Source: Terriglobales bacterium (GTDB lineage: Bacteria; Acidobacteriota; Terriglobia; Terriglobales; Acidobacteriaceae). Taken from it: DNA of 64,000 nucleotides. Location: NCBI GenBank assembly GCA_025934735.1, contig JAICWP010000006.1, positions 124,001 through 188,000 of the forward strand, written 5' to 3'. Positions 1-64,000 of the stretch are shown piece after piece. The notes below the pieces were generated by a model that ran no database searches, was not told the origin of the DNA, and saw only the letters and a list, made by a program, of their open reading frames with translations. Numbering within the stretch: position 1 is the first letter of the stretch; every line of letters begins with the position of its first letter. The translations under genes were made by a program, and so were the position numbers.

Positions 1-420
1 GTTCCGGGGTTGGTGCTGCGTGGAGTAGCTTCGGGACACGTCCAAAAGAACACCTGTCTCACCACTACCGGACCCTACGCCTGCACGCGCAACCCCCTGT
101 ATCTTGGCTCTTTGGTGCTGGCGGGAGGGTTTGCGGTGGCGGCGCGTAGCCTGTGGGTAGCGCTGGCCATCGTGGCGCTCTTCGCCGCCGTTTATCTACC
201 GGTGGTGTGGGCGGAAGAGGAATTTCTGCGGCTGCGCTTTCCGGAATTTGCCGACTACGAGCGGCAGGTGCCGCGGTTCCTGCCGCGCTGGGCGCCTGGC
301 GAAGCCCGCCAGGGCAAGTTTTCCAGCCAGCTATACTGGAAACACCGCGAGTACAACGCCTTATTGGGCGCCGGCGCAATCATGGCGGCGCTGGTAACCA
401 AAATGTTGTGGGTACGCTAA
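1..420 (+). CDS. Isoprenylcysteine carboxyl methyltransferase family protein, 5' truncated by window edge
   Basis: The reading frame is open from the first base, so the true start lies outside the window; about 139 codons are visible. The visible part carries the family hallmark of a Gly-Pro-Tyr-x-x-x-Arg-Asn-Pro-x-Tyr segment (residues about 27-37), which forms part of the S-adenosylmethionine site in ICMT/PEMT-type membrane methyltransferases. Two hydrophobic membrane segments follow, and then the typical Glu-Glu-x-x-Leu-x-x-x-F-P-x-Y-x-x-Y motif with a terminal RFLPRW. Such proteins methylate a lipid or prenylated substrate in the inner membrane; the substrate here is unknown. The DUF3108 gene starts 9 bp downstream, so the two are probably co-transcribed. 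Confidence 0.8.
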   Translation, partial: VPGLVLRGVASGHVQKNTCLTTTGPYACTRNPLYLGSLVLAGGFAVAARSLWVALAIVALFAAVYLPVVWAEEEFLRLRFPEFADYERQVPRFLPRWAPGEARQGKFSSQLYWKHREYNALLGAGAIMAALVTKMLWVR

Positions 421-429
421 AGACTGAAG

Positions 430-1284
430 ATGCGTTTGGCCTGCCCCATTCCGCGATCCACCGCCCGAGTAGCCGCCATTGCCCTCGTGCTGTTGGGGGG
501 AACTGCGGGGCTGATTGCCGGGCCGGCGCGCAATACTTCTTCGCCCGCAGCCGATGTGAAGAGCCCGCTGGAAATTTCAGCGGCGGCGCGCATTGTGCCG
601 CCTTCCGACGCCTATCACTTCCCTGCCCACCAGACTTACTTCTACAATGCCGATTGGCACTTGCTCAGCGCGGGTACCGCCAAATTAACCATGGAATCCT
701 CGCCAAGTGGGCAGCACGCGGTGCTCACGGCAGATACTTCAGGATTTGTGAATCTGCTGTTCGCGGTGCACGACCAGTTTCGCACCACCATCAACCCGCG
801 CACCTTCTGCTCCTTGGCCGTCTCCAAACGCACTCAGGAGGGCTCGCGCCAGCGCCAGACCGAGGTTCACTTCGACTACGTCCGGGGGAAGAGCTTATTG
901 CAGGAGAAGGATCTGAGAACGGGTGCGGTCAAGCACGTGGAACACCCGATCCCGCGCTGCGTAACCGACGTGATGTCAGGATTCTATTACGTCGGCTCGT
1001 TGCCCCTGTCGCCGGGACAAAGCTTCGTGTTCCCGCTGAACGATGGCGGGCCGACGGGCGAAATCACGGCCACCGTGGAAGCACGGGAGCAGATCAAAAC
1101 TGCAGCCGGCGTTTTCCCCACCTTGCGCGTGCGCGCCATCGCCACCGCTGGGCCGCTCAAGAACAAAGGGCTGGCCTGGGTATGGTACAGCGACGACGCG
1201 CGGCGCATCCCGGTTCTGCTGAAGGCCAAAGTAAAATGGGGCACGCTCAACCTGCGCCTGGAAAAAGTGGAGAAAAGCAATTGA
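430..1284 (+). CDS. DUF3108 domain-containing exported protein
   Basis: A 284-residue protein with an N-terminal signal-like hydrophobic stretch (about residues 11-31), followed by a mature domain resembling the DUF3108 family: an F-Y-N-A-D-W-H-L-L-S-A-G-T-A segment near residue 73, a central YVGSLPLSPGQ segment and a C-terminal W-Y-S-D-D-x-R-R-I-P-V motif. DUF3108 proteins are periplasmic or exported proteins of unknown biochemical role, predicted to be beta-rich. The gene follows the partial methyltransferase by 9 bp. No strong ribosome binding site is visible. Family assignment is from recognised motifs; function is unknown. Confidence 0.75.
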   Translation: MRLACPIPRSTARVAAIALVLLGGTAGLIAGPARNTSSPAADVKSPLEISAAARIVPPSDAYHFPAHQTYFYNADWHLLSAGTAKLTMESSPSGQHAVLTADTSGFVNLLFAVHDQFRTTINPRTFCSLAVSKRTQEGSRQRQTEVHFDYVRGKSLLQEKDLRTGAVKHVEHPIPRCVTDVMSGFYYVGSLPLSPGQSFVFPLNDGGPTGEITATVEAREQIKTAAGVFPTLRVRAIATAGPLKNKGLAWVWYSDDARRIPVLLKAKVKWGTLNLRLEKVEKSN

Positions 1285-1306
1285 GGATTGACAGTCAAAG
1301 CCGTTC

Positions 1307-1374
1307 TTCACCACGGAGACACGGCGGCACAGAGGGGAACAAATAGAATGTCTTCTCTCTGTGTCTGTGGTGAA
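1307..1374. terminator. Inverted repeat between convergent genes, possible bidirectional terminator
   Basis: Left arm 1307-1322 (TTCACCACGGAGACAC) pairs imperfectly with right arm 1361-1374 (GTGTCTGTGGTGAA), and the inner CACAGAG/CTCTGTG bases extend the stem. It lies between the stop codons of two convergent genes. Related arms occur at 11041-11118 and, as a single arm, at 52181-52214, so this is also a dispersed repeat. Confidence 0.5.
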
Positions 1375-1382
1375 TTTGATCT

Positions 1383-1661
1383 TTACTGCAGGCGGAAGCG
1401 CTCGTTCATAAGCCGCTGCAAGCGCGGCTTGTAGATAATGTCGTAGGCGAATTCCTTGTCAGGAAACATGGCCAGGGCGGCGCGCTTGCTGTTGGCCACC
1501 AGTTCGGAAGCTTCTTCCACGGTCAGGTCGGTATCCTGGCAGATCACCGACATCACCATGTTCATCATGATCTGCAGGCGGCGAATTTTTCTATCTTCAT
1601 CTTCGACCGGATTGCCGGACTGAGCCTGCTTGCTCCCTGCTTCGCGCGCCTCGTTATCCAT
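1383..1661 (-). CDS. Conserved hypothetical protein, 92 residues
   Basis: The ATG at 1659-1661 is preceded on the minus strand by GAGGAG at good spacing, which makes it a better start than upstream in-frame codons whose translation looks non-coding. The protein is charged and largely helical: an acidic, Gln/Glu-rich N-terminus, then a Met-rich helix (residues about 29-42), then a segment containing DLTVEEASELV and a basic end. No signal peptide or membrane segment is seen. Function is not recognised. It is convergent with the DUF3108 gene. Confidence 0.7.
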   Translation of the reverse strand: MDNEAREAGSKQAQSGNPVEDEDRKIRRLQIMMNMVMSVICQDTDLTVEEASELVANSKRAALAMFPDKEFAYDIIYKPRLQRLMNERFRLQ

Positions 1662-1896
1662 AAACTCCTCAGCGGGTAAGTACGGCCCAGAGCCGCTCTG
1701 GGTGCGGATTCTACCAGTATTTGGATGATTTCCGACGCCCGCCTGTTGCGTTTTCCAGGCGCCGGATGTAAGTGGGTCAAAGGAAAAGAAATAGCCCAAC
1801 GCGAGGCGTAATTACGAAGGTTCATTAACCGGTAGCTGGTGGTTTGCAGCTGGCATCGGCCAACTGCAAACTACCAAATACCAACTGCCCAGAGCA

Positions 1897-2637
1897 TCAA
1901 TGCGCCGGAGAGGCCTGGCTGGATTGGGATGAAGCTGCCGGGGGCTCAATCTGCATGGGCTTGTTCCAATCCGAGTAAGTCGTGATCAGGCCGCCGTTGC
2001 CCATTACCACCTGACGCGGCAAATGATCACTGCCGTCAATGCAAACGGTGTAATTCAGGCCACGGCCGCTGCCGCCGGGGTGTTGGAAGCTGACCACCCA
2101 CTGCTGGCAGGAAGAATCGCCCACTTTAGCGAGGTCGCCGCGGCCGACCTGCGCGTTCATCTTGGCCGCCATGGTGGCGAGGATGGTGGCCGGGTCGCGG
2201 CCTTCGTTCATCATGGCCCAGGGAGCAGGCGCGCCGGGGTTAGCGCCGCAGGGATAGGATTCGGGGGCCACGGCCTGAGTCTTCCAGTCGCTGTCGTTGC
2301 CGCGAATCCATTCCTGTTTGCCAATGCGGACGGATTCGTAGCGGGCGTCGCCCAAAGTGGTCACGAGATGCTCGCGGTCGGGGCAGGAAACATCAATCGT
2401 TGTCTCCAGGGCACGGCCGGGATGGGTCCTGAGGAGAGTCACGGTGCGCCAGCTATGGGCGGCTTTTTTGGCATCCAACGCTTTTTGCAGCTCGCCTTGA
2501 CCGCTGGAAAACCGGCTGCGCAGTGAGGAATAGGCCCGGGACAACATTCCCGGCTGGGAATCACTGGAGCAGCCGGTGGTAAGCAGAAGCGCGGGCAGGA
2601 GAACGCCCAGGGAAAGACAATGAAGCCAGCGGTGCAT
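1897..2637 (-). CDS. Putative outer-membrane-type lipoprotein, hypothetical
   Basis: Starting at the ATG at 2635-2637, the 246-residue product has a signal peptide ending in the lipobox L-L-T-T-G-C (Cys about residue 23). A GAGG-type ribosome binding site lies just upstream. The mature part has a helical segment (QKALDAKKAAHSW) and beta-rich stretches, with Cys pairs around SCPDRE and DSSCQQW, and a Ser/Gln/Ala-rich tail. The layout vaguely resembles LolA/LppX-type lipid-carrier folds, but that is only a guess. Function unknown. The gene is divergent from the DUF2007 gene. Confidence 0.7.
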   Translation of the reverse strand: MHRWLHCLSLGVLLPALLLTTGCSSDSQPGMLSRAYSSLRSRFSSGQGELQKALDAKKAAHSWRTVTLLRTHPGRALETTIDVSCPDREHLVTTLGDARYESVRIGKQEWIRGNDSDWKTQAVAPESYPCGANPGAPAPWAMMNEGRDPATILATMAAKMNAQVGRGDLAKVGDSSCQQWVVSFQHPGGSGRGLNYTVCIDGSDHLPRQVVMGNGGLITTYSDWNKPMQIEPPAASSQSSQASPAH

Positions 2638-2774
2638 AGATTCGCCTCGCAAAATCGAGGTGAGCTGAAAGATCCGAGACGAACCGCCCGCGGACAACAG
2701 CTCCCGTACTGCATTCGGGGGTATGATCGGATCATAGCACCTGCGCTGGTGCGGTCGAAATGCAGGGAGGAGCC

Positions 2775-3050
2775 ATGCCGGAAAAACCGAATCCCAGAGA
2801 ACGACTGGTGAAGGTGTTCGACGCGGAAAAGGAGAGCGAAGCGCTGGTGGTGCGCGGACTGCTGGAGACCAACGGCATTGAGACCCTGTCTCAGCCTAAT
2901 GACCTGGAACAGGACCTGTTTCCAGTAGGAGGAGTCGCCATCCTGGTGCGGGAAGAGCAGGCCGAGGAGGCCCGTCAATTGATTGAGTCATCACGGCAGC
3001 AGGGCGCAGCGGAAGACCAGGAACTCAGCGAGGAAGCCGCGCCGGAATAA
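2775..3050 (+). CDS. DUF2007 domain-containing protein
   Basis: A 91-residue protein whose ATG at 2775 follows GGGAGGAG by 3-4 bases. It shows the small DUF2007 (putative signal-transducing protein) pattern: a VKVFDAEKESEALVVRGLLETNGI segment in two parts, in which a beta strand is followed by a helix over residues about 11-35, then GGVAILVREEQAEEARQLI near residues 58-76. The C-terminus is acidic. The family is related to PII-like ferredoxin folds, but its role is unknown. Its last 26 bases overlap the end of convergent comEC. Confidence 0.75.
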   Translation: MPEKPNPRERLVKVFDAEKESEALVVRGLLETNGIETLSQPNDLEQDLFPVGGVAILVREEQAEEARQLIESSRQQGAAEDQELSEEAAPE

Positions 3051-5694
3051 CATTTTCTCCGTCCAGATAGAATGTGACAGCACCGTTCAGATCAGTGCGG
3101 TAAGTCCCCACGTGGCGGCGTTGCAGCCGGTCCAGCACCTCGGCGCGGGGATGGCGAAAGGGATTGCGCGCCCCCACCGAAATCACGGCAAACTGCGGCT
3201 GAACCGCGTTCAGCAGCTCCGCCGTAGTGGAAGAAGCGCTGCCGTTATGCGCTACTTTGAGCAAGCCGGCGGCAGGCTGCTGAGCCGCAATCGCGGATTC
3301 CATCTTTTTCTCCGTATCTCCTTCCAGCAGAAATGCCGTACCGCCGGTGGCGAATCGCAGCGCCAGCGAATCATTGTTGCGGGGTTGGTCGGCCGGCCGC
3401 CAGGTGCGGGGCGGTGAAAGCACCCGAACCTGCATGCCGCCAAAGCGAAATTCATCCTCGCCGCGCAGTTCCAGCGTTTGCACATTCTGTTGCCGCGCCA
3501 TCAACAGCAGATGCTCCAAAGCCGGCGTGCGCGGGTTGGGGCCGAGCCACAACTGGCGTGGCCGAAAGTTCGTCAGCACGCTCGGCAGGCCACCAAGGTG
3601 ATCGCTGTGGCCATGAGTGAGGGCAACTGCATCCAGGCGCGCGATGCCGCGCCACCACAAGTAAGGGGAGATCACGTCCTCGCCGTAGTCGAATTCCGAG
3701 CGCCAGGGACCAAAAGGGCCGCCGCCGTCAATCAGCAGCGTTTTGCCCTCGGGCGAAACCACCAATGTGGAATCGCCCTGGCCCACGTCAATGGCGGTCA
3801 CCTCCATCATGCCGGGGCGCCCGCTCGGCCGCGGGGGAACGATTGTAATCCACAATGCACTCAAGATCAGCGCCGCTAAGCCCGACACCGCCAGCGACCG
3901 GCGCCGGCGCGCGGTGGCCAGAGCCAGCGACAGCGCCAGTCCGGCAAGCAATGCGACCTCGAGGCTGGGCGTGGCCACGCGCAGGTCGGCCAAACGCAAC
4001 CGCCCGACCAGGTGAATGGTTCCGGTGATGCCTTGCAGCGCCCATCCGGCAATCACGGCCGGCAGTTGGGCCAGGCTCAGGGAAACATACGCCAGTGCGA
4101 CCGCGGCTGCGGCGGCCGGCATTAAGATTTCGGTGAGTGGGATGACCAGCACGTTGGCGGGCAGCGCCAGCGTGGTGGCGCGATGGAAGTACCAGGCCAT
4201 GGGCAGGGCGAGAGCAACCTGCATAAGGGCGGAGATGAGCATCACTTCGTAAACGCCGAGCAGAAAGCCCAGACCGGCGGTAAGCGGTAGGTTGGCAGCG
4301 CGCGTACCCAAAAAACGGTGCAGGCGGCCGGCAATCATGCGCAGGTCGAGGCGAAACTGCGCCATCTGGGGAACGAAGGAAAGGTCGTAGCTCACCTCAT
4401 CCAGCAGGCGCAGGGCGCGGCGGTAGGGCTGGGAAGTCCGTTCGATAAGCGGAACACCGATGGCGGCGATGGCCAGTACCGAGAGAAACGTCAGCTGAAA
4501 ACTGGGCTCGAGCAGGGAGCGGGGATCGAGGATCAGAATGGCGAGGGCAGCGCCGCCCACCGCATTGGCAGGCGCCCGGTCACGGTAGAGCAACCGCATG
4601 ATCAGGTAGAACAGAAGCATGAGCGCGGAACGCACGATGGGAGCGCCCCAGTCGCACAGGTAGGCGTAGCCAAAGCCCAGCAGAGCGGTGGCGATACTCG
4701 CCCACAGGTTCCCGACCCGCATCCGTCGCAGCAGCCAGAACACCACGAAAGCCAGAATCCCCAGGTTCATGCCGGAAACCACCAGCACGTGGTACGTTCC
4801 GGAACGCTGGAAATTCACCCGCGTGTCGCGGTCAATGAATGCATCTTCGCCCATCACCATGGCGTCCATCAGCGCGGCCTGCTGTGGCGGCCACAGGACG
4901 TGGATTTTAGCCAGCACGCTGCGCCGCAGGCGGTTGCGCCACTCGCCGGTGCGAGTGCCGGTAAACCCTGGGAGCACCTGCACCTGCCCCTGGTTGGCGG
5001 ACCCCAGGGCAGCGATGCCGCGCTGGGCCAGGTAGCCGCGATAATCGAAAGCGCCAGGGTTGCCGAAATTGCGTGCTGGGCGCAGTTTGGCGGCCAACCG
5101 GAGGCGCTGTCCGTAGGTGTAAAGACGCATGACTGCCGGCGCGCTCTGAGCATCGCCCTCTTTTTCTGCCCGCGAGTAGATGGTAAGGCGAAGGCCGGCG
5201 CGAATGTTTTCTTTGGCCGCACCGGCTTGGACCTGCTCGCTCTCAAGTTCCAGCACTTGCCGGTCGGCTCCGAAACCTCCTTCACGCAGGAAACCGTCGC
5301 GCGTGACGTGCGCCGTAAGCATCACCTCGCCGGCATCCGCAAAGCGCAGGATCTCCGTATTAACTGTCACGGGGCCGCGCGCCTGGATGACAAAAGCTCC
5401 CAGCAGGACCAGCGCGCCGCAGCCCAGCGCCAGCGTCCCGCGTGGCCGCCGCCGAAGCAGGTATAGGCCTGCGGCCACAAAAACCAGGATCGCCACCGCC
5501 CACCACGTGGGCGGACGCCACACGCGCGTACCCAGCAGGATTCCTGCGGAAAAGCTCAGCGCCGCATAAAGCAGCGGCTGGCGTGGGGCAAGATGCGCCC
5601 GAACTGAGATCGGGGGCGAGCTAGGAGCCGGGGCCGGGGAATTCCCCAAGACCGGCCGACCATGAACAGGACGCGGGGGTACGGCCGCACTCAC
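3025..5694 (-). CDS. comEC: ComEC/Rec2 family DNA internalisation protein
   Basis: About 889 residues, the usual length for full ComEC. The N-terminal third has membrane segments and a DUF4131-like extracytoplasmic domain. The middle has the multi-pass Competence domain, with the characteristic GTYHVLVVSGMNLGILAF region split by residues of the same type. The C-terminal third is a metallo-beta-lactamase domain with DVGQGDSTLV and the metal motif THGHSDHLGG. ComEC forms the inner-membrane channel that takes up single-stranded DNA. The GTG at 5692-5694 is preferred because AGGAG lies 9 bases upstream, whereas the TTG at 5703 abuts that site. It follows the rRNA methyltransferase gene by 21 bp, so they are probably co-transcribed. 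Confidence 0.9.
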   Translation of the reverse strand: MSAAVPPRPVHGRPVLGNSPAPAPSSPPISVRAHLAPRQPLLYAALSFSAGILLGTRVWRPPTWWAVAILVFVAAGLYLLRRRPRGTLALGCGALVLLGAFVIQARGPVTVNTEILRFADAGEVMLTAHVTRDGFLREGGFGADRQVLELESEQVQAGAAKENIRAGLRLTIYSRAEKEGDAQSAPAVMRLYTYGQRLRLAAKLRPARNFGNPGAFDYRGYLAQRGIAALGSANQGQVQVLPGFTGTRTGEWRNRLRRSVLAKIHVLWPPQQAALMDAMVMGEDAFIDRDTRVNFQRSGTYHVLVVSGMNLGILAFVVFWLLRRMRVGNLWASIATALLGFGYAYLCDWGAPIVRSALMLLFYLIMRLLYRDRAPANAVGGAALAILILDPRSLLEPSFQLTFLSVLAIAAIGVPLIERTSQPYRRALRLLDEVSYDLSFVPQMAQFRLDLRMIAGRLHRFLGTRAANLPLTAGLGFLLGVYEVMLISALMQVALALPMAWYFHRATTLALPANVLVIPLTEILMPAAAAAVALAYVSLSLAQLPAVIAGWALQGITGTIHLVGRLRLADLRVATPSLEVALLAGLALSLALATARRRRSLAVSGLAALILSALWITIVPPRPSGRPGMMEVTAIDVGQGDSTLVVSPEGKTLLIDGGGPFGPWRSEFDYGEDVISPYLWWRGIARLDAVALTHGHSDHLGGLPSVLTNFRPRQLWLGPNPRTPALEHLLLMARQQNVQTLELRGEDEFRFGGMQVRVLSPPRTWRPADQPRNNDSLALRFATGGTAFLLEGDTEKKMESAIAAQQPAAGLLKVAHNGSASSTTAELLNAVQPQFAVISVGARNPFRHPRAEVLDRLQRRHVGTYRTDLNGAVTFYLDGENVIPARLPR

Positions 5695-5715
5695 TGATCC
5701 CAACTCCTGACTCGA

Positions 5716-7014
5716 CTACTTCCTTACCAGCTGAAATACGCTCTCCAGGTGGAAGGTTTGCGGAAACAGGTCCACCAAGTGCGCCTGCTCGATGACGTAG
5801 CCGGCGACGGAGAGAACGCGCAGGTCGCGCGCCAGGGTGGCGGGATCGCAGGAGACGTAAGTGAGGCGCGGCGCCTGCAGCCGCCCCAGGGCCTGCGCAA
5901 CGGCTTCGCCCAGCCCGCCGCGCGGCGGGTCCACCACCACCAGGCCGGGAGTGTCGCTGAATTTCTCCAGGTGCTGCTCGGTGGTGGCGTGCACCGCCCG
6001 CACGTTTTCAGGCGAATTGTAGCGCAGGTCGGAATGGGAAGTCTGTGACGACTCCACCGCAATCACGCGCTCGAAGCTGCGCGCCAGGGGCATGGCAAAC
6101 AGGCCCACGCCGGCATAGAGGTCGAGCGCGATGCGCCCCTCACGGCCAGATGTGACAATCTTGACCAGTTCGTCCGTCAAGTAGCGATTGACTTGAAAAA
6201 AGGCGCCGGCACTGACGCGGTAATCGCCATGGCCGGTGTGATACGTAAGCTCACCGGCGCCCTGCTTCAGCTGCGTAAGGGCTTCCGAACGGGGAGCGTG
6301 GCTTGCCGGTTCAGCGCGAAAGCAAGTCACACCCGCGACTTCGGGCAGCGCTTCGACCAGCGCGGCGGATAACTCTTCCGCCAGACTGGGATTCATCCCG
6401 CCTTCCGCAACATAGAGCTGCAGCAGAAGCCTGGTGTCCTCTGCGTTGGCAAAGAACTCGATCTCCGCAATCCCATCGGGTACTTTGCCTGTCCGCCCGA
6501 GTTGCCACAAAGCCGCAATAACGCGGTTAATCAGCGGCGAGCTGATGGGGCACTCCTCTACCGCCAGCAGCGAGTGCGAGGCAAAACGGTAGTAGCCCAA
6601 GGCAAAGGGGGAGCTGTTCACCCGCAGCCGGGTGCGATTTCGGTAATTCCAGGGCGGCGACGGATGCACCTGCAGTTCAGTTCCGAGCTGCAGCTTGGCA
6701 ATGCGGGCAAGAGTCTCTTTCAGAATGGCAGCTTTGACTTCGAGCTGGTGCTCGTACGCGGCGTGCTGGTAATGGCAGCCGCCGCAGCGGGTGAAATACG
6801 GGCAATGCGGGTCCACTCGAGCCGGCGATGGATGAAGGACGCGGCGCACGCGGGCGCGGGCAAATTCCGATTTCTGCTGCACCAGGGCTGCATCCACCTG
6901 CTCGCCCTCGAGCACAAAAGGCAGAAACACGGTTTTGCGGCGGCCGCGCTCGTCAGCCGGCAACCGCGCCAGCCCGTCGCCGCCGTACACCAGCTTTTCG
7001 ATGGTCAGGTCCAA
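5716..7014 (-). CDS. rlmD: 23S rRNA (uracil-C5)-methyltransferase, RlmD/RumA type
   Basis: A 432-residue protein with an N-terminal TRAM RNA-binding domain (about residues 1-60), then the iron-sulfur motif C-x5-C-G-G-C (Cys71, 77, 80) followed by x2-Q-H, and a SAM-dependent methyltransferase domain with LDLYAGVGLFAMPLA, VVDPPRGGL and the nucleophile motif YVSCDPATLARDL near the C-terminus. These enzymes make 5-methyluridine in rRNA; whether the target is U1939 (RlmD), U747 (RlmC) or a tRNA uridine cannot be decided by eye, so the symbol is tentative. The gene lies directly upstream of comEC. Confidence 0.88.
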   Translation of the reverse strand: MDLTIEKLVYGGDGLARLPADERGRRKTVFLPFVLEGEQVDAALVQQKSEFARARVRRVLHPSPARVDPHCPYFTRCGGCHYQHAAYEHQLEVKAAILKETLARIAKLQLGTELQVHPSPPWNYRNRTRLRVNSSPFALGYYRFASHSLLAVEECPISSPLINRVIAALWQLGRTGKVPDGIAEIEFFANAEDTRLLLQLYVAEGGMNPSLAEELSAALVEALPEVAGVTCFRAEPASHAPRSEALTQLKQGAGELTYHTGHGDYRVSAGAFFQVNRYLTDELVKIVTSGREGRIALDLYAGVGLFAMPLARSFERVIAVESSQTSHSDLRYNSPENVRAVHATTEQHLEKFSDTPGLVVVDPPRGGLGEAVAQALGRLQAPRLTYVSCDPATLARDLRVLSVAGYVIEQAHLVDLFPQTFHLESVFQLVRK

Positions 7015-7090
7015 GATGTGATTGTAATTGGCGGGAGGGGGAAAGCAGGAAATTGACGATTTGCGATTGATGATTGAAACGCTTTCCTCC

Positions 7091-7152
7091 TGTCATTCTG
7101 AGCGAAGCCGGTCGATTCGCCTGCGAATCGGACGGTGAAGTCGAAGAACCCC
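7091..7152 (+). repeat. Fixed-arm, variable-core intergenic repeat, copy 1
   Basis: Left arm TGTCATTCTGAGCGA (7091-7105), right arm AGTCGAAGAACCCC (7139-7152). The core contains a perfect hairpin: CGATTCGC (7113-7120), CT, GCGAATCG (7123-7130). The same arms with different palindromic cores occur at 7255-7296 and 27139-27180 (minus orientation) and 16737-16788. Confidence 0.7.
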
Positions 7153-7254
7153 ACGTTGGCGCCACCAGCCACTACTGCCTGAGGGAATTCTCCCAAGTCT
7201 TCATTGTTTTATCGGCCGAAATTCCCTCGAGCAACTGGGTATCTCACCGGCATA

Positions 7255-7296
7255 GGGGTGTTTCGACTCGGGCGTGCGCCCTCGCTCAAAATGACA
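7255..7296 (-). repeat. Fixed-arm, variable-core intergenic repeat, copy 2
   Basis: Read on the minus strand: arm TGTCATTTTGAGCGA, palindromic core GGGCGCACGCCC, arm AGTCGAAACACCCC. A 45-bp block here (7254-7298) matches 27138-27182 at all but two positions by direct comparison. Confidence 0.7.
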
Positions 7297-7320
7297 GTCT
7301 TAAAAGCGGCGCTTCGCTTC

Positions 7321-8052
7321 TCACATATAGAACAGGCTCAGCCGCGGCAGGCCGTAGTCTTCCAGCAGGCGCTTGTGCACAAACTGCTTGTGCAGTTGTT
7401 CGATTTGCGCAGCCGGCATCTTGCGGCGATAAGGAGCGAGCTCGCGGTCGGCTTGGGCGCGCACCGCGACGAGCTCGTCATCGGGCGTGGTCGCCAACAG
7501 CGCGGCAAAGAGCTTTTCTTCCATCACGGTGAGCCGCCGCTCCAGGTCTTCCCATGCCACTCTGACGGTTTCCAGGCTGGCTGCCAGTTCACGCAGGTTG
7601 CGCGCGGCGTCTTCTACCATTGAACGCGCCGATCCAGGCAATTGTTCCAGACCGCCGACGTTTCCCCGGCTGTCGGGCGGGCGTCCCGCAATCAGTTCCT
7701 CCAGAAGGGCGGCATTGCGGACCAGAAACGCACTTATCTCGGCACGATCCAGCCCCGCTGCTTCCGTGGGCTCACGGCGCGCGCCCACCGCCGCCTCTTT
7801 CATTTCTTCGGAGGCCGCCAGAACCTCCTGCGAGCAATAAGCCAGGCTGTTGATCTTGCGGGGGCGCGCGGCGCGGCTCTCGTAGCGGTCGAAAGTGGCG
7901 TCAATGCCGCGCAGCACGGCTTCCAGGGGAATGCCGGCATCTTTCCAGGTTTCGATCAAGGCCCAGTCCAGGGTGGAAAGCAGCAGGGTGGACCCGCGGC
8001 GGCGGTGGAAGTGCTCTTCGATTTCGGTGAAATAGTTGAAGTAGTTTTCCAC
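7321..8052 (-). CDS. Conserved hypothetical protein, helical, 243 residues
   Basis: A GTG start at 8050-8052 gives a 243-residue soluble protein, rich in Glu, Arg, Ala and Leu and predicted to be almost entirely helical. The N-terminus YFNYFTEIEEHF is followed by RRGSTLLLSTLDWALIETW; a middle region has charged helices and a C-terminal part resembles a coiled coil. No catalytic motif, signal or membrane segment is seen. It begins 17 bp after coaX ends and is likely the last gene of the birA-coaX operon. Function not recognised. Confidence 0.75.
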   Translation of the reverse strand: MENYFNYFTEIEEHFHRRRGSTLLLSTLDWALIETWKDAGIPLEAVLRGIDATFDRYESRAARPRKINSLAYCSQEVLAASEEMKEAAVGARREPTEAAGLDRAEISAFLVRNAALLEELIAGRPPDSRGNVGGLEQLPGSARSMVEDAARNLRELAASLETVRVAWEDLERRLTVMEEKLFAALLATTPDDELVAVRAQADRELAPYRRKMPAAQIEQLHKQFVHKRLLEDYGLPRLSLFYM

Positions 8053-8069
8053 CAGATTTTCCGCGGAAC

Positions 8070-8930
8070 CTATCGGCGAGGTTTGCCAGCAGCGCCGGCG
8101 GCCGACTTGCCCGGAGCCAGCTTGCGGGCGGCGGCGTTGCGCTCCCAGATGATGCGCAAGCCCTCGAGCGTGAGCAGGTCATCCACTTCCCTGATGTATT
8201 TGGAGCCGGTGCCGAACAGGCCGGCTAGCCCGCCAGTCGCCACTACCTTGGTCTGGGTTCCCAATTCTTTCAGCAGCAGCTCAATAATGCCGTCCACCAG
8301 CGCCAGATAACCGTAATACAGGCCGGACTGGATGCTGCCCACGGTGTTGGTCCCGATCACGCGTTCCGGTTTGCGAATGTCTATGCGCGGCAGGCGGGCA
8401 GTACGCGAGAACAGCGCCTCCGCCGAGATGCCAATGCCGGGGCAGATCACGCCGCCCAGGTACTCGCCCTTGGCTGAAACCGCGTCGAAAGTTGTGGCCG
8501 TGCCGAAATCCACCACCACGCAGGGACCGCCGTACTTCTCCAGTGCGGCCACGCCGTTGGCAATGCGGTCGGCGCCTACTTCGGCGGGATTTTCATATTG
8601 CACTGGCATGCCGGTGCGGATACCGGGCTCCAGAAACAGGGGCTTAGTGCGGAAGTAGCGCTCGCACACTTCCCGCAGGGTGCTGTCCATGGAAGGAACA
8701 ACGGAGGCAATCACGATACCCTGAATGGCCTTGGGCTCAACATCGGCGGCGGCAAACAGATTGCGGAAGAGGACGCCGTACTCGTCTACCGTCTGGGTCC
8801 AGTTGGTGGCCACGCGCCAGTGGGCGACCAGGCGCTCGTATTTCGCCGCTGCCTCGCCATTTCCGGCTTCGCTGCGGGCGAATACTCCGAGCACCGTGTT
8901 GGTATTGCCGACATCGAGGACGAACAGCAT
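8070..8930 (-). CDS. coaX: Type III pantothenate kinase
   Basis: A 286-residue protein opening with MLFVLDVGNTNTVLGVF, the N-terminal phosphate-binding motif of CoaX. It continues with GADRIANGVAAL and DFGTATTFD, which holds the second phosphate-binding motif, and ICPGIGIS. The enzyme phosphorylates pantothenate in the first step of coenzyme A synthesis; the type III form belongs to the acetate/sugar kinase/Hsp70 (ASKHA) fold and is insensitive to CoA feedback. The C-terminal extension is Ala/Lys-rich. The ATG lies 8 bp after the end of birA, so they form an operon. This pairing (birA with coaX) is common in many bacteria. Confidence 0.95.
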   Translation of the reverse strand: MLFVLDVGNTNTVLGVFARSEAGNGEAAAKYERLVAHWRVATNWTQTVDEYGVLFRNLFAAADVEPKAIQGIVIASVVPSMDSTLREVCERYFRTKPLFLEPGIRTGMPVQYENPAEVGADRIANGVAALEKYGGPCVVVDFGTATTFDAVSAKGEYLGGVICPGIGISAEALFSRTARLPRIDIRKPERVIGTNTVGSIQSGLYYGYLALVDGIIELLLKELGTQTKVVATGGLAGLFGTGSKYIREVDDLLTLEGLRIIWERNAAARKLAPGKSAAGAAGKPRR

Positions 8931-8938
8931 GGTTTTAC

Positions 8939-9916
8939 TCAGTCCATCCCGCGCACCCCGCCGGAAAGCACGGTGCGCAAGCCATTGACCGTTTCCACTT
9001 GCAGAAAACCGCGCGCGTCCAGGCCAGCGGTGACGCCCTCGTAGCCGCCATCATCCTCCACGCGCACGCGGCGGCCCTGAGCAAACGACGAGCGCTCCTG
9101 GAACCGCCGCAGCACCGACTCGCGCCCGCCCGGCCCGGACTTCAGCAAGGCGCGATATTCGCGGTCGAGCGATTTTAACAAAGCCGCAAGCAGTTCCACC
9201 CGCGACCAGCAGTTCCCCGTCTCCAGGCGCAGCGAAGTGGCCAAATCCCGCAGTTCGGCGAGAAAGCTCGGCTGGTTTACGTTGATACCCATCCCGACCA
9301 CCACATAGCGCACACGCGTGGCTTCCGCCGTCAATTCCGCCAGGATGCCGGCGAACTTTTTGCCATTCAGCAGCAGGTCGTTGGGCCAGCGCAGGTCAAG
9401 CTGCGAGGCCGTGGCGGGCTTTTTGCCCGCAGGATTGGGCGATAGCAACTGCTCCACCGCTGCGCAGGCGGCCAGCCCGGTGGCCAGCGTGAGCACGAGC
9501 ACGTCGGCGGGCGAAAGGGCCGGCCGCAGCACCACGGAGCAATAGATTCCCTGGGAGCGCGCTGAAAGCCAGCCGTGCGCGCCGCGGCCACGTCCGGCAA
9601 CCTGCTCCTCGGCTACGAACACGCTGCCCTCGGGCGCTCCGCCGGCAGCGGCTTCCATGGCGGCCAGGTTGGTGGAACCGATTTTGAAGTAATGGTGGAT
9701 GTGGCTGGCGAAAATGGTGCCGCGCAGCAGCGGCGCCAGAGTTTCCGCCAGCAGCAGGTCGGGAACTTTGCGGAGCCGGTATCCCGTGGCAGAGTGGCCG
9801 GCGATGTCCACGCCTGACCGCCGCAGTTGCTGCACCAGGCGCCAGACCTCGGAGCGCGTGGTGCCGAGCTCCTGGGCGATTTTGGTGCCGCTGGCAACCA
9901 CGGTGGCATTGTCCAT
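8939..9916 (-). CDS. birA: Biotin-protein ligase / biotin operon repressor
   Basis: The protein (325 residues from the ATG at 9914-9916) has an N-terminal winged-helix segment (about residues 1-45), then the biotin ligase catalytic domain with GRGRGAHGW (108-116) and LRWPNDLLLNGKKFAGIL. It activates biotin to biotinyl-AMP and transfers it to the carrier lysine of carboxylase subunits, one of which is encoded at 52219-52716. The usual first helix of the winged-helix domain seems to be coded upstream in the same open frame (residues resembling DARLSRIVHLL) but no ATG, GTG or TTG is available there, so the true start is uncertain. Downstream C-terminal domain is SH3-like. Confidence 0.92.
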   Translation of the reverse strand: MDNATVVASGTKIAQELGTTRSEVWRLVQQLRRSGVDIAGHSATGYRLRKVPDLLLAETLAPLLRGTIFASHIHHYFKIGSTNLAAMEAAAGGAPEGSVFVAEEQVAGRGRGAHGWLSARSQGIYCSVVLRPALSPADVLVLTLATGLAACAAVEQLLSPNPAGKKPATASQLDLRWPNDLLLNGKKFAGILAELTAEATRVRYVVVGMGINVNQPSFLAELRDLATSLRLETGNCWSRVELLAALLKSLDREYRALLKSGPGGRESVLRRFQERSSFAQGRRVRVEDDGGYEGVTAGLDARGFLQVETVNGLRTVLSGGVRGMD

Positions 9917-10118
9917 CAGCAGGTGGACAATGCGGCTGAGCCGGGCGTCGGTGGGCGCGTGGGCTCCGGCTATGCCGAGCCGGGTTCGAGTTTTTCGGGC
10001 TGACCTTATGCCGCAATTATGAGGGAGGAGGAGGCGAAAGCAAAACTACACTTACGTGGCCACAGGCGCCCTCGCCTGTGCAGGCCGGTGGACAGCCGAG
10101 GGCGGGTCCCTACGCCAT

Positions 10119-10997
10119 TTACGCCGGCACCACCCGCAGACTCATGTCCACGGCGGGAGCGGAATGGGTGAGCTGGCCCACGGAGATATAGTCGACGCCG
10201 CTTTCGGCGTAGGCGCGAACGTTCTCCAGATTAATGCCGCCGGAGCACTCCAGACTCATGCGTCGGGTGTGACTGGCCACCCGCTCCACGGCGCGGCGCA
10301 CGTCCTCCACCGGCATGTTGTCCAGAAGAATGGCCTCGGCGCCGTGCTGCAGGGCCTGCTCCAACTCGGCAAGGGAGCGCACCTCGATTTCCACCGGTTG
10401 TTCTCCCCGGCGGTTGTGCAGAGCATGCTCGAGCGCGGGAGCAATGCCGCCGGCCAGCGCAATGTGGTTGTTCTTGATGAGCACGCCGTCGGAAAGATCG
10501 AGCCGGTGGTTCATGCCGCCGCCGCAGCGCACCGCGTACTTGTCCAGAGCGCGCAGACCGGGAATGGTTTTGCGCGTGTCGAGAATGCGCGCCTTGGTGC
10601 CCGCCACCGCGTCCACGAACTTGCGGGTGAGGGTGGCAATGCCGCTCAGCCGTTGCATCAAATTCAGGATCACGCGCTCGCAGGAAAGAATGACGCGGGC
10701 GTTGTGGCGGATGACTGCCACCGCCTGTCCGCGATGCAGGCGCACGCCATCAAAAATTTCCGGGTGGCTGATGACGTCAGGGTGCGACGTCACCGTCCCG
10801 TCCAGCTCGGCAAAAATCTCGAGGATGCGACCGGCGCAGCCCAGGCCCGCCAGCACGCAGTCCTGCTTGGCCAAAATGGTGGCGGCGGCGCGCTGGTGGG
10901 GATCAATGCAGGCGTAGCTGGTGGCATCGCGCGTCGCCCGGTCTTCGAGCAGCGCGTTCTGAATGACAGCGGTAATGCGTCGGCTCGTCCAGTCCAA
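10119..10997 (-). CDS. nadC: Nicotinate-nucleotide pyrophosphorylase (carboxylating)
   Basis: A 292-residue protein of normal family length. It has the N-terminal LLEDRATRDATS segment, ILSCERVILNLMQRLSGIAT (the conserved ERVxLNxxQRxSGIAT motif), and TRKTIPGLRALDKYAVRCGG, followed by HRLDLSDGVLIKNNH and a C-terminal LECSGGI. The enzyme converts quinolinate and PRPP into nicotinate mononucleotide, the entry to NAD in de novo synthesis. The best start is a TTG at 10995-10997; no clear ribosome binding site is visible. It sits between valS and birA on the same strand; nadA and nadB are not in the window. Confidence 0.95.
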   Translation of the reverse strand: MDWTSRRITAVIQNALLEDRATRDATSYACIDPHQRAAATILAKQDCVLAGLGCAGRILEIFAELDGTVTSHPDVISHPEIFDGVRLHRGQAVAVIRHNARVILSCERVILNLMQRLSGIATLTRKFVDAVAGTKARILDTRKTIPGLRALDKYAVRCGGGMNHRLDLSDGVLIKNNHIALAGGIAPALEHALHNRRGEQPVEIEVRSLAELEQALQHGAEAILLDNMPVEDVRRAVERVASHTRRMSLECSGGINLENVRAYAESGVDYISVGQLTHSAPAVDMSLRVVPA

Positions 10998-11040
10998 GGC
11001 AGTTGTCAGTGGCCAGTGGTCAGTAAAAGCAAAAACCTAT

Positions 11041-11118
11041 TCACCGCAGAGACGCCGAGGGCGCTGAGGAATAATAAATGATTTGCGTTTCTCGGCGAAC
11101 TCTGCGTCTCGGCGGTGA
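11041..11118. repeat. Long inverted repeat between valS and nadC
   Basis: Left arm TCACCGCAGAGACGC (11041-11055), right arm GCGTCTCGGCGGTGA (11104-11118), one mismatch. It is related to the element at 1307-1374. It follows the valS stop codon by 6 bases, so it could act as a terminator or a processing hairpin for the valS transcript, though no T-run follows on the minus strand. Confidence 0.55.
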
Positions 11119-11124
11119 AAACTT

Positions 11125-14091
11125 TCATCCCAGCGCGTGCAGCGCGGAGCCGGCCTTTTCCCGCAGCACTTCGAGTTCAGCCAGGCGCTTGCGCAGGCCC
11201 TCCACCACGTGCGGCGGCGCCTTCTGCAGGAACGCGTCATTGCCCAACTGGCGGCGCTTGCCCTCAATTTCCCGCTCCACGCCTTCCAGTTCCTTCTGCA
11301 GGCGCGCGCGTTCGGCGGCCACATCAATCTTTTTTTCGAAAACCACGCGCACTTCGAACCGGGAAGTGGTACGCGCCCCGCCGGCCTTGGCCAGTGAAGC
11401 CTCCACAAAGTCCACGCTCTCCACCGTGGCCAGCCGCTCCACAGCGCCGCGGTTGTGCTCAATCATCTGGCGCACGCCGTCAACCGCATGGACCTGAATG
11501 GGCACGCGCTGCCGCGGTTCCACCTTCAACTCGGCGCGCAGGTTGCGCACATTCACGATCAAGTCCTGCAGGATGGCCATCTCCGTTTCCGCCTCCAGAT
11601 TGCGCTGGGCGGGGTCGGCCGACGGATACTCCACCAGCGCGATGGACTTGGCCGGCGGCTTGCCATCGTAAATGGCGTGCCAGACTTCCTCGGTGATGAA
11701 GGGCATGAAGGGATGCAGCAGCCGCAGCGCGCCTTCAAACACGCCCACTATGTTGCCGAAGGCGGCGCGGGCGGCCGCCTGATCGCCGTCTTCGCCTGCC
11801 AGGCGCGGCTTCATCAGCTCCACATACCAGTCGCAGAACTCGCCCCAGAAAAAGTCGTAGACGCGGCTGGCGGCCTCATCAAAGCGATAGGTTTCCAGCG
11901 CGCTGTTCACCTCCGCCGCCACCGCATTGAAGCGCGCGAGAATCCAGCGGTCTTCCAGCGTGGCGGGCTCGAATGCGGCAATACCTGTGTGGAGCGCGCC
12001 TGTGTGGGACCGGGGCTCCGCCCCGGTCTGGGCCGTGCCAAGCTCCCCTGTGTGGGACCGGGGCTCTGCCCCGGTCTGAGCCGTGCCAAGCTCCGCCCCC
12101 ACACCACCACAGAATTCCTTCAGTGACCACACGCCCGCCTGCTCGGCCCGGTCCACATTCATGAAAATGAAGCGCGCGGCGTTCCAGATCTTGTTGGCAA
12201 ACGCGCGATATCCCTCGGTGCGCTTGGGATTAAAAGCAATGTCGGTGCCCGGCGAAGCCATGGCCGCCAGCGTAAACCGCGTGGCGTCGGTGCCGTACTG
12301 CTCGATCACCTCGATGGGGTCGAGCACATTGCCCTTGGTTTTGGACATCTTCTGCCGCTCGGCATCGCGCACCAGTGCGTGAATGTACACTTCGCGGAAC
12401 GGAACGCTGTCGTCCTTACGGCCCCCGAAGCCGCTCAGCCGCTTGATGGCGGGGTCCTGCGCATGTCCCTGCATGAAGTGGCAGCCGTACATGATCATGC
12501 GCGCCACCCAGAAGAACAGGATGTCGCCCCCGGTAATCATCAGCGAGGTGGGATAGAACACCAGCTGATCGCGCGTCTTCTCCGGCCAGCCCAGCGTGGT
12601 AAAGGGCAGCAGGCCGGAGGAGAACCAGGTGTCGAGCACGTCGGTATCCTGCTCCACGCGCCCGCCGCATTTCGGACACTTGGCCGGCGCCTCGCGCGCC
12701 ACCACAATCTCGCTGCACTTGGCACTAGCGCAGTACCACGCCGGAATGCGATGTCCCCACCACAGCTGGCGCGAAATGCACCAGTCGTAAATATTCTCCA
12801 TCCACTGCAGGAAGATGCGGGTGTTGTTCTCCGGCGTGAAGCGGATCTCGCCCGTCTTCACCGCCTCCGAGGCGCGCTGCGCCAGGCTGGGCGAGCCATC
12901 GCGGCTGGCCTTGGTCATGGCCATGAACCACTGCGTCGAGAGCCGCGGCTCGACAATCGTCCGGCAGCGGTCGCACTTGCCGATGGGCACCACGTAATCT
13001 TTTTCCCCGGCCAGCAGCCCCTGCGTGCGCAGATCGCGCAGCACCGCCTCGCGCGCCTCAAAGCGCTCCAGCCCGGCATAGGCGCCGGCGTTTTCGTTCA
13101 TGAAGCCGCGCTCGTCCATCACGTCAATTTGCGGCAGGTTGTGGCGCAGCCCGGCCTGGAAATCGTTGGCGTCGTGCGCCGGAGTGACCTTCACCGCTCC
13201 GGTGCCAAACTCGGGATTGGCCAGCTCGTCCAGGATGATGGGAATTTCGCGCAGCATCAGCGGCAGCAGCACCTTCTTCCCGTGCAGGTGCTTGTAGCGC
13301 TCGTCGGCCGCATTCACCGCCACCGCCGTATCGCCCAGCATGGTCTCCGGACGCGTGGTGGCCACGGTGATGAATTCCTTTTTCGAGCCCGCCACCGGAT
13401 AGCGGATCTCGTAAAGCTTGCCCGGAGTTTCCTCGTGCTTCACCTCCAGGTCGGAGATGGCGGTGCCGCAGCGCGGGCACCAGTTCACGATGTACTTGCC
13501 GCGATAGATCAGGCCCTCTTCGTAGAGCCGGACGAACACCTCGCGCACCGCCCGCGAAAGGTTCTCGTCCATGGTGAAGTACTCGCGGCTCCAGTCAACC
13601 GAGGCGCCCAGGCGCTTCATCTGCTCCAGGATGGCGCCGCCGTACTCCCGCCGCCACTCCCACACGCGCTCGATGAAGGCTTCGCGGCCCACGTCGCGGC
13701 GGTTCTTGCCTTCCTTGGCCAGCTGGCGCTCCACCATCATTTGCGTGGCGATGCCGGCGTGGTCGGTGCCCGGCAGCCACAGCGTGAGAAAGCCGCGCAT
13801 GCGATGCCAGCGCACGATGATGTCCATCTGTGTCTGGTTGAGCATGTGGCCCATGTGCAGGCGTCCGGTGACGTTGGGCGGGGGCAGAAGCAGGGTGAAA
13901 ACGGGCTTCTGCGCCTCGGGCGAGCCGGGCGGCGGCGTGGGGGCCTGCGCGGCCGGCGAGGACGCGCCTTGCGGCGCGGAAGCTGCGGGCGGCGGCGTGG
14001 GCACGGAGAAGAGTTTCTCCCGCACCCAGTATTCCGCCCAGCGCGCCTCAATCGCGCTCGGGTCGTACGCCTTGGGCAGTTCGTGCGGCAT
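11125..14091 (-). CDS. valS: Valyl-tRNA synthetase
   Basis: A 988-residue class I synthetase with the HIGH-type motif HMGH (79-82), the connective editing domain with TTRPETMLGDTAVAVN, and the KMSKS-type loop KMSKTKGN. It charges tRNA-Val and edits mischarged threonine. C-terminal residues form the family's coiled-coil arm. Two insertions stand out: an Ala/Pro-rich stretch at residues about 31-62, before the Rossmann core, and two identical 16-residue repeats at residues about 666-697, just before the anticodon-binding domain. The latter are encoded by two 48-bp palindrome-containing units (listed separately). Divergent from the DUF262 gene, with 270 bp between. Confidence 0.96.
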   Translation of the reverse strand: MPHELPKAYDPSAIEARWAEYWVREKLFSVPTPPPAASAPQGASSPAAQAPTPPPGSPEAQKPVFTLLLPPPNVTGRLHMGHMLNQTQMDIIVRWHRMRGFLTLWLPGTDHAGIATQMMVERQLAKEGKNRRDVGREAFIERVWEWRREYGGAILEQMKRLGASVDWSREYFTMDENLSRAVREVFVRLYEEGLIYRGKYIVNWCPRCGTAISDLEVKHEETPGKLYEIRYPVAGSKKEFITVATTRPETMLGDTAVAVNAADERYKHLHGKKVLLPLMLREIPIILDELANPEFGTGAVKVTPAHDANDFQAGLRHNLPQIDVMDERGFMNENAGAYAGLERFEAREAVLRDLRTQGLLAGEKDYVVPIGKCDRCRTIVEPRLSTQWFMAMTKASRDGSPSLAQRASEAVKTGEIRFTPENNTRIFLQWMENIYDWCISRQLWWGHRIPAWYCASAKCSEIVVAREAPAKCPKCGGRVEQDTDVLDTWFSSGLLPFTTLGWPEKTRDQLVFYPTSLMITGGDILFFWVARMIMYGCHFMQGHAQDPAIKRLSGFGGRKDDSVPFREVYIHALVRDAERQKMSKTKGNVLDPIEVIEQYGTDATRFTLAAMASPGTDIAFNPKRTEGYRAFANKIWNAARFIFMNVDRAEQAGVWSLKEFCGGVGAELGTAQTGAEPRSHTGELGTAQTGAEPRSHTGALHTGIAAFEPATLEDRWILARFNAVAAEVNSALETYRFDEAASRVYDFFWGEFCDWYVELMKPRLAGEDGDQAAARAAFGNIVGVFEGALRLLHPFMPFITEEVWHAIYDGKPPAKSIALVEYPSADPAQRNLEAETEMAILQDLIVNVRNLRAELKVEPRQRVPIQVHAVDGVRQMIEHNRGAVERLATVESVDFVEASLAKAGGARTTSRFEVRVVFEKKIDVAAERARLQKELEGVEREIEGKRRQLGNDAFLQKAPPHVVEGLRKRLAELEVLREKAGSALHALG
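12001..12096. repeat. Two 48-bp palindromic tandem units inside valS
   Basis: Units 12001-12048 and 12049-12096 differ at only a few bases; each holds a near-perfect hairpin of the type ACCGGGGC-TCC-GCCCCGGT. Because 48 is a multiple of three, each unit adds 16 codons to valS without shifting the frame. A partial third unit is suggested by GTGTGGAGCGCGCC at 11986-12000. Hairpins of similar design lie outside genes at 63070-63126. Confidence 0.8.
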
Positions 14092-14361
14092 GGGTCTTAC
14101 AGGACATGACGGGACACGCGTACAGCATCACCGCAGCCCTGTCAGGGATAAGTTTCGAGTTTACAGGCGGGGTGAAAACGCGGTCAAACTGCCAAATTTC
14201 AGACTAGTGACACCCGACATAGACAGCCTCATCATCATACCGTCTCCAGGTTTAGAGCGGGAAATCCTAGAAAACACCGCTATAAAAATCCTTGATTTAG
14301 CCGCACAGCAAGGTTTTGTTGTTGCTGCTCTCAACGGATTCTGTAAGATTTCCAGTAAGCC

Positions 14362-15390
14362 ATGGAAAAAACAAAGTTCAGCCCGACCACCAAGGATATT
14401 GCTTTACTACATCAGCTTCAGCAAAGCGGCCAGCTGAAACTTCAGCCTGAGTTCCAACGAAATAGCGTCTGGCCGAGACCCGCGAAGGCATATCTCATCG
14501 ACACGATTCTTAATGAGCGCCCGATCCCACTATTCTTTTTTCAACGGAGCACATCGCCACAGTCGGGCCGCCCCGAATACGCAGTTATAGATGGACAGCA
14601 ACGCCTCCGAGCGGTCTTCGAATTTCTTGACGACCGGTTCTCTCTCACCGAGAGCAAAGATGACAGCATCGCTAAGCCCTTCGAGAAAAAGAAATACTCT
14701 CAACTACCTCCGGAAATGCGCGAGCGCATCCTCAACTACGATCTCGTTGTGCAAGAACTGTCGGGTTACTCGGAAAACGACATCCGCGACATGTTCGCGC
14801 GTATGAATCGATATGTGGTGCCACTCTCGAAACAGGAACTGAGACACGCGAAACAGCAGGGCAAGTTCAAGGATTTCGTTGAGCGCCTCGCGCGATGGCC
14901 GTTTTGGACGCAAAATCGCGTTTTCACAAAGAAGCAGGCTGGACGCATGCGCCCAGCCGAGTTTTGCGCAGAGTTGGCGATTCTGCTTAGCGAAGGCCCT
15001 CAAGACAAGAAAAAAACGATAGACCTGTACTACATCCGTTTTCAGGAGACATTTGCTGAGGGCACCTCACTCCAGAACCGCATTAAGGAATACCTCGATT
15101 GGATCGGCAAGGCGTTGCCAGATCTTTTAAGGCACCGTTTTCGTCGCTCCAGTGAACTCTACTCCCTCATTGGCGCACTTGACCGGGTTTCCCGGTCTGG
15201 TTCGCGTTTATCAAAGATGGACCCTGCCGGCGCCGGTCAAAAGCTCACTGCCTTTGAACAGAAGACCAGAGGAAAGGATCTCCGTGGTGACGCGGCCAGG
15301 TACGTCCTCGCTGCTAGTAAGCACACCGACGATCTTGGACCACGAACCGTTAGAACCGACATTTTAGAATCCTTGCTGTCTCAGGTCTAG
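14362..15390 (+). CDS. DUF262 domain-containing protein (GmrSD N-terminal / ParB-like)
   Basis: A 342-residue protein. Residues about 10-160 show the DUF262 pattern: LQPEFQRNSVW, LIDTILNERPIPLFFF, the signature VIDGQQRL and, further on, FARMNRYVVPLSKQELRHA. DUF262 is the N-terminal NTP-dependent part of GmrSD-type modification-dependent restriction enzymes and of BrxU/SspE-like defence proteins. The C-terminal DUF1524 HNH nuclease is absent; instead there are about 180 charged residues with no recognised motif. Base composition is lower in GC than the neighbours. The stop codon is one base before the next gene's ATG, so the two must be co-translated. Substrate and role are unknown. Confidence 0.85.
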   Translation: MEKTKFSPTTKDIALLHQLQQSGQLKLQPEFQRNSVWPRPAKAYLIDTILNERPIPLFFFQRSTSPQSGRPEYAVIDGQQRLRAVFEFLDDRFSLTESKDDSIAKPFEKKKYSQLPPEMRERILNYDLVVQELSGYSENDIRDMFARMNRYVVPLSKQELRHAKQQGKFKDFVERLARWPFWTQNRVFTKKQAGRMRPAEFCAELAILLSEGPQDKKKTIDLYYIRFQETFAEGTSLQNRIKEYLDWIGKALPDLLRHRFRRSSELYSLIGALDRVSRSGSRLSKMDPAGAGQKLTAFEQKTRGKDLRGDAARYVLAASKHTDDLGPRTVRTDILESLLSQV

Positions 15391-15391
15391 A

Positions 15392-16444
15392 ATGGCCAAG
15401 ACTATTCGGTCGATAACCGCTCGTTTCGTTAGAAGATACGAGCGAGAGTTCCGCCAGTACAAAAAAGCTGCCAAAGTTGCGGGAAAGCTAGTTCGTACCA
15501 TTCTCTCCGACTCGCAGGTCCAGATCCACCTCACCACCTCGCGATGCAAGAAACCGGAGTCTCTCCTTTTGAAGCTCCGGAAAAAGAAATACCGCCGACC
15601 AGGCCGACAGCTGACCGACATTGTTGGCGTCAGGGTAATCACGTATTTCGAGAATGACATCCCGAGTATCGTTGGATTGCTCTTGCATGAACTAGAGGTC
15701 AATCACCACAAGTCCGAAGACAAGCGAACGAAGTTGAACCTTACGGAGTTCGGATATTTGTCCGTGCACCTTATAGCACGGACGAAAGGCAGGTGGGCAA
15801 GATCTCCAGCATTCGCGCCAATCCGAGGGATGTGGTTTGAAATTCAGGTTCGGAGCATACTTGAACACGCGTGGGCTGAGATAGAGCACGAAATTGTTTA
15901 TAAATCAGCGATCCGGTTCCCGGAGGAAATAAAGCGTCGCTTTGCGCGTCTCGCTGGTGCTCTGGAAATACTCGAAAGCGAGTTCGTCGCCCTCCGAAAT
16001 GAGCGATCTAGGCTGATAGACACCTATGTTGAGGCGTTCCACAAGGGCACTAAGCTAAAACGCGACACTTTGGATAGTGCCAAACTAATCGCGATGCTCG
16101 AGGTGGAGCGCCCTAATCGGCTTGGTTGGCGATCTGCTCCCGCTGAGGGAGTCGGTTTCCCCCATGGAATCGAGGCAATCTGCACCGAAGCACTGAACAC
16201 TGCGGGGATAAAAACCTCGTCAGCTCTCAGGCATGCTCTTCGATCGCAGAGCGTCAAATCTGCTGAAACAAATTTCTCGACTTTCGCGCTGCAAGCTCCG
16301 ACCCATCTCGCAACGATATTGATCGTCCTGGCAGTTCAAAGCCCCGCTATCTTCAGAGACTTCTTCCCTGAGATGGCTGCAAATCCTGATATGGCTGCCC
16401 TACAGAAATCGTTGAATCGGGGGGTGGCCCACCTTTCCGGCTGA
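15392..16444 (+). CDS. RelA/SpoT-domain nucleotidyl/pyrophosphokinase
   Basis: A 350-residue protein. Residues about 35-225 contain a full RelA/SpoT synthetase motif set: KKPESLLLKLRKKKY, then DIVGVRVITYF, GYLSVHLIA, and EIQVRSILEHAWAEIEH followed by VYK. No HD hydrolase domain or TGS/ACT regulatory domains are present, so it resembles small alarmone synthetases or their toxic relatives (ToxSAS), which pyrophosphorylate nucleotides or tRNA ends. About 120 C-terminal residues are unassigned. It follows the DUF262 gene by one base. It could make an alarmone signal, act as a toxin, or serve as effector of a defence pair; none is shown by sequence alone. Confidence 0.85.
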   Translation: MAKTIRSITARFVRRYEREFRQYKKAAKVAGKLVRTILSDSQVQIHLTTSRCKKPESLLLKLRKKKYRRPGRQLTDIVGVRVITYFENDIPSIVGLLLHELEVNHHKSEDKRTKLNLTEFGYLSVHLIARTKGRWARSPAFAPIRGMWFEIQVRSILEHAWAEIEHEIVYKSAIRFPEEIKRRFARLAGALEILESEFVALRNERSRLIDTYVEAFHKGTKLKRDTLDSAKLIAMLEVERPNRLGWRSAPAEGVGFPHGIEAICTEALNTAGIKTSSALRHALRSQSVKSAETNFSTFALQAPTHLATILIVLAVQSPAIFRDFFPEMAANPDMAALQKSLNRGVAHLSG

Positions 16445-16452
16445 TCGCTTAT

Positions 16453-16485
16453 CCCACCCTTCCCCCACAAACCACGAAGGGTGGG
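16453..16485 (+). terminator. Hairpin after the RelA/SpoT gene
   Basis: CCCACCCTTC (16453-16462) pairs perfectly with GAAGGGTGGG (16476-16485) around a 13-base loop, starting 8 bases after the stop codon. There is no T-run, so it may be a structural 3' end rather than a classic intrinsic terminator. Confidence 0.5.
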
Positions 16486-16736
16486 GCATCCACATCATAT
16501 CCACTCGCTGGGCTTCCGGAGGGTCGGCGCACTTTTCCGGTGAGGCGAGCTGGTGTGTCCCACAATGGGAACGGAGCGCCCCCAACTTTGCGGGGTGTGC
16601 AAAGGGGTGGGCAAGAGAAGGTCAGAGACGGGAGCCGCCCGGGGTGCCTATCATGCCCTCGTGACCCAAGGTCTGCACCGAAAATATGGCGCGCGCGGCC
16701 TGCACTTCATAACGTCTAGCTGCGCAATTTCGGGAC

Positions 16737-16788
16737 TGTCATCCTGAACGAGGCGCCCAATACAGAACGGGCGCCGAGTCGAAGGACC
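16737..16788 (+). repeat. Fixed-arm, variable-core intergenic repeat, copy 3
   Basis: Arm TGTCATCCTGAACGA (16737-16751), core palindrome GGCGCCC...GGGCGCC (16752-16775), then GAGTCGAAGGACC. Same arms as the copies at 7091, 7255 and 27139 but a different core. Confidence 0.65.
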
Positions 16789-17235
16789 CGGCATTCGGTG
16801 GCTCGGCAACAGTCGTTCCAGGGAGTTCTGGAAATACCTCCACAGCTTGGCGATTTCAGCGGCGCAGGGGTGTTTCAGGGTCCTTCGCGCCGCTCAGGAT
16901 TTCGGCAGCGGGCTCAAACCCTCGCTAAACGCCTCAATTTCGACTCGAGGTATCCGCCATATTACGAGACCGGATAGTCCAATCCACCCAGTCAAGTCCC
17001 CTGCCATGGCCTTTCGCCGCAACCGGCTCAAACCACAAGGCAAAATCCTCTGCCACCGGTGCACAAAATAGCCCTCCAATCTTCCATACTGGAATCAGAG
17101 TCAGACCAGGCAGTTGCGAGTGCCGGCGACGCTGCCGCCAGCTTGGGTTTCACCCTTGCACGCGTTGCTCAGTGTCACGTGGCGGAAGACTGACGCTTCT
17201 TGGCGTGTCCAAGTCGCAGAAAACAAAGAATTTGA

Positions 17236-17320
17236 CCTAAAATCTTGAGAATAAAGAATTTAGCTCGCCATCCTAAAATCTTCTTTCCAAAGAATTTAGC
17301 TAAGGGGGTGGGGTGGGGGG
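17236..17320. repeat. 36-bp-period direct repeat followed by a G-rich tract
   Basis: CCTAAAATCTT...AAAGAATTTAGCT occurs at 17236-17265 and again at 17272-17301; a further partial CAAAGAATTT lies at 17224-17233. A run GGGGGTGGGGTGGGGGG follows at 17304-17320. The block is markedly AT-rich and then G-rich compared with the rest of the window and lies about 50 bp after the stop codon side of the STAS gene. Function unknown. Confidence 0.6.
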
Positions 17321-17370
17321 TACCCTTCATGCTGGATTAAGTTCCCAATTTGAAACGGGCCGCCGGATCT

Positions 17371-17724
17371 CTAAGCCCCCTGCCGGAACGCCTGCAGCGC
17401 CGTCTCCTCCGCGTTGTGGATTTCGAAGAGGCTGACCATCCTCGTCAGCTCCAGCAGGGCTTGCACCCGGTGGTGGACATGGACTAGTTTCATTTCCCCG
17501 CCCGCTTGCCGGACCACGCTATAACACCGGGCTAGCTCGCCCAAGCCGTCGCTGTCCACGAAATCCACGCCAGCCAGGTTGATGAGAAACTTCTTGCGGC
17601 CCTTGCCGGTGAAGACGTGGACCAGGTCGCGCAGTTGAGTGCGGCCGTCACTCAACGTCATCCTGCCCACAACATCCACCACAACGATGCGATCGAGTTC
17701 TCTGGCTGCCACTTGAAAGGCCAT
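17371..17724 (-). CDS. STAS-domain protein (anti-sigma factor antagonist type)
   Basis: A 117-residue protein from the ATG at 17722-17724; upstream in-frame sequence reads as non-coding. It is a single STAS domain: VVVDVVGRMTLSDG, then KKFLINLAGVDFVDSDGLGEL, which contains the Asp-Ser-x-Gly phosphorylation site (Ser about residue 58), and a C-terminal helix. STAS antagonists bind anti-sigma kinases and are switched by phosphorylation of this serine. No kinase or sigma factor gene is nearby, so its partner is elsewhere. A TATACT box lies on the minus strand at 17769-17774, about 45 bases upstream of the start. Divergent from the next gene. Confidence 0.85.
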   Translation of the reverse strand: MAFQVAARELDRIVVVDVVGRMTLSDGRTQLRDLVHVFTGKGRKKFLINLAGVDFVDSDGLGELARCYSVVRQAGGEMKLVHVHHRVQALLELTRMVSLFEIHNAEETALQAFRQGA

Positions 17725-17826
17725 AGTTGGACTGCCGGGGTGGCTCGACTGGCGCTGCCCGGCGCGCAAGTATATCCCACCGCAGAAGAGGCTTGCGGCG
17801 CCCTGCGGATGACAGCCTGGGGCATA

Positions 17827-19578
17827 ATGACTCCGCGCATGAAGAAGTTCCTCACCAGCAGCCTTCGCGGAGCCCTTGCCCGGCCTCGGCTGACCATCCT
17901 GGTGGCGGGAGCGGTGCTCGGCGCTCCCCTGCTGTTCTACGGCCTGCTTCCCTTCGGGCACGATGTGCCCCAGCATCTGCAATGGTACAAAGCTTTTCGC
18001 CAGAGTTTCTGGTCCGGCGACCTCTACCCTCGCTGGATGGCGAGCGCCAACGCTGGCCTGGGCTCGCCGATATTTTTCGTTTATGGTCCTCTGCCTTTTT
18101 GGATCGCGGCCTTGTTGCGTCCCGTGGTGCCTCATCCTCTGGCGCACCGTTATGTGCTACCCGAGTTCACGGTTGCTGCCTGGATCGCACTCGTGGCCTC
18201 GGGGTGGGCCTGCTATCTATGGCTGCGGACCGTGGTCAGCGAGAAACCCGCTCTGATGGCAGCGGTGCTGTATATGGCGATTCCATACCATCTGTGGACT
18301 GACCTTTACGTCCGCGGCGACATACCCGAGTGTTGGGCGCTGGTGTGGATGCCTCTGGTGTTGTATTTCGTAAACCGAGTGGCCGGCGGGCGCCCGCGGG
18401 CCGGATTTTGGCTCGCCCTCTGCTACGCGCTGTTGATTACGAGCCACCTCTTCACCGTGCTGCTTTTCTCGCTCGTGCCCCTGGCGTATGCGCTGCTGGT
18501 TGCAGCGCAAGGCAGCCGAGCCCGGGTATTTGCGAAGACGGCCGGCGGCATGGCTCTCGGCGTCGGAGTGTCGGCTATTTACCTGTTTACCGCGCTGCAC
18601 CAGGAAGCGAACATTCCCGCTTCGCATTTGACCAGCCTGCCTCTCTACCACTATGCGCGAAATTTCCTGGCTGTTGGCCGGCCCATGGTAGCGGATTGGA
18701 GCGGATTTCGTGCGCGGATGGCCTGGTTTACCTTGGATACCGTCGTCGTTGCCATGTGCTTTGCCGCCATCGGCTGGCGATCCAGCGAGCGCCGTCAGTT
18801 GCTGTTCTGGGCAGGTGTCTGCGGCGTGTGCTTGGGGCTGATGCTGCCCGGGAGTGACGTGATTTGGCGGCATGCTCCGCTGCTGCAGAAGATCCAGTTT
18901 CCCTGGCGCTTCAATACCGTCTTATGCCTGGGCGTGGCGGCTACCATGGCGATCGGGCTGACTGAATTGGAAAAGCGCCGGCGCACAATAGGTGTCGCCC
19001 TGCCGCTGGCAGCCGCGGTTTTCCTCGTCGTGTGGGGTGCCGCCTATGTGAACATCTGGTGGCAATACGAACAGCAGAAGTCGCACATTGCCGACCGGGA
19101 CAGCGTTGGCCTGGCTGAGGACCGCTTGCGCTATGTGTGGCTGCGCTGGACGCCGGCTGCGCTTTACACTCCTGCCGGGCTGCAACACCTGAGCGCCGAA
19201 CCCCTCGCAAGCTTTGGCAATGCCGCGGACAGCGTGCGTGTAACCCGTTTCCGCGACCGCGACATCATTTTGCAGACACAAAGCGTGCGCGGCGGCAGGC
19301 TGATTGTGCGGCAGTTCTACTATCCGGGCTGGATGGCGGAAGATAGTTCTGGCCGCCGGCTAGAAATTAGCCCCTCGCAGCCAGAAGGCTTGCTCCAGGC
19401 GCAGGTGCCGGCCGGAGATGAGTTGATCCACGTGATGCTTGCGCCCGACTGGGTAGAGCGCCTTACGCGGCTGATCAGTGCGGCCTCGCTGTTACCGATC
19501 CTTGTGGCTATTGCAGCGGGAGCCTGGCGCAGACGGCGGCAGAACGCAATCACAAAGCTAGCCGAAGCTGGCGCCTAG
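17827..19578 (+). CDS. Large multi-pass membrane protein, PTPS-related/GT-C-like
   Basis: About 583 residues from the ATG at 17827 (a second ATG at 17839 is equally possible). The frame upstream overlaps the STAS gene in the opposite direction, so a longer start is unlikely. About ten membrane segments are seen, with an N-terminal GHDVPQHLQWY loop, LYPRWMASANAGLGSP and DLYVRGDIPECWALVW, and a periplasmic C-terminal domain of about 130 residues before a last membrane helix. This is the layout of the 6-pyruvoyl-tetrahydropterin-synthase-related membrane family, thought to be GT-C-like glycosyltransferases using a polyprenyl sugar donor. Substrate unknown. Confidence 0.7.
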   Translation: MTPRMKKFLTSSLRGALARPRLTILVAGAVLGAPLLFYGLLPFGHDVPQHLQWYKAFRQSFWSGDLYPRWMASANAGLGSPIFFVYGPLPFWIAALLRPVVPHPLAHRYVLPEFTVAAWIALVASGWACYLWLRTVVSEKPALMAAVLYMAIPYHLWTDLYVRGDIPECWALVWMPLVLYFVNRVAGGRPRAGFWLALCYALLITSHLFTVLLFSLVPLAYALLVAAQGSRARVFAKTAGGMALGVGVSAIYLFTALHQEANIPASHLTSLPLYHYARNFLAVGRPMVADWSGFRARMAWFTLDTVVVAMCFAAIGWRSSERRQLLFWAGVCGVCLGLMLPGSDVIWRHAPLLQKIQFPWRFNTVLCLGVAATMAIGLTELEKRRRTIGVALPLAAAVFLVVWGAAYVNIWWQYEQQKSHIADRDSVGLAEDRLRYVWLRWTPAALYTPAGLQHLSAEPLASFGNAADSVRVTRFRDRDIILQTQSVRGGRLIVRQFYYPGWMAEDSSGRRLEISPSQPEGLLQAQVPAGDELIHVMLAPDWVERLTRLISAASLLPILVAIAAGAWRRRRQNAITKLAEAGA

Positions 19579-19668
19579 CAGTTCTCCTACAATCTCTGGA
19601 AAGTGTGAGGGCGAGAGCGGAAGTAAAAACTGGCGCCAGTCAACCGCAATGCTGAGCAAGAAACCTTA

Positions 19669-21480
19669 TTACTTCTCTTCTGATGTTCCCAGCTCACGTT
19701 TGACTTCAGCGATGAGCTTGGGCTTGAGGCGCTCAAGCACCTGGCTCACCAGTTCCTCAATGGCAGAGGGGCCGGTGGCGGCTGTGGCACTTTCAGGTGG
19801 TGGCGTGTGCAGCTGCGAAGTCACGGCGGAGACGGTAGCTCGAGTGGCAATAGCCATCGCGGCCGATTGCATTACGCTTGCCAGCCGATCAGGCTCGGGC
19901 TGCGCCGGCTTGATTTCGGGTGCGGAGTTGGCTGCCGCAGAGTCAACGGACTGCTGCGGAACGGGCGAAATCGATTCGGAAGCGCTTTCCCCGGCAACCG
20001 GTGCAGGCGCCTGTGGCGTTTCCTGCTGGAAGCTATCAACCGGTGCCTCTGGCGCGACATCATGGGCCGCTTCCTCGTGGACCGGCGCCGGCTCGTAGGC
20101 AACCGGTTCCTGCTCCGGCTCGGCAAACTGAACCCGCAGCCCCGAATCGGCTGTCCGAAACGCCTTCTCCATCTCTTCCGCCAGCGAGATCGAGCTGTCC
20201 CGATCCTCCACCGGAACCTCTTCCGCGTTCCATGCGGTAGCCTCGCCGGAAGGCTCAACCGGCCAGGGCCGCTGCCCGAACTCGACTGCCGGCTCGGCCG
20301 CTGGCGACGGCTCCGAAGCGGGCATGCCGCCCGGAAGGTTACTAAGGATGGCGGAAATCTCGTCCGAGGGGGCCGCACTCGAAGCTTCGCTTTGGGGTTG
20401 CTCGGCGACCGGTTCTGCGGGAGTGGCTGCGGGCTCCGCTTCTTCGGTCTGTTCCTCGGCTATTCCAAAATGGGTAGCATACTGGCTCGCCCACTGGGTG
20501 CGGTCAGGATCAAAGGCGGGATCAACCGCGGGAACCGCCATCGGGTCCGACGCTGCCGAGAGTTCGGCACCACGTGGCGAAACCATCTCGGTTCCCTCCG
20601 AGGTGGACACGGCAAACGGCGCTGTCTCCTGGGCGGCAGGCTCGACCGGCGGATTTACTGCAAAGCTATCACTTGATCCGGGAACAGATGCGAAATTGCC
20701 CGACTCAGCCCCGGCGGCAGCAGCGGCCGCTTTTTCGGCGACCTCTCCAGCCGGCGAAAACTCCTGGTGTGGCATAACGCTAAACTCAGCTGCGCCTTCC
20801 GGCTGGCCCGCCTCAAGCGCTGGAGCAGCGCCGGTCTCAGGAGCAGAATCCCCCGAAGAAGCAACGCTGGATTCCGGCGTATTTGTCGCGTCAAACTCCG
20901 CTGCGGCAGGCGCGGGCTCCGGCCCTTCCGCATTCCAGGACGGAGCAGAGGACCCATTTGTCGAGGCCGAGGCGGATTCCTCTTCTTCCAGCTGCTCCTG
21001 CAATTTTTGTGTGGTATTGACGAACTCATCTTCCGGAGCTTCTTCCCACTGCGGCTTGGCCTTGGCCTGAGGCGGTCCCAGCTTGCCCTTGCTCTTGGAT
21101 TTGGAGGGCTTGCTGGCAGCGATTTCGGCAAAGCGGGCAACTGCGCCCGCCAGTTCGCTGGCCTCGAATGGCTTCACGATCAGCGCTTCGGCATGTGCTC
21201 GCTGCGCTTCTTCCTTGCGAAAAGGCTCCAGCTTGCCCACCGTCAGCACCACCGGAAGGTGTGCCGTGGCGTTTCCTTCTTTCAGGCGCTGGCAAACTTC
21301 CAGGCCGCTGTAACCCGGCATGTAGATATCGAGGATGACCAGTTCGGGTTCCTGCTCGGCGATTTTCTTGAGTGCGGCCGCGCCATTACCGACGCAGATG
21401 ACCTCATGGCCGGCTTCGGCGAGGATCTTCTTGCCCATGTTCTGGGCGGTCACACTATCGTCGGCAAGCAGGATTCTCAC
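19669..21480 (-). CDS. Response regulator receiver protein with long disordered tail
   Basis: A 603-residue protein. Residues 1-118 are a CheY-like receiver with acidic pocket Asp7/Asp8, phospho-acceptor Asp51 in VILDIYMPG, Thr80 and Lys103 in VKPFE. From about residue 125 to 570 the chain is Ala/Glu/Pro/Ser-rich and looks disordered. The end (572-603) is an amphipathic helix, AIEELVSQVLERLKPKLIAEV split by charged residues. No DNA-binding or enzymatic output domain is present. No histidine kinase gene lies next to it, so the partner is elsewhere. Similar regulators with a C-terminal amphipathic helix occur in motility and polarity systems, which is only a suggestion. Confidence 0.85.
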   Translation of the reverse strand: MRILLADDSVTAQNMGKKILAEAGHEVICVGNGAAALKKIAEQEPELVILDIYMPGYSGLEVCQRLKEGNATAHLPVVLTVGKLEPFRKEEAQRAHAEALIVKPFEASELAGAVARFAEIAASKPSKSKSKGKLGPPQAKAKPQWEEAPEDEFVNTTQKLQEQLEEEESASASTNGSSAPSWNAEGPEPAPAAAEFDATNTPESSVASSGDSAPETGAAPALEAGQPEGAAEFSVMPHQEFSPAGEVAEKAAAAAAGAESGNFASVPGSSDSFAVNPPVEPAAQETAPFAVSTSEGTEMVSPRGAELSAASDPMAVPAVDPAFDPDRTQWASQYATHFGIAEEQTEEAEPAATPAEPVAEQPQSEASSAAPSDEISAILSNLPGGMPASEPSPAAEPAVEFGQRPWPVEPSGEATAWNAEEVPVEDRDSSISLAEEMEKAFRTADSGLRVQFAEPEQEPVAYEPAPVHEEAAHDVAPEAPVDSFQQETPQAPAPVAGESASESISPVPQQSVDSAAANSAPEIKPAQPEPDRLASVMQSAAMAIATRATVSAVTSQLHTPPPESATAATGPSAIEELVSQVLERLKPKLIAEVKRELGTSEEK

Positions 21481-21653
21481 TGCGCAGTTTTCCTCTTTTT
21501 GGGGAGTTACGACGAAACGTTACTGTTTCAAAGCCCCCAAGTCAACGAGAACGGGAACACGAAGGTAACACGAAAGGACGGCCCCTGAGCCATCCATCCG
21601 GCCTTCGCCCACGGTTGGCAAGCGTTTGATTTCCTTACGGTTCCTGCAGCCGA

Positions 21654-23180
21654 TTAGAACGGAACCAGCTTGTGCTTTTTCTTCTTTTTCTTGTTGCTGG
21701 AGGATGAACCCTGGTCCGTGCTGTTTTGCAATTTTTGCGCGTCAGCGGACTGGGCGGACTTATCTGCGGAACCGGCCGCGTCGTTGATTTGCGAAGGCGC
21801 CTGGGCCGGCGTGGTTAAACCGTCAGAGGTTGCGGGCTGGCCATTTGCGGCGGGCTGGGCCGGTGCGGTTGTGCTCTGCGCGCTGCTGCCAGCGGAGGTG
21901 GTCAGGTCTTCGATGCCGCTGGTATTGGAGTCGGTGGTGGCGGCCGGAGCAGGAGCATTGGCCGGCGCTGCCGCGGTTCCGGCGCCCGCACCGGTGGAAT
22001 CAGATGGAGCAGGGGCTGGAGTGGCGTTGGGACTATCGCTGCGCGGAACCGGCTGGTTAGGCGGCGGGGTTGCGCCCGGCTGTACGGACTCCACGCTCAC
22101 CGCGTTGGTCCCCTTGCCGCCTGCATTGCCGTCCATCAGGGCGCGGCCAGCCTCGCGCACAACATCCGTTGCGCTGGTTGGCTTGGAATCCACCAGGCTA
22201 GGCTCGCCTACTCGAGCGGCCTCCGCCATTTCCGGATGGCGGGTGAAATTACCCATCATCCGACCGAACATGCCGGCCTCGCGCCGGCTGGCTTCTTCCG
22301 CTTTGTTCTGGGCAATGGCTTGCGGCGTAGCTGTGGGAATGGACTGGCGCAGCGCCTCCAGGCGCTTCCTGGCGTCCGCGGCCCGGCCCATCACCGGATA
22401 ACGGGTGAGGATCTTGTCATAGGCCTGCGCCGCATCGCGGGTGAAATCGGCGATCAGTTTTCCTTTTGCGGTTTCGTTCAGACGGCCCAGACGAATGGCA
22501 TTGATTTCGCCTTCGTAGCACTGCCCTAACATGAACAGGGCTTCGTCGGACTGGCTGTAGAGCGGGTAAGACTGGCTGACGTCCTGCAGCCGGGCAATGG
22601 CCGCAGGAAAGGATTGCCGCAGGTAGTAGAAGCGGCCAATGCGAAACTCGCGCTCGGCCAGCACTTCCTGTACTTCGCGCAGCCGTTCTTTGGCCATCGG
22701 CACCAGCTTGCTATCCGGGTATTGCAGGATGAGTTGCCGGTACTCGTCTTCGGCACGCATGGCGTGGGTGAAGTCGCGGTCCGGTTTCTCCATCTGCTGG
22801 AAGTGAATGTTGGCAATCTTGAGCTGGGCTTCAGCCGCTTCCGGCATATTGGGGAAGAAAGTGATGAAGTCCTTGTACTCAATTTCCGCCTGCTGCAGGG
22901 CGGCAGTGCCGCCTTCGGCGTACCAAGAATCGCCCACCGCCAGCTTGGCGCGGGCCACGAACTCGGAATCGGGGTAGGTATTAATCAGGGTCTGGAGGCT
23001 GAGGCGCGCCACATCGAACTTGTTGTGCTTCATCGCGTCCATGGCGCGGTCGAACAGGACCTTGTCCGGCTGCTTGGAACCCAGGTTGGCCAGCGGGTTC
23101 TGCACCTTTTTGTTAGTACAGGCGACCGCAAAAGCGAGAAGAACCACGGCGGTGGAAATGGTGAGAACGCGATGAAACAT
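21654..23180 (-). CDS. bamD: Outer membrane protein assembly factor BamD (YfiO-type lipoprotein)
   Basis: A 508-residue lipoprotein precursor: signal peptide with Cys about residue 21 (AFAVAC), then five TPR-like repeats over residues about 38-270, including YPDSEFVARAKLAVGD and QYPDSKLVPMAKERL, as in BamD. BamD works with BamA in inserting beta-barrels such as LptD (encoded at 44119). The usual family length is about 240-280 residues; here a Pro/Ala/Ser/Thr-rich tail of about 200 residues ends in a poly-Lys run (KKKKKKHK). The tail's function is unknown. It precedes the response regulator gene on the minus strand. Confidence 0.88.
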   Translation of the reverse strand: MFHRVLTISTAVVLLAFAVACTNKKVQNPLANLGSKQPDKVLFDRAMDAMKHNKFDVARLSLQTLINTYPDSEFVARAKLAVGDSWYAEGGTAALQQAEIEYKDFITFFPNMPEAAEAQLKIANIHFQQMEKPDRDFTHAMRAEDEYRQLILQYPDSKLVPMAKERLREVQEVLAEREFRIGRFYYLRQSFPAAIARLQDVSQSYPLYSQSDEALFMLGQCYEGEINAIRLGRLNETAKGKLIADFTRDAAQAYDKILTRYPVMGRAADARKRLEALRQSIPTATPQAIAQNKAEEASRREAGMFGRMMGNFTRHPEMAEAARVGEPSLVDSKPTSATDVVREAGRALMDGNAGGKGTNAVSVESVQPGATPPPNQPVPRSDSPNATPAPAPSDSTGAGAGTAAAPANAPAPAATTDSNTSGIEDLTTSAGSSAQSTTAPAQPAANGQPATSDGLTTPAQAPSQINDAAGSADKSAQSADAQKLQNSTDQGSSSSNKKKKKKHKLVPF

Positions 23181-23263
23181 TACCTACCCTCAATCGGTTA
23201 GTAGCTGCAGCCCCTGGCGCTGCCGCCGGCCGTGCACACGTGCTTAGTTCGACAACAGCAACT

Positions 23264-23938
23264 CTACACCTTCTGTAAGGTCGCTTCCAAGGCTGCCTTG
23301 AGCAAGGTTTGTGCGTTAGTTTTGGGATTACCTGACCCGAACACCGCGTTGCCTGCCACCAGGATCTCGGCGCCGGCACGGACGACCTCGCCCACTGTTT
23401 GCAGAGAGACGCCGCCATCCACTTCGAGCCGGAAGTTCAGCCCGCGACCATTGCGCAACTCCGCCAATTTGCGGAGTTTATGCAGCGCGCCGGGAATAAA
23501 CTTCTGACCGCCAAAACCGGGGTTGACGGACATAACCAGGACGTAATCCACAATATCGAGCACTTCCGTCAGGGTCTCAACCGGGGTAGCCGGATTGATC
23601 ACTACACCCACCTGCGCCCCGTGGCTGCGAATGAGCTGCAGCGTGCGATACAGGTGAACGCAAGATTCCTGATGCACCGAAATCCAGTCCGCGCCTGCAG
23701 CCACGAATGCAGGAATGTACTGGTCAGGATTCTCGATCATCAAGTGGCAATCGAGCGGGAGTTCCGTTGCCTTGCGTAGTGAAGCCACGACCGGCGGGCC
23801 GATGGTGATGTTGGGGACGAAATGACCGTCCATTACATCGACGTGAAGAACAGTTCCGCCCCCCTCAGCCGCCGCACGCACTTGTTCGGCGAGGTGAGCG
23901 AAATCAGCCGAGAGGATAGAGGGCGCCAGTTCAATCAC
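23264..23938 (-). CDS. rpe: Ribulose-phosphate 3-epimerase
   Basis: A 224-residue TIM-barrel enzyme of normal length. It begins with IELAPSILSADFAHL, and has the metal and catalytic motifs LHVDVMDGHFVPNITIGP and LDCHLMIENP, then VLVMSVNPGFGGQKF and LEVDGGV. It interconverts ribulose-5-phosphate and xylulose-5-phosphate in the pentose phosphate pathway. It lies 83 bp upstream of bamD in the same direction, possibly co-transcribed. No other pentose phosphate genes are nearby. Confidence 0.96.
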   Translation of the reverse strand: MIELAPSILSADFAHLAEQVRAAAEGGGTVLHVDVMDGHFVPNITIGPPVVASLRKATELPLDCHLMIENPDQYIPAFVAAGADWISVHQESCVHLYRTLQLIRSHGAQVGVVINPATPVETLTEVLDIVDYVLVMSVNPGFGGQKFIPGALHKLRKLAELRNGRGLNFRLEVDGGVSLQTVGEVVRAGAEILVAGNAVFGSGNPKTNAQTLLKAALEATLQKV

Positions 23939-24142
23939 GCCGGAGAGGTCCTGGGCACTGGGTTCTAAGCAGATTCTACCATGCTGTCCTTGGCCAAACC
24001 CAGATCGTCTTTACATTTCAACAACCTGGAGACGGGCCCCTTTAAAAGCGACAAAGGCAACTCGGGTTTCGCAAGCTGCAGGCCGGAGTTTCCCTACCGT
24101 GGCGCATCGAAAAGGGGGAAGAAGCCCTGAAGGAGGCGCCTC

Positions 24143-25108
24143 TTGCCCCAAGCAGACGAGCAGCAGAAAACGGCCCCTGAGCGCCCTTCGCCCTGGAACC
24201 TGGGCGGATTAACAGTACGGCAGCTGACCCTGCGGGTGTGGCATGGGATCAATGAAGATGATGTGTTTGGCCGGGCCGGCCAGATCGCCTACGGATTCTT
24301 GTTCGCCGTTTTTCCACTTTTCATGTTCCTGCTGGCTATATTGGGCATCGTAACCGGCCCACATTCAGCAATCCAGCAGCACCTGGTCATGGAGGCGACC
24401 GATGCCATGCCCCCGACAGCGGCACAGGTGGTCCAGCACGTAGTGACAGAAACAACCCGGGTGAGCGGCAGCGGCAAGCTGTCGTTTGGGCTGATTCTGA
24501 CCCTCATCGCCGCCACCTCCGCCATGACCAACATCATGGATACGCTGAACGCCGCTTATAACGTGCGCGAAGGACGTTCGTTCCTGAAATTCAGGGCAAT
24601 CGCGGTTGGACTGACTGTAGCCATTGGCATTCTCATAGTCGTCGCCCTGACCATTGTTCTTTATGGCAATGCTATCGCCAATACCGTCGGCAACTTTGTG
24701 GGCCTGAGCGGCGTGGCCACTTGGACCTGGAAGATAGCGCAGTGGCCAGTGGCGGTCTTCTTCCTGCTGTTCGCCTTCGCTTTGATCTATTACTTCTCGC
24801 CAGACGTGGAGTTCCCGGTGTGGCACTGGATCAGCCCAGGCGCGGTCGCAGGCGTGTTCCTGTGGGCGCTGGTGTCGTTTGCCTTGCGCGTGTATCTGCA
24901 CTTCTTCGACAGCTACAGCAAGACCTATGGTTCGCTGGGCGCGGTAATGATCCTGCTGCTGTGGTTCTATGTGACCGGAGTGGCGATTCTGGCAGGCGGC
25001 GAGGTCAATGCCGAAATCGAAAATGCCGCGGCCAAAAAGGGAGTCCCCGAAGCCAAGGAAAAGGGAGAGAAGCAGCCCGGCACCAAGCCGCAGCGGCGCG
25101 CGGCGTGA
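24143..25108 (+). CDS. YihY/virulence factor BrkB family membrane protein
   Basis: A 321-residue inner-membrane protein with about six membrane segments and the family pattern: an N-terminal helix, AYGFLFAVFPLFMFLLAILG, a loop with SFGLILTLIAATSAM followed by MDTLNAAYNV, and a C-terminal FDSYSKTYGSLGAVMILLLW and GGEVNAEIE. The start is a TTG at 24143, set by AGGAGG at 24131-24136. YihY was formerly called RNase BN; that activity has since been withdrawn, and members are regarded as transport or lipid-related proteins of unknown substrate. The C-terminus is Lys-rich. Confidence 0.88.
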   Translation: MPQADEQQKTAPERPSPWNLGGLTVRQLTLRVWHGINEDDVFGRAGQIAYGFLFAVFPLFMFLLAILGIVTGPHSAIQQHLVMEATDAMPPTAAQVVQHVVTETTRVSGSGKLSFGLILTLIAATSAMTNIMDTLNAAYNVREGRSFLKFRAIAVGLTVAIGILIVVALTIVLYGNAIANTVGNFVGLSGVATWTWKIAQWPVAVFFLLFAFALIYYFSPDVEFPVWHWISPGAVAGVFLWALVSFALRVYLHFFDSYSKTYGSLGAVMILLLWFYVTGVAILAGGEVNAEIENAAAKKGVPEAKEKGEKQPGTKPQRRAA

Positions 25109-25227
25109 GAAAGCTGCCGGCTGGCAAGCTCGCAACTTGGCTGCAGAGCCAGCTAGTCAGCTAGACAGCCAGTCAGCTAACGGCCAAGTAGCCACTGCCG
25201 CGCCGCCCAGTGTTACTATCCCCCTAA

Positions 25228-26052
25228 ATGCCCCTGGTTGAAGCCCGCGATCTGGTCAAAGTCTTCCCCCTGGGAGAATCCATCTTCGGCGGCGGTGCGC
25301 AGGGCGAGGTGCGCGCGGTGGACGGGGTTTCCCTCCAAATCGAAGCCGGCGAAACCCTGGGCATAGTGGGAGAATCGGGCTCGGGCAAGAGCACGCTGGG
25401 CAGGCTGATTCTGCGCCTGATTGAACCCACCTCGGGCAGCGTGCGCTTCGCCGGACAAGACGTGCTGCGAGCCAGTGGCGCGGAATTGCGCCGCTTGCGC
25501 AGGGACATGCAGATCATTTTCCAGGATCCCTTCGGCTCGCTTGATCCGCGCATGCGGGTTGGCGAAATCGTGGCCGAGCCTCTGCTGGTGCACAACAGCA
25601 CCGGAAGCCGGGAACGCCGGCAGCGGGTGGTTGAGCTTCTGCGCGCGGTGGGCCTGGAGGAATCGGCGGCGGAGCGCCATCCCCACGAGTTCAGCGGCGG
25701 ACAACGGCAGCGCATCGGCATTGCCCGCGCCTTGGCCCTGCGGCCCAAATTTATCGTGACCGATGAGCCGGTTTCCGCCCTGGACGTGAGCGTAGGCGCG
25801 CAGATCGTTAACCTGCTGGCCCGCCTGCAACGCGAGTTCGGACTTACTTATCTGTTTATTTCCCATTCCATGCCGGTGGTGCGCTATCTGGCCACCCGAA
25901 TTGCCGTAATGTACCGGGGCAAAATCGTGGAAACCGGCCCGACCGAGCAACTGGTCGCCAGCCCGGCTCACCCTTACACCCGCAGCCTGCTGCAGGCCAC
26001 GCCGGAGATGGAAGCAGCGGTGAGCAATCAGCAGTCAGCATTCAACACCTGA
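25228..26052 (+). CDS. ABC transporter ATP-binding protein, oligopeptide (OppF/DppF) type
   Basis: A 274-residue ATPase with Walker [11 protein letters not shown]-loop in [14 protein letters not shown], signature [15 protein letters not shown], Walker [13 protein letters not shown] and H-loop SHS. The SxDPR Q-loop surroundings and the C-terminal HPYTRSLL motif are typical of the OppF/DppF subgroup, which partners OppD and two permeases to import peptides or nickel. None of those partner genes is in the window, so it is an orphan here. The residue after the H-loop His is Ser rather than the usual Asp ([11 protein letters not shown]). The C-terminal tail is truncated or variable. Confidence 0.9.
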
Positions 26053-26277
26053 ACTGTTCGGCGGGGAATCATTCCGGCTTCGGGCTGACAGGCCTGCCCC
26101 GAAGCACGTCGCGCGCAGTACATCGGCGCTACACGCAAGATCCATCACGGCTGAAGCCGTTCAGGATCACTCCACTTAATTACAGGCGCTGAATGGCTTT
26201 ACTGCTTACTGCTCACAGTTGCCCTAGCCCGGCGCTCCTCGCTAGAATCCGGGCTGCCACGGGAAGGAGCATTCCTC

Positions 26278-27027
26278 ATGAGTTCCACGCCTGCCGCGGC
26301 CCCGCAGAGCGCGCCTCCTGCATTATCGGAAGCGCAACGCATCCTGAACACGTTTATTGCGCCCAGTAAGACTTTCAGCGATTTGCGGCAAAACTCGGGC
26401 TGGTGGGCGCCGTGGCTGCTGATAGCCATCGCCTCTATGGCTTTCATTGCGGTGGTGGACCACAAGGTCGGCTTTGACCAGGTGGCGCACAACATTATTA
26501 GCAGCTCTTCCCGCGCCGAGCAGGTGGAGCAACTACCTCCCGACCAGCTCGCGCAACGCTATGCGAGCATCGCCAGGTTTTCGCGCATCATGGCTTACGC
26601 CAGTCCCGTCACCGGGCTGGTTCTGTACCTGATTATTGCAGCACTGCTGATGGGCAGCTTCCGCTTCGGGGCGGGTGCGGAGGTGGGATACAAAACCTCG
26701 CTGGCCATCGTGATGTATGGAAGCTTGCCTTTTGTGATTAGTGCTCTGCTGGGCATCGCATCGCTCACTTCCGGCGCGAACCCTGAGAGCTTCAACATTA
26801 ATAATCCCGTGGCCAGTAATCCGGCGTATTTCATGGATATGGCCGCCAACAAATTCTTCTACACTATGGCTTCCGCGCTGGATGTGTTCACTATCTGGTG
26901 CATCGTGCTGATGGCCATCGGCTTCGCGCACAACACCAAGTTGCGTGCGGCCACCTGCTTCACCGTGATCGCCAGCTGGTACATATTGTGGAAACTGATG
27001 GCGGCAGGCCTAGCGCTGCTCTCCTGA
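26278..27027 (+). CDS. YIP1 family membrane protein
   Basis: A 249-residue protein with a short Pro/Ala-rich N-terminus and then the Yip1 domain pattern: RILNTFIAPSKTFSDL, a first membrane segment around WWAPWLLIAIASMAFI, and four more hydrophobic segments ending with LRAATCFTVIASWYILW. Bacterial YIP1 proteins are multi-pass inner-membrane proteins of unknown role. The ATG at 26278 follows GGAAGGAG. It stands alone between repeat-rich gaps. Confidence 0.82.
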   Translation: MSSTPAAAPQSAPPALSEAQRILNTFIAPSKTFSDLRQNSGWWAPWLLIAIASMAFIAVVDHKVGFDQVAHNIISSSSRAEQVEQLPPDQLAQRYASIARFSRIMAYASPVTGLVLYLIIAALLMGSFRFGAGAEVGYKTSLAIVMYGSLPFVISALLGIASLTSGANPESFNINNPVASNPAYFMDMAANKFFYTMASALDVFTIWCIVLMAIGFAHNTKLRAATCFTVIASWYILWKLMAAGLALLS

Positions 27028-27395
27028 GCGGGCGAAGCGAGACAGGGTTCAGGAGTGTGGCCCGCGCCACTCTTAACCGCTATTTCTTAGCCGTGGGCCG
27101 AAATGCCTTCCACCTACTCAGCGCTTCTTGGCCGAATAGGGGTATTTCGACTCGGGCGTGCGCCCTCGCTCAATATGACAGTGAAATGTAAGGTGAGACA
27201 GAAGATGGTTCTACGAAATGCTGCTCTCCACCCCTTTCTTGACACTCCCGCGCACCCGCCGATATGCTAAATATTGCTTCCGTAAGAACTTGCGCCGCCT
27301 GTGGGCAGTTGTCGAGGCGGCCGCCAGTAGCCAGCAGCAGTTTGCGCTTCCCGCGGGCCTTCACGGTCGGGTTGGGGACGTGCGGGAGGTTCCAG
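27028..27395. other. Gene-free stretch with a dispersed repeat
   Basis: No gene is supported here. The stretch includes a fixed-arm repeat at 27139-27180 and leads to the ribosome binding site of yceD. A promoter for the yceD-rpmF-plsX-fabD operon must lie here, but I see no clear -35/-10 pair. Confidence 0.5.
27139..27180 (-). repeat. Fixed-arm, variable-core intergenic repeat, copy 4
   Basis: On the minus strand: TGTCATATTGAGCGA, palindromic core GGGCGCACGCCC, then AGTCGAAATACCCC. Nearly identical to the copy at 7255-7296, about 20 kb away. Confidence 0.7.
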
Positions 27396-27947
27396 ATGTT
27401 GATCAGTCTCCACGAGTTAGAGCAGCACCGGGTCGATTTCCAAGAGGAAATCGGGGCCGATGTGATTGATTTCGGGGAAGATATCCACCAGGTGCAACCG
27501 TTGCGCAGCAGCGGGCACGCGGACCTGGTGGAAGAACGCCAGGGGCGTCGGGAGCGGATTCAAGACATTCGCGTGGTGGGCGACTTCTCCACCCGCCTGG
27601 AAATGAATTGCGCGCGCTGCCTGGAGCCGATTTTGCGCGATGTGACCGGCGACTTCGACCTGCTTTACCGTCCCCGAGGCGCCGACTCCGGCGTGAAAGA
27701 CAGGACGGTTCCTCACGATGAGGCGGAGGTCAGCTACTACACTGGGGACGGCGTGCTGCTGGAAGATGTGCTGCGAGAGCAAGTGCTGCTGGCCATGCCG
27801 CTAAAGGCGGTATGCCGCGAAGATTGCCGCGGGCTGTGCCCGCATTGCGGCCGCAATCTGAATATTGAACAGTGCAATTGCTCCGAACCGCTGCGGGAGC
27901 CGCGCTGGTCGGCGCTAAAAGAGATCAAGGATAAGCTGCAAAGCTAG
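27396..27947 (+). CDS. yceD: YceD/DUF177 family protein
   Basis: A 183-residue protein from the ATG at 27396, preceded by GGGAGG at 27384-27389. It shows the DUF177 pattern: an N-terminal strand MLISLHELEQHRVDF, CARCLEP near the middle, and a C-terminal Cys-rich segment CREDCRGLCPHCGRNL with a final CNC, probably binding zinc. YceD is needed for 23S rRNA accumulation in some bacteria and its gene is commonly fused in an operon with rpmF and plsX, as here. The rpmF ATG follows at 66 bp. Confidence 0.9.
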   Translation: MLISLHELEQHRVDFQEEIGADVIDFGEDIHQVQPLRSSGHADLVEERQGRRERIQDIRVVGDFSTRLEMNCARCLEPILRDVTGDFDLLYRPRGADSGVKDRTVPHDEAEVSYYTGDGVLLEDVLREQVLLAMPLKAVCREDCRGLCPHCGRNLNIEQCNCSEPLREPRWSALKEIKDKLQS

Positions 27948-28013
27948 AATTCGCCGGTTTAAGCTGGAGTGGGGCAATGCCCCGTTTCCGCAGGCCGGCA
28001 AAAAGAGGATTCC

Positions 28014-28199
28014 ATGGCAAACCCGAAACGACGTCATTCCCAAAGGCGCACTTCCACCCGGCGTGCGCACGACCATCTGACCGCCCATTCACTATCTGAA
28101 TGCCCCAACTGCCACGAACGCAAAATGCCGCATCGCGCCTGCCCCAAATGCGGCTACTATAAGGGCCGCGAAGTGCTGGAGATGGAAGAGTCCAAGTAA
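28014..28199 (+). CDS. rpmF: Ribosomal protein bL32
   Basis: A 61-residue basic protein starting MANPKRRHSQRRTSTRRAHD, with a zinc-ribbon CPNC at about residues 31-34 and CPKC at about 44-47. This is the four-Cys form of L32, a component of the large ribosomal subunit. The ATG at 28014 fits the family start better than a longer upstream frame. It lies between yceD and plsX, the classic arrangement. Confidence 0.97.
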   Translation: MANPKRRHSQRRTSTRRAHDHLTAHSLSECPNCHERKMPHRACPKCGYYKGREVLEMEESK

Positions 28200-28220
28200 G
28201 CGGTTCCGTTCTGGCTACCG

Positions 28221-29237
28221 ATGGCAACCATAGCAGTGGACGCGATGGGCTCGGACCGTGCGCCCAAGCCTGAAATTGAAGGCGCGATTCTGGCGGCGCG
28301 GCATCACCACGTCCACGTTCTGCTGGTGGGCAAGGAAGAAGTGCTAAGCCAGGAACTGGCCCACCACAGGCAGGCGTCGCGGCTGCCCATCGAAATCGTC
28401 CATGCCAGCGAAGCCATCACCATGGAGGACAAAGCGGCGCAGGCGCTGCGTGTCAAGCGTGATTCCTCCATGCGCGTGGGTTTGCGCCTGGTGCGTGAAG
28501 GCCGGGCCGCCGGTTTTGTAACCGCCGGCAATACCGGGGCCGCCATGGCCACGGCCAAGATCATCCTGGGCACGCTGCCCGGGGTGGACCGTCCCGCGCT
28601 GGCAGCCGTTTTCCCTACCGCTGCCGGCACCGCCGCCATCCTGGTGGACGTGGGCGCCAACGTGGACTGCAAGCCGCAGAACCTGGAGCAGTTCGCGGTA
28701 ATGGGCGAGATTTATTTTCGCAGCATCTTCGGAACCCGCCGCCCGCGAGTGGGCCTGCTCTCCATCGGGGAAGAAGAAACCAAGGGCAACGAACTTACCC
28801 GCGAGTCTTACAAGCTGCTGAAGCAGCTGCCGCTGAATTTCATCGGGAATGTCGAAGGACGCGACCTGTACAACGGCCATGTGGATGTGATCGTCTGCGA
28901 CGGTTTTGTGGGAAACGTGGCGCTCAAAATTTCTGAAGGCGTGGTGGAGCTGGTGCGGGAGGCCCTAAAGGATTCGCTGCGCGCCACCATCACCCGCCAG
29001 GTCGGCTTCCTGCTCTCGCGCAAGGCATTTGTGGAATTCAAAAAGCGCGTGGACTACACCGAATACGGCGGGGCGCCTCTGCTGGGACTGAAGGGCGTGT
29101 GCATTGTGAGCCACGGCTCCTCCAATGCCAATGCCATTAAAAACGCGGTGCGCGTGGCCTCCGAATTCGGCCAGCACCAGATCAATGCCAAAATCGAGCA
29201 GGAACTGAGCCGCCTGCCTGCCGAAATCACCTCCTGA
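28221..29237 (+). CDS. plsX: Phosphate acyltransferase PlsX
   Basis: A 338-residue protein with the family start [14 protein letters not shown], then TAGNTGA in [29 protein letters not shown] and [12 protein letters not shown], and the C-terminal [13 protein letters not shown]. PlsX turns acyl-ACP into acyl-phosphate, the substrate for the PlsY glycerol-3-phosphate acyltransferase, so it starts phospholipid synthesis. It follows rpmF by 21 bp and precedes fabD by 12 bp. Confidence 0.97.
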
Positions 29238-29249
29238 CCGGATTCGCGC

Positions 29250-30272
29250 ATGAGTGAAGACTCCCGCCTGCCCTACCACCCCGTGGGCCATGAGCCCAAG
29301 CCCGGCGAGCGCGTGCACGCCGGCAACATCGCTTTCCTGTTCCCGGGCCAGGGGTCGCAAAAGGTGGGCATGGGCAAAGAGCTGTCCGAGCTTTATCCGG
29401 TGGCCATGGAAACTTTCCAGGAGGCCGACTCGGCGCTGGGGTACAAGCTGTCGCAGCTATGCTGGGAAGGACCGGAAGACAAACTCAAGCTGACCGAAAT
29501 CACCCAGCCCGCCATCCTGACCATGTCGGTGGCTGTGTTCCGGGTGCTGCGCGAGCTGGGCATTGTGCCGCGCTATGCCGCCGGCCACAGCCTGGGCGAA
29601 TACTCGGCGCACGTGGCCGCAGGCACGCTGCAGTTTGCCGACGCGGTGCGCACCGTGCGCAATCGCGGCCAATACATGCAGAAAGCCGTGCCCGTAGGCG
29701 AAGGCGCGATGGCCGCCATTCTGGGCATGCCGCTGGAGCAGGTGGCGCAGGTTTGCGCTGAAGCCGCCCGAGGACAGATCTGCCAGCCGGCCAACATTAA
29801 TTCACCCGATCAGGTAGTCATTTCGGGGAGCACGCCGGCGGTGGAACGCGCTGCAGAGCTCGCGAAGGGCCGGGGCGCCAAGAAAGCCATCATGCTGCCG
29901 GTAAGCGCACCCTTCCATTGCGCGCTCATGAAGCCGGCGCAGGAACACCTGGCTGCCGACCTGAACAAGCTGACCTTCAGCCGCCCCGAGGTTCCGGTGG
30001 CCTGCAATGTGGATGCGGCGCTGGTTGAGACCGGCGATAAGAGTTGCGATGCGCTGGTCCGCCAGGTCACCGGCGCGGTGCGCTGGGAGGAATCCATGCG
30101 CCTGCTCATCGCGCACGGGGTGGAGATGTTTCTCGAAGCTGGCCCCGGCAAGGTGCTCTGCGGCCTGATGCGCCAGATTGACCGAGCCAAGACCTGCCTC
30201 AACGTAGAAGACGACGCCTCACTGCAGAAAGTGGTAAATCATTTCAGCCAAGTGAAGAGCGGGGCGTTTTGA
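29250..30272 (+). CDS. fabD: Malonyl-CoA-ACP transacylase
   Basis: A 340-residue protein with the family's IAFLFPGQGSQ motif at residues about 27-37, the nucleophile GHSLGE (Ser114) and the active-site His in SAPFHCALM. It loads malonyl groups onto acyl carrier protein for fatty acid elongation. About 25 residues precede the usual family start, and this extension contains no motif I recognise, but ATG at 29250 sits well in the operon. fabH, fabG and acpP are not in the window. Confidence 0.96.
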   Translation: MSEDSRLPYHPVGHEPKPGERVHAGNIAFLFPGQGSQKVGMGKELSELYPVAMETFQEADSALGYKLSQLCWEGPEDKLKLTEITQPAILTMSVAVFRVLRELGIVPRYAAGHSLGEYSAHVAAGTLQFADAVRTVRNRGQYMQKAVPVGEGAMAAILGMPLEQVAQVCAEAARGQICQPANINSPDQVVISGSTPAVERAAELAKGRGAKKAIMLPVSAPFHCALMKPAQEHLAADLNKLTFSRPEVPVACNVDAALVETGDKSCDALVRQVTGAVRWEESMRLLIAHGVEMFLEAGPGKVLCGLMRQIDRAKTCLNVEDDASLQKVVNHFSQVKSGAF

Positions 30273-30285
30273 GTGACCTCAGTGT

Positions 30286-30444
30286 TCAGTGGCTGAATCC
30301 CACCAGGAAAATTGCGATTCCGAGGGCGACGATACAGGCCAGAATCACGGCGCCAATCAGGAATTTGCGAAAACTGCGGCGCTGCTGTGGCCCGAGTTGC
30401 GGCTCCGGCGGTATATCCGGCGAAGGAGTAGGCATTGCGCTCAT
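30286..30444 (-). CDS. Small single-pass membrane protein, 52 residues
   Basis: An ATG at 30442-30444 opens a 52-codon frame encoding a Pro-rich N-terminus (MSAMPTPSPDIPPEP), a basic junction QQRRSFRKF and one hydrophobic helix (about residues 29-50) ending in GFSH. This cytoplasmic basic patch followed by a helix is typical of small membrane proteins. There is no strong ribosome binding site and no known family match by eye. Its stop is 14 bp from the convergent fabD stop. Confidence 0.55.
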   Translation of the reverse strand: MSAMPTPSPDIPPEPQLGPQQRRSFRKFLIGAVILACIVALGIAIFLVGFSH

Positions 30445-30799
30445 AGTTATGTAGATGCAAAGGGCCAGCAGAGCGACAGCACCGCTTGGACGCGGACCAG
30501 TCCAGGTGAATCTTCCCCACAGGGGCTAAAGCCCCGACTTTAGGCAGCTCCATACGGCACGGCTGAAGCCGTGCCCGTTCGAAACATGTGGATGGCCTTA
30601 GCTGAAGCCGTGCCTTCCGAAGCATGTGGATGGCCTTAGCTGAAGCCGTGTGCTTTCAGAACGAGCGTGGTCTTATGGCAATGGATGGATTCGCCGGCGC
30701 CGCCGACGCTGCCGTGCTCAAGCATCAATGTCGCAGGGCTCAATGCTGAGGAATGAGTGCTGATTGCGGGGATTTCGAACGGGCAATCATCAAAGATGA
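30445..30799. other. Gene-free stretch with short tandem repeats
   Basis: No coding region is supported. It includes palindromes GGGGCTAAAGCCCC and GGCACGGCTGAAGCCGTGCC and the tandem repeats listed at 30564-30659. Confidence 0.6.
30564..30659. repeat. 38-39-bp tandem repeat with palindromic GGCTGAAGCC
   Basis: Units start at TGAAGCCGTG (30564, 30603 and 30641) and carry CATGTGGATGGCCTTAGC; two complete units and a partial third are seen. The related ACGGCTGAAGCCGT palindrome also occurs at about 26145-26158. Confidence 0.7.
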
Positions 30800-31288
30800 T
30801 CAATAGGGCGAGAAGCTGAGCGTTTTATCCGACTTCTCCACCCAAACGTGCGCCTGGTCAACCCGGCCGTTGACCTCCACCCCGACAACCACTCCGCTGC
30901 CGCCTTTGGGATGGATCGCGCCCACAATCTTGAAGCTACGAATCAAGCCCCACTGCCCGCCCGGCCCCCAATCTGTATAGAACTCGTTATAAGGATAGCG
31001 GGCGTACTTTTCCGGGTGCTGCTGCCAGTTGGGATCGTGCATCCAGACGCCGTAGGCCGCTTTGTAGTCCTGCTTCTGCAGATCGGCGAAGAACTGCTTG
31101 ACCAGGTGTTCTTGCGGCCAGTAGCGGTTTACCCAGAGCAGAACCGCCAGCACCACGATGACCGCCACGATGATGGAGATTTTGATTTTGCGCTTGCGCT
31201 CCTTGGCGGGATCGTAAGGCGGCGCTTCAAACAGAGTCTTGGAGGAGTAAGTGGGAGGCGCCGGGCTGGGCTGGTCACTTTCAGGCAT
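30800..31288 (-). CDS. Membrane-anchored hypothetical protein, 162 residues
   Basis: A 162-residue protein: a Pro/Ser-rich cytoplasmic N-terminus, a basic patch KERKRKIK, one membrane helix (about residues 34-54), and an extracytoplasmic domain of about 105 residues containing LVKQFFADLQKQDYKAAYGVW and FYTDWGPGGQWG. The outer part resembles NTF2/DUF4878-like small domains, but that is only a guess. Start ATG preceded by AGAAGAG. Function unknown. Confidence 0.7.
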   Translation of the reverse strand: MPESDQPSPAPPTYSSKTLFEAPPYDPAKERKRKIKISIIVAVIVVLAVLLWVNRYWPQEHLVKQFFADLQKQDYKAAYGVWMHDPNWQQHPEKYARYPYNEFYTDWGPGGQWGLIRSFKIVGAIHPKGGSGVVVGVEVNGRVDQAHVWVEKSDKTLSFSPY

Positions 31289-31496
31289 AGCTCTTCTTAG
31301 AAGGATAGCGGATTTCAGGGCGAGATGGGAAATTGCCTCAAGTATCGTACGGCGATGTTGCTGGCTAACAGCAACTTCCTCGCCGCGATGAAGCGCGGAT
31401 TAACCGCTGATGACACCGCGCTGAGCGCAAGGTACTTCGGCTCGAACTGCGCCATTGGTGCGCGCTTCGGCTCAGGATGACATGGAAGATGAGCGC

Positions 31497-32609
31497 CTAT
31501 AGGGAGCGCTTGAACAGCGGTATGGCGATGGCCATCATGACCACTGCAAATAGTGTCAGGATGACTAGATCCTGCCAAATGGCGACGAAGCCCGCCTCCT
31601 TCAGCAGCAGCGCCTTGAATCCGTGCACCGCGTAAGTGAAGGGATCGGCTCTGGCGACCCCCCGCAGCCACCACGGGAAAGCTTCGATGGGATAGATGGA
31701 GCCGCTGGGAAAGAACAGCAACGTGTTCAGGATGCCGAAGGTGGCGCGCGGCACCAGCGGATCCTCCACCCGCACCATCATAAGGAACATCATGGCGTTG
31801 AAGGAGACCGACGTCAGAATGATGAGCAGCAACAGCCACAGCGCCGTGCGCGGATCAAAAATGCTGCCCACCCCGGCCAGCAGCGAACCAATCACGGTGA
31901 TCACAATGCCGGCGGCCACCGCCTTGATGGCCCCCGCTCCATTCAAGCCCAGCACCAGTTCCGTCTTAGTGATGGGCGTGACCAGGTAGCCTTCGTGCAC
32001 GCCGCGCGCCTTATCGTCAATGTAGAGCATGCCGCCGCCGATCATCACGGAAACGAACATGGCGAGCGTAATGGAGCCGGGCAGCAGGTACTTCATGTAC
32101 TCGATGTAGGGATACAGTTCCACAATGTCGAGCACGTTCTGCTGGATAATGCGCGGCTGCACCTCCGGCTCATTCAGGGACTTGGTCAGCTCGGTGAAGC
32201 TCTGCTCCAGGGCCGAGCTCATGAAGTTGTCGCTGTTGTCCACCACCAGGGCGATGCGAGGATGGTTCTCCTCGTACACCCGCCGCGAATACTCCGGTGG
32301 AATGATGACAGCGCCCTGCAGCTTGCCGTCGCGCACGTCCTTCACCGCTTCCCTTTCACTCTGGTAGTACACCGGCAGGAAGGTGCGCATATTGGCGCGC
32401 ACAGATTCGAAGGCTTCGCGCACTTTTAAGGACTGCGTGCCATGGTCCTGGTCCACCACGCCCAGCTTGGCGTCGCGAATCTTGCCGCCGAACGCGTTGC
32501 CCAGCACGATCAACTGGATCAGCGGAAATACCATGGAAACCAGCATCAGGGCCGGCGAGCGAAAGAATTTGCGCAATTCGCGTTCGATAATGGCAAAGGT
32601 TCGGTTCAT
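31497..32609 (-). CDS. ABC-2 type transporter permease
   Basis: A 370-residue permease: one N-terminal membrane helix after ERELRKFFRSPALML, a large extracytoplasmic domain (about residues 42-175), and five C-terminal membrane helices. This is the ABC-2 layout of drug and polysaccharide exporters (YbhS/YbhR-like). Its ATG overlaps the ATPase stop codon as ATGA, so translation is coupled. It is the last gene of the TetR-HlyD-ATPase-permease unit. Confidence 0.9.
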   Translation of the reverse strand: MNRTFAIIERELRKFFRSPALMLVSMVFPLIQLIVLGNAFGGKIRDAKLGVVDQDHGTQSLKVREAFESVRANMRTFLPVYYQSEREAVKDVRDGKLQGAVIIPPEYSRRVYEENHPRIALVVDNSDNFMSSALEQSFTELTKSLNEPEVQPRIIQQNVLDIVELYPYIEYMKYLLPGSITLAMFVSVMIGGGMLYIDDKARGVHEGYLVTPITKTELVLGLNGAGAIKAVAAGIVITVIGSLLAGVGSIFDPRTALWLLLLIILTSVSFNAMMFLMMVRVEDPLVPRATFGILNTLLFFPSGSIYPIEAFPWWLRGVARADPFTYAVHGFKALLLKEAGFVAIWQDLVILTLFAVVMMAIAIPLFKRSL

Positions 32610-33637
32610 GGGCGCAATCCCGGCCGGGGCGGCATGACGAAGCTATAAGCCTTCACGGCTTCGTCGCGCAGCTGCCGGCCTGTGTAGTGGACGAACACGT
32701 CGTCCAACGTGGTGTTCTGCACGGTAAGGCTGCGCACCTCCACGCCCGACTTCACCGCCAGTTCCACCAGTTCGGTGGTGGTGCGCGAGCCATTCCCGGT
32801 GAGCACACGGAAGGTGTTGCCGCCTTCAGCCTGCACTGAAGTGACCTCTGAAAGCGCATGCAGCTGCTGCTCCCAGTCCGGCGGCGCGGCGGAAAACTGG
32901 GCTTCAATCACGTTGCTGCCGGGCACGCTCGCCTTCAGCGCCTTGGGCGTGTCCAGGGCCACCAACTTGCCGTGGTCCACGATGGCGATGCGGTCGCACA
33001 GGCGATCGGCCTCGTCCATGTAATGCGTGGTGATCAGGATGGTGAGCTGCCGGTGCGACTTGATGTTGCCCAGCATCTCCCAGACGGCCACGCGCGATAC
33101 TGGGTCCAGCCCGGTGGTGGGCTCGTCGAGAAAGAAAATCCTGGGGCTGTGGACCAGGCCGCGCGCAATCTCCAGGCGCCGCCGCATGCCGCCGGAAAGC
33201 GTCTTGGTTTGCGCTCCCCGCCACTTCGAAAGGTCCACCAGCTCCAGCAGTTCGTCCACGTTCTTCTTCCGTTCGCGAGGCGGAACGTCGTAGAGCTTGG
33301 CGTAGATATTGAGGTTCTCCTCCACAGTCAGATCGAGATCGCTGGTCAGAGCCTGGGGAATCACGCCGATGGCGCGCCGCGCGGCATCGGGCTCGCGACG
33401 CACGTCGTGTCCGGCGATGCGCGCCACGCCGGACGTAATAGGCAGCAGCGTCGTCATCATGCGGATGAGGGTGGACTTGCCGGCTCCGTTAGGCCCCAGC
33501 AGGCCAAAGGTTTCGCCATCGTCCACCGAGAAGGAGATGTCGTCCACGGCGGTGAAATCGCCATACTTTTTGACAATGTGGTCCACCTCGATGGACTTGG
33601 CCACGCCATTGCTGCCGTTGTGCTTTAGATCCGCCAT
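32606..33637 (-). CDS. ABC transporter ATP-binding protein of the efflux operon
   Basis: A protein of about 343 residues with Walker A LGPNGAGKST, signature LSGGMRRRLEIARGL, Walker B FFLDEPTTGLD and a C-terminal domain typical of ATPases that power ABC-2 exporters (YbhF/CcmA-type). The ATG at 33635-33637 has GGAG 8 bases upstream; a GTG at 33644-33646 overlaps the HlyD stop codon and is a plausible alternative. It precedes the permease with a 4-base overlap. The substrate is unknown. Confidence 0.92.
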   Translation of the reverse strand: MADLKHNGSNGVAKSIEVDHIVKKYGDFTAVDDISFSVDDGETFGLLGPNGAGKSTLIRMMTTLLPITSGVARIAGHDVRREPDAARRAIGVIPQALTSDLDLTVEENLNIYAKLYDVPPRERKKNVDELLELVDLSKWRGAQTKTLSGGMRRRLEIARGLVHSPRIFFLDEPTTGLDPVSRVAVWEMLGNIKSHRQLTILITTHYMDEADRLCDRIAIVDHGKLVALDTPKALKASVPGSNVIEAQFSAAPPDWEQQLHALSEVTSVQAEGGNTFRVLTGNGSRTTTELVELAVKSGVEVRSLTVQNTTLDDVFVHYTGRQLRDEAVKAYSFVMPPRPGLRP

Positions 33638-33642
33638 CCTGC

Positions 33643-34770
33643 TCACTCCGCCGTGGGCTTGCTTGGCGCTGGCGCCGGTTGCGCCGCCTGTTGCTTGCGC
33701 TGCTGGATGCCGGATTGCAGCCTTGACTCCGGCACCACCACCTCGGCAGTCATGCCCGGCACAAACAGCTCGTTGGGATTATCTACGCGAAGCTTGAGGA
33801 CGACGGTTTTGATGTCACGCTTGCGCCGGCTCACATCGCGCTGGGTGGCGAAATCGCCTTCCACCGCCTTGAAGAAAACTTTGCCCGGCACCACCTGGCC
33901 GCTAGGCATGCGAACATTAAACACGTCGCCTAGCGCGATGCGATCGGCATAGGTTTCCGGCACCGCTGCCCGCACCCAGGTGTCGCTCAAATCCACAATA
34001 GTGACGATGGGCTGGCCGGGATTGATGACCTCACCCTGGCGCGCGGCGCGCACGGAAACCGTGCCGCTTACCGGCGCCAGCACGCGGGTATAGCCCAGAC
34101 GCACCTGGGCTTCGGCCTGCAGCGCGGCAGCGTTGGCCATGTCAGCGCGGGTGGCGGCCACGGTTCTCTGCGCTGCCGTGGCCTGGTGAGTGCGGGCGAT
34201 GGCGGAGTTCAAGTCCGCCTGCGCCGCCCGCACCTGGTCCTGCAAAGCTTTCACCGCCGCCTGCTGCGCCTTGAGCTGCGCGTCCGCCCGATCTTTATCC
34301 TGCTGCGAAGCCACTCCCGAGGCCGCCAGCGACACCGTGCGGGCATGGTCCGTCTGGATCTGCTCCAGGTTGGCTTCCGCCTGTGCCAACTGAGCGCGCG
34401 TGGACTCCAGCCTGGCCTCGGCGTTGGCCACGTCGCCGGCGGTGGAGCCGCGCATAGCCGCCTCGGTGGCCAGCGTCTCAGAAACCTTGGAGCGCAGGCT
34501 GTTGATGGTGGCGGCAGCGGCGCGCTCCTGCGCCTGCAATTCATTGGCATCAAGGAGTGCGATCACATCGCCCGCCTTCACCGGCGTGCCCTCGTCGACC
34601 AGCAGCTTCGTGATGCGCCCCTGGATTTGCGGGCTCACCATCACCTGGTTGGCGTCCACTGTGCCAATTAATTGCAGGCCGTTTTCGCGGCTGGTGGTTG
34701 CCAGGTAATAGATGAACGCTCCAGCGAAGATCACGCTCAAGAGGATGATGAATCGGTTGCGCTGGCTCAC
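33643..34770 (-). CDS. HlyD family efflux adaptor
   Basis: About 375 residues from the GTG at 34768-34770, chosen because AAAGGAG lies 7 bases upstream; the longer frame runs over the tetR gene in another frame. An N-terminal membrane anchor (FIILLSVIFAGAFIYYLA) is followed by the lipoyl-like half motif GRITKLLVDEGTPVKAGD, a long coiled coil (about residues 75-190), and the second lipoyl half LAPVSGTVSVRAARQGE, then a beta-barrel. Such adaptors link an inner-membrane transporter to an outer-membrane channel; no TolC gene is nearby. Gln/Ala/Pro-rich C-terminus. The GTG overlaps the tetR stop. Confidence 0.9.
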   Translation of the reverse strand: MSQRNRFIILLSVIFAGAFIYYLATTSRENGLQLIGTVDANQVMVSPQIQGRITKLLVDEGTPVKAGDVIALLDANELQAQERAAAATINSLRSKVSETLATEAAMRGSTAGDVANAEARLESTRAQLAQAEANLEQIQTDHARTVSLAASGVASQQDKDRADAQLKAQQAAVKALQDQVRAAQADLNSAIARTHQATAAQRTVAATRADMANAAALQAEAQVRLGYTRVLAPVSGTVSVRAARQGEVINPGQPIVTIVDLSDTWVRAAVPETYADRIALGDVFNVRMPSGQVVPGKVFFKAVEGDFATQRDVSRRKRDIKTVVLKLRVDNPNELFVPGMTAEVVVPESRLQSGIQQRKQQAAQPAPAPSKPTAE

Positions 34771-35453
34771 GGCTGCGCTCCTTTCCTGGCCGAGTTGTTG
34801 GCGTTCTGGAACAGCGCCGCGGAGACAAAGTCGAGCACCGCCGCCCGCCGCACGGCAATGCGGTCCGGAGAGAGCGGGTCGCCCGGCGCCATCATGGCAA
34901 TCAGGGGCGCATTGGCGAAATACGAGACCACAATGGCCACCGTGCTGGGCACAAACTGGAAGGGGTCCACGCGGCGAAACTCGCCGGCGGCAATCCCTTC
35001 GCGCAGCACTTCGCTCACTTTTATGAAGATGGGCCGCAAGTAGCGCTGCACAATGCGCCGCAGGTGAGGGGAGGCGTTGCGCCCGGCGCTCATCCACTCC
35101 CGCTGGGCGATGCGCGGCAGCACCGGGTTGCTGGCAATATAATCGAAGTGCGCGGCCACGTAGGCCAGGTATTTCTGCCGCGGCGCCAGGTCGCTGTTCA
35201 GCGCCACGTGTACGCGCTCCGAGAGGCCGGCGAAGATTTGGTCCACCACCGCGCCGTAGAGCGCTTCCTTATCTTTGAAGTAGTAGTAGAGCAGGGCTTT
35301 GTTCACCCGCGCGGCGCGGGCGATGGCGTCAGTACGGGCGCCAGCCACGCCTTCCTGGGCAAACTCGCGCATGGCGGCCTGGAGAATAGCGGCGCGCGTC
35401 TGCTCCGGCTGTCCGCGGCTGCCCAGGCGATGGTTTTTGGAGGTAGTAGCCAT
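34767..35453 (-). CDS. TetR/AcrR family transcriptional regulator
   Basis: A 228-residue regulator with the N-terminal TetR helix-turn-helix: RAAILQAAMREFAQEG, then TDAIARAARVNKALLYYYF and KDKEALY. The C-terminal ligand domain resembles YbiH/CecR-type members. It heads the efflux operon and overlaps hlyD by four bases (GTGA), so it very likely represses its own operon through the palindrome at 35467-35484 and is released by a substrate of the pump. Confidence 0.93.
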   Translation of the reverse strand: MATTSKNHRLGSRGQPEQTRAAILQAAMREFAQEGVAGARTDAIARAARVNKALLYYYFKDKEALYGAVVDQIFAGLSERVHVALNSDLAPRQKYLAYVAAHFDYIASNPVLPRIAQREWMSAGRNASPHLRRIVQRYLRPIFIKVSEVLREGIAAGEFRRVDPFQFVPSTVAIVVSYFANAPLIAMMAPGDPLSPDRIAVRRAAVLDFVSAALFQNANNSARKGAQP

Positions 35454-35466
35454 GGCTGGCCTTAAT

Positions 35467-35484
35467 TAACTAACTGGTTAGTTA
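35467..35484. promoter_or_regulatory. Perfect palindromic operator upstream of tetR
   Basis: TAACTAAC (35467-35474), TG, GTTAGTTA (35477-35484): two perfect 8-base arms, 14 bases upstream of the tetR start. It overlaps the predicted -10 box. Symmetry, spacing and location fit a TetR-family operator. Confidence 0.8.
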
Positions 35485-35510
35485 TATCATGGAATGTCGC
35501 TAGTCCGCAA
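35481..35510 (-). promoter_or_regulatory. Predicted promoter of the tetR efflux operon
   Basis: On the minus strand, -35 TTGCGG (35505-35510) and -10 TATAAC (35481-35486) are 18 bases apart. The -10 overlaps the palindrome, so regulator binding would block RNA polymerase. Confidence 0.45.
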
Positions 35511-35592
35511 GGCTCAAAACCCGCGCGAAACCTGTAACCTTCGACCACATATTTTCCTGTCAGCCAAATGGCGCTATAGTGGCCCGCTGCAC

Positions 35593-36423
35593 ATGAGCAT
35601 TCGAAACCTTTCCTGGCGGGTAACTCGCGTTGCTGTGTTCTGCGCTGCAATCGTGTGCGCTCATCCTCTATTCGCTGCCTCCCAAGGTACTGTGTCCCAG
35701 GCAGACGCGGCCCTGATGCAGGCTTTGGCTGAGCACGACCGCACATCGCTGGCTGCCCTGCTCGACCCTGATTTCACCTGGATTGACTCCCGGGGGAGGG
35801 GGCAGGATCGGGCGATGGTGCTGCGCAACCTGCCTTCCCCTGCTAATCCAGACGAGCGAATACAGGTTCGGGAATATGGCACGGCCGCGGTGGTTCGCAC
35901 GGATCGCGAGCGAATGCACGTCCTGCGCGTCTGGGTGTTACGGCCAGCCGGCTGGCGCGCTCTGCTCTACCAGGAGGTCTTGCAGGTGACCCAATCAGAG
36001 AGTCCGGGGCCCGGCTCCAGCGATTGCGAGAATCCCTGCCGCTCCATACCGTTCACGCCGCAAACCGAGTCCGAGAAAGCCGCCGTCGCCTCCTGGCAAG
36101 GGGTGATGCGCGCCATGGCCAACGACGATGCGGAGGCCTACGCACGCCTGATTGCCGACGAGTTCACGGCTACCGATACGCACCACACACGGCCGTTCAG
36201 CAAGCCTGACCGGCTCATCCAGATCGAAAAGCTGAAGCAAACAGGAAAGCACTCTGCGCCGCCTTCCCTGGTCTCTGCCCGGATGTTTGATTTGGGGGAG
36301 ACCGTCATGATGATCGCCCGTGAGCAGCGCCCTAACCACAAGCCCTATTTCAACACCCGCATGTGGGTGAACCGCGATGGCCGCTGGCAGATGCTGTTCA
36401 GCTTCAATACGAGGATTGAGTAG
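35593..36423 (+). CDS. Exported protein with two NTF2-like (DUF4440) domains
   Basis: About 276 residues from the ATG at 35593. A signal peptide ends at about PLFAASQG. Two SnoaL/DUF4440-like units follow: the first contains ALMQALAEHDRTSLAALLDPDFTWI, the second VMRAMANDDAEAYARLIADEFTA and the closing MWVNRDGRWQMLFSFNTRIE. NTF2-like proteins include isomerases and ligand-binding proteins; the role here is unknown. The last 33 codons of this gene are found again, degenerate, at 37842-37943. Confidence 0.72.
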   Translation: MSIRNLSWRVTRVAVFCAAIVCAHPLFAASQGTVSQADAALMQALAEHDRTSLAALLDPDFTWIDSRGRGQDRAMVLRNLPSPANPDERIQVREYGTAAVVRTDRERMHVLRVWVLRPAGWRALLYQEVLQVTQSESPGPGSSDCENPCRSIPFTPQTESEKAAVASWQGVMRAMANDDAEAYARLIADEFTATDTHHTRPFSKPDRLIQIEKLKQTGKHSAPPSLVSARMFDLGETVMMIAREQRPNHKPYFNTRMWVNRDGRWQMLFSFNTRIE

Positions 36424-36533
36424 TCGTCCGGCCGCAACCTCCGCGAGACGCTGTTGTCGGCGCGGCTATGAGTTGATGACGCGCCAATGATGCAATCCGC
36501 CTGCACGAGCAAACAGGAGTAAGCTGGCAAGCA

Positions 36534-37667
36534 ATGAGCGCCGCCCACAGCGCATCATGGCTTTTCATCGAGCTTGGCCTGGTGCTTGTCGGTCTCGCGA
36601 TCCTGGCGAGGCTCGGCAGCCGCTGGGGTTTTTCGGCAATTCCTTTATATCTTCTGGCCGGTCTTGCGTTTGGCAATGGCGGTCTTGCCCCGCTTCGGCT
36701 CAGCGAGGATTTTGTTCGCATTGGTGCCGAGATCGGCGTCCTGTTGCTTCTGTTCATGTTGGGGCTGGAGTACACCGGGGACGAGTTGAAGAAGAGCCTG
36801 CGGCTTGGCATCACGGCAGGCGTTATCGATTTTGCGCTGAACTTCACGCCAGGGATGGCAGCAGGGCTCCTGCTTCGGTGGCGCCTGCTGCCCGCAGTCT
36901 TACTGGGGGGCATAACCTATATTTCCTCCTCCGGCGTGATCGCGAAGGTGCTCACCGAACTTAAGCGGATGGACAAACTTGAAACGCCACTAGTGTTATC
37001 GTTGCTGGTGCAGGAAGACTTGGCGATGGCTGTTTACCTTCCGCTTGTCGCTGTGTTGCTCGGCGGAGGTGGCCCGGTAAGGATTGCTCTTTCGGTTTGC
37101 GTTGCGATTGCGGTGGTTTCGATTGCTCTTCTGGCGGCATTGCAATGGGGGTCCCAGGTAAGCCGACTTGTCGCTCACGAATCCGACGAGATCATTCTCC
37201 TGACCACGGTCGGGGCAGTGCTGCTAGTTGCTGGTGTGGCACAGCGGTTCCAAGTTTCGGCGGCAATCGGGGCATTTCTGGTGGGTATCGCGCTATCGGG
37301 TTCTGTCGCTGAGAAATCGCGGCGCGTCGTCAGTCCACTGAGAGACCTGTTTGCGGCAATGTTCTTCTTCTTCTTTGGGCTGGAGATTGATCCGGCTGCA
37401 CTCCTGCCCTCACTGCCGCTCGCTTTGGGACTGGGAGCGGTCACGACTCTGACGAAGATATTAACGGGATACTGGGCAGGCCGCAGTCTGGGCATTGCCC
37501 CACGAGGGCGTATCCGGGCGGGTGCCGAGCTCGTTGCCCGCGGTGAGTTCTCGATTGTGATTGCGGGGCTTGGCGGAGCGATCGAACCGCGACTTGGGCC
37601 GCTCTCGGCGGCGTATGTGTTACTGATGGCCATCGTCGGACCTGTTCTCGCGCGGCTTGCGAAGTAA
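36534..37667 (+). CDS. Cation:proton antiporter, CPA2 (KefB-like) membrane domain
   Basis: A 377-residue protein with about 12 membrane segments and the CPA2 motifs: LGLEYTGDELKKS, GGITYISSSGVIAKVL, LLVQEDLAMAVYLPLV (with the conserved Asp pair position reduced to E-D) and FFFFGLEIDP. Only the transmembrane domain is present; the C-terminal TrkA-N regulatory domain of KefB/C is lacking. It exchanges K+ or Na+ for protons. It sits between the DUF4440 gene and the remnants, so it may have arrived or been shuffled here. Confidence 0.85.
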   Translation: MSAAHSASWLFIELGLVLVGLAILARLGSRWGFSAIPLYLLAGLAFGNGGLAPLRLSEDFVRIGAEIGVLLLLFMLGLEYTGDELKKSLRLGITAGVIDFALNFTPGMAAGLLLRWRLLPAVLLGGITYISSSGVIAKVLTELKRMDKLETPLVLSLLVQEDLAMAVYLPLVAVLLGGGGPVRIALSVCVAIAVVSIALLAALQWGSQVSRLVAHESDEIILLTTVGAVLLVAGVAQRFQVSAAIGAFLVGIALSGSVAEKSRRVVSPLRDLFAAMFFFFFGLEIDPAALLPSLPLALGLGAVTTLTKILTGYWAGRSLGIAPRGRIRAGAELVARGEFSIVIAGLGGAIEPRLGPLSAAYVLLMAIVGPVLARLAK

Positions 37668-37682
37668 GCGCTCGGCTGCATA

Positions 37683-37862
37683 CTACTGTCGCACTGAAGT
37701 AGTCCAGATCATGCCAATCGTTAGGACGATGATGATGATGCTCGTTCCCCATGCGATCACATTCGCAATTCTGGAGTTTGTGTGTACGCCCATTACCTTG
37801 TTGCGATTAACCAGAATCAACATGAAAACCAACAAGAACGGGAGCAGCGCAGCAACCATAAG
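37683..37862 (-). pseudogene. C-terminal remnant of an Nramp-type divalent metal transporter
   Basis: The minus strand encodes about 60 residues including LLPFLLVFMLILVNR, NSRIANVIAWGTSIIIIVL and a final short tail, which match the last two membrane helices of Nramp/MntH transporters (pattern: LP-x-hydrophobic, LVN-x-x-x-x-MG, NSR-x-x-N-x-x-AW). The rest of the roughly 400-residue gene is missing: upstream, the sequence switches abruptly to a copy of the DUF4440 3' end. It is therefore a fragment, unless short forms are made. Confidence 0.65.
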
Positions 37863-37943
37863 CCTTACCTCAACACCCACATATGGGTGAACCGTGACGG
37901 CCGCTGGCAGATGCTGTTCGGCTTCAATACTAGAATTGAGTAA
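37842..37943 (+). pseudogene. Degenerate second copy of the DUF4440 gene's 3' end
   Basis: In the plus frame starting at 37842, 33 codons and a TAA align with the end of the gene at 35593-36423: 28 of 33 residues are identical by my direct comparison, including WVNRDGRWQMLF and FNTRIE. There is no start and no upstream part. Similarity continues past the stop codon (TCGTCC and CCGC). Confidence 0.75.
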
Positions 37944-38075
37944 TCGTCCCGCCGCAGGCTGGGTGTAGGCACATCATTCGTAAGCTGCGGGAGCGCGGGC
38001 TGTTCGGAAAATGCGGCAGCAGTTCTGCTCGGCACGCGCGAGTGCCAGCAGTTCTAATAAGGGAGGCAGCGGTTC

Positions 38076-39119
38076 GTGAGACACACGCGAATCATCGTCA
38101 CCCATTACGGCGGGCCTGATGCGCTGCAGGCGGTTGAAGAAGAGTGCCCCGAGCCGAAGAGCGGTGAAGTGCGGGTGAGGGTGCTGGCCGCAGGTGTCTC
38201 CTTGCCTGACCTACTGATGCGCGAGGGCGTTCATCCCGAAACGCCCGCACTGCCCTTCACACCGGGCTGGGATCTGGTAGGCATGGTGGAGCGGCTCGGC
38301 GACGGCGTGTCTGGAATCGAATTAGGTCAATTAGTAGCCGCGCTGCCGATCAGCGGTGCGTACGCGGAGTTCGTCTGCTTGCGGCCACGTGAACTGGTTC
38401 CGGTGCCATCCGGCCTGGATGCCGCCGAAGCTGTCAGCCTCGTGCTGAACTACATCACCGCGTACCAAATGCTTCATCGTTCCGCCAAGATTACGCCGGG
38501 CCAGCGCGCGCTGATTCACGGCGCGGCAGGCGGGGTCGGCTCGGCACTCTTGCAACTTGGGCGTCTCGCCGCGCTGGAGATGTACGGTACCTGTTCATCA
38601 CAAGGGACGCCGGCCGTTTCCGACCTGGGCGGCATCGCAATCGATTATCAGCATCAGGACTTCGTGAAAGAAATTCAGCGCCTCACGAGCGAGGGCGTGG
38701 ATGTCGTCTTTGACGGCATCGGTGGCACCCACATCTGGCGCTCCCGCAAGGCTCTCCGTCCTGGCGGGAGGGTCGTGGCCTACGGTCTTACTTCCTCGCT
38801 TCGTGAGGGACGATTGGCCTCCGGCCGTCCAGGTCGCCGTAATCGCTTTCATGGAATCGGCATTTTCGGGCTGTACATTGCTGGCGGCTGGCTTCTCCCC
38901 GGCCGGAAACGGGTGGTCCCCTACAGCATCCAGTGGCTCAAACGGGTGAAACCGGCATGCTTTCGAGAGGATCTAGTCGCACTGTTTGACCTCCTTCAGC
39001 AGAAAAAGATCAAGCCGCTCATCGCTCAGCGATTTCCCCTCGTCGAGGCAAGGCACGCGCACGAGTTGCTCGGGAAGGGAGGTGTGATCGGCAAGATTGT
39101 GCTCGTGCGTCCTAGTTGA
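38076..39119 (+). CDS. MDR-family NADPH:quinone oxidoreductase-like protein
   Basis: A 347-residue medium-chain dehydrogenase/reductase. The N-terminal catalytic domain has SGEVRVRVLAAGVSLPD and GWDLVGMVERLGDG; the nucleotide-binding domain has IHGAAGGVGSALLQLG. The structural and catalytic zinc Cys ligands of alcohol dehydrogenases are missing, so it belongs with the zinc-independent quinone reductase/enoyl reductase group. The GTG start at 38076 follows GGGAGG. The substrate is not predictable. Free-standing gene. Confidence 0.85.
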   Translation: MRHTRIIVTHYGGPDALQAVEEECPEPKSGEVRVRVLAAGVSLPDLLMREGVHPETPALPFTPGWDLVGMVERLGDGVSGIELGQLVAALPISGAYAEFVCLRPRELVPVPSGLDAAEAVSLVLNYITAYQMLHRSAKITPGQRALIHGAAGGVGSALLQLGRLAALEMYGTCSSQGTPAVSDLGGIAIDYQHQDFVKEIQRLTSEGVDVVFDGIGGTHIWRSRKALRPGGRVVAYGLTSSLREGRLASGRPGRRNRFHGIGIFGLYIAGGWLLPGRKRVVPYSIQWLKRVKPACFREDLVALFDLLQQKKIKPLIAQRFPLVEARHAHELLGKGGVIGKIVLVRPS

Positions 39120-39319
39120 ATCAGGAGGCATAGCGGCCGGCGACAAGTGAGAAGACGCGAGGTTCGCGGGATATCAAATGGCCACCAGCCAGATACTCTG
39201 GCAGGCAAGCCTTCAACTCTCGCGGGAGATGAGTTTGCCTTTCAGTGAACTGCCGCACGCGCGCTGCCTGTCCGGAGGTAATGTTGACCGCGTGCTGCCG
39301 GTCACGAAACCATAGCGGC

Positions 39320-39616
39320 ATGGCCAAACTGCCTCCTGCCGATTCTCCGGTGGCCGAAGCTTACCTGCATCCTGCCACCGCGCAACTGTGGCGCGAACTG
39401 CTGGCCAACCGCGCGCTTTCCGTGGGCGATCTGGCGGGCATGACCGACCTGCCGGTGCCTACTTTGAGGGATGCCATCAATGGCAAATGCCCGCTGGCGA
39501 TTGGTCTGTGGAAGGAGATTGCCTCGGCCTTGCAAGCCAGCCAGGCGGAGTTCAGCTTCACCACCAGCGAGCGCGAGGGCAAGCCGTGCTGGGAACTTTA
39601 TTGCGTGCTGATGTAG
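39320..39616 (+). CDS. Hypothetical protein with helix-turn-helix-like region
   Basis: A 98-residue protein from the ATG at 39320. Residues about 33-60 (LSVGDLAGMTDLPVPTLRDAINGK) look like a Cro-type helix-turn-helix, and the C-terminus is a short strand-rich tail with WELYCVLM. No membrane or signal segment. The ribosome binding site is weak. It might be a small regulator; no family is recognised with confidence. Confidence 0.5.
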   Translation: MAKLPPADSPVAEAYLHPATAQLWRELLANRALSVGDLAGMTDLPVPTLRDAINGKCPLAIGLWKEIASALQASQAEFSFTTSEREGKPCWELYCVLM

Positions 39617-39714
39617 CCAGGTGATTCTACCCGTCGCAACTGCCAAACATCAGGTGCTGACCGGCGCGTCTAGAGCAGCTCAGCCGAGTCGTAAATATTC
39701 GCTCTTTCGGATCG

Positions 39715-39939
39715 CTAAGCGGATTTTTTCAGCTGGTGCTCGTGGTGGCGCCAGTGGCGGACCATGGCCAGCCAGCCGGGCTTGGCGTCCTGCTCCTCGT
39801 CCTGATGGGCAACGCGATAAAGCCACACGCTGTCGGCAATCATGGTAAGGATTACCAGGACGCCGCCGACAATCATGGCGAGGATAATGACCGTTCCAAA
39901 GGTCAGCAGATCATCGAAAGCGTGGAAGAGTGTGCCCAT
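39715..39939 (-). CDS. Small membrane protein, 74 residues
   Basis: One long hydrophobic segment (about residues 13-40, TFGTVIILAMIVGGVLVILT) is followed by a hydrophilic, His-rich C-terminus with WLAMVRHWRHHEHQLKK. No known family is recognised. The ATG at 39937-39939 follows GGGAGGGC-like bases at suitable spacing. Probably a real small membrane protein. Confidence 0.55.
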   Translation of the reverse strand: MGTLFHAFDDLLTFGTVIILAMIVGGVLVILTMIADSVWLYRVAHQDEEQDAKPGWLAMVRHWRHHEHQLKKSA

Positions 39940-40110
39940 ATGCCCTCCGCCGGGGGGGAGCGCTTATTGGCTCAATTGAAGCCTACTCTACGCCTAAACG
40001 GAGTGCAGTGACAACGGTCACCTTCTGGACACGCCCGCAAGTCTCATTTATGCAACATTATGCGAAAGGGAGGAGGCAGCTGCAGGCACCTGAGATCCTT
40101 CAGACGCCGC

Positions 40111-42399
40111 TCAGCGCTTGCCGTCGCTGGGCTGCGCGGGAATTTCGGTGGTGGGCGGCGGCTCCATCTCACTCAACAACTGGCGCCGCAGCTCGGCCAG
40201 AAGTTCGGCACGATGCTCACCCTGCAGTTCTCGCTCCAGTTCCTGCAGGGCCAGCGCGACAATGTGGTAGTGGTGCAGTCCGCTGTACTCCGGGTCGGAG
40301 GTCACCTGCAGCCAGATGCGGTGCAGAAGCTCCAAGTCCTGCTGCCGCAAGCGGGGGGTATGGGGGCCCAGAGGATAAATACGCGAGCGGCCGTCGGGGA
40401 AAGCCACTTCCAGTTCCAGGCGAGGACGCGGCTCGGGGAGACGCTCCCAGGCATCGCCGGTCAGCTTGCCTTGTTCATCGGCGGTGAGTTTATTGGAGGC
40501 GCCGCAGATAATGCGGACCGAGTCAAGCCGCTGCGCCGTGACCACGATGGCGTCAAACACGTCAGTCGCCGGCACCACCAGCAGCGACACTGGCTTGCCT
40601 TCTTTCTCCGCCGCCGCTACTACCGAAGTGAATAACTCCTGCTCGTAGTGGTCGAAGACCTCATTGGCGTCCATCTGCATGCTGCCGCTGAAGGTATGCT
40701 CGCGGTGGTACAGGCGCGCGGTCATGACCACGACGTCCTGCTTGGTGGTATCCGTGCGCGACAAGGTCTGGCGCAGATAGTACAGGTTGCGCGGGTCGCG
40801 CACCGTGACCAGGATGTTACCGGGACGGACGCCCAAAGCTCCGCTGCCCAGTTCCTGGTTGCCGTACACGCGGAACTGGTCCACACTTTCCGGCTTGCCC
40901 CGGCGCTGTTGGGCTGTATGCCTTTCAGAAACTGTAAAAATGGCGAAAAACAAGGCGGTAAAACTCACGCCCGCAATAGTGGCGTCCTGTTTTGTGAATA
41001 GATTCACCACCGCGGTCAAGAACAGTATGGTGGTAATAATCGTCAAGCCAACAGGGATTTCCTTGCCGCCAATGTAGAAGTTGCCTGGCACTTTCCATTG
41101 CCGGTGCTCGGGCTCGGTGTAGCGCAGCACGAAGACCGCGAGCCCATTCAAGGCGAAGCTCCAGATCACGCCGAAGGCGTACAAGCCCGCCAGCATGTAA
41201 ACGTTGCCGCGACTGGCAATGATCGTGAACAACTGCATGAGCACGATCATGTTGATAATGCGATAGCTGGTGCCATACCGCTTCTGCGGCTTCTGAAACC
41301 AATCGGTTAGCACTCCACCTTCGGCAAGCCGGTTGAGCACCCCATTGGCGCCGACAATCGAGGTATTCTGCGCACCCGACAGGATCAGCACCCCAACGAT
41401 CACAACGAAGGCGTGGAACAGCAGCTTCAGCGTGTACGGTCCCACCAGGTACATGGTGATGCCGCTGATCAGGTTGGCGAAGAAGTTGGGCCGCACGCTA
41501 TCGGGAATGATCATTACCCCGAAGAATGAGACCAGCGAGGTAAAGAGCAGGCTGTAAATGAATATGACCAGCCCGGTTTTCTGCAGGTTTTTAAGTTTGG
41601 GGTGCTCGATCTCGCGATTGACTTGGGCCAGGGTCTCTTCGCCCGACATAGCCAGCACGGAGTGGCCGAAACCCACCAGCAAAATGACCAATGTCAGTTT
41701 GGATGCCCAGGTGCCGTACAACCAGCCGAGCGACTCATGGTTCAGCTTCAAAGCCCCAGCGTGCAACGGGTTCGGAGGAAGATGAGCTGGAACTTTGATC
41801 AGTGTGATCAGACACCAGACAATCAGGATAACCACCATCACCGTGGTGGTTTTCATGATCTTCATGGCCTTGTCGCTGCTCTCGTGAATTCCCTGGATGT
41901 TCTTCCACCAGAAGTAGCAAGACACAACGCAGGCAAAAACGGCGGCAAAATGGTTGGTGCCGCCCTGAGTGAAGTTGATGGGATGGCCCAGGTAGCGGCT
42001 GATGTCGTCCACGAAGCCGGCCAGGTATTGGCCTGCGGAGACGGCGCTGATAGGCCCGGTCAGAACATAGTCAAAGAGCAGAGCGGAAACTGAGATCTTG
42101 GCCAGGGTTCCGCCCATGGCCTCCTTGACCACGCGGTACACGCCGCCGCGCACGAACATGGCGCTGGACTCGATATAGAGAGCCCGCACCGCGTAGCTGA
42201 ACAACATGACCGCCAGGATGAACCAGGGGGCGCTCTTGCCGATGACCTTCTCGGCGTCGCCGCCCACGTAATAAGCGGAGGAGGCCAGGTCGGAGAGAAC
42301 AATGGCCGCGGCTCGCCAGAAGGAGATGAAGGTCAGCATCACCGTGGTGGCGACGAAGACCTTGGCGGCGGGGCGACGGATGCTGGTGCTGCTCGACAT
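40111..42399 (-). CDS. APC-family permease with C-terminal cytoplasmic domain
   Basis: A 762-residue protein. Residues about 10-480 form about 12 membrane helices with APC features, such as the SSAYYVGGDAEKVIG loop near the start and FGHSVLAMSGEETLAQVNREI, typical of amino acid/polyamine permeases. Residues about 520-700 are soluble and start with NILVTVRDPRNLYYLRQTL, with alternating strands and helices resembling a universal stress protein fold that may regulate transport. The substrate is unknown. An inverted repeat lies at 42435-42460, 36 bases upstream. Confidence 0.85.
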   Translation of the reverse strand: MSSSTSIRRPAAKVFVATTVMLTFISFWRAAAIVLSDLASSAYYVGGDAEKVIGKSAPWFILAVMLFSYAVRALYIESSAMFVRGGVYRVVKEAMGGTLAKISVSALLFDYVLTGPISAVSAGQYLAGFVDDISRYLGHPINFTQGGTNHFAAVFACVVSCYFWWKNIQGIHESSDKAMKIMKTTTVMVVILIVWCLITLIKVPAHLPPNPLHAGALKLNHESLGWLYGTWASKLTLVILLVGFGHSVLAMSGEETLAQVNREIEHPKLKNLQKTGLVIFIYSLLFTSLVSFFGVMIIPDSVRPNFFANLISGITMYLVGPYTLKLLFHAFVVIVGVLILSGAQNTSIVGANGVLNRLAEGGVLTDWFQKPQKRYGTSYRIINMIVLMQLFTIIASRGNVYMLAGLYAFGVIWSFALNGLAVFVLRYTEPEHRQWKVPGNFYIGGKEIPVGLTIITTILFLTAVVNLFTKQDATIAGVSFTALFFAIFTVSERHTAQQRRGKPESVDQFRVYGNQELGSGALGVRPGNILVTVRDPRNLYYLRQTLSRTDTTKQDVVVMTARLYHREHTFSGSMQMDANEVFDHYEQELFTSVVAAAEKEGKPVSLLVVPATDVFDAIVVTAQRLDSVRIICGASNKLTADEQGKLTGDAWERLPEPRPRLELEVAFPDGRSRIYPLGPHTPRLRQQDLELLHRIWLQVTSDPEYSGLHHYHIVALALQELERELQGEHRAELLAELRRQLLSEMEPPPTTEIPAQPSDGKR

Positions 42400-42434
42400 T
42401 GCGCCTGGAAGCTACGCTAACGGCTGGAACACAC

Positions 42435-42460
42435 GTTTGCCTAAGTGCATTTAGACAAAC
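42435..42460. promoter_or_regulatory. Imperfect palindrome upstream of the APC permease
   Basis: GTTTGCCTAA (42435-42444), 6-base spacer, TTAGACAAAC (42451-42460); the arms match with one mismatch. The position, 36 bases before the permease start, would suit an operator or a hairpin in the 5' leader. Confidence 0.35.
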
Positions 42461-42510
42461 GATGAAGATAACACATCAGCAAGGGGGCTTTCAGTGGAGG
42501 TACGCCGGTT

Positions 42511-43980
42511 TCAGTGCTCCAGCGGGCCGGCTTCGTCGCTGGTTTCTTCCGCCCGCCGTTTCAGAAAAGCCTCGACGCGACGCAGGCCGTTGAAGAAGCG
42601 TTCTGGAAAGAGCGGGCCTGCGACCGGCTCGGCAACCGGCCCGGCATCCAGGTAAGTTCGGGTAATGCGGTCATGCCAGCAGAGCGTGTCCTCGTCCAGC
42701 AGGCACCAGAGGAAGCCCAGCCCAAGGGAGACCGCGGAGAGGGCCATGGCCCAGGCGCGCCAGCGGCGAGTGCCGCGGTCGGGAACGCTGCCGTCAAAAC
42801 CGCTCAGGCGCAGACCGATGAGGCGCATGCCCGGCGTGGAGCCTGTGTACACGAGGAAAGCGTACTGAAAAACAGCCCACAGAATGGCGGGCAGGGCCAC
42901 TCCCAATCCCAACAGCACGTGAATTGAGGGCAGCAAGGCGGCAATTTTGTCCACGATCAAGGCAAACATCAAGGTTGCCGTGCCCACCAGCACGCCATCC
43001 AGTCCCGCGGCCATGATGCGGCGGCCCAGCGGCGCTACCCGCAACGGAAGTTCCAGGTCACTGGGCACGGCCGATTGCTCCGGTTCCAGGATGATGCCCC
43101 CGAGCGGCACCTGCTTGGAGACAGTTTCCGGAGCGTCCAGGATGCGAGGTAAATCCAGAATGGGGTCGGCCAGTTCGTCTGGGCGCAGAGGCGGCGGAAC
43201 CAGCGGCCGCGGAAATTCAATAATGTTGGTGGCATCGAAGGGCACAGCGCGCGCCTCCTCCACCGGTTCGGAGGTGATTTCTTCCGGAACTGCCGCTGCC
43301 GCAGTGGCGGCTTCCGAACGGCCCCCGGATTGGTAAGCGGCTCGGGCCGGGTCTGCCTCACGGGCGGGCGGCGAAGCAGCATACACAGGCGGATCGAACT
43401 TCAAAGCCAGCGAAGGATAGCGCGGCGGCTTCCTTCTTCGGCGTGAATGGTAGTTATGCAGCCGCGCCGCCACTTCCTGGCGCCATTCCGGCTGATCGTC
43501 GCCAACCTCTTCGGCCTCATCCCAAGCGCCCGATGCCGACTCATCAGAGATGCCGATCGCCACTTCGACGGGATGCTCTGGCGCAGTGTCCTGGGCGGCG
43601 GCTTCGGTCTCCGGCGCGTCAGCCTCCAAAATCTGAATCGCTGGCTGAAAGTCGGAGGAGGTTTCGGCAGCCGCTTGCTCCGTCTCGATGCTGGCGCCGG
43701 CAATCGCAGGAGCGTCGCCCGCCGGTGGCGGCTCTACAAAACGCCCGCGGCTTTGCGAATCGGGAACGAACCGCGGCCGGGACAGGCTGCTGGGGGTTTC
43801 CAAGCTGGCGGCAAATTGCTGTTCGCTGACATCGCTGCCATCCGCTTCGATCAGCATGCGCTCGCCGCCACCCGGGGCCGCGTCGGGTTCAGCCGCCCCC
43901 GTTGGACGAAAACGCAGGCGCACCCGCGGCGGCCGTGAATCTGTGTCGTGGCCGTTGCCGCCATTTGAGGGACAGGACAT
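42511..43980 (-). CDS. RDD family membrane protein with long N-terminal extension
   Basis: About 489 residues from the ATG at 43978-43980; the frame is open further upstream but overlaps lptD on the other strand. Residues 1 to about 320 are acidic, Ala/Pro/Glu-rich and look disordered, with a short basic patch HSRRRRKPPRYPSLALKF. The RDD domain follows (about 325-450): LPLRVAPLGRRIMAAGLDGVL holds the R-x-x-x-x-x-x-D motif, and PGMRLIGLRLSG is the family's second signature. Three or four membrane helices. RDD proteins are inner-membrane proteins of mostly unknown role. Divergent from lptD. Confidence 0.78.
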   Translation of the reverse strand: MSCPSNGGNGHDTDSRPPRVRLRFRPTGAAEPDAAPGGGERMLIEADGSDVSEQQFAASLETPSSLSRPRFVPDSQSRGRFVEPPPAGDAPAIAGASIETEQAAAETSSDFQPAIQILEADAPETEAAAQDTAPEHPVEVAIGISDESASGAWDEAEEVGDDQPEWRQEVAARLHNYHSRRRRKPPRYPSLALKFDPPVYAASPPAREADPARAAYQSGGRSEAATAAAAVPEEITSEPVEEARAVPFDATNIIEFPRPLVPPPLRPDELADPILDLPRILDAPETVSKQVPLGGIILEPEQSAVPSDLELPLRVAPLGRRIMAAGLDGVLVGTATLMFALIVDKIAALLPSIHVLLGLGVALPAILWAVFQYAFLVYTGSTPGMRLIGLRLSGFDGSVPDRGTRRWRAWAMALSAVSLGLGFLWCLLDEDTLCWHDRITRTYLDAGPVAEPVAGPLFPERFFNGLRRVEAFLKRRAEETSDEAGPLEH

Positions 43981-44118
43981 AGGTCGTTGAAGATCGCCGG
44001 GAGCGCGAAAATTCGCCTTCTCGCGCCGGCACCAGCCTGTGCCTTTGCCTGCATCCCCGGGCCGTGCTAAGTTTCCGAGGTTCAGCACTTCACCAAGCAG
44101 GCGGCACGTGCGCTTCTG

Positions 44119-46779
44119 ATGAATCTCCGCTTCCGAATCCTTATCACGGCCGTTTGTCTTTGTCATCTGCTGTTCACCACTCCCGTAGTAACCAGCCAGT
44201 TGCGCCCGGACGCAGCCCTGCAATTTCCGTCTGTCGCGGGATTGCACCCGCCGCCCTTGCAGCTGCAACTCCAGGCCCCCACGGCAGCCTGCAGCGGGAC
44301 CATTACCCACGTGCATTCCCCAGGACAGCCGGTGGAAACCATTATCCAGGCGTGCGAGCAGGAGCGCACCGGCGGCATTTATAAAGCCAACGGAAATGTG
44401 GTGCTCACCCACGGCAACTACCTGCTCTACGCCGACCACGTCACCTATGATCCGAAAACGGGAGACACCACCGAAACCGGTCACGTGATTCTGGATGGCG
44501 GCCCGCACGACGAGCACATGGAGGCCAGCCATGCCACCTACAATGTGGGCACCGAGAACGGTATCTTCTATGACGTGAAGGGCACCATCGGCGTGCGGTT
44601 TCACGGGCAGCTAGTGACGCTCACAACGTCCAACCCCTTCGCGCTGACCGGCAAGGTGGTGGACAAACTCGGCCCGGACCGCTATGTAGTGCACCACGGC
44701 ACTGTAACTTCCTGCCAGGTGCCGCATCCCATCTGGACTTTCAACGCCCCGCGCGTGGTGGTGGAGGTTGGCGGCGACGCCAAAATCTACCGCAGCACGT
44801 TCCGCGTGAAAGGCGTGCCCGCTTTCTTCATGCCCTATGCCACTCATCCGGTGGACCACCTGGGCCGCCATTCCGGCTTTCTGATGCCGAACTTCGGCAC
44901 CTCCAATATCAAGGGATTTATGCTCGGGGATTCTTTTTACTGGGCCATCAACCGGAGCATGGACGCCACCATCGGGGGTGAAATGTACTCCAGCCGTGGA
45001 TGGGCGGAACGCGGGACCTTCCGCGTGGCCCCCACGCAGCGCAGCTTCTTCGCCGCGACTTACTCCGGGGTTACCGATCGCGGCTATAAGCTGGCCAAAG
45101 GTGCGCCCGCGCCTTGTGCTGAGCGGACCGGCAACATCTGCAAACAGGGCGGCGAAGACATACGCGCTCTCGGTTCCACCAGCCTTGGCACCGATGCCCG
45201 CGCCGTGGTCAATTTCGAATACCTCAGCTCTTTCATTTATCGTCTGGCGTTCAACTTCGTGATCACTCAGGGGCTTTCCTCGGAGGTGATTTCCAACGCA
45301 TTTGCCACCAAGAATTTTAACGGCTACTCCCTGAATGCGCTGGTGCAGCAGTATCAGGATTTCCAGAGCTTCGCGCCTAACGACATCATTACCATCCGTC
45401 ACACCCCGAGTTTCGATTTTTCCAGCGTGGACCGCCCCCTGGGCAATTCCCCGTTCTATTGGTCCTTCGACACCGAACTCGGTGGGCTGTCGCGCAATCA
45501 GCCCGCGCCCACCACAACGGATCGCACTAACTTTTTCCGCACTGCCACGGAAGTCGGCCGCTTCGATTTGCATCCCGACCTCTCCCTTCCCCTGCAGTTT
45601 CACGGCTGGGATTTTCGTCCCGAACTGGCTCTGGAGGACACGGCTTACACCCAGAGCCTGACTCCAGTCCCCGGCACCGTGGGCACTCCCAGCGGCGAAC
45701 CCCTTAACCGAAAGGCTGTCGAAGGCACCTTCGAGTTGCGCCCCCCCGCCCTCTCCCGTGTTTTTCAGCGCCAGCTCTTCGGCCGCAAGTTCAAACATGT
45801 GATCGAACCCCGGGTGGTGTACCGCTACGTGACCGGGGTCGATAACTTCAGCGACGTCCTGCGCTTCGATCAGCGGGACGTGCTCGCCAATACCAATGAG
45901 GTGGAGTACGGCATCACCAACCGGCTGTTTGCGAAGCGGACCAAGGTAGCTGATCCGGATTGCGAGTCCTCGTCCAATCCGGCCCAGCCGGCGCCTGCGC
46001 TGACCAGTGAAGCGCCGGAGAAGGCTGGTAGCCCGGGCGAAAATGCCGCCTCCACCACTCCCGTACCGGCCGAGGGCACGCAGGAAGCTGCGGGCAAGTC
46101 AGGAACTGAAACGACCTCTGCTGCTAACCCCGACCAGTGCGAACCGCCGCCCGCGCGAGAGCTCATCACCTGGCGCGTGGCCCAGAAGCGCTTCTTTAAT
46201 CCCAACTTCGGCGGAGCGGTGGTGCCTGGGCAACCGAACGTGTTCACCAGCACGGTGAACTTTACCGGCGTCGCCTTTCTCACCGATCCCGCGAACTACT
46301 CACCCATCATTTCCCGGTTTCGCATTCAGAACGGACCAGCGGATGCGGAGTGGGACCTGGATTATGACCTGCAAAAAGGCCGCATTAATGCCAGCACGGC
46401 ATTACTGGGTTACTCATTTGGCCAGTTCGGTATCGGCGGAAGTCATGCCTTCCTGCAGGCTCCGGGAGAAGTGCTGTCCACCGTTAATGCCCTTTCCGCT
46501 CCTCTCAAATTCAACCAGTGGCGCGTTATTGGGCGCTACGGTAACTCGAACCGTCACGGCTTCAGCGTGGCCGCCATGGCGGGGGTGGACGCGAATCTCA
46601 ATTCCCTGCAGTATTCCATGTACGAGGCGAATTACAATTTCAACTGTTGCGGCATCACCTTTGAACTGCAGCGCTGGGCCGTGGGGCCGGTGCGCACGGA
46701 AAATCAGTTCCGCTTCGCTTTTGCCCTGGCCAATATTGGCACCTTTGGCACCCTGCGCCGCATGCAGCGTCTGTTCTAG
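44119..46779 (+). CDS. lptD: LPS assembly outer membrane protein LptD
   Basis: An 886-residue precursor: signal peptide (about 1-26), OstA/LptA-like beta-jellyroll (about 75-220, with GGIYKANGNVVLTHGNYLLYADHVTY) and a large C-terminal beta-barrel. LptD inserts lipopolysaccharide into the outer leaflet together with LptE, and needs the Bam complex (bamD at 21654) for its own assembly. Cys pairs typical of LptD are present but not in the exact E. coli spacing. A Pro/Ala/Ser/Glu-rich insertion sits at residues about 616-676 between barrel strands. No lptE gene is seen next to it. Confidence 0.88.
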   Translation: MNLRFRILITAVCLCHLLFTTPVVTSQLRPDAALQFPSVAGLHPPPLQLQLQAPTAACSGTITHVHSPGQPVETIIQACEQERTGGIYKANGNVVLTHGNYLLYADHVTYDPKTGDTTETGHVILDGGPHDEHMEASHATYNVGTENGIFYDVKGTIGVRFHGQLVTLTTSNPFALTGKVVDKLGPDRYVVHHGTVTSCQVPHPIWTFNAPRVVVEVGGDAKIYRSTFRVKGVPAFFMPYATHPVDHLGRHSGFLMPNFGTSNIKGFMLGDSFYWAINRSMDATIGGEMYSSRGWAERGTFRVAPTQRSFFAATYSGVTDRGYKLAKGAPAPCAERTGNICKQGGEDIRALGSTSLGTDARAVVNFEYLSSFIYRLAFNFVITQGLSSEVISNAFATKNFNGYSLNALVQQYQDFQSFAPNDIITIRHTPSFDFSSVDRPLGNSPFYWSFDTELGGLSRNQPAPTTTDRTNFFRTATEVGRFDLHPDLSLPLQFHGWDFRPELALEDTAYTQSLTPVPGTVGTPSGEPLNRKAVEGTFELRPPALSRVFQRQLFGRKFKHVIEPRVVYRYVTGVDNFSDVLRFDQRDVLANTNEVEYGITNRLFAKRTKVADPDCESSSNPAQPAPALTSEAPEKAGSPGENAASTTPVPAEGTQEAAGKSGTETTSAANPDQCEPPPARELITWRVAQKRFFNPNFGGAVVPGQPNVFTSTVNFTGVAFLTDPANYSPIISRFRIQNGPADAEWDLDYDLQKGRINASTALLGYSFGQFGIGGSHAFLQAPGEVLSTVNALSAPLKFNQWRVIGRYGNSNRHGFSVAAMAGVDANLNSLQYSMYEANYNFNCCGITFELQRWAVGPVRTENQFRFAFALANIGTFGTLRRMQRLF

Positions 46780-46873
46780 GCTCCGCCATTCTTGTCGTGT
46801 ACCGCAATTCGGCGGACAGGATTTAAGATAACTGCTCACGGCCCGTTTGATCGCTCCTGAGGAGGCTACCTCC

Positions 46874-48481
46874 ATGCCCCGCATTCCCGTTGTCGCTGTG
46901 TTGCTAATGCTTGCGTTCCTGTCTCCCGCTACCGGGTTCGCCGCGTCTCCGCCGCAAGCCGCACCCTCCAGCATTTCTTTGGGCACGGTGGATTTCCCCA
47001 GTTCCTGCACACCCGCTGCTCAGAAAACGGTAGAACAAGGCGTGGCCCTCCTGCATTCCTTTCAGTACCAACAAGTCGAGCAGGCCTTCACTCAGGCGTC
47101 CGAGCAGGACCCGCGCTGCGCCATCGCTTACTGGGGCAAAGCCATGGGCTTGTATCACCAGTTGTGGGATTTCCCCACAGAAGCCACCTTGCATGACGGA
47201 CTGCAGGACGTGCAGCAGGGAAAGAAGCTTGCCCAGGGTACGGACCGCGAGCGCGCTTACCTTGCGGCCGCTGCGGCTTTCTATCAGAACAATCCCAAGC
47301 TGAGCCATGTCGAGCGCCGGCGGGCTTATTCCCAAGCGATGGCGCGGCTGCATGCGAAATTCCCTAACGATGATGAAGGCGCGGCCTTCTATGCCCTCTC
47401 CCTGGTTGCCTTAGCTGAAGAAGGCGACAAGGAAATGTCGAACCGCAAGCAAGCTATCGCCATCCTGCAGCCGCTGTTCCATAAGCACCCTGATAACCCC
47501 GGTATGGCGCACTACCTGATTCACGCCACAGACACGCCGCAGCTGGCCTCGCAAGGGCTGGAAGCGGCGCGGGCTTACGCCAAAATTGCGCCAGCCTCTT
47601 CGCATGCCCTGCACATGCCATCGCACATCTTTGTTCGCCTGGGACTTTGGCAGGAATGCATCAATTCGAACCTGGCGGCGGCCGCTGATGCCATACGCGC
47701 CCACCTGGCCGACCCCGGCTACGAGTTCCACGCTATGGACTTTCTGGACTACGCCTACCTGCAGAGCGGGCAGGACTCCAAGGCGCGGGCGTTGGTCGAG
47801 GAACTGAAGAGCGTTCCCGGCGCCAGCGGGGAGGAGATTGCCGATCACCAGGCGGTCACCGCCGCGCGCAATGCGCTCGAGTCGCACCAGTGGAAACAGG
47901 CTGCGGAGCTCCCGATTCCGAAGGTCAAACTCCTCTGGCAGGACAATACTTACTTCGCCCGCGTGGTCGGCGCCGCTCGCAGAGGCGATGTGGCCGGAGC
48001 CCGCCAGGACTTGGACAAGCTCAAAGAGATCATCGTTGCACGCAATGCCCACAATAAAGAGATGGGCTATGCAGGACATGCAGGCGACGCCATTGACCAG
48101 ATCGAGGCTGAAACCTGGCTGGCTTTCGCCGAAGGAAAAAGCGACGCCGCCTTAAAGAGCGTGGAGATTGCGGTTAAACGCGAAAAGGAAGAGGGCGTCG
48201 GCTACGATCGCCCGCCTGCGCTCGAAATGCAGGCCGACATGCTGCTGGAGCTAAAGCGCCCAGCCGAAGCCCTGGCCGCCTACAAGGCCGCCCTGCGCGA
48301 TTCGCCGCGGCGCTTCAATTCCCTTTACGGCGCGGCCCGCGCTGCCGAACTGGCGGGCAACGCCGCCGAAGCGCGCGAATACTACGCCACCCTGGTGCAG
48401 AGCTGCGAGCCGGGCGCTGACCGCGCGGAACTACAGACCGCCAAGAATTACCTCGCTCAGCACCAGCAGGCGGCTGAGTAG
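46874..48481 (+). CDS. Exported TPR-repeat protein
   Basis: About 535 residues from the ATG at 46874, with GGAGG at 46861-46865. A signal peptide (to about residue 23, GFAASPP) precedes TPR-like repeats, including FTQASEQDPRCAIAYWGKAM, the motif HALHMPSHIFVRLGLWQECI that marks a known group of secreted bacterial TPR proteins, and C-terminal repeats around AALRDSPRRFNSLYGAARAA. It probably binds other proteins in the periplasm. It follows lptD by 94 bp; whether it assists outer-membrane assembly is unproved. Confidence 0.8.
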   Translation: MPRIPVVAVLLMLAFLSPATGFAASPPQAAPSSISLGTVDFPSSCTPAAQKTVEQGVALLHSFQYQQVEQAFTQASEQDPRCAIAYWGKAMGLYHQLWDFPTEATLHDGLQDVQQGKKLAQGTDRERAYLAAAAAFYQNNPKLSHVERRRAYSQAMARLHAKFPNDDEGAAFYALSLVALAEEGDKEMSNRKQAIAILQPLFHKHPDNPGMAHYLIHATDTPQLASQGLEAARAYAKIAPASSHALHMPSHIFVRLGLWQECINSNLAAAADAIRAHLADPGYEFHAMDFLDYAYLQSGQDSKARALVEELKSVPGASGEEIADHQAVTAARNALESHQWKQAAELPIPKVKLLWQDNTYFARVVGAARRGDVAGARQDLDKLKEIIVARNAHNKEMGYAGHAGDAIDQIEAETWLAFAEGKSDAALKSVEIAVKREKEEGVGYDRPPALEMQADMLLELKRPAEALAAYKAALRDSPRRFNSLYGAARAAELAGNAAEAREYYATLVQSCEPGADRAELQTAKNYLAQHQQAAE

Positions 48482-48628
48482 TTCCAATTTCAGCTGGTAA
48501 GGCTCTGAAAATGGGCATAGAGGGTTACCACGGTAACTCTCCCGTTGCAGATCACCACCTGCAACTCCGCTCCTGGCGCGGGGTTGATACCAACAGCAGT
48601 TCCCAATTGCAAGCTGCAGGGAGGGCAA

Positions 48629-48889
48629 ATGAAACGGACTTTGACGTTGCTTCTTACACTGGCGGTGGCTCTGTGGGTATCCAGCCTGAGCGCGGCGGCG
48701 CAGGGGCGCGGCAGCCGGCCGATGTCAACCGGCATTGAACATGCCGAGTCCACGGCCAGCAGCAACGGGCAGCGCGGCATAGACAAGGCTGAAGCCAAGC
48801 AGAACATCCATAAGCATGCCAAGAAGGTCAAAGGGAAGAAAGCCGGCAAGAAGCTGGCCAAGGGCAAGAGCAAAGTGAAGCGCGCCTAA
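48629..48889 (+). CDS. Small exported lysine-rich protein
   Basis: An 86-residue precursor from the ATG at 48629 (GGGAGGG lies 7 bases upstream). The signal peptide ends around SAAAQG; the mature chain ends in a very basic tail with KKVKGKKAGKKLAKGKSK. It may bind acidic polymers or nucleic acid outside the inner membrane. No family is recognised. A hairpin terminator follows. Confidence 0.7.
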   Translation: MKRTLTLLLTLAVALWVSSLSAAAQGRGSRPMSTGIEHAESTASSNGQRGIDKAEAKQNIHKHAKKVKGKKAGKKLAKGKSKVKRA

Positions 48890-48910
48890 GTTGCGCCAAA
48901 GCGGTCGGCC

Positions 48911-48946
48911 GGCGGCGAGGCCGTGAGCTTCGCCGCCGTCTTTATT
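48911..48946 (+). terminator. Intrinsic terminator after the Lys-rich protein gene
   Basis: GGCGGCGA (48911-48918) pairs perfectly with TCGCCGCC (48930-48937) around an 11-base loop and is followed by GTCTTTATTT. It lies 21 bases after the stop codon at 48889. Confidence 0.75.
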
Positions 48947-49003
48947 TGGCCGCAACCAGAATTGCGGGGCCCATTTCCGTCCCTCCCGTACTAACATAGT
49001 GCG

Positions 49004-49867
49004 GTGGCAAGTTTCGAGAACCTCCCAGCCCCCCAAGATTTAGCAGCGAAACACGAGCGGCTGGCAACACGCCTGCGCTCGCTGGGTCGCACCTTGGTCG
49101 CCTACTCCGGCGGTGTGGACTCCGCCTTCCTGGCCGATGCCGCCCGCCAGGTAATGGGCGACAACATGCTGGCGGTGATTGCCGACTCCCCCAGCCTGGC
49201 ACGCTTTCAGTTGCAGGATGCGATTGCCTTCGCGCAGGAGCGGCAGATCCCGCTGGAGGTTGTGGCCACGCAGGAACTGGAACGGGTGGAGTATGTGCGC
49301 AATGACGCCAGCCGCTGTTTCCACTGCAAAGACGAGCTGTTCACTTTGATGGAGGAATTTCGCCGCCGGCGCGGGTTCGAGTGCATTGCCTATGGCGTGA
49401 ACGTGGATGACCAGGGTGACTTCCGCCCCGGGCAGCAGGCGGCCATGCGGCACAACGTGGCTGCGCCCTTGCTCGAAGCCGGCCTCGGCAAGGAGGAGAT
49501 TCGCGAACTGGCTCGGCTGGCCGGAATGCGCCTCTGGGACAAACCCGCCTCGGCCTGCCTATCTTCTCGCATCGAGTACGGCCGCCCCGTGACTCGCGAA
49601 GCCCTCGCCGCGGTGGAGCAGGGCGAAGAAGCTCTGCGCGCCCTCGGCTTCCGCCAGTTCCGCGTCCGCCATCACGGACAAATTGTGCGCCTCGAAATTG
49701 CCCGCGAGGAGCTGCCGCGAGCTTTCGATCCCAAGATGGCGGCGGAGTTCACCCGTGTCTTCAAGGCTCTGGGTTTCACCTACGTGACCCTGGACCTGGA
49801 GGGCTTCCGCTCCGGCTCCATGAACGCGCTTCTGTCGCTAGAACAGGTGAAGCGGCAGATCCCATGA
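49004..49867 (+). CDS. larE: ATP-dependent sacrificial sulfur transferase LarE family
   Basis: A 287-residue PP-loop enzyme with SGGVDS (35-40), CFHCKDELF around residues 105-113, and PASACLSSRI with Cys184 at the position of the sacrificial cysteine. LarE donates sulfur to pyridinium-3,5-biscarboxylic acid mononucleotide in nickel-pincer cofactor synthesis for lactate racemase and related enzymes. GTG start at 49004. No larA, larB or larC gene is in the window, so its pathway partners, if any, are elsewhere. Confidence 0.9.
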   Translation: MASFENLPAPQDLAAKHERLATRLRSLGRTLVAYSGGVDSAFLADAARQVMGDNMLAVIADSPSLARFQLQDAIAFAQERQIPLEVVATQELERVEYVRNDASRCFHCKDELFTLMEEFRRRRGFECIAYGVNVDDQGDFRPGQQAAMRHNVAAPLLEAGLGKEEIRELARLAGMRLWDKPASACLSSRIEYGRPVTREALAAVEQGEEALRALGFRQFRVRHHGQIVRLEIAREELPRAFDPKMAAEFTRVFKALGFTYVTLDLEGFRSGSMNALLSLEQVKRQIP

Positions 49868-49976
49868 AACGGGAGGCGTCTTCCAGACGTTCTCTCTCAC
49901 CCTCTGTACGCGTGCGGAGTCCGGCCTCCCGGAATGCGGCCCTGCCGCCGGTCATGAGATAATTCTGATTATTCTT

Positions 49977-50969
49977 GTGTACAGGCGGTTATCAGTGCTT
50001 TTTGTGCGACGCGGCTTTATTGCCCTGCTGTTGCTGTGCCTTGGCTGCACGGCCCAATCCGTGGACCAGGACGTCAGCCGGCGGGTGGAGCGCCAGGTGC
50101 GCGCTTACTACAAGGTTCCGGCCGGCGTGCAGATCGCGGTGGGCAGCCGCAAATCCAGCGAATTTCCCAATTATGACCAGGTGACGCTCACCTTCACCGA
50201 CGGGCCCCGCAAGCAGTCGCACGATTTCCTGCTCTCGAAGGATGGCAAAACCCTGGTGCGCTTCACCAAGCTCGACCTCACCAAAGATCCCTATGCCGAG
50301 GTCATGAGCAAGATTGACGTCAAGGGCCGCCCGGTTCGCGGCAACAAGGACGCCAAGGTCACCATCGTCAACTACGACGATTTCGAGTGCCCCTTCTGTG
50401 CCCGCATGCACGAAACCATGTTCCCGGGCGTGTTTAACGAATATCGGGACAAGATCCGCGTGATCTACAAGGATTTCCCGCTGATCGAGATCCATCCCTG
50501 GGCCATGCACGCCGCCGTGGACGCCAACTGCCTGGCCGCGCAGAACGATACTGCTTACTGGGAGTACGCCGATTACGTGCACGCCCACCACAACGACATT
50601 AATGGTGACAGCAAAAGCACCCTGGTGCAGCAATTCGCCAATCTTGATCGTGTCGCGTTGGAGCAGGGTCAGAAAAACGGCCTGGATGCCGCCAAGCTGC
50701 AGTCGTGCATTAAAGTACAGAATTCCGATGCGGTGCGGGCCTCCATGAAGGAAGGGGACGAACTGGGCGTGAATGCCACCCCCGCCCTGTTCATCAACGG
50801 CGAGAAACTGGACGGCGCTGTGCCGCCGCAGGAACTGCGGGGGGCCATTGATCGCGCCCTGACCGACGCGGGGGTGCAGCCACCGGCTAAGACGGCTCCC
50901 GCGGCCCAGCAGCCGGCGCCCGCGGCTCCGCAAAAACCGGCATCCGATTCGGGCCACACGGGCAAATAG
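49977..50969 (+). CDS. DsbA-family thiol oxidoreductase lipoprotein
   Basis: A 330-residue precursor with a lipobox-like LLLLCLGC (Cys24), a preceding domain of about 95 residues (VKG-DVSRRVERQ and PDYDQVTL-like strands), and a DsbA-like thioredoxin domain with CPFC (Cys138 and Cys141) and the cis-Pro loop NATPALFING. Such proteins form or isomerise disulfides in the envelope, as needed by proteins such as LptD. GTG start at 49977. A Pro/Ala-rich tail follows. It precedes the parvulin gene in the same direction. Confidence 0.85.
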   Translation: MYRRLSVLFVRRGFIALLLLCLGCTAQSVDQDVSRRVERQVRAYYKVPAGVQIAVGSRKSSEFPNYDQVTLTFTDGPRKQSHDFLLSKDGKTLVRFTKLDLTKDPYAEVMSKIDVKGRPVRGNKDAKVTIVNYDDFECPFCARMHETMFPGVFNEYRDKIRVIYKDFPLIEIHPWAMHAAVDANCLAAQNDTAYWEYADYVHAHHNDINGDSKSTLVQQFANLDRVALEQGQKNGLDAAKLQSCIKVQNSDAVRASMKEGDELGVNATPALFINGEKLDGAVPPQELRGAIDRALTDAGVQPPAKTAPAAQQPAPAAPQKPASDSGHTGK

Positions 50970-51083
50970 TGCAGTCATTCCAGTCTTTGGGACCATTCCA
51001 GCCGTTGTGTTCCGCAGCAGCCAGGGCCGAATCGGCAGTGGTCGCGGGGAGCGCAGTCCTATCTCTCCGCGGGTGGAGGAAAT

Positions 51084-52151
51084 TTGATAACTAAGTTGCC
51101 GCTTGCGCGCACGGTGGTGACGGCCATTCTCATTGCCGCCGCCCTGCTCTCGTTTTCCGCCTGCCAGAAGAAGAGCGCCAGCCCCGAAGTGATGGCCCGG
51201 GTGGATCGCCGCGAGATTACCCGCGCCGAGGTGCAGAAGTATTTTGAGAACCAGACCGCGGGCGCGCCCCAGGCGCCCTCGGGCGAGCAGGCCAACAGCC
51301 TTCGCCTCAGCATACTTCGCCAGCTGATTGACGATGAAATCCTGATGCAGCGCGCCGAAAAACTTGGCCTGCTGGCCACGGACGAGGAGGTGAACCGCAA
51401 GCTGAACGAGATCAAGGCGCCGTACACCCAGGAGGAATTCAATAAGCGCCTGCAGGAAAAGAAGATCACGCTCGACGACTTCAAGCACGACCTGCGCCGC
51501 AGCCTGACCGTGGAGAAAGTGCTCAACCGGGAGATCACCTCCAAAATCAACATCAGTGACCAGGACATCAGCAGCTACTACAACGCCCACAAAGCGGAAT
51601 TCAACCTTATCGAGCCGCAGTACCATCTGGCGCACATTCTGGTCACCAGCGCTCCCAACCCGCAAGTGCATAACCTGAAGAACGACAAGGCGCGCAACGA
51701 GGCCGAGGCCCGCAAAAAAATCCAGATGTTAGTGAACCGGCTGGACAGCGGCGAGGATTTTGCCACCCTGGCCATGAACTATTCTGAGGACCCGGAAACG
51801 GCGGGCACTGGCGGCGACCTGGGCTTTACTCCGGAATCGTCGCTCAAGGGCACCGATCCCGCCACCCGCGACGCTATTACCAAGCTCAAGCCCGGCCAGT
51901 ACAGCGGCATCATTCCGGTGGTGAATCCCACCACCCACCAGCTGTTCGGCTACCGCATCGTGAAGCTCATTGCCAAGGAGCCGGCCGGCCAGCGCGACCT
52001 CAATGATCCCCGCGTGCAGCAGGCCATCCGCGAGCAATTGCGCGACCGCCGCGAACAGCTGCTGAAAGCCGCTTTTTATGAGGTCATCCGCGACCAGGCC
52101 AAGGTGGAAAACTTTTACGCGGAGCAGATCCTGAACCAGGCAGGGAAGTAG
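51084..52151 (+). CDS. Peptidyl-prolyl isomerase, SurA/PpiC-type lipoprotein
   Basis: A 355-residue precursor with lipobox LSFSAC (Cys27), an N-terminal SurA-like helical chaperone domain (about residues 35-165, with ILRQLIDDEILMQRAEKLG), and a parvulin rotamase domain (about 175-300, with AHILVTSAPN and GGDLGF). It probably helps fold outer-membrane proteins. TTG start at 51084 because GGAGG lies 4 bases upstream. Together with the DsbA-like and TPR proteins and LptD it makes an envelope-folding group. Confidence 0.87.
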   Translation: MITKLPLARTVVTAILIAAALLSFSACQKKSASPEVMARVDRREITRAEVQKYFENQTAGAPQAPSGEQANSLRLSILRQLIDDEILMQRAEKLGLLATDEEVNRKLNEIKAPYTQEEFNKRLQEKKITLDDFKHDLRRSLTVEKVLNREITSKINISDQDISSYYNAHKAEFNLIEPQYHLAHILVTSAPNPQVHNLKNDKARNEAEARKKIQMLVNRLDSGEDFATLAMNYSEDPETAGTGGDLGFTPESSLKGTDPATRDAITKLKPGQYSGIIPVVNPTTHQLFGYRIVKLIAKEPAGQRDLNDPRVQQAIREQLRDRREQLLKAAFYEVIRDQAKVENFYAEQILNQAGK

Positions 52152-52180
52152 GCACGCCGGTTGGTTTCGATCTCAAGCTG

Positions 52181-52214
52181 TCTTCCTCTGTCTCTCCGTG
52201 CCTCCGCGGTGAAA
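52181..52214 (+). repeat. Single arm of the TCACCGC-type dispersed repeat
   Basis: CTCTGTCTCTCCGTG followed by CCTCCGCGGTGAAA: the same right arm as at 1361-1374 and 11104-11118, without a matching left arm. It lies between the stop codons of the parvulin and biotin-carrier genes. Confidence 0.4.
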
Positions 52215-52218
52215 AGGA

Positions 52219-52716
52219 CTACTCCACAATTGCCAGCACATCGCCGGCATTGACCGGGGTGCCGGGCGTGGCCAGGATCTTCTGAACGATTCCCTTCTTT
52301 GGCGACTTGAGCTCGTTCTGCATCTTCATAGCCTCAACCACCAGCACGCCCTGTCCCGCCTGCACTTGCTCTTTTTCCGCCACCAGCAGGCGCACCACCT
52401 TTCCCGGCATGGGAGCCACCAGCTTTTTGACTCCGGCGGCGGCGCCAGCGGACTGCCGTCGGCTGCGCAGCGAACGCGGGTCGCGCACCTCGGCCGCATA
52501 ACGCGCGCTACCCACCCAGAAATGCAGGTCCAGTGGCGTGAGTTCCCGCTTAACTTCGTAGGCGGTGCCATCAATCAGCAGGGAGAGCACGTTGGCTCGC
52601 GTCAGCACTGCATCCAACGCCACTTCTCGCCCGTTCAGGCGACAGTTCCAGCCAGACTTCTCCCGCGCCAGTTCCACGCGGTAGTCCTGGCCGTCAATGT
52701 TGACGTCGTAGATCAT
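52219..52716 (-). CDS. Biotin carboxyl carrier protein
   Basis: A 165-residue protein with a biotinyl-lipoyl domain at the C-terminus: APMPGKVVRLLV, then VVEAMKMQNEL with Lys131 as the attachment site. The N-terminal 90 residues are the linker/docking domain seen in acyl-CoA carboxylase carriers rather than in AccB. It follows the biotin carboxylase gene by 51 bp, and BirA (8939) would biotinylate it. No carboxyltransferase gene lies in the window. Confidence 0.9.
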   Translation of the reverse strand: MIYDVNIDGQDYRVELAREKSGWNCRLNGREVALDAVLTRANVLSLLIDGTAYEVKRELTPLDLHFWVGSARYAAEVRDPRSLRSRRQSAGAAAGVKKLVAPMPGKVVRLLVAEKEQVQAGQGVLVVEAMKMQNELKSPKKGIVQKILATPGTPVNAGDVLAIVE

Positions 52717-52767
52717 AGAAAAGCAGCCCTTGGCTGTGGGCCATTGGCCGTCCCCCTCGAGCTTCCG

Positions 52768-54288
<1,521 letters not shown>

Positions 54289-54437
54289 GCAGGGGTATGC
54301 GATCGGGCAGCCAAGCCCAATTTGCGATTGTAATTCACGATGATGGTGTGGAGGCAGGACTTCGCCCACCCGCCCAGCACGGAGCCCCGTGCCCACACAG
54401 GTCACGCCAGGCAGGCCCTCTCTCGCGCATCAAGCAA

Positions 54438-54475
54438 AACGCCCCGTCCGCCTTGCGGCGGAAGGGGCGTTGACC
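54438..54475 (-). terminator. Intrinsic terminator after the TPR lipoprotein gene
   Basis: AACGCCCCGTCCGCC (54438-54452) pairs with GGCGGAAGGGGCGTT (54457-54471) with one mismatch. On the minus strand the stem is followed by TTTT and then GCTT, and it begins 21 bases after the stop codon of the gene at 54493. Confidence 0.85.
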
Positions 54476-54492
54476 TAAGGAGGAGGGAACTC

Positions 54493-55329
54493 TTACTGCG
54501 TCTGGCTGGCCGGCTGTTCCACGATGCCGCCCGGTTGCTGGGCCGCCGCCTTGGCCGCCTTGGCTTTCTTGGTGGCCATGGTCTTGTCCACCCAGTCATC
54601 AGCGGTCTTCAAATCGGCGGTCTGCTGATCCGGGGTGTCGCACTCCGTGTCAGCCTTTTCGCGGTACATCAGGTTCATGTAAGCCATGGCATCGTCGTAG
54701 TCAGGCCGCAACTGCAGCGCCTTATTGAGCACGTCAACCCCGTCCTGGATGTTGGCCCCGCTGAGGTCCTTCAAGTGTTGGCACACTTTTTTATCTTTGA
54801 GGGTCTCATCCGGTTTCAGCCCCAACTTGGCGCGTTCTTCCATGCGTGGCTGATAGCTCTGCGTCCAGTCAATCACGCCCACCGAGTAGTAGGGTTCGGG
54901 ATCGTTGGGATCAATCTGCGAGGCCTTGCGGTAGTAGTCCTTGGCCTGGTCGAACTTCTTCATCTGCAGGTAGAGATAAGCAATACCCTTCACGCTGTTG
55001 ATCTGCTGCTCGCGGGTGGGATTGCGGCTCAGCACCTGCTTGTACTGGTCAATCGCCTGCTCGGCATTGCGGTTGTTATCGGGCGTGTCCGCGCCCGGAA
55101 CATATTGCTGGGCGTAGGCCGTGGCCAGATAGAGCCGCGCATTGAGCAGCGAGGGATCCAGAGCCACCGCATTCTGGAATCGGTTGATGGCTTCTTCGTA
55201 TTTGGCGTTCTTGTAGGCCTGAACGCCTTTATTGAGCTGGTCGCGCGCTTTCAGCTTGTTGCAACCGGCGGCGAAGAGCAGCGCCAGGGCGGCGGCCGAC
55301 AACATCAGTATTCGCACGCTTCTGTTCAT
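54493..55329 (-). CDS. TPR lipoprotein
   Basis: A 278-residue precursor with lipobox LLFAAGC (Cys23). Several TPR repeats fill residues about 30-235, including KYEEAINRFQNAVALDP, YKQVLSRNP, and KFDQAKDYYRKASQIDPNDP. The C-terminus is Ala/Lys/Gln-rich. TPR lipoproteins serve as scaffolds at the envelope. It is transcribed with, and 156 bp downstream of, the ExbD genes; it may work with the ExbBD-TonB system. Confidence 0.82.
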   Translation of the reverse strand: MNRSVRILMLSAAALALLFAAGCNKLKARDQLNKGVQAYKNAKYEEAINRFQNAVALDPSLLNARLYLATAYAQQYVPGADTPDNNRNAEQAIDQYKQVLSRNPTREQQINSVKGIAYLYLQMKKFDQAKDYYRKASQIDPNDPEPYYSVGVIDWTQSYQPRMEERAKLGLKPDETLKDKKVCQHLKDLSGANIQDGVDVLNKALQLRPDYDDAMAYMNLMYREKADTECDTPDQQTADLKTADDWVDKTMATKKAKAAKAAAQQPGGIVEQPASQTQ

Positions 55330-55485
55330 GTGTTTTTTATTAGTCCCCTTTGCCGAATAAGCTAAGGGCCCCCTTTGCCTGGTAGATGGACGACTTCCCG
55401 GCCTTGCGCAGCCGCGCCCGGCTTGGGAGCGACGGCGGCGGCGGAAGCTTTCATCCGCCGCCTCAGCCGGAAACTGCCCGCGTGT

Positions 55486-55932
55486 CTAGCTGCCCGCCTC
55501 GATCTTGGCGGTGATGAGTCCGACCTTCTCCACCTGGGCCGCGTGCGCGATGTCAATGACGTTAGCCACGTCGGCGAACGGAACCCCGCTATCGCCTTTG
55601 ACGAACATCACCTTCTCGGCACGCGTTTTGTAGATATCGGTCAGCCGTTGCTGCAGGTTGTCCCAGGTCACATCTTCCTGGTTGATCTTCAGCCCCGGCG
55701 GCTGGCCCGGGCCACGGTCAATCACCTGCACAACGATAGTACGGTCGGGCTGGTTCTGCTGCTGCTTCTGGTTGGGCGGCGGCGGCTGCGGCACCAGCGC
55801 ATCCAGCCCCTTAGGCGTGAGCGGGGTGATGACCATGAAGATGATCAGCAGGACCAGCAGCACGTCAATCAGCGGGGTGACGTTCATGTCCGCAGTAGGA
55901 CCGCCACCCGCACCACCAATTGCCATTCCCAT
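55486..55932 (-). CDS. exbD: ExbD/TolR family biopolymer transport protein, copy 1
   Basis: A 148-residue protein: a short Gly-rich N-terminus, MNVTPLIDVLLVLLIIFMVITP (the conserved ExbD/TolR helix with its functional Asp at about residue 28; quoted region runs over 22 residues in the protein at 19-40), then a periplasmic domain with a Pro/Gln-rich loop. It uses the proton gradient with ExbB to energise TonB. It starts 9 bases after the second exbD paralog ends, so the two form one operon. Confidence 0.9.
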   Translation of the reverse strand: MGMAIGGAGGGPTADMNVTPLIDVLLVLLIIFMVITPLTPKGLDALVPQPPPPNQKQQQNQPDRTIVVQVIDRGPGQPPGLKINQEDVTWDNLQQRLTDIYKTRAEKVMFVKGDSGVPFADVANVIDIAHAAQVEKVGLITAKIEAGS

Positions 55933-55941
55933 AGTTTTCCC

Positions 55942-56415
<474 letters not shown>

Positions 56416-56513
56416 GGCTTACTCTCCTTTGCGCGGAATTCGCTGTCAGCTTGCCGTGGGCGACGGCCAGCCGGGCAGAGGCTGCGCCGGTCTTGCCGTT
56501 CGCCCCGGTTGGC

Positions 56514-57269
56514 TTACCGGCGAACGCCCCGGCGCTTCAGGAAGTAGTCAATCAGTTCGCTCGACGAGTTATCCATCTCCACGTCGAACGCTTCCACGCG
56601 GCTGGTGAGATAGTTGAACATCATCACGGCCGGGATAGCGACGAACAGACCGACGGCGGTGGTTACCAGCGCTTCGGCGATACCGCCGGCGACGGCGCCC
56701 AGACCGGTGGCCTTCTGCTCTGAAATGCCTTTGAAGGCGTTCAGAATGCCGACCACGGTGCCGAACAAGCCAACGAAAGGAGCGGTGGAGCCGATGGTGG
56801 CCAAGCCGCTGAGACCGCGCTTCAGTTCGGCGTGGACGATGGCTTCGGCGCGCTCCAGGGCCCGCTTGGAAGCTTCAATCTGCTCGCCGGGGATGTCGCC
56901 GGACTCGGAGTGGGCGCGGAATTCCTGCAGGCCCGCGGTCACTACCTTGGCCAGGTGGCTCTTCTTGTTGCGCTCGGCTACGCGGATGGCTTCGTCAATC
57001 TTGCCTTCGCGCAGCGCGCCCGCGACTGCGGGAGCAAAGGCCCGCGACTGCTTGCGTGCGGCGCTGAATGCCATCCAGCGGTCAATCATCACGCCGATGG
57101 ACCAGCCCGACATGATGAACAGAATGATAACCACGAGCTTCGCCAGGATACCCATCTGGTGCCATAGCGAAATAGGATCCCATCCCACGGTGCCGCCTTC
57201 CTGGAATATCCACGAGGCGTACACGGAGGCATGGGTAAGGGCTGCGTTAGCTGCGTGTGCTACGAACAT
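56514..57269 (-). CDS. exbB: ExbB/TolQ/MotA-type proton channel protein
   Basis: A 251-residue protein with three membrane helices. The first is around KLVVIILFIMSGWSIGVMID, and the last two are in the region with GLSGLATIGSTAPFVGLFGTVVGI and the gate helix VTTAVGLFVAIPAVMMFNYL. This is the MotA/TolQ/ExbB fold. It forms the proton channel driving TonB or Tol. The ATG at 57267-57269 is preceded by GAGGAG. An intrinsic terminator between it and tonB suggests partial transcriptional separation. Confidence 0.92.
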   Translation of the reverse strand: MFVAHAANAALTHASVYASWIFQEGGTVGWDPISLWHQMGILAKLVVIILFIMSGWSIGVMIDRWMAFSAARKQSRAFAPAVAGALREGKIDEAIRVAERNKKSHLAKVVTAGLQEFRAHSESGDIPGEQIEASKRALERAEAIVHAELKRGLSGLATIGSTAPFVGLFGTVVGILNAFKGISEQKATGLGAVAGGIAEALVTTAVGLFVAIPAVMMFNYLTSRVEAFDVEMDNSSSELIDYFLKRRGVRR

Positions 57270-57475
57270 GAGTGACTTTTCCTCCTCAGGAATGTCGTGA
57301 CTCGGTATCGCGAACTGCCGTAAACCTGGCCTGCAAGCGATTGCAAAGGATCAAGCAGTGGACCTACTCTGCGGCGCTCCAGTTTTGGATTCCGGGGCCG
57401 TGCGCAGGGTTGGTGGCCTGCAGTGTACGCGTCCGGGGGCCAAAATGCACGGGCGCCACCTGCTTGACTCAAACA

Positions 57476-57500
57476 CCGGGGCCCTCCAAACGGGCCCCGG
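57476..57500 (-). terminator. GC-rich hairpin between tonB and exbB
   Basis: CCGGGGCCC (57476-57484) and GGGCCCCGG (57492-57500) pair perfectly around a 7-base loop, 11 bases after the tonB stop codon. The T-run beyond (TGTTTG) is weak, so it may only attenuate the transcript. Confidence 0.6.
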
Positions 57501-57511
57501 AGAAACTCTTT

Positions 57512-58255
57512 CTAACCGCCCGCCAGGGTGAAGTTCACCGTAATCTGGGTCTCCACCGCGACCGGCTCGCCATTCAGGAAGTAGGGCTTATAACGCCACT
57601 GCTTCACTGCTTCGATGGCGGAAGGGGCCAGCATGGGATGCCCGCTGATCAGGCGCAGATTCTCGATGCTGCCGTCTTTGCTGATCTCCGCCTGCAGCAC
57701 GACCGTACCCTGAATGCGGGCTTGCCGCGCCAGGGGCGGATACATGGGTTGCACCCGGTGAATCAGCAGACCTTGGGAAACGCCCTGGGAAACACGCACG
57801 CGCTGCGGCGTGGCCACCTTGGGAACGGCTACCGGCGTGGAACTGATGATGCCGCCGATCACACCGCCCATCTGCCCGCCGGGCACGCCACCAGGCACGC
57901 CGCCCACCACGCCCGCCGATGCCATCACCGGCGGCGGCGCCTCTTCTTCCTTGATCATTTCCACTTTCTTGGGAATCTTGGTGGGGGTGCGCAGCTCGCC
58001 GTTAATGATGTCGGTTTGCACCACCTTCACCACTCGCTGCGGCACAGCCGCCGGCGGCGGAGGCGGAGGCGGCGGAGGCGGAGGCGCTACCAGAAAAGTC
58101 ATCAACTGCTGTTTAGGCAGAGCTTCGGTATATAGCAGCGGGAGCAACACCAGAATGCCGACCAGGCAAATCTGCAGCACGAACGACAGGGTCGTCGTCA
58201 TGCCCCGCTTGGTTCTTAACCTGCCTCCCGATTCGATAAGGCTGTCCTCAAACAT
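57512..58255 (-). CDS. tonB: TonB family energy-transducing protein
   Basis: A 247-residue protein: one N-terminal membrane anchor (about 20-42), a 12-Pro run at residues about 58-69 (PPPPPPPPPPPP from a GGC/GGA-rich repeat on the plus strand), a Gly/Val-rich linker and a C-terminal TonB domain with YPPLARQARIQGTVVLQAEI and AIEAVKQWRYKPYFLNG. It carries energy from ExbBD to outer-membrane receptors. The order tonB-exbB-exbD-exbD is common in Acidobacteriota-like genomes. Confidence 0.92.
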   Translation of the reverse strand: MFEDSLIESGGRLRTKRGMTTTLSFVLQICLVGILVLLPLLYTEALPKQQLMTFLVAPPPPPPPPPPPAAVPQRVVKVVQTDIINGELRTPTKIPKKVEMIKEEEAPPPVMASAGVVGGVPGGVPGGQMGGVIGGIISSTPVAVPKVATPQRVRVSQGVSQGLLIHRVQPMYPPLARQARIQGTVVLQAEISKDGSIENLRLISGHPMLAPSAIEAVKQWRYKPYFLNGEPVAVETQITVNFTLAGG

Positions 58256-58371
58256 GGAACTCCTCCGTCTTCTTATCTTTTAGACACCGCAGGGCCGAAG
58301 TTTGCTCCCGTCCAGAGTACCCGGCACCAAAAACCTTGCATTTCCCCTGGCGCCCGGGGAAGCGCAGCATT

Positions 58372-59583
58372 CTACGCCTTTGCCCGTACTTTTTCGCGGC
58401 GACTTACGGTTGGCGGCGGCGGCGGCATCGGGCGCCCACTGCTGGCGCGCCGGGTGCGCCAATCCTGGTAAGCCACCAGCATGGGCGCCGCTACCGCGAT
58501 GGAAGAATAGGTCCCGATCAGAATGCCGATCACCAGGGCGAAGGAAAAGCCCCTAAGTACCTCGCCTCCAAACAGATACAAAGACAGGACGGTAAGAAAG
58601 GTCAGACCGGAGGTAAGAACGGTCCGGCTCAAAGTCTGATTGATGCTGCGATTGACAATATCGGCCAGCTTCTCCCGCCGCAAAAGCTTAATATTTTCGC
58701 GAATGCGGTCGAAAACGACGATGGTGTCGTTCATGGAGTAGCCAACCAGGGTCAGGATGGCGGCAATTACCGTGAGGCTGATCTCCTTATTGGCCAGGGA
58801 GAAGGCGCCTACCGTGATCAGCGTGTCGTGGAAGCAAGCGACTACCGCAGCTACGCCATAGATCAGTTCGAAGCGGAACCACAAGTACACCAGCATGCCA
58901 GCCAGGGAGTACAAAATCGCCAGCTTGGCCTGACTCTGCAGCTGTTTGCCGACCTGGGGACCGACCACGTCCACGTTGCGCACCCCAAAGTCGGAGAGCC
59001 CAAAGCCCTCATTCAACGAGGCCAGCACCGGTGGCGGCACAACCCCTTTCAAATCATTCATCGAATTCAGCACCCCGCTCTGTACGGCGTCGCGCTGATG
59101 AACGATGGCTTGCCCCATATCCTGGTAGCGCTGGGCGGCGTCCGTGCCCAGGTGCAGTGGATCCTTGGAGAGCAAGTAGTTTTGGATATTTTGCGCGCTG
59201 GCGTTGTTCAGGTCCTGCTTGCCCGAGGGCATCCTGGTTTCCAAAGCATTGATGATCTGCGATCTACCCTGATCGAGCGCGGCTTCGCTGGTCTCTTTTT
59301 CCGCCAAGCCAATCAGAACCTCGTTATTGCTGGTGGGTCCGAACTGCTGGATGCGCGCGCTGTGCAGGCCGGCGCGATCCATAAGCCCGCGGATCTCGTT
59401 GAGGTTCGGAGTCTTGGTAAATTTCACCCGCACCAGTGTGCCGCCGCGGAAATCCACGCCTAGCGGAACACCGTGCCAGAACAGCATGGAGCATATGCCG
59501 GCCACGCTGAACACCAGCGAAAACGCGAGAAAGTACCACTTCTTACCGAGAAAATCTATGTTGGGACTGCGAAAGAATTCCAC
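58372..59583 (-). CDS. secF: Protein translocase subunit SecF
   Basis: A 403-residue protein with six membrane helices, the first followed by GVDFRGGTLVRVKF near residues 42-55, a large periplasmic P1-like domain, and the conserved SLANKEISLTVIAAILTLVGYS and NDTIVVFDRIREN motifs. SecDF uses the proton gradient to pull secreted proteins through SecYEG. It follows secD and precedes tonB. The C-terminus is Pro/Arg-rich. Confidence 0.95.
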   Translation of the reverse strand: MEFFRSPNIDFLGKKWYFLAFSLVFSVAGICSMLFWHGVPLGVDFRGGTLVRVKFTKTPNLNEIRGLMDRAGLHSARIQQFGPTSNNEVLIGLAEKETSEAALDQGRSQIINALETRMPSGKQDLNNASAQNIQNYLLSKDPLHLGTDAAQRYQDMGQAIVHQRDAVQSGVLNSMNDLKGVVPPPVLASLNEGFGLSDFGVRNVDVVGPQVGKQLQSQAKLAILYSLAGMLVYLWFRFELIYGVAAVVACFHDTLITVGAFSLANKEISLTVIAAILTLVGYSMNDTIVVFDRIRENIKLLRREKLADIVNRSINQTLSRTVLTSGLTFLTVLSLYLFGGEVLRGFSFALVIGILIGTYSSIAVAAPMLVAYQDWRTRRASSGRPMPPPPPTVSRREKVRAKA

Positions 59584-59644
59584 TTAGCTTTGGCCCTCAA
59601 ATTTGCAATTTGGCCGATTTGACTTCCTAAATCGAACCTGAAAC

Positions 59645-61264
59645 CTACCCAATGCTCAATGCCTCGCCCCGCTCCTTGCGGTTGAGCACGTAATCGAAAA
59701 TCACGCGTGAAACAAACACCGCGGTAAACAGGTTGGCCAGCAGACCAAAGGTGAGCGTGACCGCGAAGCCCTTCACCGGGCCGGTGCCGAAAATGAACAA
59801 AATAAAAGCGGAAACGATGGTGGTCACGTGCGTGTCCACGATCGTTATCCAAGCGTGGCCAAAGCCCTGCTCCACTGCCGAAGGCGGGGTTTTGCCGTTG
59901 CGCAGCTCTTCCCGTATGCGCTCAAAAATCAGCACGTTTGAGTCAACGCCCATGCCGACCGTCAGGATGACTCCGGCAATGCCCGGCAGGGTTAGCGTCG
60001 CACCCGTATATCCCAAGAACCCCAACAGAATGATCAGGTTAAGAATGAGCGCCACATCTGCGTTGATGCCAGCCCCATGGTAGTAAACCAGCATGAAGAC
60101 GAGCACCGCGAGCATGCCAATCACGGCCGCGCGCACGCCATCGCGAATGGAATCAGCACCCAAGGAAGGCCCTACGGTGCGGTCTTCCAGGTAATGAATG
60201 CTGGCGGGCAGGGCGCCGGAACGCAGGATCATGGCTAAGTCCTTGGTTTCCTGCTCCGAGAAGCGGCCATTAATTACGCCAGAGTCGTGAATCTGCTCCT
60301 GGATGGTGGCTACTTCCTGGACCTTGTTGTCCAGAACCACGGCCAATTTGTCGCCCACGTGGGAGCCGGTGAACGCGGCAAAGCGCCGGCCCCCCTCGTT
60401 GGTGAGCTGGAAGGAAACGTCAGGACGGCTATTTTCGTCGCGGCTGGCGGTGGCGTCGCGGAGGTCGCGGCCAGTAACGGCGGCCGAACGTGACACCACG
60501 TACCAGACCTGATGCGACTCGCCGCCGGTCTCGCCACTGCTCTTGCCCGGCAACAAGACCGTCCCCGGAGGCAGCACGCCATTATTGGCGCTTAGCGCGT
60601 CCTGCTCGTTGGAGTAGGGTCCGCCAAAGGCCTGGCGAATCTCCAGCATGGCGGTGGACTGCATGATGGACTTGACGCGCGCGGGATCGTCCACGCCGGG
60701 CAACTGGACCAGGATCTGGTATTGCCCCAGACCATGCTCTTCAATCACCGGTTCGCTCACGCCCAACTGGTCAATGCGGTTGCGGATGGTTTCAATAGCC
60801 TGCTGCACCGCCCGGTTCTTGAGCTGGGTGAGCTGCGAAGGCTTCATGGAAACAGTGTAGGTATCCTGGGCGCCGGAAGACAGGTTGTACTCAGTCAGAT
60901 CGGTGTTGACGATGTCGCGCAGGTCGGAACTGTGATCCGCCGAAACTCCCTTGACGACGATGTGGTCGGGATTGTTGGCGGGGTCGGCCTGGGCTATGTC
61001 GGCAAACGCGATGTTCCTGGTGCGCAAGGCGGCCTTCAGGCGCTCGATGGCCTGCTGAGCATCCACGTTCACCGCATCATTAACCTGCACCTGCAGGATG
61101 AGATGGGTGCCGCCTTTGAGGTCCAGGCCGAGGTTAATGCGCTGCAGAAGAGCGGCCGCCAGCCCCGATCCAGAGAAGCTGGAGGGGATGCCAAAAATGC
61201 CGTACACAAACACCAGGAGGACGGCGATGATGAAAACTGACTTCCAGAGCAGGTTTTGCTTCAT
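59645..61264 (-). CDS. secD: Protein translocase subunit SecD
   Basis: A 539-residue protein: N-terminal helix, NLGLDLKGGTHLILQV, the P1 periplasmic head, and the C-terminal five-helix bundle with GMLAVLVFMLVYY, VGMGVDSNVLIFERIREEL and a tail of basic residues. It acts with SecF and YajC. It lies between yajC and secF, as in most bacteria. Confidence 0.96.
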   Translation of the reverse strand: MKQNLLWKSVFIIAVLLVFVYGIFGIPSSFSGSGLAAALLQRINLGLDLKGGTHLILQVQVNDAVNVDAQQAIERLKAALRTRNIAFADIAQADPANNPDHIVVKGVSADHSSDLRDIVNTDLTEYNLSSGAQDTYTVSMKPSQLTQLKNRAVQQAIETIRNRIDQLGVSEPVIEEHGLGQYQILVQLPGVDDPARVKSIMQSTAMLEIRQAFGGPYSNEQDALSANNGVLPPGTVLLPGKSSGETGGESHQVWYVVSRSAAVTGRDLRDATASRDENSRPDVSFQLTNEGGRRFAAFTGSHVGDKLAVVLDNKVQEVATIQEQIHDSGVINGRFSEQETKDLAMILRSGALPASIHYLEDRTVGPSLGADSIRDGVRAAVIGMLAVLVFMLVYYHGAGINADVALILNLIILLGFLGYTGATLTLPGIAGVILTVGMGVDSNVLIFERIREELRNGKTPPSAVEQGFGHAWITIVDTHVTTIVSAFILFIFGTGPVKGFAVTLTFGLLANLFTAVFVSRVIFDYVLNRKERGEALSIG

Positions 61265-61317
61265 AAAACTGGGAGACTACCTTGAAAATACCGGGTATTT
61301 TCACCGGCTGCAACCGC

Positions 61318-61647
61318 CTACGACTTGCCGCCTTCCTCGGGATTGGCCAGAGAAACGACAGCCGAACGGGATACCTCAACGCGTAAATTGTCGGGCGGCA
61401 CGCGCAGCTGCAGGGCATCGTCGCGCAACGAGATGATGGTGCCGCGCAGGCCGCCGCTGGTAACCACCTTATCGCCCGCCTTGAGCTCGGTGAGCATGTG
61501 CTGCCATTTTTTCTGCCGCCGCTGCTGGGGCATGATGAGCAGAAAATAGAAAATCGCGAAAATCAGAATCAGCGGAAGCAGGCCCCAGCCCAGCGCTCCA
61601 CCGCTATCCTTGGCCTGTAAAAAGGCCGCTACCAGGTATGTTTCCAT
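61318..61647 (-). CDS. yajC: Preprotein translocase subunit YajC
   Basis: A 109-residue protein: one membrane helix (about residues 20-40, LLPLILIFAIFYFLLIMPQQ), followed by QRRQKKWQHMLTELKAGDKVVTSGG, the standard YajC cytoplasmic signature. It is a small, non-essential partner of SecDF. The ATG at 61645-61647 matches the family start. It is 53 bp upstream of secD. Confidence 0.95.
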   Translation of the reverse strand: METYLVAAFLQAKDSGGALGWGLLPLILIFAIFYFLLIMPQQRRQKKWQHMLTELKAGDKVVTSGGLRGTIISLRDDALQLRVPPDNLRVEVSRSAVVSLANPEEGGKS

Positions 61648-61795
61648 GGAATCCGGCTAAACCTCTTTATTCGGCATGACGTACTCTGCCTGGGCAGAGC
61701 TTGAGATCACTTCTAATTCCCTGCAGGAAAGCTCGCGACCCCTGTCGCCAGGCCGGTTACATCCTCAAATCAGGAATGAACAGGGGATTCGACTA

Positions 61796-62926
61796 CTACG
61801 GTTTCGGTGTGGACCGTACACCAGAAAGAAGAGCCCACTCCCCAAGCTTTATAGAATGCCGCACGGCTCGCATGGTGTCAAGGTAGTAGGCCAGGTTGTG
61901 TACGGTGTTCAAGACCTGGGCAAGGAGTTCGTTGCCGGCATAGAGATGGCGCAAATAGGCGCGCGAATAGCGGGCGCAGACGCGGCAACCGCACTTGGGA
62001 TCGAGCGGATTTTCGTCCTGAGCGTAGCGCGCCTGCTTGATAGAGAGCTTCCCTTCCGAGGTGAAGAGCAGGCCGTGGCGGGCGGCGCGCGTGGGCAGGA
62101 CGCAGTCCATCATGTCCACGCCCATGGCGGCGTACTGCACAATCTCTTCCGGCGTGCCCACGCCCATCAGGTAGCGGGGGCGGTCTTCCGGCAAATGAGG
62201 CAGCGTGGCAGCGACGATTTCCTCAGTCGCAGCCCGCGGCTCGCCCACGCTCAGCCCGCCGATGGCATACCCGGGAACATCTATCTCCACGGTCCGCGCC
62301 GCCGATTCGCGGCGCAGGTCAGGGTGCATGCCGCCCTGGACGATGCCGAAGAGAGCTTGGTGGCTGTCAGCCGCCGGCCATGGTACCTCTCCCTTATGCT
62401 CCTCAAAGTAGCGCTTGCTGCGCTCCGCCCAGCGCAGCGTCAGTTCCATGGAGGCGCGGGCGCGCTGGCGATCGGCGGGATATTCGGTGCACTCGTCGAA
62501 GGCCATGATGATGTCGGCTCCGAGGGCGATCTGGGCCGCAGTAGCCGTTTCCGGGCTCAGAAAATGAGACGAGCCATCCAGATGTGAGCGAAAAGCCACG
62601 CCTTCCTCGCTCACTTTGCGCAGATCGCTGAGGCTGAAAACCTGGTAGCCGCCGGAGTCGGTAAGGATCGCGCGGGGCCAGGACATGAAACGATGCAAGC
62701 CGCCCAGCTTGCGCACCTGCTCCACCCCCGGACGCAGGTAGAGGTGGTAGGTGTTGCTGAGCAGGATTTCGACGCCCAGATCCTCCAGCACATCCTGGGG
62801 CACACCTTTGACGTTGGCGAGCGTGCCTACCGGCATGAAGACCGGTGTTTCCACCACACCGTGAGAGGTGAGCAACCGCCCAGCGCGCGCGGAGCCGAGG
62901 CGAGCGTGGATGTCGAAGAAAGACAC
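61796..62926 (-). CDS. tgt: tRNA-guanine transglycosylase
   Basis: A 376-residue protein of normal length. Catalytic Asp in LTDSGGYQVFSL, nucleophile Asp in DMMDCVLPTR, and zinc site CGCRVC followed by His near the C-terminus. It exchanges guanine for a queuine precursor in the anticodon wobble position of four tRNAs. In many bacteria its gene starts the tgt-yajC-secDF operon, as here. Confidence 0.97.
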   Translation of the reverse strand: MSFFDIHARLGSARAGRLLTSHGVVETPVFMPVGTLANVKGVPQDVLEDLGVEILLSNTYHLYLRPGVEQVRKLGGLHRFMSWPRAILTDSGGYQVFSLSDLRKVSEEGVAFRSHLDGSSHFLSPETATAAQIALGADIIMAFDECTEYPADRQRARASMELTLRWAERSKRYFEEHKGEVPWPAADSHQALFGIVQGGMHPDLRRESAARTVEIDVPGYAIGGLSVGEPRAATEEIVAATLPHLPEDRPRYLMGVGTPEEIVQYAAMGVDMMDCVLPTRAARHGLLFTSEGKLSIKQARYAQDENPLDPKCGCRVCARYSRAYLRHLYAGNELLAQVLNTVHNLAYYLDTMRAVRHSIKLGEWALLSGVRSTPKP

Positions 62927-63019
62927 TCAGGAGGAATTGTAGCGAAAGGTCCGCGAGCAATTAGCACTTAGCGGTTGAACGCGGCCGCTAACCCCAAAGC
63001 CGAAAGGGCACGCAAGCGA

Positions 63020-63046
63020 GATGGTAGGAGCACGATTCCTACCATC
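63020..63046. repeat. Perfect inverted repeat between dinB-like gene and tgt
   Basis: GATGGTAGGA (63020-63029) and TCCTACCATC (63037-63046) pair exactly around a 7-base loop. It lies about 100 bp downstream of the DinB-like stop codon; no T-run follows. Confidence 0.6.
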
Positions 63047-63069
63047 TGTGTGGACCAAGTTCGCGGAAC

Positions 63070-63126
63070 CCGTGTGGGGGCGGAGCTGTGCTCCGCCCAT
63101 GGATGGGGCAAAGCCCCGCCCCCATG
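63070..63126. repeat. Paired GC hairpins
   Basis: GGCGGAGC-TGT-GCTCCGCC (63079-63097) and GGGGC-AAA-GCCCC (63105-63117) within the outer pair TGTGGGGGC...GCCCCCATG. The design resembles the units inside valS at 12001-12096. Confidence 0.6.
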
Positions 63127-63146
63127 CGAGCTGCAAGGGTGTCCAG

Positions 63147-63692
63147 CTAGCTGGCCAGGGCGCGCAGTTCGGGCAGGCGCTGCCGCATCTGCTCCAGATG
63201 GTGACGCTCGTGTCCGGCAAGGATGTAGAGCAGGGCACGGACCGAGACTTCCTTGCCGTCGGCCTTGCCGCGGCGGGCGAGGGCTTCCGCAGTCCAGCTG
63301 CGAAACAGGGCCAGGTTGGCGCGGCGCAGGTGCTCGAGCTCCTCAGCCAGGTCTTTCACCGTACGCTCGGTGAAATTTGATTCGCGCATGTAGTCGTCCT
63401 GGTCCCAGCCCGGCAGAGGCTGGGCGTCGGCACGGGCAAATCGCAAGGCGCGGCAGGAGAGAATGCGTTCGGCTTCGGAAAGATGCCCGATCACTTCCTT
63501 GAAGTTCCATTCCCCAGGCTTGCGCCGGGAACTTGCGTCGTGCTCCGAAAGCGGGCGCACGAAGGCGAGCGTATCTTCAATCTGCTTTTCGAGAAGATCC
63601 ACGATGTCGCCCTCGGGCACGCGCCGGATGTAGGTTTCGTGAGAAGGCGAGTATTCCGAAGCTTGCGGGCGGATGGTGCGGAAGCTGGACAT
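63147..63692 (-). CDS. DinB family protein
   Basis: A 181-residue soluble protein with the DinB four-helix pattern: WNFKEVIGHLSEAERILSCRA, a middle RTVKDLAEELEHLRRA and a C-terminal LLYILAGHERHHLEQMRQRL. The three His positions that bind a metal in this superfamily (one in GHL near residue 69, two in GHERHHLEQ) are present. DinB-like proteins include thiol transferases using bacillithiol or mycothiol, and others of unknown role. Despite the name it is not the DNA polymerase. Confidence 0.85.
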   Translation of the reverse strand: MSSFRTIRPQASEYSPSHETYIRRVPEGDIVDLLEKQIEDTLAFVRPLSEHDASSRRKPGEWNFKEVIGHLSEAERILSCRALRFARADAQPLPGWDQDDYMRESNFTERTVKDLAEELEHLRRANLALFRSWTAEALARRGKADGKEVSVRALLYILAGHERHHLEQMRQRLPELRALAS

Positions 63693-63823
63693 GGAGAAGC
63701 ATTCTACCGCGATGAGGCCGCGCTTTTGCCGCTGAGTAGCAAGCGGTCAGCATTCAGCCCGGCTCATACCACCGCCGTGCCATCAACGTTCGGGAGCCAA
63801 ATGCTAAATGCCAGTGCTAATTG

Positions 63824-64000
63824 CTACTCAAGCAGCTTCTGCATCTCCGCATACGTGACGGCACCCTCCAGCGACATGTAGGTGCCGCTCTGCTGTAGTT
63901 CCTGCGCCACGCGGCGCAGCGTGCCCAGTCCGGCCAGCATGGGCTTGGAGCCGAGGCTCACCCGGGCCACTCCCAGGCGCTGCAATTCGGAAATAGACGG
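63824..64000 (-). CDS. Isocitrate lyase/PEP mutase family protein, 3' end only
   Basis: The minus strand ends the window in an open frame of 58 codons before a TAG at 63824-63826. The visible residues include LGVARVSLGSKPMLAGLGTLRRVAQEL and a last TYAEMQKLLE, which match the C-terminus of the isocitrate lyase/phosphoenolpyruvate mutase family (pattern: LGV-x-R-V-S-x-G). The active site lies outside the window, so the reaction cannot be told. Confidence 0.7.
   Translation of the reverse strand, partial: PSISELQRLGVARVSLGSKPMLAGLGTLRRVAQELQQSGTYMSLEGAVTYAEMQKLLE

Follow-up and report, generated by a model that had tools for sequence, protein, structure and literature searches.

In this study, we analysed a window of 64,000 nucleotides, part of contig C8 of an acidobacterial genome (4.94 Mb, 50 contigs), and found two in-frame palindromic units inside the gene for valyl-tRNA synthetase (ValS). 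The insert most probably consists of two tandem copies and a partial third copy of a REP-like repeat that landed in a flexible linker of the enzyme, a reading to which we give a probability of roughly 0.85. Comparison with related sequences further suggests that this linker is a recurrent docking site for such repeats, with turnover across related genera, and not the site of one old insertion. The gene and the parts of its insert are as follows.

11125..14091, minus strand: valS, valyl-tRNA synthetase, 988 aa (open reading frame; Pfam; PDB 1gax, E 2.3e-214)
12099..12104, minus strand: opening tag GTGTGG (CCACAC on the plus strand), read in the sequence
12049..12096, minus strand: first unit in reading direction, residues 666-681 (covariance model, E 2.7e-5)
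12056..12076, no strand assigned: perfect palindrome with a 9-bp stem and a 3-nt loop, read in the sequence
12050..12055, minus strand: closing tag CCACAC of the first unit, from reading of the sequence and the tag count
12001..12048, minus strand: second unit, a tandem copy, residues 682-697 (covariance model, E 2.6e-5)
12008..12028, no strand assigned: perfect palindrome with a 9-bp stem and a 3-nt loop, read in the sequence
12002..12007, minus strand: closing tag CCACAC of the second unit, from reading of the sequence and the tag count
11987..11992, minus strand: third CCACAC closing tag, which follows a short partial unit and adjoins the codons GGT ATT GCC

The two units together account for 32 extra ValS residues (666-697) between the catalytic and the anticodon-binding domains, which Pfam placed at residues 60-620 (tRNA-synt_1) and 714-865 (Anticodon_1). 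They are direct repeats of 48 bp with 92% identity (11993-12088 in the register of the tandem-repeat search), and a covariance model trained without the ValS copies recovered both of them, at 12001-12048 and 12049-12096. These coordinates agree exactly with those of the initial annotation, which had described two 48-bp hairpin units adding 2 x 16 residues before the anticodon-binding domain. Each unit contains one palindrome of the form GACCGGGGC-TCC/TCT-GCCCCGGTC. Read in the direction of the gene, the array opens with the tag GTGTGG; next comes GGGCGGAGC, which forms the left arm of a second, decayed hairpin, and GTGTGGGGGCGGAGC was found again at other family members. The first unit (12049..12096) then runs from this decayed hairpin H2 through the perfect hairpin H1 to the tag CCCACACA, a second decayed hairpin, a second perfect hairpin and another CCCACACA follow, and the partial unit with the third CCACAC closes the array.

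The unit is widespread in the own genome, as the initial annotation had expected of a mobile repeat. A blastn search with the ValS region yielded 58 matches, and at least 131 matches were obtained with the covariance model at E<=10, a lower bound from the 150 of 7219 first-look candidates that were scored. Removal of 20 opposite-strand overlaps and of 11 matches with E of at least 0.4 left 100 places, and the frame and tag counts refer to the 99 of them with sequence at hand. The places are unevenly spread, with 35 of the 100 on contigs C17, C37 and C49. A family member is composed of H2 (7-bp stem), CTG, H1 (8-bp stem; GACGGGGC-AGA-GCCCCGTC and variants) and the tag CCCACAC, so that a unit of 47-48 bp has two hairpins and a GTGTGGG/CCCACAC tag. 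The right tag was present at 84 of the 99 places and the left tag at 10, some copies carried inverted tags, and GTAG was read at some left ends but not regularly. Copies are dispersed and mainly intergenic as expected of REPs, 93 of 99 places lying outside genes by the frame test; their constant tag is CCCACAC/GTGTGGG and not the GTAG or CGTC of REPs. Within the window, the following members were found outside ValS.

63071..63128, no strand assigned: intergenic two-hairpin family member (covariance model; C8:187071-187128)
54353..54399, plus strand: weak, decayed family member (E 0.12), outside genes by the frame test

The former corresponds to the similar hairpin outside genes that had been noticed at 63070-63126, and it was matched by the model on both strands, at 63071-63119 (minus, E 6.6e-4) and at 63080-63128 (plus, E 7.4e-3).

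The pairing of hairpin and tag and the covariation of the stems both support a real family. In a 447-kb sample chosen largely around the matches, 44 of 104 CCCACAC tags had a hairpin directly upstream, compared with 0 of 50 reversed, 4 of 249 permuted and 0 of 104 complementary control tags in the same sample; with controls so near to zero, chance is not a fair explanation. In addition, the 20 aligned copies from which the covariance model was built, the ValS units being left out, contained 34 cells with two-sided stem changes against a shuffled mean of 9.7, none of 500 shuffles reached 34, and the stem pairing was lost with shifted partners. A further sample of 400 kb of the own genome, not chosen by matches and with a coding fraction of 0.81, contained perfect hairpins (stems of 8 bp or more), 20 of them within genes and 16 elsewhere; it includes 0 of the 131 places and thus describes the background of chance hairpins, not the rarity of in-gene copies. 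These 20 in-gene hairpins, diverse and by eye unlike the family of the window, are what speaks for palindromes arising by chance in a linker that is GC-rich and evolves fast, or for an assembly artefact. We regard that explanation as hardly credible, given a genome-wide family whose ValS copies were matched unseen, five separate genes that stay open, and, among the relatives described below, a codon-shuffle control, one pattern with zero backward controls and similar linkers in genomes assembled by other projects.

Six of the 99 places lie inside genes, five in number: ValS (two units), an aconitase/LeuC-like gene, PurL, LipB and MutL. The criteria were the frames that stay open across each place and coding-like codon usage on both sides; since the test requires an uninterrupted frame, broken genes are invisible to it and "in frame" is partly a matter of construction. 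The initial annotation had suggested checking whether in-gene copies are all in frame, and this holds for the copies found, by a test that detects open frames only. The element is translated as GAEPR-x-HT in ValS, the LeuC-like protein and MutL, PurL uses another frame (GQSPVPT), and LipB carries the element on the opposite strand. The LeuC-like copy lies between the two Pfam domains of an aconitase/LeuC-like fusion and is missing from all 4 full-length relatives. When aligned with solved homologues, the insert of PurL corresponds to a gap, that of LipB sits between aligned blocks and that of MutL is in a region of poor alignment. Extra residues are absent from the MutL site in 10 of 11 relatives; the remaining one, G012, carries a shorter and different stretch there. 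The PurL case is weaker because the loop is variable in all 11 relatives, two of which (G008 and G013) have palindromic leftovers by eye. G010 lacks the LipB insert. G008 has one of equal length, which stands in register and differs in its stems; the insert is thus common to the own genome and G008 and may have been inherited. Overall, the idea of a palindromic repeat entering a coding gene is upheld by a genome-wide family with in-frame copies in five genes.

The further proposal that a length divisible by three lets the unit enter genes is not established by the spacings, since 8 of 15 intergenic tandem spacings (same-strand neighbours taken by eye from the model matches, some of them weak) are multiples of three as well; for the same reason, we dropped such spacing as a property of the ValS array only. 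The intergenic tandem spacings range from 32 to 117 nt, and a spacing of 48 nt has two instances outside ValS. What can be seen at the places is openness of the reading frame, 93 of the 99 being open in five or six of six frames and the other six in three or four. A possible target GGYATTGC, which follows the tag in ValS and resembles the letters after several intergenic copies, was also considered; position counts after the tag at 84 places gave a weak preference only, and no target is claimed.

We then compared the ValS linker among relatives. Nearly all named relatives were acidobacterial metagenome bins (with the labels Terriglobia, Acidobacteriaceae, Acidobacteriales, Acidobacteria or Sulfotelmatobacter) among the best 80 of 438 loci, a sample that leans to close relatives. 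Both anchors of the linker (NAARF to LEDRW) were found in 104 of 108 loci for the length and tag counts and in 98 of 107 loci for the hairpin count; these 98 genes encode 94 distinct proteins, and the four duplicates were left out of the tree and of the reading of other ValS loops. The linker spans 80 residues in ValS of the window against 48 in that of G010, the excess being exactly two units, and the 32 residues are missing at the site in the relatives read, in agreement with the absence that the initial annotation had predicted for related ValS; the linker is highly variable and alignments there are uncertain. Perfect linker hairpins whose stem measures 8 bp or more occurred in 22 of the 98 genes, including that of the window, against a mean of 1.0 and a maximum of 4 in 60 codon shuffles. 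They are denser in the linker (2.96 per kb) than over the remainder of the gene (0.167 per kb). Tags were enriched as well, CCACAC at 1.57 versus 0.20 per kb and GTGTGG at 2.51 versus 0.30 per kb, and part of this enrichment is due to native codons, since at least 6 of the 24 linker GTGTGG are native-looking in-frame Gly-Val-Trp codons. Several relatives have both tags in the linker, and in some rows (such as L254, L258, L264 and L280) tags frame the palindromes, which belong to several families and occur in both orientations. Palindromes are also found elsewhere in ValS: L299 and L319 have a hairpin and tag of the window's type about 105 residues past the NAARF motif, L329 has one palindrome type in two ValS loops, and L304 and L306 have palindromes at residues 522 and 502 of the open reading frame. 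Hairpins upstream of the ValS start codon, hence not in-gene, were seen in several relatives.

The occupied linker shared by many rows, the enrichment of CCACAC in it and the LipB insert that stands in register in two genomes with different stems would all agree with a single ancient insertion in an acidobacterial ancestor, kept in the ValS linker while its stems drifted by paired changes. We consider this history unlikely on several grounds. The GGACAGCCGAGGGCGGCTGTCC family has one orientation in L264, L304 and L324 and the opposite one in L257. On a FastTree of 94 rows built without the linker, hairpin presence changed at least 18 times and hairpin type, by our own rough classes, at least 24 times, with families differing between close rows; 28 of the 91 inner branches of this tree are weak. 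In addition, L265 and L273 are 95% identical over 924 nt upstream and differ in their second hairpins, and the nearest row to the window, G010, has a linker without a hairpin. Recurrent docking with turnover accommodates these differences.

With the model of the window's family, 49 matches at E<=0.01 were obtained in G008, 1-4 in each of six genomes (two in G010) and none in 7 of the 14 genomes tested, and the family is patchy on this account. The palindrome GGACAGCCGAGGGCGGCTGTCC, with up to one mismatch, was found in 17 of 18 genomes at 1-152 copies, ValS copies included, and its backward control gave 0 matches in the 18 genomes. Seven genomes with the GGACAGCCGAGGGCGGCTGTCC type or a close variant in the ValS linker have 7 to 100 copies, and the palindrome is also common where the linker holds another type. 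For genomes chosen for a CGGGTC-type ValS hairpin, the pattern ACCGGGTCNNNGACCCGGT of the ACCGGGTC palindrome matched in 7 of 7, against 4 of 12 others. In one of the seven, G042, the only match is the ValS copy itself, which leaves 6 of 7 genomes with ACCGGGTC copies beyond ValS. The backward control matched in none of the 7 chosen genomes but in 4 of the 12 others, and the pattern is in this respect less clean than GGACAGCCGAGGGCGGCTGTCC. Both palindrome families tested are thus multicopy in most host genomes. Furthermore, 6 of 68 copies of the GGACAGCCGAGGGCGGCTGTCC family read in G036 (40 stretches chosen from a list of 100 places, by the open-frame test only) are in frame in five genes by Pfam: MnmE (two copies), UbiD, an AIRS-fold gene that is SelD-like in our reading, a Dus-family gene and B12-dependent methionine synthase. 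A seventh flagged copy, L369, was dropped, its gene being doubtful. A stronger version of the docking idea is that the linker and other tolerant loops of these bacteria may be permanent members of the REP population, in which new variants would replace old ones within genes, either through targeted insertion at a tag already present or because intergenic copies convert the copy in the gene; we hold this only tentatively and would not bet on it.

A candidate for the enzyme that moves the unit was sought among the five Y1_Tnp (PF01797) matches of the genome. One of the five, a weak match at C37:50042-50227 (25.4 bits, cut-off 23), is flanked on both sides by copies of the window's family, at C37:49813-49894 and C37:50400-50616; its open reading frame had no Pfam match at 1e-5. 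Two other Y1_Tnp genes have a different palindrome, GGCACGGCTGAAGCCGTGCC and variants, in their flanks, and such palindrome flanks were absent from the remaining two. This flanking pattern fits the RAYT scheme of one transposase for each own repeat, with the activity putative. In REP systems, a Y1 HUH enzyme acts on a single-stranded hairpin. From this biology and the flanked Y1_Tnp gene, we infer that a RAYT moves the unit.

A course of events consistent with these observations can be proposed. First, the REP-like element would disperse, putatively by means of a Y1 HUH transposase of RAYT type that works on the hairpin in its single-stranded form; most copies would settle between genes and few would enter genes. 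Second, copies in frame in tolerant loops would survive and those that break the frame of essential genes would be lost by selection; survival in genes should be easy because the element is open in nearly all frames, and a net insertion of a multiple of three would be translated as a loop. Third, the second ValS copy probably arose by local tandem duplication, and intergenic arrays may have lengthened likewise. The resulting loop would be disordered, with a nearly neutral effect on the enzyme. In an AlphaFold2 model of ValS (35 ValS sequences, mean pLDDT 72.9), residues 665-700 have pLDDT below 50 and lie between the better-modelled helices 622-651 and 712-733. The surface loop supposed by the initial annotation is compatible with this segment, but several conserved stretches of the model are also below 50, and the fit to a disordered linker extension is a weak one.

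At the RNA level, the fold of the insert region has an energy of -70.4 kcal/mol (z -2.55), a stability matched by 2 of 200 shuffles. Together with the position between two domains, this stability might point to an mRNA hairpin with a function at the domain boundary, for example one that delays translation and thereby gives the catalytic domain time to fold first. Such a role is very improbable, as 76 of the 98 ValS linkers lack a hairpin of this kind, comparable palindromes are found in further ValS loops and in unrelated enzymes, and an Rfam search of the region returned no fitting family (best E 0.91, far under the gathering score). A mobile REP-like repeat in a tolerant linker remains the reading that we prefer. 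It suggests that small palindromic repeats are an ongoing source of peptides for the loops of essential enzymes in a widespread soil phylum. One orthologous loop that is hit repeatedly also forms a natural series of replicates, in which one could ask about site targeting, the rate of turnover and the needs of a tolerated insertion. If tolerant loops are indeed permanent members of the REP population, loops of essential enzymes would evolve in concert with a non-coding repeat.

The occurrence of REPs inside genes, tRNA synthetases included, is known: in PMC3733652, GTAG and CGTC REPs are placed inside open reading frames of several species, many of them genes for DNA synthesis or repair and some for tRNA synthetases, and recB of two Xanthomonas species has different REPs near one site. 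REPINs are treated in PMC3116915. Within the consulted sections of PMC3733652 and the portions of the open-licence PMC literature that were searched, we found no description of the GTGTGGG tag, of in-gene copies in Acidobacteriota, of the ValS case or of a single loop that is occupied repeatedly within a clade.

Three known systems resemble the family of the window. The first is that of the Rickettsia palindromic elements (RPE), palindromic repeats that lie in frame in unrelated genes and add a peptide at a tolerant site. The likeness to them drawn by the initial annotation holds for behaviour, in-frame insertion in unrelated genes being found here in five genes of the own genome and five of G036 (by the open-frame test only); the unit, which has a length of 47-48 bp, two hairpins and a GTGTGGG tag, is better described as REP-like, the comparison with RPE being one of descriptions. 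According to the sections of PMC3733652 consulted, RPE-1 is a longer palindromic insertion, and the intragenic CGTC repeats of R. conorii correspond to RPE-4 and RPE-6. The second is that of the TIRYT, Y1 transposases of Acidobacteria (Koribacter and others) with other inverted repeats, the TIR (PMC3733652, same sections). They share with our case the phylum, Y1 transposases flanked by inverted repeats and one repeated family; as far as those sections of PMC3733652 go, in-gene copies are not reported for TIR, the comparison again being one of descriptions. The third is that of REPs and REPINs with their RAYT. The family of the window differs from the REPs described in the same sections of PMC3733652 in its GTGTGGG/CCCACAC tag, its acidobacterial host and the repeated occupancy of the ValS linker with family turnover. 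It is like them in being made of short, mostly intergenic palindromes, some perhaps in inverted pairs and some in core genes; the one (weak) Y1 transposase match of five that is flanked by copies of the family may be a further likeness, to RAYT systems.

The window family, the REP-like element of 47-48 bp that lies twice in frame in the window's ValS, occurred at higher density on four contigs of its own genome (G000) than on the others: among 100 of its sites there, 14 were located on C17, 11 on C37, 10 on C49 and 6 on C50. This enrichment perhaps marks islands or gene-poor regions.

Other palindromes and repeats were also present in the window:

7252-7298 and 27136-27182, 47-bp repeat, copies 96% identical, with GGGCGTGCGCCC inside (repeat search)
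10059-10086, palindrome CACAGGCGCCCTCGCCTGTG, with a minus-strand ORF on either side
17236-17301, AT-rich 30-nt sequence, two copies 80% alike, 36 nt apart (repeat search)
30555-30650, tandem 38-bp units, 92% alike, adjoining palindrome GGCACGGCTGAAGCCGTGCC (repeat search)
36319-36436 and 37839-37956, 118-nt direct repeat, 86% identical, copies 1.5 kb apart (repeat search)

The 47-bp repeat looks like a further short dispersed family. The hairpin family of CACAGGCGCCCTCGCCTGTG, which is distinct from the window family, was also found adjoining a window-family copy near C17:141164, and the palindrome GGCACGGCTGAAGCCGTGCC was identical to one flanking another Y1 transposase gene (L084).

Palindromes were observed at ValS of relatives as well. 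In several of them, for example at loci L257, L294, L302 and L323, the ValS start codon was immediately preceded by GGACAGCC / GGACGGCC-type palindromes. The ValS ORF of the relative G006 (L030) contained three in-frame tandem units of 39 bp near residues 319-360, each holding the palindrome GGCGCGGGTTTACCCGCGCC or a variant, and this array occupied a different ValS loop.
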